Notes under the pieces: model-generated
What the model was told of the DNA's origin: nothing
The model's input: only the letters and a program-made list of their open reading frames with translations
Database searches by the model: none
Program-made: the position numbers and the translations under genes
Assembly (NCBI GenBank): GCA_030054035.1
Contig: JASGCS010000008.1
Location: forward strand, 34,801 to 77,856
DNA length: 43,056 bases
Reading direction: 5' to 3'
DNA from: Candidatus Methylacidiphilales bacterium
GTDB taxonomy: Bacteria > Pseudomonadota > Gammaproteobacteria > JASGCS01
Part shown: positions 1-43,056 of the stretch, in pieces
How the letters are laid out: each line of letters opens with the position of its first letter
Numbering within the stretch: the first letter of the stretch is position 1

Positions 1-764
1 GTCTTACCCCCAAGCATAAAGCGAAGGTACGATACCTCTGCTCTTGAAACAATTTGAGATACATCGCTATACAAGTTGTTACCAACTACTAATTCATAGT
101 CTGATACCCATTTCGATTCCCGTGCTGAATCAAAATTGCCTATTTTAGTTTGCCCAATCTCAAAACCAAAACCGCCATCATCAAACCAGCTACCTAAATA
201 AATTTTAAGACTTCCACTGCTCGCTTCTAAATTTTTATTAGTAATTTTCGCATCAGTCAAAAATGGAATGTAAATTGAAAATCCAAAAAAGGCATCATAA
301 ATTTCCTTCTTCTGCTTTCCAGCCATTACAACTACAGAAGATTTAGTAGGTGTAGGTTTAGATGAAGATAATTGTGCTGGAAGTTCAACTTTCTCTTTTA
401 TCTCAGGTGTTGGAAGAATATCTGGCGCTTTATCTGGCACAGGTACTATCACTGTATTATTATCACCTTCAATAAATATATTATAAACATCGCCACCGAC
501 ATGATGAGTGACAGTAGCCTTTTGTTTATCTATTTCTCTTGTAATTGAAACTGACCTAGAAGGTTTTCTAAATTCAGGGGGTGGGGGTGGGACTTCAGAA
601 GTTGAAACTGGAGGAGCTACAACTGGCTCAATTACTTCAGTTATTTTTTGGGCTTCAGGAGTTTTTACAGGAGGCACGACAACTTGAGTTGAAACTTCTT
701 CTGCTACTACTATCCCATTTATAACAATACAACCAACAACAAAGACAACAATTTTACTAATCAT
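1..764 (-). CDS. Outer-membrane barrel-like protein, copy 1 (3' end cut by window edge)
   Basis: This is a second copy of the 819-1910 gene, open from an ATG at 764 to the left edge, so its C-terminus lies outside the window. The start is set by a GAGGA ribosome-binding site 8 nt upstream, identical in both copies. It encodes a hydrophobic signal peptide ending near VVAEE, a proline-rich stretch (including PPPPPEF), a short tract resembling GDVYNIFIEGDNN, then the start of a beta-barrel-like region. Compared with copy 2, the frame is kept through a net 6-nt deletion, and many residues differ after about residue 165 (for example DSARESKW against DSAWELEW). The first ~550 bp, including the upstream region, differ at only one base between the copies. 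Function is unknown; an outer-membrane location is inferred from the full-length copy. Confidence 0.75.
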   Translation of the reverse strand, partial: MISKIVVFVVGCIVINGIVVAEEVSTQVVVPPVKTPEAQKITEVIEPVVAPPVSTSEVPPPPPEFRKPSRSVSITREIDKQKATVTHHVGGDVYNIFIEGDNNTVIVPVPDKAPDILPTPEIKEKVELPAQLSSSKPTPTKSSVVVMAGKQKKEIYDAFFGFSIYIPFLTDAKITNKNLEASSGSLKIYLGSWFDDGGFGFEIGQTKIGNFDSARESKWVSDYELVVGNNLYSDVSQIVSRAEVSYLRFMLGGK

Positions 765-818
765 ACTACTATCCTCATTCAAATTGTTCTTTCTCCGAGA
801 ATCGTATTAATTATATCA

Positions 819-1910
819 TTAAAATCGTGCATTAAAACCAAGCTCAATACTATGAACATGTTTATAGTCAAAGCCAAGATGTGATCCTAAATCAACATAG
901 CGATTTAAATCCACTCTAAAACTAGCATGTTCATCTATATCCATATCTAAACCAAGGCCTACTAATTTACCATCTTTCTTATCAGAGCCTGATATAGTCG
1001 TAGTAGTTCTGGTATAGCCGTAAGGGTAGTAATTGTAATAATAATTGTATGGATTATAAGTTCGCTTTGTTATTTCAACAGAATATTTAATTTTAGCTTC
1101 ATACCTGCCTAACGAGGCATATAATCGAATGCCATCTTCAGTCTTACCCCCAAGCATAAAGCGAAGGTACGATACCTCTGCTCTTGAAACAATTTTAGTT
1201 ACATCGCTAAACAATTTGTTACCAACTACTATCTCATGGTCTGGTTCCCATTCCAATTCCCATGCTGAATCAAAATTGCCTATCTTAGTTTGCCCAATTT
1301 CAAAACCAAAACCACCATCATCAAACCAGCTACCTAAATAAATTTTTAAATTTCCAGTAGTCGCAATATTATCTCTTATTTGATTATTAGATTTCTCAGA
1401 AGTCAAAAATGGAATGTAAATTGAAAATCCAAAAAAGGCATCATAAATTTCCTTCTTCTGCTTTCCAGCCATTACAACTACAGAAGATTTAGTAGGTGTA
1501 GGTTTAGATGAAGATAATTGTGCTGGAAGTTCAACTTTCTCTTTTATCTCAGGTGTTGGAAGAATATCTGGCGCTTTATCTGGCACAGGTACTATCACTG
1601 TATTATTATCACCTTCAATAAATATATTATAAACATCGCCACCGACATGATGAGTGACAGTAGCCTTTTGTTTATCTATTTCTCTTGTAATTGAAACTGA
1701 CCTAGAAGGTTTTCTAAATTCAGGGGGTGGGGGTGGGACTTCAGAAGTTGAAACTGGAGGAGCTACAACTGGCTCAATTACTTCAGTTATTTTTTGGGCT
1801 TCAGGAGTTTTTACAGGAGGCACGACAACTTGAGTTGAAACTTCTTCTGCTACTACTATCCCATTTATAACAATACAACCAACAACAAAGACAACAATTT
1901 TACTAATCAT
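819..1910 (-). CDS. Outer-membrane barrel-like protein, copy 2 (complete)
   Basis: The protein has 363 residues from ATG 1910. A TTG six codons upstream would also open the frame, but GAGGA lies 8 nt before the ATG and the hydrophobic signal peptide (MISKIVVFVVGC, ending near VVAEE) starts there. After the signal come a proline-rich linker with a PPPPPEF run and a basic spacer. The region from about residue 155 onward has alternating hydrophobic and aromatic residues, a Tyr/Asn-rich loop (YNPYNYYYNYYPYGY) and a final NARF with C-terminal Phe, as expected for a protein inserted by the Bam machinery. I recognise no named family; a small surface barrel or adhesin is an inference. Only 54 bp separate its stop from the start of copy 1, so the two are probably cotranscribed. 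Confidence 0.75.
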   Translation of the reverse strand: MISKIVVFVVGCIVINGIVVAEEVSTQVVVPPVKTPEAQKITEVIEPVVAPPVSTSEVPPPPPEFRKPSRSVSITREIDKQKATVTHHVGGDVYNIFIEGDNNTVIVPVPDKAPDILPTPEIKEKVELPAQLSSSKPTPTKSSVVVMAGKQKKEIYDAFFGFSIYIPFLTSEKSNNQIRDNIATTGNLKIYLGSWFDDGGFGFEIGQTKIGNFDSAWELEWEPDHEIVVGNKLFSDVTKIVSRAEVSYLRFMLGGKTEDGIRLYASLGRYEAKIKYSVEITKRTYNPYNYYYNYYPYGYTRTTTTISGSDKKDGKLVGLGLDMDIDEHASFRVDLNRYVDLGSHLGFDYKHVHSIELGFNARF

Positions 1911-2019
1911 ACTACTATCCTCATTCAAATTGTTCTTTCTCCGAGAATCATATTAATTATATCATTAAAAACAATCATTTAAATTGACATTTCCCCATAA
2001 ATTTGCAATTAAAACTCAA

Positions 2020-2040
2020 CTGGTTACAATTTGTAACCAG
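2020..2040. promoter_or_regulatory. Perfect 21-nt palindrome upstream of the tandem barrel genes
   Basis: CTGGTTACAA, one central T, then TTGTAACCAG: a perfect 10-bp inverted repeat. A related sequence (ACCAGTTAC) follows at 2049-2057. It lies about 110 bp upstream of the barrel gene start and just past the decayed frame at the end of the methyltransferase operon. The one-base centre fits a dimeric regulator site better than a terminator hairpin, and there is no T-tract. Which protein binds is unknown. Confidence 0.4.
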
Positions 2041-2070
2041 TTCGTGATACCAGTTACTGACAGAAATTTA

Positions 2071-2385
2071 CTAGCAATAGTAGTAGATATAGGTAGCAAT
2101 ATCAGCCTTTATTATCTTGCAGTAAAGAAAGCCAACTGCTTTAGTTAAATGCAGTTTATAATTCTCTAAATCTGAACTTACAGGAATATTAATTGCTTCA
2201 TTGATAGGATCAATCTCATTTTAATCTGTAATATTTGTTAATTTACTACTACTAGCAATCAATCTATATTCTGGTCTCTCTTCCTCTAATATTTGATTTA
2301 AGTTTTCAGTAAGATCAGTATAATTATTCGATTTACTTTCGTCGCCACTCTTTGGTTTTTCTTAATTTTTTTCAAATTTAACCAT
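2071..2385 (-). pseudogene. Decayed small gene (105 codons with two in-frame TAA) after the methyltransferase gene
   Basis: An ATG at 2385, only 5 nt after the methyltransferase stop, opens a frame that reads through to a TAG-TAA double stop at 2073-2068. It is interrupted by TAA at codon 8 (2364-2362) and codon 55 (2223-2221). Between the stops the translation is hydrophilic and protein-like (for example ENLNQILEEERPEYRLI and then DLENYKLHLTKAVGF). A single base change at each stop would restore a 104-residue protein. Position and orientation make it a third gene of the helicase-methyltransferase operon that has probably been inactivated. I do not recognise a family. Translation of fragments cannot be excluded. 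Confidence 0.5.
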
Positions 2386-2390
2386 TGAAG

Positions 2391-5300
2391 TTAGGTGGCA
2401 TCAAGGAGATTTTGGTCAATGCCGTATAGGGCACATACTTTTTCATCAAGTAGTCGCTCAACTTGAATCAAGGCACTCTCTGCTTCTGGCTCTGAGATCA
2501 CTTTATCAAACTGATCGCATTTAATTTTATATGCTTTATCATAAATCTGAATGAACTCTCTATGCTGTTCTGGGGTAGGAATAACTATAGGTACTAATCT
2601 AGCGTCATTAATTTGAAAGGTCTGTGTGTTACATATAAAGTAAGAGATATATTTATTAATAAAACTGGAGTTTAGTATGCAAATAATAAATTTGTCTGAA
2701 ACGGTTTTTATAGTACTTGAAAGGCTCATACTTTTCACATCATGTACACTTATTGATTTAATTCTTGCTTTTACATTAAGGGTGTGTATATCGCTCCAGC
2801 AAAATCCTTCTTTAAAATAGAAATGTGAATTTTGAAACCTTGGCATACCAATGTCTTTCTTTCCAGTATTATCTTTTAACCACTTTACATTTTCATATGA
2901 CCAATCTATATAGTATGGGGTTCTGAGATACCATCTATTGCCGTCCTTATCGCCTTTCTCATAGGGAACAAATGTTGGGCCTCTTTTAATGCCTTCTAAT
3001 TTTTCTGTTTCAGTTATTTTATTTACATCTTTAACCTCAGATTTATCTACAATTCTATAAAGAAATCCTCGGCTTAGTATATCTCTATCGTATTTATTTT
3101 TTAATGCATCAATTATATCTCTTATTTCATATTCGGTTAGTGTATCTAATGCAGATTGAATTTTTTCTTCATTGGTGCCGTATGTTTTAATATTATTATC
3201 AATTAGAAATTTTGTCAGCTTTTTTATTCTTTTTGTTGATGTGGTAGTGGCTTCTTTTGTTGATTGTAACACTCCTACAAATTTACCATTATTAGCAGTA
3301 GCTAGTCCTTGGCCTCCTTGAGTTATCAACCCCATGAGTGTTATATCACCAGGTAAGAGTTCTTTTCCATATTTGTCAAGGTATGATTTATTATTCTTTA
3401 TTTTAGTTGCTGTACCCATTATGTTTTGGTGGGTAAGCAGTAATTTTTTTATCGGTTGATTATATCTATCATAAATTAACATGCTTAAAGGTGTTGGTTT
3501 GAAAATGACATTGTTAGTTGCATTACAGTAAGTCTTTTGTAAGATGGTTGTTTCAATTGGTGTTGTTACATCATTGTTTTTTAGGGTGAGATACTTAATA
3601 GTATTTGAATTTGGAGGAGTTTTCTGAAGAATAACAACACTGGTAGAGACTAATACCTTATCAAAAGGGTTTTCAGTATCAAATAAGATCAGAATCTTAT
3701 TTTTTAAAAGCTCCTCTCTTAAGTTTGTTTTAGTTACGGTTGAGTAATAAGTATTACTTGTAATGTAGGCCACGATGCCTTCTTTTTTGCATAGTTCTAT
3801 TCCCTTAAAGAAGAAGTGGGAGTACAAATCATCGCTATAATTATAGTATTTTTTTAATTGCTTTTTGTATTCTTCACTTATTCCTTTAGTTGATACATAT
3901 GGTGGATTGCTTATTACTATATCAAACTCTTTTATTCCTCCAAACATTAACTCTGAGTTAAAAAATAGCGCTTGGGAGTCTGGAGTAAATGGTCGGTAAG
4001 ATGATAGGCTGTGTTGAACAGATTTTGTGTCTTGTTCAGGAAGTTTAGATATCAGTTTTTCATAATCATCTTGAATTTTTTGTTTTTGTTTTTTATCACT
4101 TGGTTTAAAATAAGCCTTGATTAGTTCTGATATATCTTTGAATAGTGTTCTATGTTCAAAGAAGCTAGTATCTGTATCTAGTTTCATTAGTGAGTCTGCA
4201 CAAATAAATTTAAAGTCTAGGTTAGGAAGTTCGTCAATGCCACTATTTGACAAGCTTGGTTTTAGGGTGGCATCTACGATGAGGGTGAGCCACGCTCTAA
4301 GTCTGGCTATTTCAACAGCCATAGGCTCTATATCTACTCCATAGATATTATTTTTTATGATTTTTAGCTTTGTTTTATACCGATCTTTAGTGCCTAGTTT
4401 ATCATCATCAGAATCAAGTTGTTCGTAATAGGCGATGAGTTTGAGGAGCATGCTGATGGGGAATGCTCCAGAGCCGCAGGCAGGATCAATAATTTTAATA
4501 TTATCTAATGATTCTTGAACTTTGTATTTAAGATGCTGGAAGTTGCTATTATTGGTGGTTTGGTTTTTGTTGTTGGTAGCTTCTAAAACTTGATCTATGA
4601 ATTCTCTGATATTAGGTTCGTTTTTATGTTCATTGATTAAATATGCTTGGAGGCTTTCTTTGCACATGTACTCTACGATTTCTTTGGTAGTATAGTATGC
4701 TCCTTTTGATTTTCGCTCAGATTTACCTGAATCGGTCAGTTCTTGGCTGAGAAGCTCTTCAAATATCTTGCCGAGCATTTCTGGATCTATAGCGATTTGT
4801 TGGTAGTCTTGGGTGCTTTCATCAGTGGTGAAATTGTAGCTAGTTAGTGTTTTAATCAGTTTCTTGAAATAGTCTATTGGAAAGATATGAATTTTAGTGT
4901 GATATTTTTTATTAATTATTTCTTTGTCAGTTTCTTTTAGTTCAAACAATCCTCCATTAAGGTATGGTGTCTCCAAGTCTGCGTCTATTTCTAGACCTCT
5001 TTCTTCTTGGGGAGTGTTTAAAGTTTGGAAGAATAGTTTATGGAGTTTTTGTTTGTAGTAGTCAGTGGAGTTTAAAGTTTCAACTTCAAAATAATTTTGT
5101 TTTGGAGAAATCAGTTCTTTTTTCTTTAGGAACCAGCAAAATAACATTCTGCCAATTAGTCTATTTACAAAGCGAGGTCTGTCAGTATTTTCAAATATAT
5201 CGTTTTTATTAAAGTGTGAAATTAACTCAACAAAATATTTATGGATATCAGAATAGAATTCTTCGTTTAGAGGTTGAATACTAAATGAGTTCCAGAGGAG

Positions 5301-5846
5301 CTCGTGTAGTTCTTTTTTTGTTTTGAGCGTAGATGCTCGGTGCCAATGCTCAAATATTTTCTGCTGTGTATTAGATAATATATTTTGTAACTCAAGCACT
5401 CTCAACTTGTAATTGTTGGATAATACTATTGAAACTGATTCCAGATTAGGCGCGATGATTATATCTATTCCAATTTTATAGCTTGCATACATAGGCTCAT
5501 CTTCAAAATTAGAGTTAAGGGTTGTGATATTTTTAATATTCCGCTTAGTTGGTTTGTGTAGCCAAAATAGATGCGCTTCAAAATTATCATTAAGATTTTT
5601 ATTATTACTAAACTCAATCTCATAGCTCGCAAATCTATCACCAAATCCATGGGCTAGCTTTAGCAATCTATCAATCTTGCCGCCAAAATCTACTTGCGTA
5701 ATAGTTACCTGAGTTGCGCCAAGTAGAGACAATACCGACTCAACAACTTGTCTGGCATTAGGAAACGAAGGGTGTGTTTTTAGTAATTTTAATGCGCTAT
5801 TTAGACCATCAAAGGATGGCGAAGTGCTATGAGTTTTTAGCTGCAT
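2391..5846 (-). CDS. Eco57I/PglX-class adenine-specific DNA methyltransferase
   Basis: The 1151-residue protein carries the N6-adenine methyltransferase signatures. A motif X-like GAYYTTKEIVEYM lies at about 382-394, the AdoMet-binding DPACGSGAF at 454-462, and the catalytic NPPY at 647-650. The N-terminal ~380 residues are helical and show no obvious PD-(D/E)XK nuclease motif. The C-terminal ~450 residues fit a target-recognition region of the TaqI/Eco57I type, ending in helices. Its length is normal for PglX or type IIG-like enzymes. The ATG at 5846 lies inside the end of the upstream PLD-helicase gene (20-nt overlap), so the two are translationally coupled. Inference: it methylates host DNA so that the partner helicase-nuclease can tell self from foreign DNA. 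Target sequence is unknown. Confidence 0.88.
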   Translation of the reverse strand: MQLKTHSTSPSFDGLNSALKLLKTHPSFPNARQVVESVLSLLGATQVTITQVDFGGKIDRLLKLAHGFGDRFASYEIEFSNNKNLNDNFEAHLFWLHKPTKRNIKNITTLNSNFEDEPMYASYKIGIDIIIAPNLESVSIVLSNNYKLRVLELQNILSNTQQKIFEHWHRASTLKTKKELHELLWNSFSIQPLNEEFYSDIHKYFVELISHFNKNDIFENTDRPRFVNRLIGRMLFCWFLKKKELISPKQNYFEVETLNSTDYYKQKLHKLFFQTLNTPQEERGLEIDADLETPYLNGGLFELKETDKEIINKKYHTKIHIFPIDYFKKLIKTLTSYNFTTDESTQDYQQIAIDPEMLGKIFEELLSQELTDSGKSERKSKGAYYTTKEIVEYMCKESLQAYLINEHKNEPNIREFIDQVLEATNNKNQTTNNSNFQHLKYKVQESLDNIKIIDPACGSGAFPISMLLKLIAYYEQLDSDDDKLGTKDRYKTKLKIIKNNIYGVDIEPMAVEIARLRAWLTLIVDATLKPSLSNSGIDELPNLDFKFICADSLMKLDTDTSFFEHRTLFKDISELIKAYFKPSDKKQKQKIQDDYEKLISKLPEQDTKSVQHSLSSYRPFTPDSQALFFNSELMFGGIKEFDIVISNPPYVSTKGISEEYKKQLKKYYNYSDDLYSHFFFKGIELCKKEGIVAYITSNTYYSTVTKTNLREELLKNKILILFDTENPFDKVLVSTSVVILQKTPPNSNTIKYLTLKNNDVTTPIETTILQKTYCNATNNVIFKPTPLSMLIYDRYNQPIKKLLLTHQNIMGTATKIKNNKSYLDKYGKELLPGDITLMGLITQGGQGLATANNGKFVGVLQSTKEATTTSTKRIKKLTKFLIDNNIKTYGTNEEKIQSALDTLTEYEIRDIIDALKNKYDRDILSRGFLYRIVDKSEVKDVNKITETEKLEGIKRGPTFVPYEKGDKDGNRWYLRTPYYIDWSYENVKWLKDNTGKKDIGMPRFQNSHFYFKEGFCWSDIHTLNVKARIKSISVHDVKSMSLSSTIKTVSDKFIICILNSSFINKYISYFICNTQTFQINDARLVPIVIPTPEQHREFIQIYDKAYKIKCDQFDKVISEPEAESALIQVERLLDEKVCALYGIDQNLLDAT

Positions 5847-8800
5847 AATAGATCACTACTTCTGCTTTGTCTGGCTTTATCACAGAAATCTCAGAGTCAT
5901 TTAAATTTTTAGCGATAGTAATTAATGAATTAATATATTTGGTATTATTCTTTTGTTGTTTTTCATTTTGTATGATGGCTCTTACTAGACTGTCAATTTC
6001 TTTTTTTTCAATATGGTTAGTAGTTACAAATGCTTGCTGTACCATTTGTATAGTCTCAGGGCTATGATGATATTTATTATATAAGATATCAATCACTTCT
6101 TTTTTAGTGCCTTTAGCATGGGAAGGATTTTTTACCTTATTCTCATAATACTCTGGATTACTTGCTTGATTTTTGATTGCCCTTTTATCAAGTGTTATTT
6201 TATCGCTTTCTTTTCTATTGTTTTCAGGATTAGTTTTGATTAATTGCAATGCGTCAAGCAATGGTAAAAAGCTAATCGTAGAATCGTTTGTTGCGTCATT
6301 GGGGTTAATAGCAATAAACTGTGGTATCTGAAGAATGTTATCTTTGTAGAGTCGCGCTAATACAACGACCTCATGGTCATGCGAGAGATGGGTGGGTAAT
6401 TTTGCCCATTTACCATCTGCAATCCCAAATATTTTCTTTTTATATTCTTCTGTTATGGATGGATCATTATAAAACTTCTTTAAGTCAAGGATATAATCAT
6501 CTTCTACAGACATAAAATCGCCAGTCTCTTCTAATTGTTCAAACGCTCCCTTTCTGACTTTTTCGTTATCGCTGTAGAGTTCTTTTAGGCTTTCTATATA
6601 TTCAATTGGGTTGGCTACTTCGCCAAGCACTGATTGATCATTTCCGATGGTGTTATTGATCATGCTAATCTTGCCTTCTAATCTTTTAACAAGCTGTAAA
6701 TAATACTCTAATTTTGTTTGGGGACTCATATTATAGATAAACACCTCATTAAAAGGTGATCCAAGTCTGTTGATTCTTCCATTTCTTTGAATCATTCTGA
6801 CTGGATTCCAATGTAAATCATAATTGATAATAACTCCACAATCTTGAAGATTGTGTCCTTCAGCTAATACATCTGTTGTGAAGAGAAATTGGAGTTCTTG
6901 TTGATCGGCTTTAAATTGGTATTTTTTAGAGTTAGGTGAGAATAACGATGCGTAATGGTTGGCTTTACTTCTATTGGCTGAGGTAATAAAAGCGGCTTGA
7001 TCTGGCTTTAAAAAAGATTTGCTTAGCTCTGTTTCTAGGTACTGAACGGTGTCGGCAAAATAAGAAAAAACTAAAACTTTATTATTTCCTTCGGGCTTAT
7101 CTGTACTGATACGTGTTAGTAGCTTCTTCAACTCATTAAGCTTAGCGTCGTTGTTATTAAAGAATTGTAGTTGCAGTCTAATGATTCTAATAAGTTCGTA
7201 TTCTTTTTCTATATCTGCTAGAAGTGCCGGAATATTAAATTGGTTTACGTCAATAGTAGCTAGAACCTTGAGTTGTTTTTCAGAAAGGGTGTCTTCAATT
7301 TCTTCTAATATCTCATCTTCATCATCTCGTAGTGCTTCTTTATAATTCTCATCGTCCTCAATACCCTCTATGATATTATTTTTAATGCCATTATGAAACA
7401 TTTTTAATTTTTTCTCATATTTATCTATAGATTTAGAAATTGCAAATGCCGATGATTCCATTCTTTTTAGAAACATAGTTCTGAATATTCCGTAAATACC
7501 TCGTTGTTGCTGAAGCTCTCTGCTCTTATCACCCGGTAATGCAAGCTCCGCTATCTGCTCGGGAGATTTGCCGTAGTATTCATTGTAATAAATTCTCCAG
7601 CGATAGGGGACGAAGCCTAGTAATAGAATTAGTTGATAGACAAAATAAATGGGTGATTCGTTTTGCAATTCACTCTCACTGATCTGATTGGGAACTAGTT
7701 CTAGCTGATCAAGCGGATGTTTTAAGTTATCACAATATTCAATTATCTCTTCTGGGTTTTTAGAATATAGAAACTTCAAATCAAACTTCTCACTGGAAAG
7801 TGAGAGCAGCTTCTTTAATAGCTCATGTGATAACTGGTATGGATGGTTCTTTGGGGTAGATTCAGGAAAGCCAACATCTTTTCCATTTATTTTTAACTTT
7901 CCATATTCTCGGATAATTCCTTGTCTGGTTCTTCTAACTACGACACTTCTTATAATCGGGCCAATCACTTTTCTAATTTCTTGATAGTCAATAGGTTTAT
8001 TCATTGAGATATTTTTTTTAAGCTTTTTTTCCAGCTCTTCTATTACTTTTACAAAATCCTTGGTGGTTGTTTTACCAGTCTTTGAATTTTGAACATGGAC
8101 TTTCAGAAGGTCCCCATACCCTCTGGTACCAAGTAAAAATTGATTTGAAATATCTTTTAGTTCATTATTAATCGGAGTTGCGGTTAGCAACATGACATGA
8201 GCATTGGGATTTTGTTTAATCCATTGCAATAATTTCAAGTATCGCTCTCCCCCTGTTCTTCTTAGATTATGCGACTCATCGATAACAAACAAACTAACTG
8301 AAGCTATAGCATCTAGTTGCATTTCTTCTTGGATGGCATTTGAGTTTTGTAAAACAATAGGTGTGAGTTCTATATTATTTGACAATAGTTCATACTTCCA
8401 TTGTTCTTTAATAGACTTTGGACAAATAACTACAACTCGCTTTCTCCCTTCTTTGCTATTTCTGTATTGCTGAATTACCCCAATTGCTGTAATGGTCTTA
8501 CCAAGCCCAACGGAATCAGCAAGCATGGCAACTTTATATTTATTAAGTTTTTTTATTAAATGTTGAACATTTATATTTTGAAAAGCTAATAAATCTATCC
8601 CTGTTGCAAAATTAAATTGTAGTGGCGCTCCTTCTATTTCATCACTATATAATTCATACAGGGTACGAATGTAGGTTTCATACGGGCTAAAGAGCATATC
8701 ACCAACTGGGGACTCTTCTAGCAATTGTTTAAATTTACCATCCCAACTAACAGATCTAGAATCATTCCACATCTCTTCAAACCAATACAAATGTCCTGGG

Positions 8801-9321
8801 GGGTCGGTTTCACTTTGTGGTCTAAATTTAATTATCTGGGTTTGATCTTCGGCATTGTTAAGCTCAATATTAGAATGCAAGCCATTGTAAGTAAAATTAG
8901 AAGAGCCAATAATGCCGATTGGTCTTTCATCTTTGGCATTACCAAGAATATAACATTTAGCATGCATGAAGCTCTCTCTGAATAGTTTCACTTCAAGAAC
9001 GCCAGCGTCAATCATATTTTTAATGTCAGTAATTAGTTTTTTATATTTAGGATCATGCTCAAGCATAGATAAGTCTTTAAAAATATCAATTTCAGGATAT
9101 GGCTGTGAGTATTCATCTTTAGATTTATAGCGAGGACTTACTGGTTCTTGTCCGATGAGTAATCTGATTTTTTTATAACTGGATATTGCATCTATGACGG
9201 AATGCATACCGGGCAAATCCCAGTATCCTGTAGCAATAGATAAATCTTTGAAACTTCCAGCATGCTTGTTAAGAAAATCAACAAGTCGCAAGCGCTTATT
9301 ATCAATTATTTTATTACCCAT
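5827..9321 (-). CDS. PLD-like nuclease / SNF2-type helicase fusion protein
   Basis: The start is taken at ATG 9321 (MGNKIIDN, 1164 residues); a TTG at 9336 would add five residues. The N-terminal ~180 residues form a phospholipase-D-like module with HAKCYI at about 120-125 and GSSNFTYNG about 15 residues later (one HxK-type half-site). A superfamily 2 SNF2-like helicase follows: GLGKT at ~272-276, DESH at ~348-351 and TATP at ~380-383. The C-terminal lobe has LVFSYFADT, TTDVLAEGHNLQ and the arginine-finger motif QRNGRINRLGS. An acidic helical insert lies between the lobes. Overlap with the methyltransferase gene implies one complex or pathway. The architecture recalls the PLD, helicase and methylase parts of DISARM-like and other restriction systems, but no DUF1998 partner is present. 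Role as the restricting component is inferred. Confidence 0.85.
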   Translation of the reverse strand: MGNKIIDNKRLRLVDFLNKHAGSFKDLSIATGYWDLPGMHSVIDAISSYKKIRLLIGQEPVSPRYKSKDEYSQPYPEIDIFKDLSMLEHDPKYKKLITDIKNMIDAGVLEVKLFRESFMHAKCYILGNAKDERPIGIIGSSNFTYNGLHSNIELNNAEDQTQIIKFRPQSETDPPGHLYWFEEMWNDSRSVSWDGKFKQLLEESPVGDMLFSPYETYIRTLYELYSDEIEGAPLQFNFATGIDLLAFQNINVQHLIKKLNKYKVAMLADSVGLGKTITAIGVIQQYRNSKEGRKRVVVICPKSIKEQWKYELLSNNIELTPIVLQNSNAIQEEMQLDAIASVSLFVIDESHNLRRTGGERYLKLLQWIKQNPNAHVMLLTATPINNELKDISNQFLLGTRGYGDLLKVHVQNSKTGKTTTKDFVKVIEELEKKLKKNISMNKPIDYQEIRKVIGPIIRSVVVRRTRQGIIREYGKLKINGKDVGFPESTPKNHPYQLSHELLKKLLSLSSEKFDLKFLYSKNPEEIIEYCDNLKHPLDQLELVPNQISESELQNESPIYFVYQLILLLGFVPYRWRIYYNEYYGKSPEQIAELALPGDKSRELQQQRGIYGIFRTMFLKRMESSAFAISKSIDKYEKKLKMFHNGIKNNIIEGIEDDENYKEALRDDEDEILEEIEDTLSEKQLKVLATIDVNQFNIPALLADIEKEYELIRIIRLQLQFFNNNDAKLNELKKLLTRISTDKPEGNNKVLVFSYFADTVQYLETELSKSFLKPDQAAFITSANRSKANHYASLFSPNSKKYQFKADQQELQFLFTTDVLAEGHNLQDCGVIINYDLHWNPVRMIQRNGRINRLGSPFNEVFIYNMSPQTKLEYYLQLVKRLEGKISMINNTIGNDQSVLGEVANPIEYIESLKELYSDNEKVRKGAFEQLEETGDFMSVEDDYILDLKKFYNDPSITEEYKKKIFGIADGKWAKLPTHLSHDHEVVVLARLYKDNILQIPQFIAINPNDATNDSTISFLPLLDALQLIKTNPENNRKESDKITLDKRAIKNQASNPEYYENKVKNPSHAKGTKKEVIDILYNKYHHSPETIQMVQQAFVTTNHIEKKEIDSLVRAIIQNEKQQKNNTKYINSLITIAKNLNDSEISVIKPDKAEVVIYYAAKNS

Positions 9322-9387
9322 ATAGCCTATTATCAAGCATAGTGAGTATATTTTATGTTAGAAACTCAATTTCACTTACAATATCAG

Positions 9388-9417
9388 AATTGCTCACACT
9401 TTAGAATAATTGCTCAC
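9388..9417 (-). repeat. Two GTGAGCAATT direct repeats 20 bp apart upstream of the helicase operon
   Basis: On the minus strand GTGAGCAATT occurs at 9417-9408 and again at 9397-9388, a spacing of exactly 20 bp (about two helical turns). The pair lies 67-96 bp upstream of the helicase start and overlaps the stop codon of the upstream beta-helix gene. A binding site for an activator or repressor of the defence operon is plausible but not shown. No strong -35/-10 pair was recognised in the rest of this gap. Confidence 0.35.
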
Positions 9418-12400
9418 CGAACATAGCTCAAGGTTACAACATTGCTATAGATATTAGTGGTGGTGGTATCAGGATAGTTACAATACACGCGAACTCTAAT
9501 AAATACTCGTGTTGGAATAATATTATTATTTAATCCTTTATAAGAACTAAGTGAGGTTTGCATACTCGTGTCACTTGTTCTAAAATTCCAAGAGGTTCCG
9601 TTTAGTGAATATTGCCATTTATTTGAAACCGTTGCATAACTAGGACAACTAGCTTGAAAAGTAAAACTATCTGATAGGTTTATCAAGGACGAAGTTGTCC
9701 TAGAAGTAGGTTGACTAGTTATGGTAGGTAGTATTGTATAAGAAGGAGTAACTGCGAGGTTAGAAACCAAGCTTATAGTCGTAGTTGGCAATTTTCCACT
9801 CTCAGTAGAAGTAACCACCACACGGTAATAGATGACTCCAAGTGCCGATGTGCTTGGAGAGAATGTACTCGTCGTTGCGCCAGTAATTGAAGTGAATGAT
9901 CCATTACTACTTGATGCGGTTTGCCATTGATATGTTATCGTACTTGAAGGAATGGAACTGACGATTACCTGTAATGGGGTAACGAGAGCGCCAAACTGAT
10001 AACTAGCACTTACTGGTTGAGTAGTAATTGTCGCGGCTGCTGAGTTTTGTTGATTGATAGTAATTGTCGCCACCGCACTTGTAATAGTACTTGAATTATA
10101 GCCAATTGCCGATATGGTGATTAGTGCCCGATAGTAGACTACTCCTGCACTAGTAGTAACAGGGATAAAGTTACTACTATTTGCTCCTGAAATATTTGTA
10201 AACGGTCCAGTTACTGTTGTTGCTGATTGCCACTGATACTGCTTTGTGTGAGCTATGCTAGATGGAATAGAGGTATCATTTACTACTACTTGTAATGAAT
10301 TGGCAATCTGATTTAAATTGTAAGTTCCGCTTAACGGCTGACTTGAAATTACCACTGACGGTAATGAACTTGGAATAATGGTAATAATTGCGACATTACT
10401 CGTTGATTGATACACATCACTTAGACCAGAATCAGGGTCAGAGTTAATTCTACTGGTAATGATTACTCTATAGTACATACTACCAATGTTAACCAGTGAA
10501 GGGAAATAAGTATCACTGGTTGCGCCAGGTATATCATTAAAAATCCCATTTGCAGTAGTTGCAGACTGCCATTGGTAAAAAAGTGGAGATTGATTAGTTG
10601 TATCTGCAGCAACCGAAAGTTGGTTTATAGTTGAAATTTGTTCAGTTGTATAAGTAGCACTCTGTGGTTGTGAGCGTATTGTTGGGGTAAAATCATTGAT
10701 AGATTGATTGTTCACTGATGCAACATTGCTATAACTGCTCGTTACTTCATCTCCTGCTCTATTTCTCGCAATTACCTTTACTCTATAGTATGTTGTTCCA
10801 ATATTTTCAGTTGGCAAATAGTAATTACTTGAAGTCATGCCAAGTATATCAGTATACTCACCGTTACTAGAGGAAGATTTCTGCCATTGATATCCAATGG
10901 AGTAACTAGTATTAGTTGAATACGCGACACAAGAAAGCGCTCCAGAATAATTAGATAGATACGATGCGCTTATCGGATGAAGGACAATATTAATTATTGA
11001 ATTAAGATTATCGCTTGATTGAACTGTAAAGTCATCAACGACATAGGTTCCAGTCCCATTTTCAGCTGTAATACTCAATGAATCTAATGTGAGTGATGCA
11101 GAAGCGCTCGAAACAGTATTTGTACTAAACAAAATATCATTAATATAGGATTGTAATACCTTTGTATTTAGATTGAGAACCATTTTAAGCGTGTACCAAG
11201 TATTGACAGCATAGGTAGAAAGCGTTTGAGTAACAGTGTCGTTGTAAACTAATTTAATACCTTGAGAGCTATTTGATAACCCTAAACTTGCAACTTTAAA
11301 TGTGTTAGTCGCATAGGTGGTGTCGCGAGCAACTATGTTTAAATTAAGTGCTCCAGTGCTTTGTAGCGCCTTTACTCTTGCAGAAAAGGTAACTGTGCCA
11401 CTTGAATATCCATTGAGTGAGACGCCTACTCTTTGTCTAGCTGCACTTGAAGTTCCAGTATCACTAATTTGTAATTTTTGGTTTCCGGTACCTGCATCTA
11501 CGATAGAAAGGCTTCCAGTTGATGGCGAAGCATTATAAAAATAAAAATTGATAGGGAAATAGTCTCTGCTTGCACTTTGCGACAATGTAGGAGAGTAGGC
11601 TTCAAAGTTCTGTACATACGAGCTACTGGTATCTCGATTCAAGGCAAAACCTGAATTTTGAGTAAACCGTCTGTAAACACTAGGAGGTACTAGTGCGAGA
11701 GTGCTCTGATAATCAAATTGAGATCCTCCGATATAGGTATTTTGTAATGCGTTTCTTATTCCCCCAAATGCAGTTAAAGAAAGTCCAGCATTTTCTCTAA
11801 CATAACTCTCAACACTGGATACAGAATTAGCTGGTGCAAGAGATTGATAATTAAACACGCCGTTGTAGGTCATAGGAGTAAAGGTAAATTCATTATTTAA
11901 GTGCACATTCTTGGTGACATTACTAAAAACATTTTTATCTAAAACATACCCCGAAGTATAGTTATCTAAGTAAACTCCATTACTTCCCTTACCACTTCCA
12001 GATGGAAAAATAGTGGTGGCATTAATATCAGTTATGTAATTTTCCGATATAATTGAGTTGGGGCTATTATTTTTAGTATGAATCCCTCCGCTATCAGAGG
12101 TGTCATAAGCAGCTCGTGAAATTTTATTTCTAGTAATAAATACCTGTTGTAAATTGGTATTGGGAGAAGAATAATTGAGCCATCCAGTATGAATCGCTAG
12201 ATTGGGCACGGTATCAATTTCATTATTTTGGATAGTTATATTTTTTGGCAAAGTCGCAAAAATTGCACTTCCTGAAATATACTGCGTACCTATATCATAA
12301 AAATAATTACCATAAATAAATGTATTTTCTACTACCCGATTGGTATCTAAAAATGGCTCCTGTTGGGTGTCTATTAGCATACCAGTGTTTGCCACTCTTG

Positions 12401-13616
12401 TAAACACATTTCCAATGATTTTAATTCCATAGGTAGAATGTTCTATGTTTATCCCATTACCACCAGTGTCCTCAATTCTATTTCTAATAAAACTTACAAA
12501 TGATGCATTTTGTATCGTAATTGCTGCTGGAACAATTGAGCTTATCGGTTTCCCAGTTGAGTTGAGTCGTTGATTCGCAGTGGTGTATAAACCACCTTGT
12601 CTTTCAATTAGCCCTTGTGAGAATGGATATGGCCAAGAAGACTGTGTAAATTTTAAACCACCAATATACACATGGCAACTTGAACCAGTGGATCCGTTTG
12701 CAGGATTAGTGTAATTTTCAGAGGTAATAGCTAGTATCGTGGGAAGTCTAGGTACACTGAGAGTACTATTTGCTATGGTTTCTCCGTTTCTCGGTCTATA
12801 AAATAGTTGGTGGGTGTTGGCATTAAAATAAAACTCGCCCGGTGCATCTAACAATGAATAGGCATTTTCCAAATAAAATGGTAATCTGCCCTGTGTGCTA
12901 CCTTCAATAGAGTTTGGTCCAAATTGAATAGTGGCTGCCGCAGAGTCCACAACTACCCCATTACTTGATTGACTGACAACTATATACCGAGTTCCGTAAT
13001 AGGTGTGCTTAACAACAACAGAAGCGCCTATTAAATTTGAGAACGAATTTGCATTTGCAGATAATAAAATTTTATTTTCGCTGTTAATAAATCCTTGTAA
13101 TGTATCAGTATTACCATTAACATCAATATTTGGATAGCGGGCCAGTACTGCTCGTTTTCCATTTACAAACAATTCATCAATCCTAGTAACTGTATCAGGT
13201 ACAGTATAAACAAATACTCCGTTAACATTTTGTGTTCCAGTATAATTTCTAATTTCGCCACCATTTAATTCTGGAATTTCATTTTCTTTATTAATAAAAT
13301 ATAGATGCTGATCTCCACTACATTCATTTTGATTTATGACAATGGTGTCAGCAATTGAGTATCGGCCACCTGCTAATTCAATAATAATATCTCGGTAATT
13401 TGGGTTATTTCTATAATCTTGAGCAATGGTTAATGCTCGTTGAGGGGTAGCCACAGAGGAAGTTGCAGTTAAGCCATTATTTCTATCATCACCATTAGGA
13501 TTAACATAGATAGTTATTCCCTGTGTCACATTAGAGGCTGTAGACCATGCTCCGTATGGAACTAAACTAAAAATAAATAAAGCAATAAGAAAATTTCTGA
13601 GGTTGATGCCAAGCAT
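9414..13616 (-). CDS. Secreted right-handed beta-helix protein with C-terminal Ig-like repeats
   Basis: From ATG 13616 the protein has 1400 residues. AGGA lies 6 nt upstream and the signal peptide (NFLIALFIFSLVPYGAWS) starts there; an ATG at 13691 overlaps the upstream stop (ATGA) but would bury the signal. Residues ~30-640 begin with YVNPNGDDRNNG and continue with many short NxI/V turns (for example NRIEDTGGNGINIEHS), typical of parallel beta-helix polysaccharide lyases or hydrolases. Residues ~720-920 resemble a LamG/concanavalin-like beta-sandwich. Five repeats of about 95 residues follow, sharing I-x-x-Q-P-x-S, YQWQ and a YYRV strand, like bacterial Ig-like domains. No C-terminal sorting motif was seen. 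It probably acts on or binds a polysaccharide outside the cell; substrate is unknown. Confidence 0.75.
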   Translation of the reverse strand: MLGINLRNFLIALFIFSLVPYGAWSTASNVTQGITIYVNPNGDDRNNGLTATSSVATPQRALTIAQDYRNNPNYRDIIIELAGGRYSIADTIVINQNECSGDQHLYFINKENEIPELNGGEIRNYTGTQNVNGVFVYTVPDTVTRIDELFVNGKRAVLARYPNIDVNGNTDTLQGFINSENKILLSANANSFSNLIGASVVVKHTYYGTRYIVVSQSSNGVVVDSAAATIQFGPNSIEGSTQGRLPFYLENAYSLLDAPGEFYFNANTHQLFYRPRNGETIANSTLSVPRLPTILAITSENYTNPANGSTGSSCHVYIGGLKFTQSSWPYPFSQGLIERQGGLYTTANQRLNSTGKPISSIVPAAITIQNASFVSFIRNRIEDTGGNGINIEHSTYGIKIIGNVFTRVANTGMLIDTQQEPFLDTNRVVENTFIYGNYFYDIGTQYISGSAIFATLPKNITIQNNEIDTVPNLAIHTGWLNYSSPNTNLQQVFITRNKISRAAYDTSDSGGIHTKNNSPNSIISENYITDINATTIFPSGSGKGSNGVYLDNYTSGYVLDKNVFSNVTKNVHLNNEFTFTPMTYNGVFNYQSLAPANSVSSVESYVRENAGLSLTAFGGIRNALQNTYIGGSQFDYQSTLALVPPSVYRRFTQNSGFALNRDTSSSYVQNFEAYSPTLSQSASRDYFPINFYFYNASPSTGSLSIVDAGTGNQKLQISDTGTSSAARQRVGVSLNGYSSGTVTFSARVKALQSTGALNLNIVARDTTYATNTFKVASLGLSNSSQGIKLVYNDTVTQTLSTYAVNTWYTLKMVLNLNTKVLQSYINDILFSTNTVSSASASLTLDSLSITAENGTGTYVVDDFTVQSSDNLNSIINIVLHPISASYLSNYSGALSCVAYSTNTSYSIGYQWQKSSSSNGEYTDILGMTSSNYYLPTENIGTTYYRVKVIARNRAGDEVTSSYSNVASVNNQSINDFTPTIRSQPQSATYTTEQISTINQLSVAADTTNQSPLFYQWQSATTANGIFNDIPGATSDTYFPSLVNIGSMYYRVIITSRINSDPDSGLSDVYQSTSNVAIITIIPSSLPSVVISSQPLSGTYNLNQIANSLQVVVNDTSIPSSIAHTKQYQWQSATTVTGPFTNISGANSSNFIPVTTSAGVVYYRALITISAIGYNSSTITSAVATITINQQNSAAATITTQPVSASYQFGALVTPLQVIVSSIPSSTITYQWQTASSSNGSFTSITGATTSTFSPSTSALGVIYYRVVVTSTESGKLPTTTISLVSNLAVTPSYTILPTITSQPTSRTTSSLINLSDSFTFQASCPSYATVSNKWQYSLNGTSWNFRTSDTSMQTSLSSYKGLNNNIIPTRVFIRVRVYCNYPDTTTTNIYSNVVTLSYVR

Positions 13617-13687
13617 AAATAATCCTAAGTTAAAATTGACCGTAACATTATACATGAATACTGAAGGAGTCCAAATTATGGGAAAGA

Positions 13688-14095
13688 TCATTTTTTATAC
13701 GACAGCTGCCTTACCAATATAAACTTGATGAGAGAGCCTATAGCAAGTGAAATGATGAATGCAAATGATAGAGCAATAAATGCAATTGGAATATAGTGTC
13801 GTAGCGATTGATATGCTTCGTTATTGATGATGGTATTTAAGAATAGCAAGCAGACAAAAATTAATGGGGAGATAAGCAGTGCGTATTTTCTTGGTTTTCT
13901 AGTTCTGAAGGTAATCATGCGATTGGCGAGTGCTGAAAAAATACCTCCCACGATGTACCCTACTATTTTTGCTAAGTGAATTGAAACGTTGTAGTGCCAA
14001 TACAACCAGAGATACACTATGAAATCAAGAGACACAGAGAAAATTCCTACAATCACAAACATTCTAAACTCTCGTTTAAGAACTGCTAGCGACAT
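13688..14095 (-). CDS. GtrA-family membrane protein
   Basis: This 135-residue protein has four predicted membrane segments (about 12-30, 37-57, 70-90 and 100-125). It also has the GtrA-type N-terminal pattern: a basic start, FVIVGIFSVSLDFIVYLWL, then VGYIVGGIFSALANRMITF. GtrA-like proteins are thought to help move lipid-linked sugars across the inner membrane. Its stop overlaps an upstream ATG of the beta-helix frame (ATGA), so the two are probably cotranscribed, which would fit a role in surface polysaccharide. No clear ribosome-binding site precedes the ATG at 14095. Exact substrate is unknown. Confidence 0.75.
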   Translation of the reverse strand: MSLAVLKREFRMFVIVGIFSVSLDFIVYLWLYWHYNVSIHLAKIVGYIVGGIFSALANRMITFRTRKPRKYALLISPLIFVCLLFLNTIINNEAYQSLRHYIPIAFIALSFAFIISLAIGSLIKFILVRQLSYKK

Positions 14096-14109
14096 ACAGT
14101 TGTTCTATG

Positions 14110-14541
14110 TTATTTCCAGAGGGTAAAGACTACTGCAGCTACAGTCATGACAATCAATTGAAATGATGCGTCTATGAGGATTTTTTTAAATTTATCACTG
14201 TTGCTTTGTGTGCTCCAGATAGTACCACCAATTTGGGTGGGGGCTACAAATCCGACAAACAGTATCAGAGCAACGCAAATCCCTTCTGAGACCGTGAGCG
14301 CTCCAGCATGTTGAATTGCATAGGCTAAAAATATATTGGTGATAATAGTTATAGCGATTTGAGTTGCATAGACTGGCCCCATACGCTTGGCAATCTCTTG
14401 TTGCTGTTCAGCGGTAAGCTGATCCATGCCCAGGAGCTTAGCGTAAATCTTTCCTAATAATGGGCCATGCCAAAATACACCAAATGCCATCTGAAAGATG
14501 ACTACAACCAAAACTGCAAGATAATTAATTGATATATCCAT
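14110..14541 (-). CDS. DUF1761 family membrane protein
   Basis: This 143-residue protein has four hydrophobic segments. Its pattern is typical of the DUF1761 family: NYLAVLVVVIFQMAFGVFWHGPLLGK at the start (written here as the conserved early F-W-x-GP element), a central ITIITNIFLAYAIQHAG segment, and a late GGTIWS motif. The family has no established function. It lies 6 nt after the small exported-protein gene and 14 nt before GtrA, in a likely minus-strand operon. No enzyme motif is visible. Confidence 0.7.
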   Translation of the reverse strand: MDISINYLAVLVVVIFQMAFGVFWHGPLLGKIYAKLLGMDQLTAEQQQEIAKRMGPVYATQIAITIITNIFLAYAIQHAGALTVSEGICVALILFVGFVAPTQIGGTIWSTQSNSDKFKKILIDASFQLIVMTVAAVVFTLWK

Positions 14542-14546
14542 ACTTG

Positions 14547-14903
14547 CTATTTTTTAATATTTTTTTCGTTTTTTATAGCTTGCTGGATCACAGCACCTTG
14601 AATATTAGTAGCTCTATCCAACAATAGCTCTTGGACGGTATGAGATTGATTCTCATGTAATTTTAATGTCGTGCTATCTTTTTTAAATTGAGCATTATAT
14701 TCTTCAGGTCCTTGATATTTTTTAACTTTAATTTCTAATTCTTCAGCAGTTGGGTCTTTTTTTCTGCTTTCTTTAAGTGAATCAGGTTTAATCGCTGTAG
14801 CATCAATCTTTTTTGAGGTGGTATCTTGTGCAAAAGTAATGGTGTATCCCACTAGTGCACTACACAATACGAGTAGCGGCGTTGTTAATTTGTTAGAGTT
14901 CAT
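14547..14903 (-). CDS. Small exported hypothetical protein
   Basis: The protein has 118 residues. Residues 1-25 form a signal peptide (LLVLCSALVGYTITFA, cleavage probably before QDTTS). The mature part is short, hydrophilic and lysine/glutamate-rich, with no cysteine after the signal region and no recognisable domain, so it is probably a periplasmic protein with extended or helical structure. It is the first gene after ispH in the same orientation (48-bp gap) and is followed after 5 nt by the DUF1761 gene. Function unknown. Confidence 0.6.
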   Translation of the reverse strand: MNSNKLTTPLLVLCSALVGYTITFAQDTTSKKIDATAIKPDSLKESRKKDPTAEELEIKVKKYQGPEEYNAQFKKDSTTLKLHENQSHTVQELLLDRATNIQGAVIQQAIKNEKNIKK

Positions 14904-14951
14904 ATAGATAGTTACAATTGATTTTTTTCATGTTTGATTATAGCACAAGAT

Positions 14952-15911
14952 TTAATTTTGCAATCCTTTGGGTAATGAGAAACTTACCGTTTCATTAAAC
15001 CCTTGTGTAAAAGAGGCTTCCTTACCACCAAGTTTTTTAAGCATTGCGATTAGCTCTTCTACTAAATATTCTGGAGCAGAAGCACCGGCAGTAACGCCAA
15101 CATGATTAACATTAGTTAACCATGTTGGATTAAAAGAATTTGCATCTTCAATCAGGTAAGAAGTAACTCCTTGTGACTTAGCTAACTCAGTTAAACGGTT
15201 GGAGTTTGAGCTTGAGCGAGAGCCAATCACTAGAATTAATCCGCTAGAATTACAAAGCTTGATTAGTTTTTTAACTGCGTCCTGTCGGTTTTGAGTGGCA
15301 TAACAGATGTCCTCTTTATTGGGTGCGTGAAGTTTAGGAAAGCGCTGTTTCAATATGGTTAAGATTTCTTTCGTTTCATCTAATGATAGAGTAGTTTGAG
15401 TAACATAGGCTAGGTGGTCTGGGTTGGTAACTTGCAGATCTAGTGCGTCTTGTTTATTTTGCACGAGGTACATTTTGGTATGGGCTGAAGCTTGCCCAAG
15501 CGTACCAATTACTTCAGGATGATTGGCATGGCCGATGAGAATAATCTCCATACCCTTGCCGCTATATCGTTTTACCTCCATATGTACTTTTGTGACTAAT
15601 GGACAAGTGGCGTCATAGATAGTAAGATTTCTATTTTTTGCACTTTCCTGCACTGCTTGAGAAACACCATGAGCACTAAAAATAAGAACCGCGCCTTCAG
15701 GCACTTCTTGAATGTCCTCAATAAACCGTACACCTTTATTGGTTAGACTTTGTACGACATGGGTATTGTGCACTACTTCGTGTTTGACATAAATAGGTGG
15801 GGGAAATAACGCAACTGCTTTCTCAACTACTTCTACCGCCCTCTGCACTCCAGCACAGAATCCGCGAGGGTTGGCAATATAAATCTTAAACGAATGTTCG
15901 TTAGGATTCAT
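14952..15911 (-). CDS. ispH: 4-hydroxy-3-methylbut-2-enyl diphosphate reductase
   Basis: IspH catalyses the last step of the MEP isoprenoid pathway, reducing HMBPP to IPP and DMAPP with a 4Fe-4S cluster. The three cluster cysteines are visible at C19 (NPRGFCAGV), C103 (DATCPLV) and C203 (DICYATQNRQ). Conserved substrate-side elements are also present: HNTHVV near 48-53, SAHGVS near 79-84 and GHANHPEV near 127-134. Length (319 residues) is normal. It follows lspA after 9 nt without a clear ribosome-binding site, so translation is probably coupled. The lspA-ispH order is typical of proteobacteria, where it usually follows ileS; here that link is broken. Confidence 0.96.
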   Translation of the reverse strand: MNPNEHSFKIYIANPRGFCAGVQRAVEVVEKAVALFPPPIYVKHEVVHNTHVVQSLTNKGVRFIEDIQEVPEGAVLIFSAHGVSQAVQESAKNRNLTIYDATCPLVTKVHMEVKRYSGKGMEIILIGHANHPEVIGTLGQASAHTKMYLVQNKQDALDLQVTNPDHLAYVTQTTLSLDETKEILTILKQRFPKLHAPNKEDICYATQNRQDAVKKLIKLCNSSGLILVIGSRSSSNSNRLTELAKSQGVTSYLIEDANSFNPTWLTNVNHVGVTAGASAPEYLVEELIAMLKKLGGKEASFTQGFNETVSFSLPKGLQN

Positions 15912-15920
15912 AGCAAAATA

Positions 15921-16406
15921 TTATTTATGACTCGTGAGGCTATTCCAAATATAGAGTATCGCACCAATAGTGATCGCACTGTCAGCTAGGTTAAAAGTGG
16001 GATAATACCAGCTATTATAATGTACGGAGATAAAATCAAAAACTGCACCGAACCTAATTCTATCAATACTATTACCCAACGCACCTCCAACTATTAACCC
16101 TAGTGAATTTGTTTGATGGAGTGCAAATGATTTCTGTTTGATAACCTGAATAACAATTACAATAATTACTAGAACTGACACTGCTAACAAAAAATAATTG
16201 GCATAATGGGTAAAACTACTACCTAAACTAAATGAAGCTCCATAATTATAAACTTTAATAAAAGATAGATAAGGGGTAATGCCGAGATGATAAGGGCTGA
16301 AGGTCAAAACCAGATACTTGGTAAGCATATCCAACAAAAATATAATTGATGCAATTACTGAAAATCGCAAAATAATCGCTTTATTTAGATTTTTATCAGG
16401 ATTCAT
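15921..16406 (-). CDS. lspA: Lipoprotein signal peptidase (signal peptidase II)
   Basis: LspA is an inner-membrane aspartyl protease that removes signal peptides from prolipoproteins after lipidation. The 161-residue protein has four membrane helices and the conserved NYGASFSLG, GGALGNSIDR and NLADSAI boxes. The catalytic pair corresponds to D124 (in AVFDF) and D142 (in NLAD). Length matches the family. It is the first gene of the lspA-ispH unit. Its promoter appears to lie in the 31-bp spacer shared with trmL, leaving a very short 5' leader. Confidence 0.95.
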   Translation of the reverse strand: MNPDKNLNKAIILRFSVIASIIFLLDMLTKYLVLTFSPYHLGITPYLSFIKVYNYGASFSLGSSFTHYANYFLLAVSVLVIIVIVIQVIKQKSFALHQTNSLGLIVGGALGNSIDRIRFGAVFDFISVHYNSWYYPTFNLADSAITIGAILYIWNSLTSHK

Positions 16407-16417
16407 ATTTTAGAGAT

Positions 16418-16425
16418 ATTATACT
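16418..16425. promoter_or_regulatory. Overlapping divergent -10 boxes between lspA and trmL
   Basis: The whole spacer is 31 bp (16407-16437). It contains TATACT on the plus strand (16420-16425) overlapping TATAAT on the minus strand (16423-16418). Start sites 6-7 nt beyond each box would leave leaders of only about 5-7 nt, and neither start codon has a Shine-Dalgarno sequence. Clear -35 boxes were not found; they would lie inside the two coding regions. The -10 assignment is by inspection only. Confidence 0.45.
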
Positions 16426-16437
16426 ATTACATAAATC

Positions 16438-16899
16438 ATGTTCCACATTATACTTTATCAACCAGAAATACCTCCCAATACCGGTAATATAATCAGGCTC
16501 TGTGCAAATTCTGGATGTTCTCTTCACTTAATACCGCCACTTGGTTTTACTCTTGAGGACGCACAAATGAAACGAGCAGGTTTAGATCATAGTGAAAGAA
16601 TTCTACCAATGACCCATGATTCATTAGAGCATTGTTTGGATTATCTTAAGCATCCACCTTGTTATGGTTTTTCAACAAAGGCAACTACTACTTTTACTAG
16701 TGTCTCATTTAAGCACGGGGACGCTTTCCTCTTCGGCTCTGAAACCAAGGGGCTGCCAGATCTCCTACTAAAACAATTTTCTCAGACATTAGTAAAAATA
16801 CCTGTACTCAAACCTTCACGAAGTCTAAACTTATCTAATGCAGTTGCCATCGCTGTTTATGAAGGGCTGAGACAGTTAAACTACCCCATGAATGGGTAG
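16438..16899 (+). CDS. trmL: tRNA (cytidine(34)-2'-O)-methyltransferase
   Basis: TrmL is a SPOUT-class (TrmH-like) enzyme that 2'-O-methylates the wobble base of certain tRNA-Leu isoacceptors using AdoMet. The 153-residue protein shows the family's start (ILYQPEIPPNTGNIIRLC), the LFGSETKGLP motif and the C-terminal trefoil-knot element RSLNLSNAVAIAVYE. Length is close to the usual ~155. It is transcribed divergently from lspA and is monocistronic as far as can be seen. Confidence 0.92.
   Translation: MFHIILYQPEIPPNTGNIIRLCANSGCSLHLIPPLGFTLEDAQMKRAGLDHSERILPMTHDSLEHCLDYLKHPPCYGFSTKATTTFTSVSFKHGDAFLFGSETKGLPDLLLKQFSQTLVKIPVLKPSRSLNLSNAVAIAVYEGLRQLNYPMNG
16881..16899 (+). terminator. Possible weak hairpin at the trmL 3' end
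   Basis: CTACCC (16881-16886) pairs with GGGTAG (16894-16899) around a 7-nt loop, overlapping the last codons and stop of trmL. There is no U-tract after it, so intrinsic termination is uncertain. Confidence 0.25.
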
Positions 16900-16996
16900 G
16901 TTGTGAAACTACATTATTACTTATGAAACGGTTTAACTTTGAGAAAGTAAAATAGAATATGCCAGAACTAAAAGACTAAAAAAAGGAAAAAATATA

Positions 16997-18187
16997 ATGA
17001 ATAAAATAAAAAATAGAATTGCAATGTTACTACTTCTGAGTTTTGTTGGAGTTAGCCAGGCCGAAGATAATGCTGGTACAATTTACGGGGCAATCAATCA
17101 AGCATATCTCTCCATTGAAAACGGCAAACATAAAGTTGAAGCTGTTGGTAACAACCATGCATACTCTACTCGTATTGGCTATAAAGGTGCTTTAGGCAAT
17201 ATCAATTCACTTGCGGTAGGCTTTCAAATTGAAGCGGGATTGCAAACCATTAGCCTTAGAGATGTAACCTTTCTAAAAGGAGATAACTATGCTGCCTATA
17301 ACGGAGGAACCACTTCTACTGCAAAAGACGGTGACGGATTAATAAATATTAGAACTCTTGAAGTAACCATTGGAGGTGAGTTTGGTATAGTAACTATCGG
17401 CCAAGGCTCCTTAGCTAACGATGGCGCTGACGAAAGCGATATTACTGGAACTAAAGATATAGTTACCTCTAAATTCATTGAATCTTGGGGTGAAAGAAAT
17501 ATATTCTTTGACTCAAAACTTTATGTAGATGGAAACATTGATAAACGCGGGCCAACTGTAGGTGAGATTTTTAATAACTTTGACTCTAGCCGATATGCAA
17601 GAATTAGATATGACAGTGGCACTGACGATGTTATTTTTACCGTCAGCTATTCACCTTCTAGTAATTGTAGTAATACTAGATTAGACTGCACCAATTCCAG
17701 TGAAGATACTGGCGCGTCGTCTTCCATAACAGAAATCAAACTTACAGCAAAACTCACCAATCTATTAACCACAGTAGGCTACACCGTACAGAATCCAAAT
17801 AAATTAAAGAATAAAAGAAATGGGATTACCCACTTTAGTATTTCTGGAGGAGATAGTGGATTTGGGATAATGTACTCTAATTCACATCAAAATTATTTAG
17901 ATCGCAAAACTGTTAACTTTCAATATTTGAAAGTTACATTTACTGAAGATGTCCATACATTTAATATTGACTATGCTCAAGTTGCAGATGTACAATTCAC
18001 TGATCCGATAGACAGTAAAAAGAAATATTTACAAGGTAATTCAATTGGTGTTATGTTTGGACAATACTTAAAAGATTACAAATTAAATATTTACTATGGG
18101 TATCGTACCTTTAGCGCAACATTTAAAGGTGCGCAAGCCTTCAACGAAGTGGAAGGATACATTGTTGGTGCTCTAATAAAGTTTTAA
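16997..18187 (+). CDS. Gram-negative general porin
   Basis: The 396-residue protein starts with a signal peptide (MLLLLSFVGVSQA, then EDN) after a good ribosome-binding site (AAAAGGA). The mature start TIYGAINQAYLS, the RIGYKGALG element, the GEFGIVTIGQG strand-turn and the C-terminal ALIKF with final Phe match trimeric beta-barrel porins of the betaproteobacterial type. Two cysteines in a surface loop (CSNTRLDC) may form a disulfide. It lets small solutes through the outer membrane. A 97-bp spacer separates it from trmL; gmd follows after 24 bp. Confidence 0.85.
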   Translation: MNKIKNRIAMLLLLSFVGVSQAEDNAGTIYGAINQAYLSIENGKHKVEAVGNNHAYSTRIGYKGALGNINSLAVGFQIEAGLQTISLRDVTFLKGDNYAAYNGGTTSTAKDGDGLINIRTLEVTIGGEFGIVTIGQGSLANDGADESDITGTKDIVTSKFIESWGERNIFFDSKLYVDGNIDKRGPTVGEIFNNFDSSRYARIRYDSGTDDVIFTVSYSPSSNCSNTRLDCTNSSEDTGASSSITEIKLTAKLTNLLTTVGYTVQNPNKLKNKRNGITHFSISGGDSGFGIMYSNSHQNYLDRKTVNFQYLKVTFTEDVHTFNIDYAQVADVQFTDPIDSKKKYLQGNSIGVMFGQYLKDYKLNIYYGYRTFSATFKGAQAFNEVEGYIVGALIKF

Positions 18188-18206
18188 CTTATTTATGTAA
18201 AATAAG
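18188..18206 (+). promoter_or_regulatory. AT-rich stem-loop touching the gmd ribosome-binding site
   Basis: CTTATTT (18188-18194) pairs with AAATAAG (18200-18206) across a 5-nt loop. The right arm runs into AAGGGGA (18204-18210), the likely Shine-Dalgarno of gmd. It could tune gmd translation or trim the porin message; the stem is weak and this is tentative. Confidence 0.25.
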
Positions 18207-18211
18207 GGGAT

Positions 18212-19267
18212 ATGAGCAAATGCGCACTGATAACTGGTATAACTGGACAAGATGGAGCATACCTTGCTCAATTTCTACTTGATAAAGGCTACACTGTCCA
18301 TGGAATCAAGCGCCGCACTTCACTTTTTAACACTGCAAGAATAGACCATCTCTTAGCACGAGCAGAACATGGTGAATTAAATTTTCATTTACATCATGGC
18401 GATATGACCGATTCCAGTTCGCTTATTTCAATTATGGAACGATCTCAACCAGATGAGATTTACAATTTAGCGGCCCAGAGTCATGTTGCGGTTAGTTTTG
18501 AAGAGCCAGAATATACCGCCAACTCAGACGCCTTAGGTACGCTACGAATGTTGGAGGCAATAAGAATTCTAAAGTTAGGACATACATCAAAATTTTACCA
18601 GGCCTCAACTTCCGAGCTCTACGGCATGTCGCAAGGGAAAATTTTCAACGAAGAAACTCCTTTTTATCCAAGAAGTCCTTACGGGGTAGCTAAACTGTAT
18701 GCCTACTGGATCACAGTTAATTACAGGGAAGCATATCAGATCTTTGCTTGTAATGGAATTTTATTTAATCATGAATCTCCCATTCGTGGTGAGACATTTG
18801 TCACTAGAAAAATCACAAGAGGACTCACTCGGATATATTGTGGATTACAAAAAACTCTCCGACTTGGAAACCTTAATTCCAAAAGAGATTGGGGACATGC
18901 CAAAGATTATGTAGAAGCTCAATGGTTAATGCTTCAACAAGACACACCGAAAGATTATGTTATTGCTAGTGGGCAACAATTATCAGTACGGGAGTTTGCA
19001 ACAAAAGTTGCGCTTTTGCTTGGAATGAAGTTAACTTGGACTGGTAAAGATGCCAATGAAAAAGGCATAGATGAAAAAGGCAATGTCATTATTGAAGTGC
19101 ACCCTAGGTATTACCGACCAACAGAAGTGGAGTACTTGTTAGGGGATGCTTCAAAAGCTCATAGAGAATTAGGTTGGAAACCTAAAATCACCGTTGAAGC
19201 GCTAGTTCAAGAAATGACTAAACATGATTTGGCTCTTGCCAAACAAGAAAAGTTACTATCCACTTAA
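18212..19267 (+). CDS. gmd: GDP-mannose 4,6-dehydratase
   Basis: Gmd converts GDP-D-mannose to GDP-4-keto-6-deoxy-D-mannose, the first committed step toward GDP-L-fucose and related sugars. The 351-residue protein has the NAD(P)-binding [12 protein letters not shown] near the start, VHGIKRRTS, the STSELYG active-site strand, and the catalytic Tyr-Lys pair in [26 protein letters not shown] and a late [11 protein letters not shown] element are also typical. Length is close to the family norm (about 345-375). It forms a pair with fcl (8-bp gap), so the pathway to GDP-L-fucose is complete here. Confidence 0.95.
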
Positions 19268-19275
19268 GATTTGCC

Positions 19276-20220
19276 ATGGATAAGCAAACAAGAATTTACC
19301 TTGCTGGCCACCTGGGGTTGGCAGGTTCAGCCATTGCTCGTGCATTGCGCGCTTCAGGCTACCAGAATATTATTACTAAAAACCATCAGGATCTTGAATT
19401 ATTAGATCAAGTTGCTACCGACAACTTTTTCAAAGCATACCAACCTCAAGTGGTAATTCTATGCGCAGCTAAAGTTGGAGGAATCTTAGCAAACAGCACT
19501 TACCCGTATGATTTTTGTTATCAAAATTTATCTATTCAAAATAATGTGATTAGCTCAGCTCATAAATACAATGTTCAGCGTTTTATTTTTTTAGCTTCAA
19601 GTTGTATTTATCCTAAATTAGCATCTCAACCAATTCGCGAAGAATACTTACTAACTGGTACTTTAGAAGAAACCAACCATGCCTATGCCATTGCTAAACT
19701 TGCTGGGGTTGAATTAATTAATTCACTGCGAAAGCAACATAATCGAAGTTACATTACTCTTATGCCGACCAACCTCTATGGAATAGGTGATTCGTACGAT
19801 ACAAACCACAGTCATGTCTTTGCCGCACTGATTAAGAAAATACATCAGGCAAAAATTTCCAATCAACCAACGGTTACTCTTTGGGGAACTGGTAAACCAC
19901 GCAGAGAGTTTCTTTTTAGTGATGACCTCGGCGATGCGGTGTGCCATTTATTACAATTAGATGAGCCAACTTTTACTAGCTTTGATATGTTAAATGTAGG
20001 AGTTGGCAGAGACGGTACTATCCTAGAGCTTGCCCAAACCATTGCTCAAATACTACAAACAAATGTAACGTTCACTTTTGATACCAGTAAACCAGACGGC
20101 ACGCCACAGAAACTACTTGATGTTTCCAGATTAAAATCCCTTGGCTGGAGTGCAAAGACCCCGCTGGAAACGGGTGTTTCAATCGCCTATCAAGATTTTC
20201 TTCAAAATCATTCTACATGA
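19276..20220 (+). CDS. fcl: GDP-L-fucose synthase
   Basis: Fcl (WcaG) is an epimerase-reductase that turns GDP-4-keto-6-deoxymannose into GDP-L-fucose with NADPH. The 314-residue protein has the glycine motif [21 protein letters not shown], the SSCIYPK serine region and the YAIAKLAG Tyr-Lys motif. [11 protein letters not shown] and a later [14 protein letters not shown] complete the family pattern. It is directly downstream of gmd and its stop overlaps the murJ start (ATGA at 20217-20220). The fucose product would feed O-antigen, capsule or glycoprotein synthesis; no glycosyltransferase is in the window. Confidence 0.95.
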
Positions 20221-21821
20221 GCATCGCAAAACCGCGAACAGGTAAACAATTATTTGCATCAGGTGCAATAGTTGGGGGGTGCACTTTATTATCTAAAGCC
20301 ACCGGACTGTTTCGGGATATGCTCATGGCAAAAGTATTTGGTGCCAGCGCCTTTGTAGATGCTTTTTTTGTCGCTTTGCGAATTCCTAATTTCTTTAGAC
20401 GCACGTTAGGTGAAGGGGTATTTAGCAATGCCTTTATCCCGGTGTACGCTAAAACTATTGCTACCGACCAACAATCAAGCAACTTGCTCGTCTCAGAAGT
20501 ATCAGTGGTTTTATCATGTACCTTATTAAGCATTTGTACTTTGTTTATCGTGTTTGCTCCTATAGTCATTACCATTTTTGCACCTGGTTTTTCTGACAAT
20601 GTAGAGCAGGCAGAAGCCGCTACGATAATGCTTAGATGTACCATGCCTTATTTATTCTTCATATCGCTTTCAGCCATGCTGGTTGGGATTCTCAACACGC
20701 ATAACAGGTTTGTCTATGGAGCAATCGCCCCAACATTATTTAATATTTGTATTATTGGAGCTATTTTAATTGGTCAATATATGCAATTAATTTCTTTGCA
20801 TATTTTATACCTATCCTCAATTGCAGTTTCTCTTTCAGGGTTGCTGCAATGGGTCATGCTCAGAATCGCTATTTCTAAACATGGGCATCCGTGGATTCCA
20901 ACGCTTAACAAATCTTTACGCCATGCAAAAGAAGTAATACGATTGATGCTCCCTTCTATGGTTGCTTCCAGTGCGTTTCAAATTAACGCTCTTGTTGATA
21001 CCATTATCGCATCAATGTTAGTAGTGGGAAGCATAACTTGGTTATACTACGGGGATCGGCTTATGGAAGTACCACTTGGTATTTTTGCCATTGCAATAGG
21101 GAGTGTGCTCCTACCTGCGCTAGCCAGATCCTATGCTGTTCAAGACACCAATGAATTTCACAAAACGATTGCTTGGGGAGTACGATTAGTACTTTTTGTC
21201 TCACTACCATCCTTGGTAGGCTTAACAATTTTGGCGACGCCTATTATTCAAACATTTTTTCAATATGGGGCATTTACCAGTTTAGATGTCAAGCTAACTG
21301 CATATAGTTTGATTGGATATGTGGTTGGACTACCGGCACTGATGTTGATTAAAGTATACTCTTCAGCTTGGTTTGCATTACAAGATAGCAAAAAACCAAT
21401 GATGGCTGGATTATTATCACTCGGTATGCACCTAGCTCTATCAATAGGAGTGTTATTGACTTGGGTGCTGTTATCAGGAGAAAACAAACCCCAATGGCTT
21501 CATGTTCTCTTAGCACTCGCGACAAGCGCAAGCGCCTTAGTTAATTGTTTTTTATTACGACAATGGTTGCTTGATAATTTTAAAGAGTATTACAAAACCC
21601 ATTCTGATGGTTGGGACATTGTGCCTAAGCTGACAATCGCTTGTATTGCAATGGCAACAATTCTTTTGATTGCAAAAGAATATATTGTTATCGCAGATGG
21701 TACATTTCTGTTCAGACTTATTCAGCTCACTACCATGATTACCATTGGTACAGTGGTATTTTTTGTTACAATTACCTTAGTAGGTATCAATGTTCGTTTG
21801 CTCATTACAGAAAAACAATAG
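20217..21821 (+). CDS. murJ: Lipid II flippase
   Basis: MurJ (MviN) moves lipid II across the inner membrane for peptidoglycan synthesis. The 534-residue protein is almost entirely membrane segments (about 14). It has the family signature early on: [19 protein letters not shown], then [16 protein letters not shown] and [12 protein letters not shown]. These include the conserved arginines and acidic residue of the N-lobe. [20 protein letters not shown] and the later [10 protein letters not shown] are also typical. The start overlaps the fcl stop by 4 nt and its end overlaps ribF by 32 nt, so fcl, murJ and ribF are likely translated in a coupled chain. Confidence 0.95.
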
Positions 21822-22758
21822 TCATACGTCTTTTCAAAACGCCATTATCACGATTGGAAATTACGATGGCATACACCTCGGGCATCAATCCTTAATCCGT
21901 GTTTTACTCCAAATTGCTGCAGAGCAAAATAAAGTGAGTTTAGTATTAACATTTGAACCAAGTATTCAACAACATTTTGCTAAAACTAAATTAATTGAGG
22001 TAAATCCCAACAATCCCAACAATCTTATGAGCGGGCAATTAAATCTTGGAGGGCTGAGAAGAAAATTTGAAGTATTAAAAACTATGGGGGTAGATTTTTT
22101 GGCAGTGGCATCGCCAAAACATTCTTTTATTTCCATGTCTGCAGAAAACTTTATTAGCAACATATTAGTAGAAAGATTAGCAATTGATACCATACTTGTT
22201 GGAAAAGATTTTCATTTTGGTCATAAAAGACTCGGCACTATCGCCACACTACAACAGCAAACTAAATTCAAAACTATAGTATTTCCTGATACCTGTGACA
22301 GCAATCAAAGGATCAGTAGCACAAATATTAGAACGCTGATCAATATGGGAAGGATTACTGAAGCAACTAGACTGCTAGGTTCGCCACTGAGTGGGTATGG
22401 CAGGATAGTGCGTGGATTAGGCATAGGGGCATCGCTTGGCTTTCCCACTGCAAATATATATAGTACCAACCTTCAATCATGGCCGATGGGAGTATACATT
22501 GCCAAAATGCATCGCAACAAAAATAATATTAGAACTGCTCATCTCTGCGCTTTAAGTATTGGGACCAGGCCGACGATTGCCCATGCTGTCGGAAAAGTAA
22601 TTGAGGCTCATCTTTTAGATTATTCTGGGAGTCTCTATGGGGAATGGGTACACATTGAAATGCTAGACAAGATTAGAGACCAAGAGCGCTACCATACTAG
22701 AGAAGCATTAATATCTGCGATTGCACATGATTGCGCATTGGTGCGCACATGGAAATAA
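21790..22758 (+). CDS. ribF: Bifunctional riboflavin kinase / FAD synthetase
   Basis: RibF phosphorylates riboflavin to FMN and adenylylates FMN to FAD. The 322-residue protein has the nucleotidyltransferase motif TIGNYDGIHLGHQ near residues 20-33, VGKDFHFGHKR and RISSTNIRTLI. The flavokinase half begins at GYGRIVRG, with GFPTAN and GTRPTI. ATG 21790 lies inside murJ (32-nt overlap) with an AGG 5 nt upstream; no other in-frame start fits before the first motif. Its stop directly abuts the stop of the convergent TonB-receptor gene. Confidence 0.94.
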   Translation: MFVCSLQKNNSHTSFQNAIITIGNYDGIHLGHQSLIRVLLQIAAEQNKVSLVLTFEPSIQQHFAKTKLIEVNPNNPNNLMSGQLNLGGLRRKFEVLKTMGVDFLAVASPKHSFISMSAENFISNILVERLAIDTILVGKDFHFGHKRLGTIATLQQQTKFKTIVFPDTCDSNQRISSTNIRTLINMGRITEATRLLGSPLSGYGRIVRGLGIGASLGFPTANIYSTNLQSWPMGVYIAKMHRNKNNIRTAHLCALSIGTRPTIAHAVGKVIEAHLLDYSGSLYGEWVHIEMLDKIRDQERYHTREALISAIAHDCALVRTWK

Positions 22759-24873
22759 CTAAAACTTTCCTTCAATAATAAATGTAGGGAAAAAATTACC
22801 GCTGGTTTGTTCTTTAGGATTATTGTAGTTAACATAATTGTCGCCATAATCATAGCCTGAAGTATTCGGCCTAATTAAATCCGAGGCGCTAACTAATTCA
22901 ATTTTATAACTCCAGTTAGAATCTCGCTCCTTGTAAGTAAAACCAAAATCAAATTGAAAAAATAACGGTAGCCTGCTCTCCTTGTATCCTTCGTAAACAG
23001 GAAGGTAATAATCAACATCTTTGCCCGCAACTTGAATAGTCTGTTTTTCGCTTCGGCCTATGACTCTAGTGAACGGCTGCCCATCATGAAGAATTGATCT
23101 TATCCCCCAAGTCCAATTGCTATCACTGGATATCACATCGCCAAATGCTAGATTAAAAGAATTAGGTTGATCTCCTGAATATGGATAACTAGCTTCACTG
23201 TTACTATTTTTTCTTTTCCCACTACTGCGCGATAGTGCCACATACAGAGAACTATCTCTGGAATAGGTTTTTCTAAACTCAACATCTATGCCACTAGCTT
23301 TTCCAATCGCAGTACCCACTACACATTTAATACACCCCGGTACTGGTTGGATGCCTAACCGTTCGGTTGGCTTATTCCATAATTCTACTTTCCAGAACAG
23401 CCCATCTTGATTAGTACCTGAGAACCCCAATATCTGATGTTGTGTTTTTATCAAATCAATCACGCCTGGCTGACCAAAAGTTTCCGTTAAATAAATATCA
23501 TCTTGCAACTGCACATAGGTGCCGTAGAGAATATATGCTTTAGCATTTACATCTGGGAAGGGAAACTCCAGTCTATACCTATCAGAAAAACCTGAATAAT
23601 AATATTTTTTTCCTTTTGCGACATTATTGCTTAATGCAACATTAATACCTCGCGTGCCGATGCTAACCAGCACTGCAGGATCTGTGTAGGTATAGGTCCA
23701 GTAGGGCTCTATGGATAAAAAATCGTCTCTTTCGTTGGCTGAAGTTTTTTGGGTTTTAATTAATCCTGGAAATTGAGAGCCAGTATCATTTGAAGGAGGA
23801 GCAGTAATATACCCATCCGCAAAAGCAAATACTTTCCTAGTATCAACTCCAATAAAAAACTGATTTTTTTCATTTAAATAAAACTCATGTCGACTCAGCA
23901 CTTCAACCCCTTTCAATTTTGTATCTATGCCATAAGGTTTTCCTGGCTCTGGATCGTTCGCTCCCGCAGTCTGCGTGCCTAATGTAATAAAACTAGTATT
24001 TTCATACAAATTAACATATTGGGAAGATTGATACCAGCCACCGACATTTTCTATCCAACGAACACCGGCAACGGTAAAGCCTCTACTAAAATTTGCAGCG
24101 CCTAAAAATGTTGGGTCATCGGTTTTCTCAAATAAAATTCCCGTGGTGTCATCACTTTTGATTACGGTAAAATCAACAAAACCATTTTCAGTTTTAGAAT
24201 GAAGTCTGGCTTGGATATCATAAAATTTTGGGAATTGAGTGAAGGTAACCCCAGTATTCAATTTTAGATTTTTCAAAAAGAAATCTAGATAGCTTCGGCG
24301 CGCAGCAAACCAAAAACTCTCAGTCTCACTTAATGGCCCCTCTAATAAAAAACCAATCTCAGTACCAAATCTATACTCATGATGAAATGTATCTTCTCGA
24401 GGATTGCGCAAGCGCACATCAATTACCCCGCCTACTGCATTGGCATACTTACTACTAAACCCGCCAAGGATTACATCAAAACCTTCAATCAGAGATGAGT
24501 TCACTACAGAATATGATTGTGAACCACCAAAATGAAATATATAACCTACTGGCAACCAATCTACAATATATTGATTATCGACTAGATTTGAACCACGAAT
24601 GTAATACCCTTGATCAGGACCAAAACTATTGGCCTGTGGCGGAGAAACACCAGATATGATTTGAATAGCGCTGAGAATGTCTCCTCTTCCACCTGGCACT
24701 TGGCTAGCTTCTTCTATTGAAAAAGTTGTTGCACTACTTCCATTGTCAATGACCCTACCTATAATTTCAACTTCTTCGTCAGCTCCTAAAGCAGAAAAAG
24801 GCACTTGGAAAAGGGATATGAATGATACTACTAAACAAAGATTTCGATATTTTACTAATTGAAACAACCACAT
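22759..24873 (-). CDS. TonB-dependent outer-membrane receptor
   Basis: The 704-residue protein has a signal peptide (LVVSFISLFQVPFSALG) and then a short leader (EVEIIGRVIDN). The plug domain covers about residues 50-160 (GGRGDILSAIQIISGV, GYYIRGSN, VILGGFSSKYANAVGGVIDV). The rest is a 22-strand-type barrel ending in FIIEGKF with C-terminal Phe. It imports a substrate using TonB energy. No regulator, uptake operon or metal-binding clue is nearby, so the ligand is open; a CXXC (CIKC) in an extracellular region is notable. It converges on ribF with no intergenic base and no visible terminator. Confidence 0.87.
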   Translation of the reverse strand: MWLFQLVKYRNLCLVVSFISLFQVPFSALGADEEVEIIGRVIDNGSSATTFSIEEASQVPGGRGDILSAIQIISGVSPPQANSFGPDQGYYIRGSNLVDNQYIVDWLPVGYIFHFGGSQSYSVVNSSLIEGFDVILGGFSSKYANAVGGVIDVRLRNPREDTFHHEYRFGTEIGFLLEGPLSETESFWFAARRSYLDFFLKNLKLNTGVTFTQFPKFYDIQARLHSKTENGFVDFTVIKSDDTTGILFEKTDDPTFLGAANFSRGFTVAGVRWIENVGGWYQSSQYVNLYENTSFITLGTQTAGANDPEPGKPYGIDTKLKGVEVLSRHEFYLNEKNQFFIGVDTRKVFAFADGYITAPPSNDTGSQFPGLIKTQKTSANERDDFLSIEPYWTYTYTDPAVLVSIGTRGINVALSNNVAKGKKYYYSGFSDRYRLEFPFPDVNAKAYILYGTYVQLQDDIYLTETFGQPGVIDLIKTQHQILGFSGTNQDGLFWKVELWNKPTERLGIQPVPGCIKCVVGTAIGKASGIDVEFRKTYSRDSSLYVALSRSSGKRKNSNSEASYPYSGDQPNSFNLAFGDVISSDSNWTWGIRSILHDGQPFTRVIGRSEKQTIQVAGKDVDYYLPVYEGYKESRLPLFFQFDFGFTYKERDSNWSYKIELVSASDLIRPNTSGYDYGDNYVNYNNPKEQTSGNFFPTFIIEGKF

Positions 24874-25000
24874 ACCATTATTATAGTGTCAATCATTTAA
24901 ATTTCTAGTCACACCACGATTACAATTCAGAGCAACTAGTAGCGCTAACCTGTAAAATAAAGACATTATTAGCAACCAGTAGCTTCAATAAAATACTCCA

Positions 25001-28000
25001 GTGAATAACCCAGATCATAATAATAGACCCAAGCACCTAAAAGATACAGTACATCTTCCGCAGACTGACTTTCCTATGAAGGCAAATCTAGCCACTAAAG
25101 AGCCTGAGATGCTTAAGCAATGGGAAATAGAAAATATCTATGACACTATCGAAGAAAACACCAAAGACAAAAAAGATACCTTTATTCTCCATGATGGCCC
25201 TCCCTACGCTAATGGAGACATTCATATCGGTCATGCAGTAAATAAAATACTAAAAGATATAATTGTCAGAAGCCAGCTACTCCTCGGTAAAAAGATAGAG
25301 TATCGTCCAGGATGGGATTGCCATGGGCTACCAATAGAACTTGCCGTAGAAAAAAAATATGGCAAAGGCAAATTAAGCAACGATGAATTTAGAAAAAAAT
25401 GTCGCGAGTATGCTGAAGAACAAATTACCAAACAAATGCAGGACTTCAAACGATTGGGGGTGCTGGCAGATTGGCAACGCCCCTACAAAACTATGGCATT
25501 TGAAACAGAAGCCAAGACCGTAGAAGCACTCAAAACAATTTGGAAAAATAAAAAATTAGTGCGCGGTGCTAAACCAGTACATTGGTGCATAGACTGCAAA
25601 TCCGCTCTCGCAGAAGCAGAAGTTGAATATAACGACCACAGCTCACATTCCCTATATGTCTCATTCCCAATCGCAGCGCAACCAACTAACCATGCTACCA
25701 TTCCACAGAACACAGCATTAGTAATATGGACGACAACTCCTTGGACACTCCCTGCCAATCAAGCAGTGTGCCTTAACCCTACCGCAGAGTATCAATTAAT
25801 TCAGATCACCAACCTCAAGCATCAAAGCTCCATCACCAACTACCTTATCGCTAAATCATTAGCAGAGAACTTTATTCACACCATCACAAAAACCCATGAA
25901 CATTGCACCGCCACCATCCTTACCAACATGTATCTCGGCAATCAACTCTCGCTCACCCTACACCACCCTTTTATAAAAAATAAAATCGTACCAGTAGTGC
26001 AAGGAGACTTTGTTGCACTTGACACAGGTACAGGGGCAGTCCATATTGCACCTGCGCATGGCCTAGATGACTACTACATTGGAATTAAATATAACCTTCC
26101 CAATACTACCAGCATCAATGAGCAAGGCGTCTTCACCCCTGACCCATCCAACACCAATGCATGGGATAATCAGTTCTACGCCAAAGCTAATCAAATCATC
26201 TTAGACACCCTTCAATCACAAGGTAATCTCATACACCATGAAACCTACCAACATAGCTATCCCCATTGCTGGAGACATAAATCACCTGTGATATTTAGAG
26301 CAACGCCACAATGGTTTATCTCCATAGACCAAAAAGCAGCACAAGATGCCATTAAAGAATCTCAGTGGTTTCCAAATTGGGGGCAAGAGAGAATTTCCAA
26401 AATGGTAGCTGGGCGAACAGAGTGGTGCGTCTCCCGTCAAAGAATCTGGGGCACACCCATACCCATAGTCGTCTATAAAGAAACAGGCGAACCTCATGAA
26501 TCATTTAACGATACAAGCGACAATAGCCTGCAAACAAAAATATTCAATTTAGCAATTAAAACAATTAGTGAAGGAGGCATAGAGGCATGGCATAGCAACC
26601 TCCCAGAACTTCTATCACTACTTAAAAATGAAAATAAAAATGACGCACTCACCATCGCCTCTGACACGATGGATGTCTGGTTTGATTCTGGCGTAACGCA
26701 CCATTCGGTGCTGAATGATAGAAAACATAATCGCCCGAAACAAGACAGCAATCAGGGAAACCATCAAACACCAACTGAGACAATTCTCTACCTAGAGGGC
26801 TCAGACCAACATCGTGGATGGTTTCAATCATCACTGCTCACCTCAGTTGCCATGCATGGCTATGGCGCACCCTATGATCATGTCCTCACCCATGGATTTG
26901 TCGTTGATGAAAAGGGACATAAAATGTCCAAATCACTCGGCAATGTCATAGCACCACAAACCATCCTAAAAACACTAGGCGCAGATATCCTAAGGCTCTG
27001 GGTCGCCAGCAGCGACACCACCAATGAAATAAAAATTTCAGACACCATCCTTCAGCAACATGCAGATGCCTATAGAAAAATCAGAAACACCCTACGCTAC
27101 CTACATAGCAATCTCAATGACTTCAATCCTAAAACAGATACCCTGCCATTTGAAGAGCTGTTGCTCATTGACCAGTGGGTTGTACTTCAGATTATTTTAT
27201 TGAAAAATAAATTCTTAGAACTCAGCGCAGCTTATGATTTCAGTAATGCTGTACATGAGATTATAAATTTCTGTACCGTTACATTAAGTAACTATTACCT
27301 TGATCTAAACAAAGACAGAATGTACACTGGAGCAAAAAATGGCCGACCAAGAAAGTCTGCCCAAACTGCTATGGATATTGCTCTTACTACTTTAATAGAA
27401 CTTTTATCTCCAATATTTCCATTCACTACCAAAGAAATAAAACATTTCTATCGCTATGAAATAGGTGGCTTCAATTACAGCATACCAAATGAGAATAAAT
27501 TAGATTTATTTTTAACGCAAATAGATATTCAAAATAAATTTCAACAAAGTGGATGGATCAAACCAGGTATGATTATGACATTTACTCATATGCTTCAGAA
27601 TGTTCATCCTGGAAAACTTTCTGTATTTGATTATATATTTATTTATTTCAATTATTTAATATTGCTTAAAAATACCTACGAGACTAAAATGGAGCCACAC
27701 AGAAAAGAAGGCACTATCGGCTCTTCTTTAGAAAGTGAAGTGCAAATTATTTGCGATCAGAACACCTATGATCTTCTCACACCACTCGGCGATGAATTGA
27801 GGCATCTTTTCATCTGCTCTAAAGTCGCACTATCAATTGATAGCACTAAAAAAAATATCAGTGAGATTGAACTTCAGGTCACCAAGTGCCCACACACCAA
27901 ATGCGAACGATGTTGGCATTATGAAGAGTCTTGCACAGATTATACCTTTGCAGATGGCTCACACAATACTATATGTAGTAGATGCATTACTAATCTTGAA

Positions 28001-28036
28001 AACCCTGATACAGGGGAAGAAAGAAGATATTTATAG
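25001..28036 (+). CDS. ileS: Isoleucyl-tRNA synthetase
   Basis: The frame starts at GTG 25001, the only usable start before the conserved LPQTDFPMKANLATKEPEML block. Class I motifs are present: PPYANGDIHIGHAVNK (HIGH) and KMSKSLGN (KMSKS). The editing domain lies between about 190 and 410, followed by YLEGSDQHRGWFQSSLL and a C-terminal zinc finger (CERCW, then CSRC). At 1011 residues it is longer than the ~940 of E. coli. Up to about 27175 codons are relatively C-rich, whereas the last ~860 bp (anticodon-binding and zinc parts) are far more AT-rich, suggesting a mosaic gene. A degenerate copy of part of the 3' end lies at 32121-32165. No ribosome-binding site is evident. Confidence 0.95.
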   Translation: MNNPDHNNRPKHLKDTVHLPQTDFPMKANLATKEPEMLKQWEIENIYDTIEENTKDKKDTFILHDGPPYANGDIHIGHAVNKILKDIIVRSQLLLGKKIEYRPGWDCHGLPIELAVEKKYGKGKLSNDEFRKKCREYAEEQITKQMQDFKRLGVLADWQRPYKTMAFETEAKTVEALKTIWKNKKLVRGAKPVHWCIDCKSALAEAEVEYNDHSSHSLYVSFPIAAQPTNHATIPQNTALVIWTTTPWTLPANQAVCLNPTAEYQLIQITNLKHQSSITNYLIAKSLAENFIHTITKTHEHCTATILTNMYLGNQLSLTLHHPFIKNKIVPVVQGDFVALDTGTGAVHIAPAHGLDDYYIGIKYNLPNTTSINEQGVFTPDPSNTNAWDNQFYAKANQIILDTLQSQGNLIHHETYQHSYPHCWRHKSPVIFRATPQWFISIDQKAAQDAIKESQWFPNWGQERISKMVAGRTEWCVSRQRIWGTPIPIVVYKETGEPHESFNDTSDNSLQTKIFNLAIKTISEGGIEAWHSNLPELLSLLKNENKNDALTIASDTMDVWFDSGVTHHSVLNDRKHNRPKQDSNQGNHQTPTETILYLEGSDQHRGWFQSSLLTSVAMHGYGAPYDHVLTHGFVVDEKGHKMSKSLGNVIAPQTILKTLGADILRLWVASSDTTNEIKISDTILQQHADAYRKIRNTLRYLHSNLNDFNPKTDTLPFEELLLIDQWVVLQIILLKNKFLELSAAYDFSNAVHEIINFCTVTLSNYYLDLNKDRMYTGAKNGRPRKSAQTAMDIALTTLIELLSPIFPFTTKEIKHFYRYEIGGFNYSIPNENKLDLFLTQIDIQNKFQQSGWIKPGMIMTFTHMLQNVHPGKLSVFDYIFIYFNYLILLKNTYETKMEPHRKEGTIGSSLESEVQIICDQNTYDLLTPLGDELRHLFICSKVALSIDSTKKNISEIELQVTKCPHTKCERCWHYEESCTDYTFADGSHNTICSRCITNLENPDTGEERRYL

Positions 28037-28664
28037 TTTGATCCCTTAGAAAAGTAAAAACCTAATCAATAAATCTTTGTATTTCTAGAGGACAAGAGAA
28101 GCCAAGTAATTCTTTTATTAACTTTGCGCACCTTCGAGCAACAACACTCTAGCGTGCAAAGAATCTTGCTTTTCTGATATCCGAGTAATATCTAACCTAA
28201 CCACATGAATATCATTAGCAACTTCTTTAAACCCCTTGGCCATTTCAGCTCTTAATTCGGTAATTTCATTTTTAAATTCTTTTCTTAATTCTTTACTTTC
28301 TTGAACTAATTCTTTAATTTGAAAAATCAATTCAGCAAACTTATCATCTACATTCTTAAACTTATCATCCACATTCTTAAATTTATCATCCACATTCTTA
28401 AACTTTTCATCCACAAGTTTAAACTTATCGTCCATCTTTTGGTCAAGTGATGCTTGGCAGACTCCCATTAAATTAAATCTATGCATACAATAAACAAACA
28501 GTATCAATACTGCTATATTAAACTGTGACAAATCTTTAATCAAAGTAATTACATTTTCCATGGCATCTCCATTTTATTATAATCATTTAGTTTTATGCAT
28601 ATCTTATTATTATAAAAATATAAAACGATGAGGGAAATTCAGATTTTTTTACCTACTAAATAAC
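28032..28664. repeat. Long direct repeat R, left copy (633 bp)
   Basis: This segment matches 31474-32118 in the same orientation, with only scattered differences plus two in-frame indels (21 nt more here, 33 nt less). It begins at the ileS stop codon and ends at ATAAC, where unrelated flanks begin (here an IS3 transposase fragment). It holds a coiled-coil gene and its promoter region. Recombination between the copies would remove about 3.4 kb. Confidence 0.85.
28118..28561 (-). CDS. Membrane-anchored coiled-coil protein, left copy
   Basis: The 147-residue protein starts with one membrane helix (about 10-32, FNIAVLILFVYCMH) and continues as one long coiled coil. The middle holds tandem seven-residue repeats (DDKFKNV and variants, four in a row, 21-nt period). 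An 11-residue-type stretch (LRKEFKNEITE, LRAEMAKGFKE) and a final helix ending in LLEGAQS follow. GGAG lies 6 nt before the ATG. The architecture resembles small membrane-tethered coiled-coil proteins of unknown function. It converges on ileS, and a 151-residue near-identical copy lies at 31560-32015. No function can be assigned. Confidence 0.65.
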   Translation of the reverse strand: MENVITLIKDLSQFNIAVLILFVYCMHRFNLMGVCQASLDQKMDDKFKLVDEKFKNVDDKFKNVDDKFKNVDDKFAELIFQIKELVQESKELRKEFKNEITELRAEMAKGFKEVANDIHVVRLDITRISEKQDSLHARVLLLEGAQS

Positions 28665-28842
28665 GACTCTTGAAAGTTTCAATGGTAAGTTTAGAAACGA
28701 ACTTTTAAATAAAGCGTACTTCACAAATATTCAAGATGTTAGTGAGAAGATTAATAAATACCAGAAGTATTTCAACGAAGAACGACCACATAGCGCACTT
28801 AAGTATCAATCACCCATGCAATTCTTGAGTGCTGTAGGTTAG
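28665..28842 (+). mobile_element. IS3-family transposase remnant (C-terminal part)
   Basis: In the frame ending at TAG 28842 the translation begins at 28669 with LESFNGKFRNELLNKAYF. It continues to NEERPHSALKY, QSPMQF and SAVG, the characteristic end of the IS3-family OrfB DDE integrase, including the final catalytic-region Glu (in the ESFNG block). Everything upstream of the DDE glutamate block is missing, cut at the edge of repeat R. About 60 bp of possible IS right end follows, but no matching left end was found. It is a dead fragment. Confidence 0.8.
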
Positions 28843-28924
28843 CAAGAATTTCATTTAAGAATTGGTACAGACGATGGGCTAGTTCAGAGGCTGTCATAAA
28901 AAAAAGCACAATATATAAATTTAA

Positions 28925-28933
28925 TGCTAGAAT
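28925..28933 (+). promoter_or_regulatory. Extended -10 promoter for the paralog pair
   Basis: TGC-TAGAAT at 28925-28933 fits an extended -10 element. The box ends 6 nt before the ATG at 28940, and no Shine-Dalgarno precedes that ATG, so the transcript may be leaderless. No good -35 was seen, as is common with extended -10 promoters. Confidence 0.4.
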
Positions 28934-28939
28934 ACAAGT

Positions 28940-30142
28940 ATGAAAAACATATCAAACCTTAATCCACTACCAGCTTTTAAATTTTTTTTACTTGGGCTTC
29001 TTTTAAGCAATGCATTCAATGCAATTGCCATCGACTATATTAATCTTAATGTAAATCTTATAGATGGTGAGAGTCCTGAGTGGAGAAAAAAAGAAGAATC
29101 TACTGTTAATGATTCAATTATCTATGCAAATAATTACTGGACAGAAAGCGCTCTGAATAATCCTAAATTTGATTTAGATTACATTAGATTCACTAGACTC
29201 ACTCAATCAGTAATTGATCAATTAGCGAGTAAGTATAGAAAAGATTTTGCTCGTGGTATTGACAAAGATTTAATAAGGTTACTAGCTGAAAGACAAACTA
29301 CGGTTGAAGTCGCTAGAACATTAGAAAATGGTACTGTATTGATTATGAAAGGTACTTTAGACAGCTCAGCCTTGACCAATTCAATCAAAGATTTTACAGT
29401 AGGCATTTATGATCGTATGAAACGCTATCAAGAAAACCCAGCCTCTTGTGTGGCTAGTGGGCTAACCTGCTATGCAGATTATGCAAGATTCGGTACTATT
29501 AACTACGATGATATTGAAAGTGTTATAAAAGTATTCAAACTTGAAAATACTATTGAGAAAGAAAAAGAATTTAAGGCTAAAAAGTTAGAATTAATAAAAT
29601 CATTGCAAGAGACAGTCAAATCCATAAAATCAAACTTGAAAATTGCAGTTATCCTTGAATGTAAAGGTTGTTTTGACAAAGAAATAAAGCCTTTACAATT
29701 TAGTCTAATTAATGAAATTGCTGCCGATGAATCGCGCAGGAGAAGAATTGAAGCACGCACAAAATACGGCATGCAGGACGTAATAAAAGAATTTAACGAT
29801 CAATTACAAAAATCACTTACTAATGACTTTGTTGCAAACGGATATACAACCCCGCTGTTTTTAACTAGCACTCCTGATACCTATGATAGTCAGACACTAT
29901 ACATATATGTTAATTATACAATTATTGAGATGTTTGGAAGTGGGGCGTATGATAATAAATTATATATTTCCTTTACTACCTTAGGGGTTTTAGGCTCCAA
30001 ACAATCCAACTTCTTGGTTACGGATTATTTTACTAAATCCTATTTTGAAACACCAATCCCAGCATTTGTAAGTATAGTACCTAAATCTACTAGAGTTATT
30101 ATTGAGAATCTCAACAATAATTTCTTATTGTATAGTTATTAA
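28940..30142 (+). CDS. Exported protein of unknown family, paralog 1
   Basis: The 400-residue protein has a signal peptide (FFLLGLLLSNAFNAIA, mature start near IDYINLNVN) and a mixed alpha/beta body. A helical, lysine- and glutamate-rich middle (EKEKEFKAKKLELIKSLQ) is visible. Two cysteine pairs, CVASGLTC at about 170-177 and ECKGC near 240-245, are kept as pairs in paralog 2 and probably form disulfides. It is followed after 4 nt by paralog 2, with which it aligns over the full length. No known domain is recognised. The flanking direct repeats and IS remnant suggest an acquired block. It may act in the periplasm or outside the cell. Confidence 0.65.
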   Translation: MKNISNLNPLPAFKFFLLGLLLSNAFNAIAIDYINLNVNLIDGESPEWRKKEESTVNDSIIYANNYWTESALNNPKFDLDYIRFTRLTQSVIDQLASKYRKDFARGIDKDLIRLLAERQTTVEVARTLENGTVLIMKGTLDSSALTNSIKDFTVGIYDRMKRYQENPASCVASGLTCYADYARFGTINYDDIESVIKVFKLENTIEKEKEFKAKKLELIKSLQETVKSIKSNLKIAVILECKGCFDKEIKPLQFSLINEIAADESRRRRIEARTKYGMQDVIKEFNDQLQKSLTNDFVANGYTTPLFLTSTPDTYDSQTLYIYVNYTIIEMFGSGAYDNKLYISFTTLGVLGSKQSNFLVTDYFTKSYFETPIPAFVSIVPKSTRVIIENLNNNFLLYSY

Positions 30143-30146
30143 TCTC

Positions 30147-31385
30147 ATGCAACAGGAAAATAATTATAATAATTATAATAATTATCACCGCTCAAACAAT
30201 AACACACTACCAGCAATGAAGTTGATTTTGATAGGGTTACTTTTAAGTAGCGCATTGAATACGGCTGCCATAGACTATATTAATCTTAATGTAAATCATA
30301 TCGATGGTGAAAATTCTGATTGGAAGAAAAAAGTAGATTCTTCCGTTAAGGGAGAAAAAGTCTATGCAATTAATTATTGGACTAAAATTTCTATGAGGCG
30401 GTATCCTGATCTTGAAATAAATAATGCTTGGTTCATACAAGAAGTAGTTGATCAATTAGCGAGTAACTATAAAAGTGCTTTTGCTAGAGGTATTAACAAA
30501 GATTTGATTAGATTATTGGCTGAAAGACATAGTACGGTAGAAATTGCGAAAATGTCATTGGCTAAAAATGATAGAGAGGTAATAATTAAGGGTAATATGG
30601 ATAGTGCTGTCGTGAGCAAATCTATAAAAGATTTTACCTTAGGCACTTATGATCGTATGAAACGCTATCAAGAAAACCCAGCCTCTTGTGTAGCGAGTGG
30701 GCTAACCTGCTATGCAGATTTTGTACGATTAGGTACAATTAGCTACGATGACATTAAAAGTGCCATTGAAATATTTAAGCTTGATAATACAATTGGGAAA
30801 GAAAAAGAATTTGAAGCTAAAAAGCTCGAATTATTAAAAGCAGTGCAGGAATCAGCTAAATCCATAAAATCAAATTTGAAAATTGCAATTATCTTGGAAT
30901 GTAAAGATTGTGTAGATAAAGAATTAAGAGATGCTGAAACTGGAGAATTACTCTTAGAAGGAAAGGCCTTTGAACAGATTAATAAAAGAGCTATAGCGCG
31001 TACAAAATACAATATGCAAGACTTAGCAAATGAGATGAATAAACAATTACAAAAATCACTATCTAAAGACCTTGTGGGATACGGATTTTCAGTGCCAATC
31101 TATTTAACGAGTAAACCAGAAAAATATGAGAGCGAGACACTGTACTTGCATGTTTCATATACTGTTAGAGAGTATTTTATAAATTATGATCTTGAAAATT
31201 CTTTAGTTATTGCCTATACAACCCTAGGAGTTTTAGGCTCCAACCAATCCAACTACCTAGTTTCGAGTTATTACGAACACCCTTATTTAGATACACCAAT
31301 TCCAGTATTTGGAATATTAGTGCCCAAGATTACTAAAGAAATTATCAGCAAACTCAAAATAAATTATCAGCTGTACAATTATTAA
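30147..31385 (+). CDS. Exported protein of unknown family, paralog 2
   Basis: The start is taken at ATG 30147 (412 residues), 4 nt after the paralog 1 stop; an in-frame ATG at 30102 inside paralog 1 would add 15 residues. The N-terminus has three Asn-Asn-Tyr repeats from a 9-nt tandem repeat, then a signal peptide (LILIGLLLSSALNTAA). The mature start IDYINLNVN is identical to that of paralog 1. The CVASGLTC pair and an ECKDC pair are conserved. A 73-bp stretch (30648-30720) differs from paralog 1 (29408-29480) at only two bases, far less than elsewhere. Function unknown; coexpression with paralog 1 is likely. Confidence 0.65.
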   Translation: MQQENNYNNYNNYHRSNNNTLPAMKLILIGLLLSSALNTAAIDYINLNVNHIDGENSDWKKKVDSSVKGEKVYAINYWTKISMRRYPDLEINNAWFIQEVVDQLASNYKSAFARGINKDLIRLLAERHSTVEIAKMSLAKNDREVIIKGNMDSAVVSKSIKDFTLGTYDRMKRYQENPASCVASGLTCYADFVRLGTISYDDIKSAIEIFKLDNTIGKEKEFEAKKLELLKAVQESAKSIKSNLKIAIILECKDCVDKELRDAETGELLLEGKAFEQINKRAIARTKYNMQDLANEMNKQLQKSLSKDLVGYGFSVPIYLTSKPEKYESETLYLHVSYTVREYFINYDLENSLVIAYTTLGVLGSNQSNYLVSSYYEHPYLDTPIPVFGILVPKITKEIISKLKINYQLYNY

Positions 31386-31417
31386 TTTTGACCATATCCA
31401 GTAAAACTGTGCCAAAT

Positions 31418-31436
31418 GCCTGATGAGATATCAGGC
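31418..31436 (+). terminator. Hairpin downstream of paralog 2
   Basis: GCCTGAT (31418-31424) pairs perfectly with ATCAGGC (31430-31436) across a 5-nt loop, 33 bp after the stop. No U-tract follows, so it may stabilise the 3' end or act with Rho rather than terminate alone. Confidence 0.35.
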
Positions 31437-31473
31437 CAATCTACAAACTTTACTTGTGATTCGCAGAAGTATC

Positions 31474-32118
31474 TATAGTTTGATCCCTTAGAAAAGTAAA
31501 ATCCTAATCAATAAATCTTTGTAGTTCTAGAGGACAAGAGAAGCCGAGTAATTCTTTTATTAACTTTGCGCACCTTCGAGCAACAACACTCTAGCGTGCA
31601 AAGAATCTTGCTTTTCTGATATCCGAGTAATATCTAACCTAACCACATGAATATCATTAGCAACTTCTTTAAACCCCTTGGCCATTTCAGCTCTTAATTC
31701 TGTAATTTCATTTTTAAATTCTTTTCTTAATTCGGAAATATCATTTTTAAATTCTTTTCTTAATTCTTTACTTTCTTGAACTAATTCTTTAATTTGAAAA
31801 ATCAATTCAGCAAACTTATCATCCACATTCTTAAACTTTTCATCCACATTCTTAAACTTTTCATCCACAACTTTAAACTTATCGTCCATCTTTTGGTCAA
31901 GTGATGCTTGGCAGACTCCCATTAAATTAAATCTATGCATACAATAAACAAACAGTATCAATACTGCTATATTAAACTGTGACAAATCTTTAATCAAAGT
32001 AATTACATTTTCCATGGCATCTCCATTTTATTATAATCAATTAGTTTTATGCATATCTTATTATTATAAAAATATAAAACGATGAGGGAAATTCTGATTT
32101 TTTTACATACTAGATAAC
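31474..32118. repeat. Long direct repeat R, right copy (645 bp)
   Basis: This is the second copy of the repeat at 28032-28664, offset by 3442 bp at its left end and 3454 bp at its right end (the net 12-nt indel difference). Both copies start with TATAGTTTGATCCC and end with ATAAC. To its left is the tail of paralog 2; directly to its right is the degenerate ileS fragment. Confidence 0.85.
31560..32015 (-). CDS. Membrane-anchored coiled-coil protein, right copy
   Basis: The 151-residue protein is nearly identical to the 28118-28561 product, with the same membrane helix, start and GGAG ribosome-binding site. It has one fewer seven-residue unit (KNVDDKF) and one extra 11-residue unit (FKNDISELRKE), so the two copies differ in coiled-coil length and register. 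It converges on paralog 2. Function unknown; anchoring in the inner membrane with the coil in the periplasm or cytoplasm is not resolved. Confidence 0.65.
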   Translation of the reverse strand: MENVITLIKDLSQFNIAVLILFVYCMHRFNLMGVCQASLDQKMDDKFKVVDEKFKNVDEKFKNVDDKFAELIFQIKELVQESKELRKEFKNDISELRKEFKNEITELRAEMAKGFKEVANDIHVVRLDITRISEKQDSLHARVLLLEGAQS

Positions 32119-32120
32119 TA

Positions 32121-32165
32121 AAGATTACGCCTTTGCAGATGGCTCGCACGATGTTATATATAGTA
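32121..32165 (+). pseudogene. Degenerate fragment of the ileS 3' end
   Basis: It matches 27936-27980 inside the ileS zinc-finger region at 37 of 45 positions; seven of the eight differences are transitions. In the same frame it reads DYAFADGSHDVIYST against DYTFADGSHNTICSR in IleRS, with a zinc-ligand Cys replaced by Tyr. It starts 2 bp after repeat R ends. Beyond 32165 no ileS similarity was seen. Confidence 0.6.
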
Positions 32166-32302
32166 CTTATGTCAAAGGCGGAGTTGTTTTACTTATGCCA
32201 TGATTTAAATAGGGGTGGAGGTGCAACCCGATTAGCAGAGCAAGGCTATTGCTGGAAACGAACTTCTTACAAATTGAAAGAAGTTGATATATCCAACTTG
32301 CA

Positions 32303-32336
32303 ATATTTGATAAATATAGCTATATATATCAAATAT
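32303..32336 (+). promoter_or_regulatory. 34-bp near-perfect palindrome upstream of the AAA ATPase gene
   Basis: Arms ATATTTGATA (32303-32312) and TATCAAATAT (32327-32336) flank a core TATAGCTATA (32315-32324). Only one symmetric pair of positions fails to match over 34 bp. It ends 16 bp before the ATG at 32353 and is followed by a possible -10 (TATAAT, 32341-32346). It is a likely operator or a cruciform/hairpin-forming site. The remaining 170 bp of this gap to the left holds only a possible IS630-like scrap. Confidence 0.45.
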
Positions 32337-32352
32337 ATCTTATAATTATAGG

Positions 32353-33498
32353 ATGAAAAGGGATCTTGATTCAGTTATCAGCAATTCAATCAATGCAAAG
32401 CCAGTAATACTGGTTGGGGCTAGGCAAGCTGGCAAAACCACCCTAGCCAAGATGATTGCAAGTCAAGCTAATGGTTACCAGTATTTTAACTATGATGTTG
32501 CTGAAGACAGGAAAATAATTCTAAAGCAAGCATGGGATTCCTATTCCTCTGTGCTTATCCTAGATGAAATACAGAAGATGAAGCAGTGGAAGACATGGCT
32601 AAAAGGAGTGATTGATAGTAAAAAACCAAAGATGAAGTTACTCGTTACTGGGAGTATGAAATTAAATCTATTGCGAAGGAGCGGCGATTCACTAGCAGGC
32701 AGATATCTACAGCATCATTTATATCCTGTAACAATAGCTGAACTACAGCAGGAATATAGTTGGGACGCACAGCAATCACTAGAACATCTCTTGCGGCGAG
32801 GTGGCTTTCCAGAACCATGTCTAGCAACTAATGACGCTACTGCACAACAATGGCACAACCAATACGCACGAGACATTATTAGGAACGATCTATTAGAACT
32901 AGACTCTATTAGAAGTATTAGTAGTATTGATGTGCTCTATGAGGAACTTAGGAGCAAAGTTGGATCTCCCCTATCAATCACAGCCCTCGCTAGAGATATT
33001 GGACTTAGCCATCATCTCGTACAGAAATACCTAACACTGTTTGAAGCAGTGTTTTTACTTTTTAAAATTACCCCTTGGCACAAAAACATAGCACATGCAA
33101 ACAAACTACAACCAAAATATTATTTTTACGATGTCTCGCAAGTAAAAAGATCAAGAGGCGTAACGCTTGAAAACATTGTCGCAATAGAACTCCACCAATG
33201 GGTACAGCTACAAAATGACTTAGGTAAGGGAAGCTATGCACTTCATTACATAAGAACAAAAGATGATGCAGAAGTAGATTTCGTAATTAGCAACCATAAC
33301 ACACCTACCCTACTCATAGAATGCAAACAAAGCGACGGCAAACCAAGCAAAAGTCTAATCAATATAGCTAAACGATGTGGCAACGCAGAAACTATACAGC
33401 TGGTTGAACAAATTAATCACCCCTACAAAGTAGGTAGCGTTGCCATTCAACCAATGGCGCAATGGCTGGTCAACTACTGCTCTATCAAAATAATGTAA
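32353..33498 (+). CDS. AAA-family ATPase with DUF4143 C-terminal domain
   Basis: The 381-residue protein has a P-loop GARQAGKTT at residues 22-30, Walker B VLILDE at 67-72 and a sensor region LLVTGSMKLNLLRRSGDSLAGR. The rest is the DUF4143 region, which begins with a winged-helix-like part (SITALARDIGLSHHLVQKYL). It ends in a PD-(D/E)XK-like core, EVDFVI then LLIECKQ. Such proteins are common accessory ATPases of uncertain role; ATP-dependent DNA or protein handling is inferred only. The ATG at 32353 is preceded by TATAGG. It converges with the nuclease-helicase operon. Confidence 0.8.
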   Translation: MKRDLDSVISNSINAKPVILVGARQAGKTTLAKMIASQANGYQYFNYDVAEDRKIILKQAWDSYSSVLILDEIQKMKQWKTWLKGVIDSKKPKMKLLVTGSMKLNLLRRSGDSLAGRYLQHHLYPVTIAELQQEYSWDAQQSLEHLLRRGGFPEPCLATNDATAQQWHNQYARDIIRNDLLELDSIRSISSIDVLYEELRSKVGSPLSITALARDIGLSHHLVQKYLTLFEAVFLLFKITPWHKNIAHANKLQPKYYFYDVSQVKRSRGVTLENIVAIELHQWVQLQNDLGKGSYALHYIRTKDDAEVDFVISNHNTPTLLIECKQSDGKPSKSLINIAKRCGNAETIQLVEQINHPYKVGSVAIQPMAQWLVNYCSIKIM

Positions 33499-33528
33499 TA
33501 TATTTTCTAAATATAAAACTACGATTTC

Positions 33529-33548
33529 GCTTAAATAAATATTTAAGC
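33529..33548 (+). terminator. AT-rich hairpin between convergent genes
   Basis: GCTTAAAT (33529-33536) pairs perfectly with ATTTAAGC (33541-33548) around AAAT, 31 bp after the ATPase stop. No U-tract; a weak terminator for either strand at best. The remaining ~130 bp to the nuclease stop shows no convincing gene. Confidence 0.25.
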
Positions 33549-33679
33549 AGCTTATTGCCTAATCGGGCAGATTTTCCTAGCGATGCTAATTTTATTTCGC
33601 AAGTGCTCTTGAGAGCAATGATATCTTCAAAGGTAATCGTGCCTTTTAATTTGGTAATTGACCTTTACTTTATTTTAAG

Positions 33680-34531
33680 TTATAAATACATTTCAATATC
33701 AAATTCAGTATCTGTATCATCTGATAAGATTTTATCTTTTATCTCTTTGGGATTAGTTGATGAAACGAAAGCTTTGTACGATTCGCAGGAAAAGCGCACA
33801 TCACAATGGCGACACACTTCAGATCCAAATGGTCTTTTAGAAACTGGCATTACTTTTTTCAATACGCTGGGTGGTGGTGGATTAAATTTGTAGTCTTCTA
33901 TTTGGTCAACTATTTCTTTGCAGTCAGCGATTGTCTCTCGCGCAAGTTTAGCATTGGTATTAATCTGGAGAATAGGGTCCCAATCACGAATAAAAGAGTC
34001 TAATGTGGCGTTAGATTGGATTACACTTGATGAAGACTCAGGAGTTAGGTACAATTTTTTTATTTCTTGCTTAATATGTCTAGGTACGGAAGTAGAAATA
34101 ACATAGGTGTTGGTTATGCTTTTGTCCTTATTATTAATATTCTTGCTCCAAATTTCTTTGCAGAGAGAAAGTTGTTTTTCACATTGAATTGCTATATCGG
34201 TGAGATATTCTTTGGGTTGTGTTTTAATTTCAAATAAAGCGGCACTCATTTCTACATCATCATATTGCATGATATCAACTACACCTTGAAGTGAGCATAC
34301 TCTTCCTTTGGTGGTATTAATATTATTCTCTTGAATTTTTTCTTCGCTGGCAATGATACTATTTTTCATTTGCTCATGTTTCAGCCAGTAAGCAACTACT
34401 TCAATATACGCATTAGTAATAACATGGTTATTGAGTGTGTGGCTACCTTGTGATTTAATTTCATTGACATTATTATCAAAGTACTCCCGTATTTTTGCGA
34501 GATGATGCTTTGATATTACACTTTCACTCAT
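33680..34531 (-). CDS. PD-(D/E)XK (Cas4/RecB-type) nuclease domain protein
   Basis: The 283-residue protein has the catalytic pattern GVVDIM (D86) and FEIKTQ (E101-x-K103). A C-terminal cysteine set, C240-x2-C243-x5-C249 (VCRHCDVRFSC), resembles the last three ligands of the 4Fe-4S cluster in AddB/Cas4-like nucleases. The usual first Cys and the alpha-helical opening of this domain are absent here but are found at the end of the upstream helicase (QQCPRKY). The start overlaps the helicase stop as ATGA, so both are made together. The most likely role is the nuclease half of a split helicase-nuclease acting on DNA ends or foreign DNA. Confidence 0.75.
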   Translation of the reverse strand: MSESVISKHHLAKIREYFDNNVNEIKSQGSHTLNNHVITNAYIEVVAYWLKHEQMKNSIIASEEKIQENNINTTKGRVCSLQGVVDIMQYDDVEMSAALFEIKTQPKEYLTDIAIQCEKQLSLCKEIWSKNINNKDKSITNTYVISTSVPRHIKQEIKKLYLTPESSSSVIQSNATLDSFIRDWDPILQINTNAKLARETIADCKEIVDQIEDYKFNPPPPSVLKKVMPVSKRPFGSEVCRHCDVRFSCESYKAFVSSTNPKEIKDKILSDDTDTEFDIEMYL

Positions 34532-37164
34532 GATGATTTGTTTTGTTTTTGCAAGAGCTCATAGTTGTGCATATCATTAATTGTTTTAAACACCAGAGCA
34601 CCATACTGTGGGCCAATTTCTCGAGATGGAGTAAATCCAAACATTCGGTAAAACATATACTTCCTTGGGCATTGTTGATAAGAATTAATATCAGCACTGA
34701 GACTATAACTCTTTCCCAAACTAACTGTTTGTTTTTTTTCTTCATGAACACATTGATATACTTCTGATAAGGAAATACTATTTAAACTGTCAGTAATTGT
34801 TTTAAGTGAATCAATGCGATTTTGTTTTTTAAATCGCAACATAATCAGCGTATTTTTTGCTCTACTCATCGCGACATAAAATAATCTTGCAGTATCATAC
34901 AGGGTAAGCTTAGCAATCGGTTCTAGCTGTTCTGGTGGCATAGTACTGTAACGGGGGATTACTTTCCTTATAAATGATTCAAGCACATTAACCTCATTTT
35001 TCTTTTTGTATAAATTGCCAAGAATAACTACGGGAAACTCCAATCCTTTTGATTGATGAATGGTGATAATGGGGACTCTGCCTTTGGGGAATGGGTCATC
35101 AGAGTCTTCGTGCTCTTTTATTTCCTGTAAATACATTGCCCGCAAATAACTTGAAAATCCTTTATGGTAAAACTTTGGCAAAATAGAAAATGATGGATTG
35201 TCATCGTCGTCTTCATCTTCTTTAGATTGGGTGAGATTGGCAAACTCTAGGGCAGAGTTAAGTTGTTTGGCGTAACCCATTTCAACTAAGGTGTTTAAAA
35301 AATCACTAATAGCAGAGAGCGTGTGCATGACAGTTACATCTTCATTGCTGGAGTTTTTATCTATGCTGAGCTGTTTTGAAAAATAACTAAACGAAAGTAG
35401 TTTATAGAATATATCTAGGAAACCATAATCAGAAGTAGAAGCGTAGGAGAGCATTCGTCTGAGTGGGTAACGGCTCATCCCATGCTCCATTAATTTATTT
35501 TGCCTTAACGATTTTGCGATTTGATTTTTTGCACTAACACCTTTGAGCAATGCGGCAAGATTTTCTTCACTTATTTTTTGGTCGCGATCTATTGCGCATT
35601 GAGCTATGCGTTCTGTTATTTCTTCAAGCCACACACATTGCAGTGCAATTTCTTTGGATAAGTTCTTGCAATATTTTTTTAACTCAGTGTCTTCTCGCAT
35701 CTCCTCATGCGCCCGTTGAAGCACTGCTGGTATCCATGTTTTTAATTCACCAAAGATTTTTTTATCATACCCATAGATAGTGCAGAGTAAACCCACCATC
35801 ACTTTGCTGACATCTTGTTCTAACATTAAACTCGCTCGTGGGCAATAGCTGGGTAGCCCGCTTTCGGCTAATGCTGATCGCAATTCTGATAAAAATTTAT
35901 TTCCTTGTAAATAGGTAAATAAAATGGCAATTTGATTGTAGTCGCTGACTTTGCCCTCTGATTTTAATTTTTTAATTAACAAAACAAGATTGGCTATAGC
36001 ATCTTCTTTAGAGTCTTGTTCATCGGTTACACAAACACTTAGGATTGCATCTGAATTGCGATTTTTACGATGGACTTGTAATTCCTTTTTGATATGAAAT
36101 AGTGAGTTCTTTCCCCAATCTTGGCTTTCCATAAAATTCTGATAGGTGGTTACAATCTCTGGCAATGAGCGATAATTGGTATTCAGTGAAATCATAGTTG
36201 GCCGCATAGCTAAATAATGTTGGCATCGTAAATCAAATTGGGTGAAGTTTGTAACGGTAGCACCACGAAAGCGGTATAGGGACTGATCATCATCACCGAC
36301 CACACATATATGGCTACCGGCTTTAGTCAACGCAAAGAATAATTGCTCTTGCACATGGTTGGTGTCTTGATACTCATCAATTATCACATGAGCAAAAGGG
36401 CTGATTTTCAATCTCACTACTCTATGTAACGCATCCTTCTGCATTAATGATAAATCACTGTAGCTATTTTCTGTGAGTGAGTTAACATAATATTGATACA
36501 TTCTAAGTAAGCGTGAATCTAGATCATCGCCGACGCAATCAAGACTAGTATCAAATAACTCTTCGGAGAGACGATTAAACAATGAGATTACATTGTCGGT
36601 AAATTTATGCCGCGAAGTAGAATTAGTCTTCCCTAAATATTCATTTACTTCGGGAATAAAAGTCTCAATGCTCGTAGAGTTAATCCCAGCAAACTCAAGC
36701 ATGGTATTCATAAAGGTATAGTTGTGTACATAGAGATATTGCTTAAACTCATCAAGTACCATGGGCACCTTTTTGCGCTCTCTGGCAACATCAAAATCTC
36801 TACTCCCAAGGATACGATAACAATTCGAATGGATGGTGCCTACGAACATCCCGGCGATATCTATGGATTCACCACTCACCTTTTGATATGAAGATAATAG
36901 TAGCTTTAATCCCTCAACTAATTCACGCGCAGCTTTTTTGGTAAAGGTACATAATAAGATTTCACTTGGCTTCACACCTCGATTGACCAATAAATTGAAT
37001 GTGCGCCACAATAATACTCGGGTTTTGCCTGACCCAGGTGCTGCACTTAAAAACAAAGGGCTTCTTCCCTCATATAGAATAGCTTGTGCTTGTTCAGGGT
37101 TAGGTCTAAAACCTAATTGAGACCAGTACTGTTCAAGGGTTTTCATTTCAGAAGCCAAAGACAT
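34528..37164 (-). CDS. UvrD/Rep-type superfamily 1 DNA helicase carrying the first part of a nuclease domain
   Basis: The 878-residue protein has all SF1A motifs: AAPGSGKT (41-48), CTFTKKAARE, IIDEYQDT (261-268), VVGDDDQSLYRFRGA, LNTNYRS, ITIHQSKGLEFP and LFYVAMSRAKN. It ends with SLSADINSYQQCPRKY and about 45 further residues including GALVFKTINDMH. This is how AddB/RecB/PcrA-fused nuclease domains begin (first Fe-S Cys, here C832, and a G-x-x-H-like motif). The frame then stops and the nuclease continues in the next gene. The ATG at 37164 has no good ribosome-binding site; ATG 37146 is an alternative. A repair or anti-phage helicase-nuclease is inferred. Confidence 0.85.
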   Translation of the reverse strand: MSLASEMKTLEQYWSQLGFRPNPEQAQAILYEGRSPLFLSAAPGSGKTRVLLWRTFNLLVNRGVKPSEILLCTFTKKAARELVEGLKLLLSSYQKVSGESIDIAGMFVGTIHSNCYRILGSRDFDVARERKKVPMVLDEFKQYLYVHNYTFMNTMLEFAGINSTSIETFIPEVNEYLGKTNSTSRHKFTDNVISLFNRLSEELFDTSLDCVGDDLDSRLLRMYQYYVNSLTENSYSDLSLMQKDALHRVVRLKISPFAHVIIDEYQDTNHVQEQLFFALTKAGSHICVVGDDDQSLYRFRGATVTNFTQFDLRCQHYLAMRPTMISLNTNYRSLPEIVTTYQNFMESQDWGKNSLFHIKKELQVHRKNRNSDAILSVCVTDEQDSKEDAIANLVLLIKKLKSEGKVSDYNQIAILFTYLQGNKFLSELRSALAESGLPSYCPRASLMLEQDVSKVMVGLLCTIYGYDKKIFGELKTWIPAVLQRAHEEMREDTELKKYCKNLSKEIALQCVWLEEITERIAQCAIDRDQKISEENLAALLKGVSAKNQIAKSLRQNKLMEHGMSRYPLRRMLSYASTSDYGFLDIFYKLLSFSYFSKQLSIDKNSSNEDVTVMHTLSAISDFLNTLVEMGYAKQLNSALEFANLTQSKEDEDDDDNPSFSILPKFYHKGFSSYLRAMYLQEIKEHEDSDDPFPKGRVPIITIHQSKGLEFPVVILGNLYKKKNEVNVLESFIRKVIPRYSTMPPEQLEPIAKLTLYDTARLFYVAMSRAKNTLIMLRFKKQNRIDSLKTITDSLNSISLSEVYQCVHEEKKQTVSLGKSYSLSADINSYQQCPRKYMFYRMFGFTPSREIGPQYGALVFKTINDMHNYELLQKQNKSS

Positions 37165-37267
37165 ACAATTGTATTTATTAATTATAATTGAATTTCTAAG
37201 TAGATATTTAATTAATCAATACCGCAATGGGCATACCTTTGCTTAATTTTTCCTAATTAATTAAATG

Positions 37268-37273
37268 TATAAT
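37268..37273 (+). promoter_or_regulatory. Likely -10 box of the SulP transporter gene
   Basis: TATAAT lies 39 bp before the TTG start at 37313 in the 148-bp divergent spacer with the helicase gene. No -35 at 16-18 bp is convincing (TTGCTT at 37239-37244 is too far). The spacer is otherwise very AT-rich with TAATTAATTAA runs. Confidence 0.35.
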
Positions 37274-37312
37274 ATATATCTTATATAAGACTTAGACTCT
37301 AATTTAACCCAC

Positions 37313-38494
37313 TTGTTTCCTAACTACAGTTTTTCTAAAGCCAACATTCATGCAGGCATAGCAGTTGGATTAGTTAATGTGCCACTTTCCATTGCTATTG
37401 CTGTAGCCTCTGGCGCTACTCCAGAGGTAGGCATCATAACTTCTTTTTGGGCTGGATTACTATTTACAATTTTTGGTAGCTGTCCAGCAAATGTGGTGGG
37501 TACCGCAGCTGCGATATCTGGAGTATTGGGAGTGGTAGTCGCTAAGCTCGGTCCAGAATGTCTACCAACCATAACTTTAACATCCAGCGCGCTAATTGCT
37601 ATTTTTTATTTTATAGGAATACACCGCTACTGCAGAATGGTTTCTTACGAAATAATTCTTGGAGTTACTATTGGTATCGCAGGATTAATTGCACTTGGTC
37701 AATCTTGTTATATTTTTGGATTTACTAGCATTCCAGAAATGAAAAACGCTCCACTTACTAATTTTTATTCTCAGTCTGCATTAATAAATATATTTATTTT
37801 TGTTATTGCATTAACATTACTATTTATACTTAAACTTAAAACAAAATTTCCAGGCGCAATACTTATTTTTGCTCTCGGTGTAGTGCTTGGATACTTTCAG
37901 TTTTTTCCTGATAAATTATATACCCTCAAAGATTCCTTTGGAACACTTACCTTTAAGCTTTTTATTCTTCCGAAGCCAACCATGTTAACATTTGAAATTA
38001 TAGAGGTATCTATGGTTATAGCTTTTATATGTATTATTGATACAGTGTTATCCGCTAAGTTAGTTGAACAACAGTGTGCGATAGGTTTTGATGATAAAAA
38101 AGAATTAAAAGGGCTAACAGTTGCAAATATTTTTTGTGCGCTGACTGGTGGGATACCAGCTACCGCATCATTTTCAAGGTCTAGTTTTATGGGTCAATCT
38201 GGTGCAACTGATAAAAGTGCAGGTATTTTAAATGTGGGCACTATGGTGATTATATCGGCTGTGTTTTTTTACTTATTTAGCTATGTTCCGATGGTAATTA
38301 TAGCTGCAATATTATTTTATATTGCCCTTACCTTAATAGATTATTCCGCACTAATAAAACTGTTTAAAACAAAAAATCATTATTTTTGGATATTGATTTC
38401 ATTAGGAGTAATTACCTATTTGGCCAATCCTTTGGTAGCAATTATTATTGGCGTTAGTTATGGCTGGTTAAAAAATAAATTTGTTGGGTCCTAA
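37313..38494 (+). CDS. SulP-family anion transporter lacking a STAS domain
   Basis: The 393-residue protein has about 10-12 membrane segments and SulP hallmarks: the early HAGIAVGLVNVPLSIAIAVASG with TPEVGI, and the late GLTVANIFCALTGGIPATASFSRSS. It ends right after the last membrane helix (GWLKNKFVGS). The cytoplasmic STAS domain of ordinary ~550-residue SulP proteins is therefore absent, as in some short family members. The transported ion (sulfate, bicarbonate or other) cannot be told. The frame has no ATG before the first conserved helix, so TTG 37313 is the likely start; no ribosome-binding site is seen. Confidence 0.82.
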   Translation: MFPNYSFSKANIHAGIAVGLVNVPLSIAIAVASGATPEVGIITSFWAGLLFTIFGSCPANVVGTAAAISGVLGVVVAKLGPECLPTITLTSSALIAIFYFIGIHRYCRMVSYEIILGVTIGIAGLIALGQSCYIFGFTSIPEMKNAPLTNFYSQSALINIFIFVIALTLLFILKLKTKFPGAILIFALGVVLGYFQFFPDKLYTLKDSFGTLTFKLFILPKPTMLTFEIIEVSMVIAFICIIDTVLSAKLVEQQCAIGFDDKKELKGLTVANIFCALTGGIPATASFSRSSFMGQSGATDKSAGILNVGTMVIISAVFFYLFSYVPMVIIAAILFYIALTLIDYSALIKLFKTKNHYFWILISLGVITYLANPLVAIIIGVSYGWLKNKFVGS

Positions 38495-38502
38495 TATTGC
38501 GT

Positions 38503-38530
38503 ACCACTAGCGCACTTACAGTGCTCTGGT
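38503..38530. terminator. Imperfect hairpin between convergent SulP and reductase genes
   Basis: ACCA (38503-38506) and GCACT (38512-38516) pair with AGTGC (38520-38524) and TGGT (38527-38530) around a 3-nt loop. It sits in the 59-bp convergent spacer. A few Ts follow only weakly, so a bidirectional terminator is possible but unproven. Confidence 0.35.
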
Positions 38531-38553
38531 AATGCAATGAATTAAACTTGCTA

Positions 38554-39675
38554 TTATGATAAAAACGGATAATCGGTGTACCCTTTCTCACCGCCACCAT
38601 ATAAATTTTTTACATCAAGACTATTAAATGAAGCGTTTAATTCAAATCGTTTGCGTAGATCTGGATTAGCTATGCAGAGTTTTCCAAATGATACTAAATC
38701 GGCATCATTAATGATAACAACTTCAGCTGTCGCTTTGTCATATCCATTATTAACCATCCATGCACTAGTACCCCCACAAGCAAGGTAGTGTTTTTTTAAG
38801 TGGGCATAATCAATTTGTTCTGCATGAGCATACTGATTATCTCTAGCGCCACCAGTGTCCCCTTCAATGACATGAATATACAGTAACGGATAGTTGGCAA
38901 GTTCTTTTAATAGATAAAGATACATTTGCAGGGGGGTAGTGTCACTTATTCCACATGCTTTAGTTGTAGGTGACAATCGGATAGCAGTTTTATGAGCACC
39001 AACTTCGCTAACTATTGCGCGTATAACTTCTAAACAAAGTCGGGCTCTGTTTTCAATTGTTCCTCCATACTGATCATCTCTCTTGTTTGCTGTATCACTT
39101 AAAAACTGATGTAACAAATATCCATTTGCACAATGGATTTCTACTCCATCAAATCCGCTTTTTATAGCGTTGCGACTAGCCACTACATAGTCATCAAGTA
39201 AACGAGGGATTTCATCTAAGCGTAGTGCGCGAGGTTCAGATACTTTAACAAATTTTGCCACACCATTTTCCAGCAATACTGTACGAGTATCAGCAGCAAT
39301 AGCGGAGGGGGCGACTGGTTGAGCTCCTTGTATTTGCAAATCAACATGTGAAACGCGACCAACATGCCATAATTGAGAAACAAATTTACCGCCTAACTTA
39401 TGCACTTCATGAACTATTGGCTTCCAAGCTTCTAACTGTGCCTGGCTCCATATTCCTGGAACATCAGCATAACCCTGTGCCTCATTACTAATAGCTGTGC
39501 CTTCAGAAATAATCAGACCAACTCCAGTTGCAGGATTTGCTCGTTGTGCATAGTAGCGTTTCATTAAATCATTGGGCATCGCTCCAGGAGCTCGATTGCG
39601 AGTTAGTGGTGCCATCACCATTCTGCTTTCAAGATTTATATTGCCAATTGAAACTTTTTCTATCAGATGTTTCAT
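38554..39675 (-). CDS. nemA: Old yellow enzyme family alkene reductase (NemA-like)
   Basis: The 373-residue FMN-dependent, NAD(P)H-using enzyme reduces activated C=C bonds and related electrophiles such as N-ethylmaleimide. Family features include VMAPLTRNRA near residue 20, GVGLIISEGTAI, SQLWHVGRVSH and the His-Asn substrate pair in GVEIHCANGYLLHQFL. NKRDDQYGGTIENRARLCLEV and a late IANPDLRKRF are also present. Length matches NemA (about 365). The enzyme is cytoplasmic and single-gene here, between a convergent transporter and the adhesin. The exact substrate is not predictable, and the symbol is by similarity of the family. Confidence 0.88.
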   Translation of the reverse strand: MKHLIEKVSIGNINLESRMVMAPLTRNRAPGAMPNDLMKRYYAQRANPATGVGLIISEGTAISNEAQGYADVPGIWSQAQLEAWKPIVHEVHKLGGKFVSQLWHVGRVSHVDLQIQGAQPVAPSAIAADTRTVLLENGVAKFVKVSEPRALRLDEIPRLLDDYVVASRNAIKSGFDGVEIHCANGYLLHQFLSDTANKRDDQYGGTIENRARLCLEVIRAIVSEVGAHKTAIRLSPTTKACGISDTTPLQMYLYLLKELANYPLLYIHVIEGDTGGARDNQYAHAEQIDYAHLKKHYLACGGTSAWMVNNGYDKATAEVVIINDADLVSFGKLCIANPDLRKRFELNASFNSLDVKNLYGGGEKGYTDYPFLS

Positions 39676-39761
39676 GCGTATGACACATATTACACGACTT
39701 TCGATTACACATGTTTTAGTTTAGAAATTGATTAGCTTTTTACTTATTGCTTTGGATACTA

Positions 39762-42700
39762 TTACAGGCCAAGCGAGCAAATTAGCTTACTTGTTTCTGC
39801 AAGCAATCCTGATTTATCACAGCTAAATCCTAGTGAGCCAACTAGGTTGTAGAGAAGTTCAGAGATAAACCCTTCATATTTTGCTTTCTTTTGTTTGGTT
39901 TTAACTAAAGCAGTTGCAACAATAGGAGTGGTGTCTGTATTTGTTTTATAAATATTAACTACTCCAGTAGTGCCACTTGCTTTGATTAAATCTATTGCTG
40001 ATTGTGCCTTATCAGTAACTCCACCTAATCTAATTAAGTACGCTATGTTGCCGAGCGGGACATTAACAGAGAGAGAGGTAAAATCTGGTGTTTCATTTAC
40101 AGCACTTGATATAACTAGTTTATTAGTGATGCTTGCTATGTCACCACTAGTAGTCATAAGTGATAGCGCAGGTGATCTAATATGGTATGTATTAGTTGAA
40201 AGCGATGACGCGGTAATTATTCTTGCGGTAATTGTTACAGAATTAGCGGTAATTGAGAACGATGAGAAATCAATACTACCATTAGTTGCGCTGTTGTCTG
40301 TGGCTCTAAAAATAAGAGTAGCAGTTGGTCTGTTTATGTTGGAGGAGAGTGTTAGATTTCCAGAAGTTTGTTCAAGGGAGAGGATGCCTGACGAGAAAGT
40401 ATTTATGGTGGCATTGAGAAGACCTATGCTTGCTGATTTAAGGTAGATGTTTCCTGCAGCTGCGGTGGTGAGCAAGAGGTTAGATGATGACCATGCGCTT
40501 GGTCCTGAGATAGTGAGGCTGTTGGTGCTATCTGCTACGCTACCATTGGTTGCCTTGAGAGTGAGGATGCCTGATGAACCAACAGAAATCGTTCCAGTAG
40601 TGGTGGTGATGTTTCTGTAGGCATCAAGGGTAAGGAATGCTGCATTGATATTAAATGTACCAAGTGAGATGGAGCCATTGCCAGAAGTAGTGTCAGAAGC
40701 TTTAAGAATAACTGTAGCAGTTGGTCTGTTTAAGTTAGTGGAAAGAGATAAATTTCCAGAAGTTTGTTCTAGTGAGAGGGTGCCTGTTGAGAAGTTGTTG
40801 ATAGTAGCACCACCAAAAATACTGCTTGTTCTAATGTATATATTACCTGCAGCTGCAGTGGTGAGCAAGAGATTAGATGATGACCATGCGCTTGGTCCAG
40901 ATATGTTGAGGCTGTTGGTGTTATTTGCTATGCTGCCATTGGTTGCATTGAGAGTGAGGATGCCTGATGAAACGATAGTGATAGCTCCAGTGGTGGTAGT
41001 GATGTTTCTGTAGGCATCAAGGGTAAGCGATGCTGCATTGATATTAAATGTACCAAGTGAGATGGAGCCATTGCCAGAAGTAGTGTCAGAAGCTTTAAGA
41101 ATAAGAGTAGCAGTTGGTCTGTTTATGTTGGAGGAGAGTGTTAGATTTCCAGAAGTTTGTTCAAGGGAGAGGATGCCTGACGAGAAAGTATTTATGGTGG
41201 CATTGAGAAGACCTATGCTTGCTGATTTAAGGTAGATGTTTCCTGCAGCTGCGGTGGTGAGCAAGAGGTTAGATGATGACCATGCGCTTGGTCCTGAGAT
41301 AGTGAGGCTGTTGGTGCTATCTGCTACGCTACCATTGGTTGCCTTGAGAGTGAGGATGCCTGATGAACCAACAGAAATCGTTCCAGTAGTGGTGGTGATG
41401 TTTCTGTAGGCATCAAGGGTAAGGAATGCTGCATTGATATTAAATGTACCAAGTGAGATGGAGCCATTGCCAGAAGTAGTGTCAGAAGCTTTAAGAATAA
41501 CTGTAGCTGTTGGTCTGTTTAAGTTAGTGGAAAGAGATATATTTCCAGAAGTTTGTTGAAGGGAGAGGGTGCCTGTTGAGAATGTGTTTATGGTGGCATT
41601 GAGAAGACCTGAGCTTGCTGATTTAAGGTAGATGTTTCCTGCAGCAGCAGTGGTAAGCAAGAGGTTAGATGATGACCATGCGCTTGGTCCAGCGATGGTG
41701 AGGCTGTTGGTGTTATCTCCAATGCTACCATTGTTTGCCTTGAGAGTGAGGGTGCCTGATGAGCCAACAGAAATCGTTCCAGTAGTGGTGGTGATGTTTC
41801 TGTAGGCATCAAGGGTTACATTTGTAGCATACATGATATATGAGGAAATCATAATAGAGCCATTACCAGTTGTATTGTCAGTGGTTTTAAGAATAAGTGT
41901 AGCGGAAGGATACAACGGGTTTGATGTGAGAGATAGGTTTCCAGAAGTTTGTTCTAGGGAGAGGATTCCAGCCAAGAATGTGTTTATGGTGGCATTGAGA
42001 AGACCTGAGCTTGCTGATTTAAGGTAGATGTTTCCTGCAGCAGCAGTGGTGAGCAAGAGGTTAGTGGATGTCCATGCGCTTGGTCCAGAGATGGTGAGAC
42101 TGTTTGTGCTATCACCAATACTACCATTGGTTGCCCTGAGCGTAAGGGTGCTTGATGTGCCAATTGAAATAGAGCCGTTCATACCACTAATATTCCTAGT
42201 GGTTGTGAGGGTTACATTGCCTCCTGATATATTGCCTCGTATATTAATATCAGCATTCGCTGCTGTACTTACAATGGAGATATTATTAGTAGAAGCAGTC
42301 GCACCAGAAATTGCTCCAAGTGAGAGCGAAGAAGTTCGTGATCTGATGAAAACATTACCGCTAGATGCGGTTGCGGATAACTCGCCTGTTTGAGAGTCTT
42401 GGGCAACGAAGATGGGTTCAGCTGAAGTACCGATAGAACCATTAGTTGAGGTCAATGCAATAGTTCCTGAATATGAGGTAACTGTAGATAAAGGAGAGCT
42501 TATAGTGTAATCAGTACTAAATGCTGAAGGAGGTTGTGAGTCAAAAATTATTTGCGTAAGACCGCCATCAATTATAATTGAAGTAACAGTATATACCGTA
42601 GAATTAACTTCTAATAGATCACCTACACTAATAGGCCTAGAATTAGAAAAATAAGCTATGTAAAAGGAACCACCATTTGGTATTGCGCCATACTGTGATA

Positions 42701-43056
42701 CCCGATATATGGAGCTAGAAAAAAACCTAGTAATATCCCCTTCAGCTGAAAGAGTTACTGAATTAGCAGATATATTTCGATGGAAAACAAGAGCGGAACC
42801 TGATGTTATTGTGATAGTGCCTGTGCCTTGTGCTGTAATTGCTTGTGAGATATTTATATTGTCATTGGTGCCTGTGCATACAGAACCAGTACAGGTAGTA
42901 GTTAATGATAGATTAACATTATTGGCAAGGGTTAATCCTGAAGTAAAGGTGCCGCTCATGGAAATTCCATTAAGTGCGGAGAGAGTGATGGTTCCAGAAG
43001 TAATTGCCTCTAGGGTATTTTCGTAAATATTTGAAGTTCCTAATCCAGCTGTAGCA
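39762..43056 (-). CDS. Filamentous-haemagglutinin-like repetitive surface protein (5' end beyond window)
   Basis: The frame is open through the right edge, so at least 1097 residues are present and the N-terminal secretion (TPS) domain is not seen. The translation is Ser/Thr/Asn/Gly-rich with short beta-strand motifs typical of a long parallel beta-helix (NGSI, AAAGNIYLKS, TSGNLSL). Five units of 131-132 residues cover roughly the second to fourth fifth. A unique C-terminal region follows, ending in FSCDKSGLLAETSKLICSLGL (two cysteines 14 apart; no autotransporter barrel or LPXTG). A two-partner-secreted adhesin is the best reading, but no TpsB transporter gene is in the window. Confidence 0.75.
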   Translation of the reverse strand, partial: ATAGLGTSNIYENTLEAITSGTITLSALNGISMSGTFTSGLTLANNVNLSLTTTCTGSVCTGTNDNINISQAITAQGTGTITITSGSALVFHRNISANSVTLSAEGDITRFFSSSIYRVSQYGAIPNGGSFYIAYFSNSRPISVGDLLEVNSTVYTVTSIIIDGGLTQIIFDSQPPSAFSTDYTISSPLSTVTSYSGTIALTSTNGSIGTSAEPIFVAQDSQTGELSATASSGNVFIRSRTSSLSLGAISGATASTNNISIVSTAANADINIRGNISGGNVTLTTTRNISGMNGSISIGTSSTLTLRATNGSIGDSTNSLTISGPSAWTSTNLLLTTAAAGNIYLKSASSGLLNATINTFLAGILSLEQTSGNLSLTSNPLYPSATLILKTTDNTTGNGSIMISSYIMYATNVTLDAYRNITTTTGTISVGSSGTLTLKANNGSIGDNTNSLTIAGPSAWSSSNLLLTTAAAGNIYLKSASSGLLNATINTFSTGTLSLQQTSGNISLSTNLNRPTATVILKASDTTSGNGSISLGTFNINAAFLTLDAYRNITTTTGTISVGSSGILTLKATNGSVADSTNSLTISGPSAWSSSNLLLTTAAAGNIYLKSASIGLLNATINTFSSGILSLEQTSGNLTLSSNINRPTATLILKASDTTSGNGSISLGTFNINAASLTLDAYRNITTTTGAITIVSSGILTLNATNGSIANNTNSLNISGPSAWSSSNLLLTTAAAGNIYIRTSSIFGGATINNFSTGTLSLEQTSGNLSLSTNLNRPTATVILKASDTTSGNGSISLGTFNINAAFLTLDAYRNITTTTGTISVGSSGILTLKATNGSVADSTNSLTISGPSAWSSSNLLLTTAAAGNIYLKSASIGLLNATINTFSSGILSLEQTSGNLTLSSNINRPTATLIFRATDNSATNGSIDFSSFSITANSVTITARIITASSLSTNTYHIRSPALSLMTTSGDIASITNKLVISSAVNETPDFTSLSVNVPLGNIAYLIRLGGVTDKAQSAIDLIKASGTTGVVNIYKTNTDTTPIVATALVKTKQKKAKYEGFISELLYNLVGSLGFSCDKSGLLAETSKLICSLGL
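40224..42200 (-). repeat. Five tandem ~396-bp coding repeats with a 789-bp higher-order period
   Basis: Unit starts (YRNITTTT) fall at 41804, 41408, 41012 and 40619, giving periods of 396, 396 and 393 bp; a diverged first unit begins near 42200. Bases 40311-40718 are identical to 41100-41507 (408 bp) although intervening units differ, so units 2-3 and 4-5 form a repeated dimer. Confidence 0.85.

What the first reader, a model, noticed from the sequence alone, without database searches (positions are those of the whole stretch)
34528..37164. Helicase-nuclease split inside the Fe-S nuclease domain
The UvrD-like protein ends in an unfinished AddB/Cas4-style nuclease opening (QQCPRKY, then G..H-like residues). 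The next gene, overlapping by ATGA, supplies D86, E101-x-K103 and the last three cysteines (C-x2-C-x5-C). In known fused enzymes all four cysteines sit in one chain and cage the domain, so here the cluster would have to bridge two polypeptides. This may be a natural two-subunit form, or a single ancestral gene recently split. No -1 slippery heptamer was found at the junction, which favours stop-restart translation.
Basis: partly seen in the sequence, partly recalled or inferred. Interest (0 to 1): 0.65.

Follow-up and report, generated by a model that had tools for sequence, protein, structure and literature searches.

The report
Helicase-nuclease gene split mid-domain
A bacterial DNA helicase-nuclease that is one protein in almost all its relatives is here encoded as two overlapping genes, cut inside the nuclease part so that its metal-binding cysteines sit on two chains; it may be a natural two-part enzyme, but it has also lost a key catalytic residue and could be a recently broken gene.

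Summary
ORFs 37164-34528(-) (878 aa) and 34531-33680(-) (283 aa) overlap by ATGA and together align end to end with a known ~960-aa family, the UvrD-Cas4-like helicase-nucleases, usually the first gene of a type III R-M operon. The break falls in a variable loop between two helices inside the 'iron-staple' PD-(D/E)XK domain. Cys1 (C832) is on the helicase chain; D86, E101-x-K103, Q120 and C240/C243/C249 are on the other. Of 31 relatives aligned, 28 are fused and one is interrupted in the helicase. Two (plus a third outside that set) are split upstream of Cys1, leaving all four cysteines on one chain. None is split like the window. New here: the catalytic His, present in all 31 relatives, is Phe859 in the window, and the QxxxY Tyr is Cys124, so the nuclease is probably weak, altered or dead. 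The two frames differ by one base, so a fission mutation, a recent frameshift and a sequencing error are not separable with one genome. Most likely a one-base fission of a UvrD-Cas4 protein whose chains reassemble. Cross-chain cluster binding is inferred; no complex could be folded here.

The parts
34528..37164 (-). UvrD-like SF1 helicase chain, 878 aa, ending in the first part of the iron-staple nuclease domain
   Evidence: (UvrD-helicase 4.1e-48, UvrD_C 2e-20)
34528..34722 (-). Helicase C-terminal arm (aa 815-878): Cys1 C832 in QQCPRKY, then GALVFKTIND, where the catalytic His of relatives is F859
34669..34671 (-). Codon of C832, equivalent of Cys1 of the four-cysteine staple
34588..34590 (-). 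Codon of F859, where all 31 relatives have the metal-ligand His (GxxxH)
34528..34531 (-). ATGA overlap: stop TGA of the helicase and start ATG of the nuclease, one frame apart; no Shine-Dalgarno upstream; any single-base insertion over a stretch of about 33 nt here would give one frame
33680..34531 (-). Nuclease chain, 283 aa: rest of the PD-(D/E)XK RecB/Cas4-like domain
   Evidence: PDDEXK_1 E=0.0025, below cut-off; E=1.2e-6
34223..34276 (-). D86 ... E101-x-K103 catalytic motif
33785..33814 (-). C240-x2-C243-x5-C249, the last three staple cysteines

Best explanation
The two ORFs are one UvrD-Cas4-like helicase-nuclease (the family usually found with type III restriction-modification) that was divided by a one-base frame change in the A-rich, length-variable loop between the GxxxH helix and the next helix of its iron-staple nuclease domain. 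The downstream half is translated by stop-restart at the ATGA. The helicase's C-terminal helical arm, with Cys1, docks onto the second chain, with Cys2-4 and D/E-x-K, so the domain is rebuilt from two polypeptides and the cluster would be shared between them. Because the His metal ligand and the QxxxY Tyr are gone, the rebuilt nuclease is probably weak, altered or purely structural, while the helicase motor is intact. Shown: family, colinearity, position of the break, residue states. Inferred: translation coupling, assembly, shared cluster, reduced activity.
For: End-to-end colinear alignment with ~960-aa fused relatives across the junction. The break maps to loop 52-59 between helices 30-51 and 60-75 of a confident model of a fused relative (L134, pLDDT 90). 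The second ORF's model has the same order of elements starting at that second helix, and its best folds include Cas4 SSO0001, AdnA and AddAB. The arm keeps family-level conservation (29% against 30% in fused pairs of equal helicase distance) although it would be useless without the other chain. All four Cys, G83, D86, E101, K103 and Q120 are kept. The second ORF is open for 283 codons with normal codon bias. In studied iron-staple nucleases, loss of a Cys makes the protein insoluble or labile (PMC3466216, PMC7430649), so the second chain alone should be unstable.
Against: No second genome shows this split. No complex was modelled. Loss of His (F859) and Tyr (C124) is not expected of a working nuclease. 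The nuclease half is more diverged (19% against a mean of 24% in comparable pairs). The second-ORF model is only moderately confident (pLDDT 66). No Shine-Dalgarno precedes the second start.
Confidence: 0.5

Rival explanations
1. Sequencing or assembly error: the true gene is one continuous frame and a single base was lost near the A-runs at the junction.
For: Any single-base insertion over about 33 nt (126 position-base combinations) yields one open frame of about 1161 codons. The stretch contains A5, A4 and A3 runs. No other genome shows the split.
Against: A5 is a short run. The ATGA stop-start junction is typical of real coupled genes, though expected by chance in a fair fraction of cases. 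The changes at F859 and C124 show the protein is atypical in any case.
Confidence: 0.22
2. Recent frameshift in a gene on its way to loss: the helicase may still work, and the nuclease half is drifting remains.
For: The catalytic His and the QxxxY Tyr are lost and the nuclease half is faster evolving. The genome is small, 1.7 Mb, and the usual type III R-M partner genes are not adjacent; a type III system sits on another contig without a UvrD-Cas4 gene.
Against: 283 codons without a stop, normal codon bias, three C-terminal Cys plus D, E, K and Q kept, and the arm still conserved.
Confidence: 0.2
3. One protein is made after all, by low-level -1 frameshifting or transcript slippage on the A-runs, with the two-ORF form as by-product.
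For: The frames differ by one step and A-runs lie in the overlap.
Against: No X-XXY-YYZ heptamer in frame. Local RNA structure is weak (z -1.56). A5 is shorter than usual slippage runs.
Confidence: 0.06

Closest known systems
UvrD-Cas4-like fusion helicase-nucleases (pfam12705 branch; Hudaiberdiev et al. 2017, PMC5704561)
   Same: Same helicase, same nuclease domain, same order, four staple cysteines, PD-(D/E)XK residues
   Different: Those are one chain; here the chain is cut inside the nuclease domain, the GxxxH His is Phe, and no Mod/Res genes adjoin
Two-gene UvrD/Cas4-like pairs (Clostridiales operons in PMC5704561; here L051, L145, L147)
   Same: Helicase and nuclease on separate, adjacent genes
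   Different: In L051, L145 and L147 the cut lies before Cys1, so the nuclease chain has all four Cys and the His; two of the three sit beside DpdA. For the Clostridiales operons the passage I read gives no cut position
AddAB / AdnAB / Dna2 / Bad iron-staple and RecB-type helicase-nucleases
   Same: Fold; in AddB, Dna2 and Bad also the four-Cys layout around a RecB-type nuclease
   Different: All four Cys on one chain, His ligand present (family knowledge)
RecC
   Same: Precedent for a nuclease-like domain that lost catalytic residues but stayed as a structural part of a helicase-nuclease (PMC1185551)
   Different: RecC is not split and lost all metal ligands

Membership tests
UvrD-Cas4-like fusion family | UvrD-type SF1 helicase motor with motifs intact | tested here: met
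   Walker A, DEYQD, GDDDQ, TIHQSKGLEFP, SRAK present
UvrD-Cas4-like fusion family | C-terminal PD-(D/E)XK domain colinear with the family | tested here: met
UvrD-Cas4-like fusion family | Helicase and nuclease in one polypeptide | tested here: not met
   separate frames, one base apart
UvrD-Cas4-like fusion family | Genomic link to type III R-M Mod/Res (common, not universal) | tested here: not met
   No Mod/Res beside it; a type III system lies on contig C6
Iron-staple (AddB/Cas4/Dna2) nuclease domain | Four Cys: one before motif I, then C-x2-C-x5-C | tested here: met
   All four positions present in the pair, but on two chains
Iron-staple (AddB/Cas4/Dna2) nuclease domain | Cysteines bind one 4Fe-4S cluster | not testable with these tools
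   Needs purified proteins; the structure tool folds single chains only
RecB-family nuclease active site | His of GxxxH | tested here: not met
   F859; His in 31/31 relatives
RecB-family nuclease active site | D ... (D/E)-x-K | tested here: met
   D86, E101, K103
RecB-family nuclease active site | QxxxY | tested here: not met
   Q120 kept, Tyr is C124

The most novel reading that the evidence does not exclude
A natural, stable two-chain iron-staple nuclease: an Fe-S cluster ligated by one Cys of a helicase and three of a separately translated subunit, with catalysis lost or re-tuned, so that the cluster acts as a clip holding motor and nuclease-like subunit together.
Probability: 0.25. Interest if true: 0.65.

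Novelty: new variant of a known kind. Interest (0 to 1): 0.4.

Why it matters
If the two chains do rebuild the domain, this would be a natural split within an iron-staple nuclease, making the cluster a removable link between motor and nuclease and giving a simple system for testing what the cluster is for. If it is a frameshift, it is an ordinary damaged member of a known defence-associated family.

Tried and rejected
Looked for the same split elsewhere: window proteins and family alignments against GTDB representative contigs, IMG/VR, plasmids, phages and about 770 genomes of the same class and phylum; none found. The genome contigs pattern scan was dominated by ordinary UvrD helicases, so its coverage of this family is partial. 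The interrupted plasmid copies L034, L035 and L036 were rejected as parallels because their breaks lie in the helicase. L051, L145 and L147 are real helicase/nuclease splits but before Cys1. A -1 frameshift site was rejected: no heptamer, weak RNA structure. The tree places the window on a long branch (2.52) near L134/L128/L142 without firm support, so the split was not dated.

Full report
CHECK. reproduce the two ORFs on the minus strand: helicase 37164 to 34528 (878 aa) and a second ORF 34531 to 33680 (283 aa), sharing ATGA. The numbering in the finding is right: C832 in the first, D86, E101, K103, C240, C243 and C249 in the second. One residue is not as implied: the helicase tail reads GALVFKTIND, where fused relatives read GTLVHQTIED, so the catalytic His is F859.

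FAMILY. tblastn of the helicase against plasmids finds ~965-aa single proteins matched over 88-97% of the query at about 27-31% identity in Spirosoma, Enterococcus, Nitrosomonas, Vibrio, Phaeobacter and others. In most records opened they are followed by a 'site-specific DNA-methyltransferase' and a DEAD/TnsA-N protein, that is type III Mod and Res. This is the UvrD-Cas4-like fusion described in PMC5704561, which reports the same type III R-M association and notes unfused UvrD/Cas4-like operons, mostly in Clostridiales. The nuclease ORF alone finds nothing by tblastn and only a sub-threshold Pfam PDDEXK_1 hit (E=0.0025). A profile of the family's C-terminal part, built without the window, finds it at E=1.2e-6.

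WHERE THE BREAK IS. The concatenated window proteins align with the fused family from end to end. After the GxxxH helix the fused chain has a short variable loop, then a helix. In L128 that helix reads 'DARIRELFE' (similar in L134 and L142), matching 'LAKIREYFD' near residues 11-19 of the second ORF. A model of the L134 domain (pLDDT 90, pTM 0.85) puts this loop at residues 52-59, between helices 30-51 and 60-75. The model of the window's second ORF (pLDDT 66, pTM 0.58) starts at that second helix and keeps the order helix, helix, three strands, helix, strand, helix. Foldseek on it ranks Cas4 SSO0001 first, with MGME1, AdnA and AddAB among the best; the fused control matches ACE1, AdnA, RecE, AddAB, Cas4 and Dna2. 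Spatial closeness of C832 to the other three was not computed for the window: the tool folds one chain and returns no coordinates.

HOW RARE. In 31 relatives aligned with the window, 28 carry helicase and nuclease on one uninterrupted chain. L036 is interrupted in the helicase. L051 (Ca. Thiosymbion) and L145 are split before Cys1; so is L147, outside that set. Their second ORFs have all four Cys and the His, and L051 and L145 lie beside a DpdA-type gene (PADLOC DpdA, E=4e-100 and 2e-122). Two-gene arrangements therefore occur in this family, but the in-domain cut was seen only in the window.

STATE OF THE NUCLEASE. Of 14 invariant columns of the fused domain, the pair keeps Cys1-4, two Gly, Glu, Asp, Lys and Gln and has Glu for Asp at E101. 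It loses His (F859), the QxxxY Tyr (C124) and the neighbouring Ala (K125). His is present in all 31 relatives. The nuclease half is somewhat more diverged than expected (mean identity 19.3% against 24.2% in pairs of similar helicase identity; second lowest of 32 residuals), while the Cys1 arm is not (29.4% against 30.5%). The helicase motifs are intact. PMC1185551 describes RecC as a nuclease-like domain kept for structure after losing its metal ligands, a precedent for a non-catalytic role.

ONE FRAME STEP. The two frames differ by one base. Any single-base insertion over about 33 nt gives one open frame of about 1161 codons, and the stretch has A5, A4 and A3 runs. So a fission by one deletion is simple, and a lost base in the assembly or a very recent mutation would look the same. 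No close relative was found in the collections, so the split cannot be dated and selection cannot be measured. The second ORF has normal codon bias, no Shine-Dalgarno (several other genes here lack one too) and weak local RNA structure.

CONTEXT. The pair stands between a sulfate-permease-family transporter gene and a DUF4143 AAA ATPase gene, both on the opposite strand. The genome's type III R-M (Res, an insert gene, Mod) is on another contig without a UvrD-Cas4 gene.

VERDICT. A member of the UvrD-Cas4-like family divided inside its iron-staple nuclease domain. Two-chain reassembly is the best single explanation, at about 0.5, because the arm and all four Cys are kept and because known iron-staple domains fail without a Cys. 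Frameshift, decay or error together are about as likely. Cross-chain cluster ligation and loss of activity are inferences.

Noticed in passing
window 2391-9336 (-): Type IIG/Eco57I-like methyltransferase next to a PLD(HKD)-SNF2 helicase; looks like a defence or R-M module about 25 kb from the finding.
   Followed up: partly
window 32353-33498 (+): DUF4143 AAA ATPase, strong match to PADLOC candidate PDC-S01, convergent with the nuclease gene.
   Followed up: no
L051, L145 (also L147, L036): UvrD/Cas4-like helicase and nuclease encoded as two genes beside DpdA-type transglycosylases (L051, L145); L147 beside a DUF6884/DpdC-like gene; L036 near QueC and FolE. Suggests this helicase-nuclease family also serves 7-deazaguanine DNA modification systems.
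   Followed up: partly
L232:2997-8762 (own genome, contig C6): Type III R-M with a 282-aa gene between Res and Mod; no UvrD-Cas4 gene beside it.
   Followed up: partly
L134:6832-10077: The nearest fused relative is followed by a 1081-aa Sacsin/NO VEIN-type protein matching PADLOC TmtA, a different partner from Mod/Res.
   Followed up: partly
window 39762-42959 (-): 1065-aa protein with long near-identical internal repeats, possibly a truncated surface protein.
   Followed up: no
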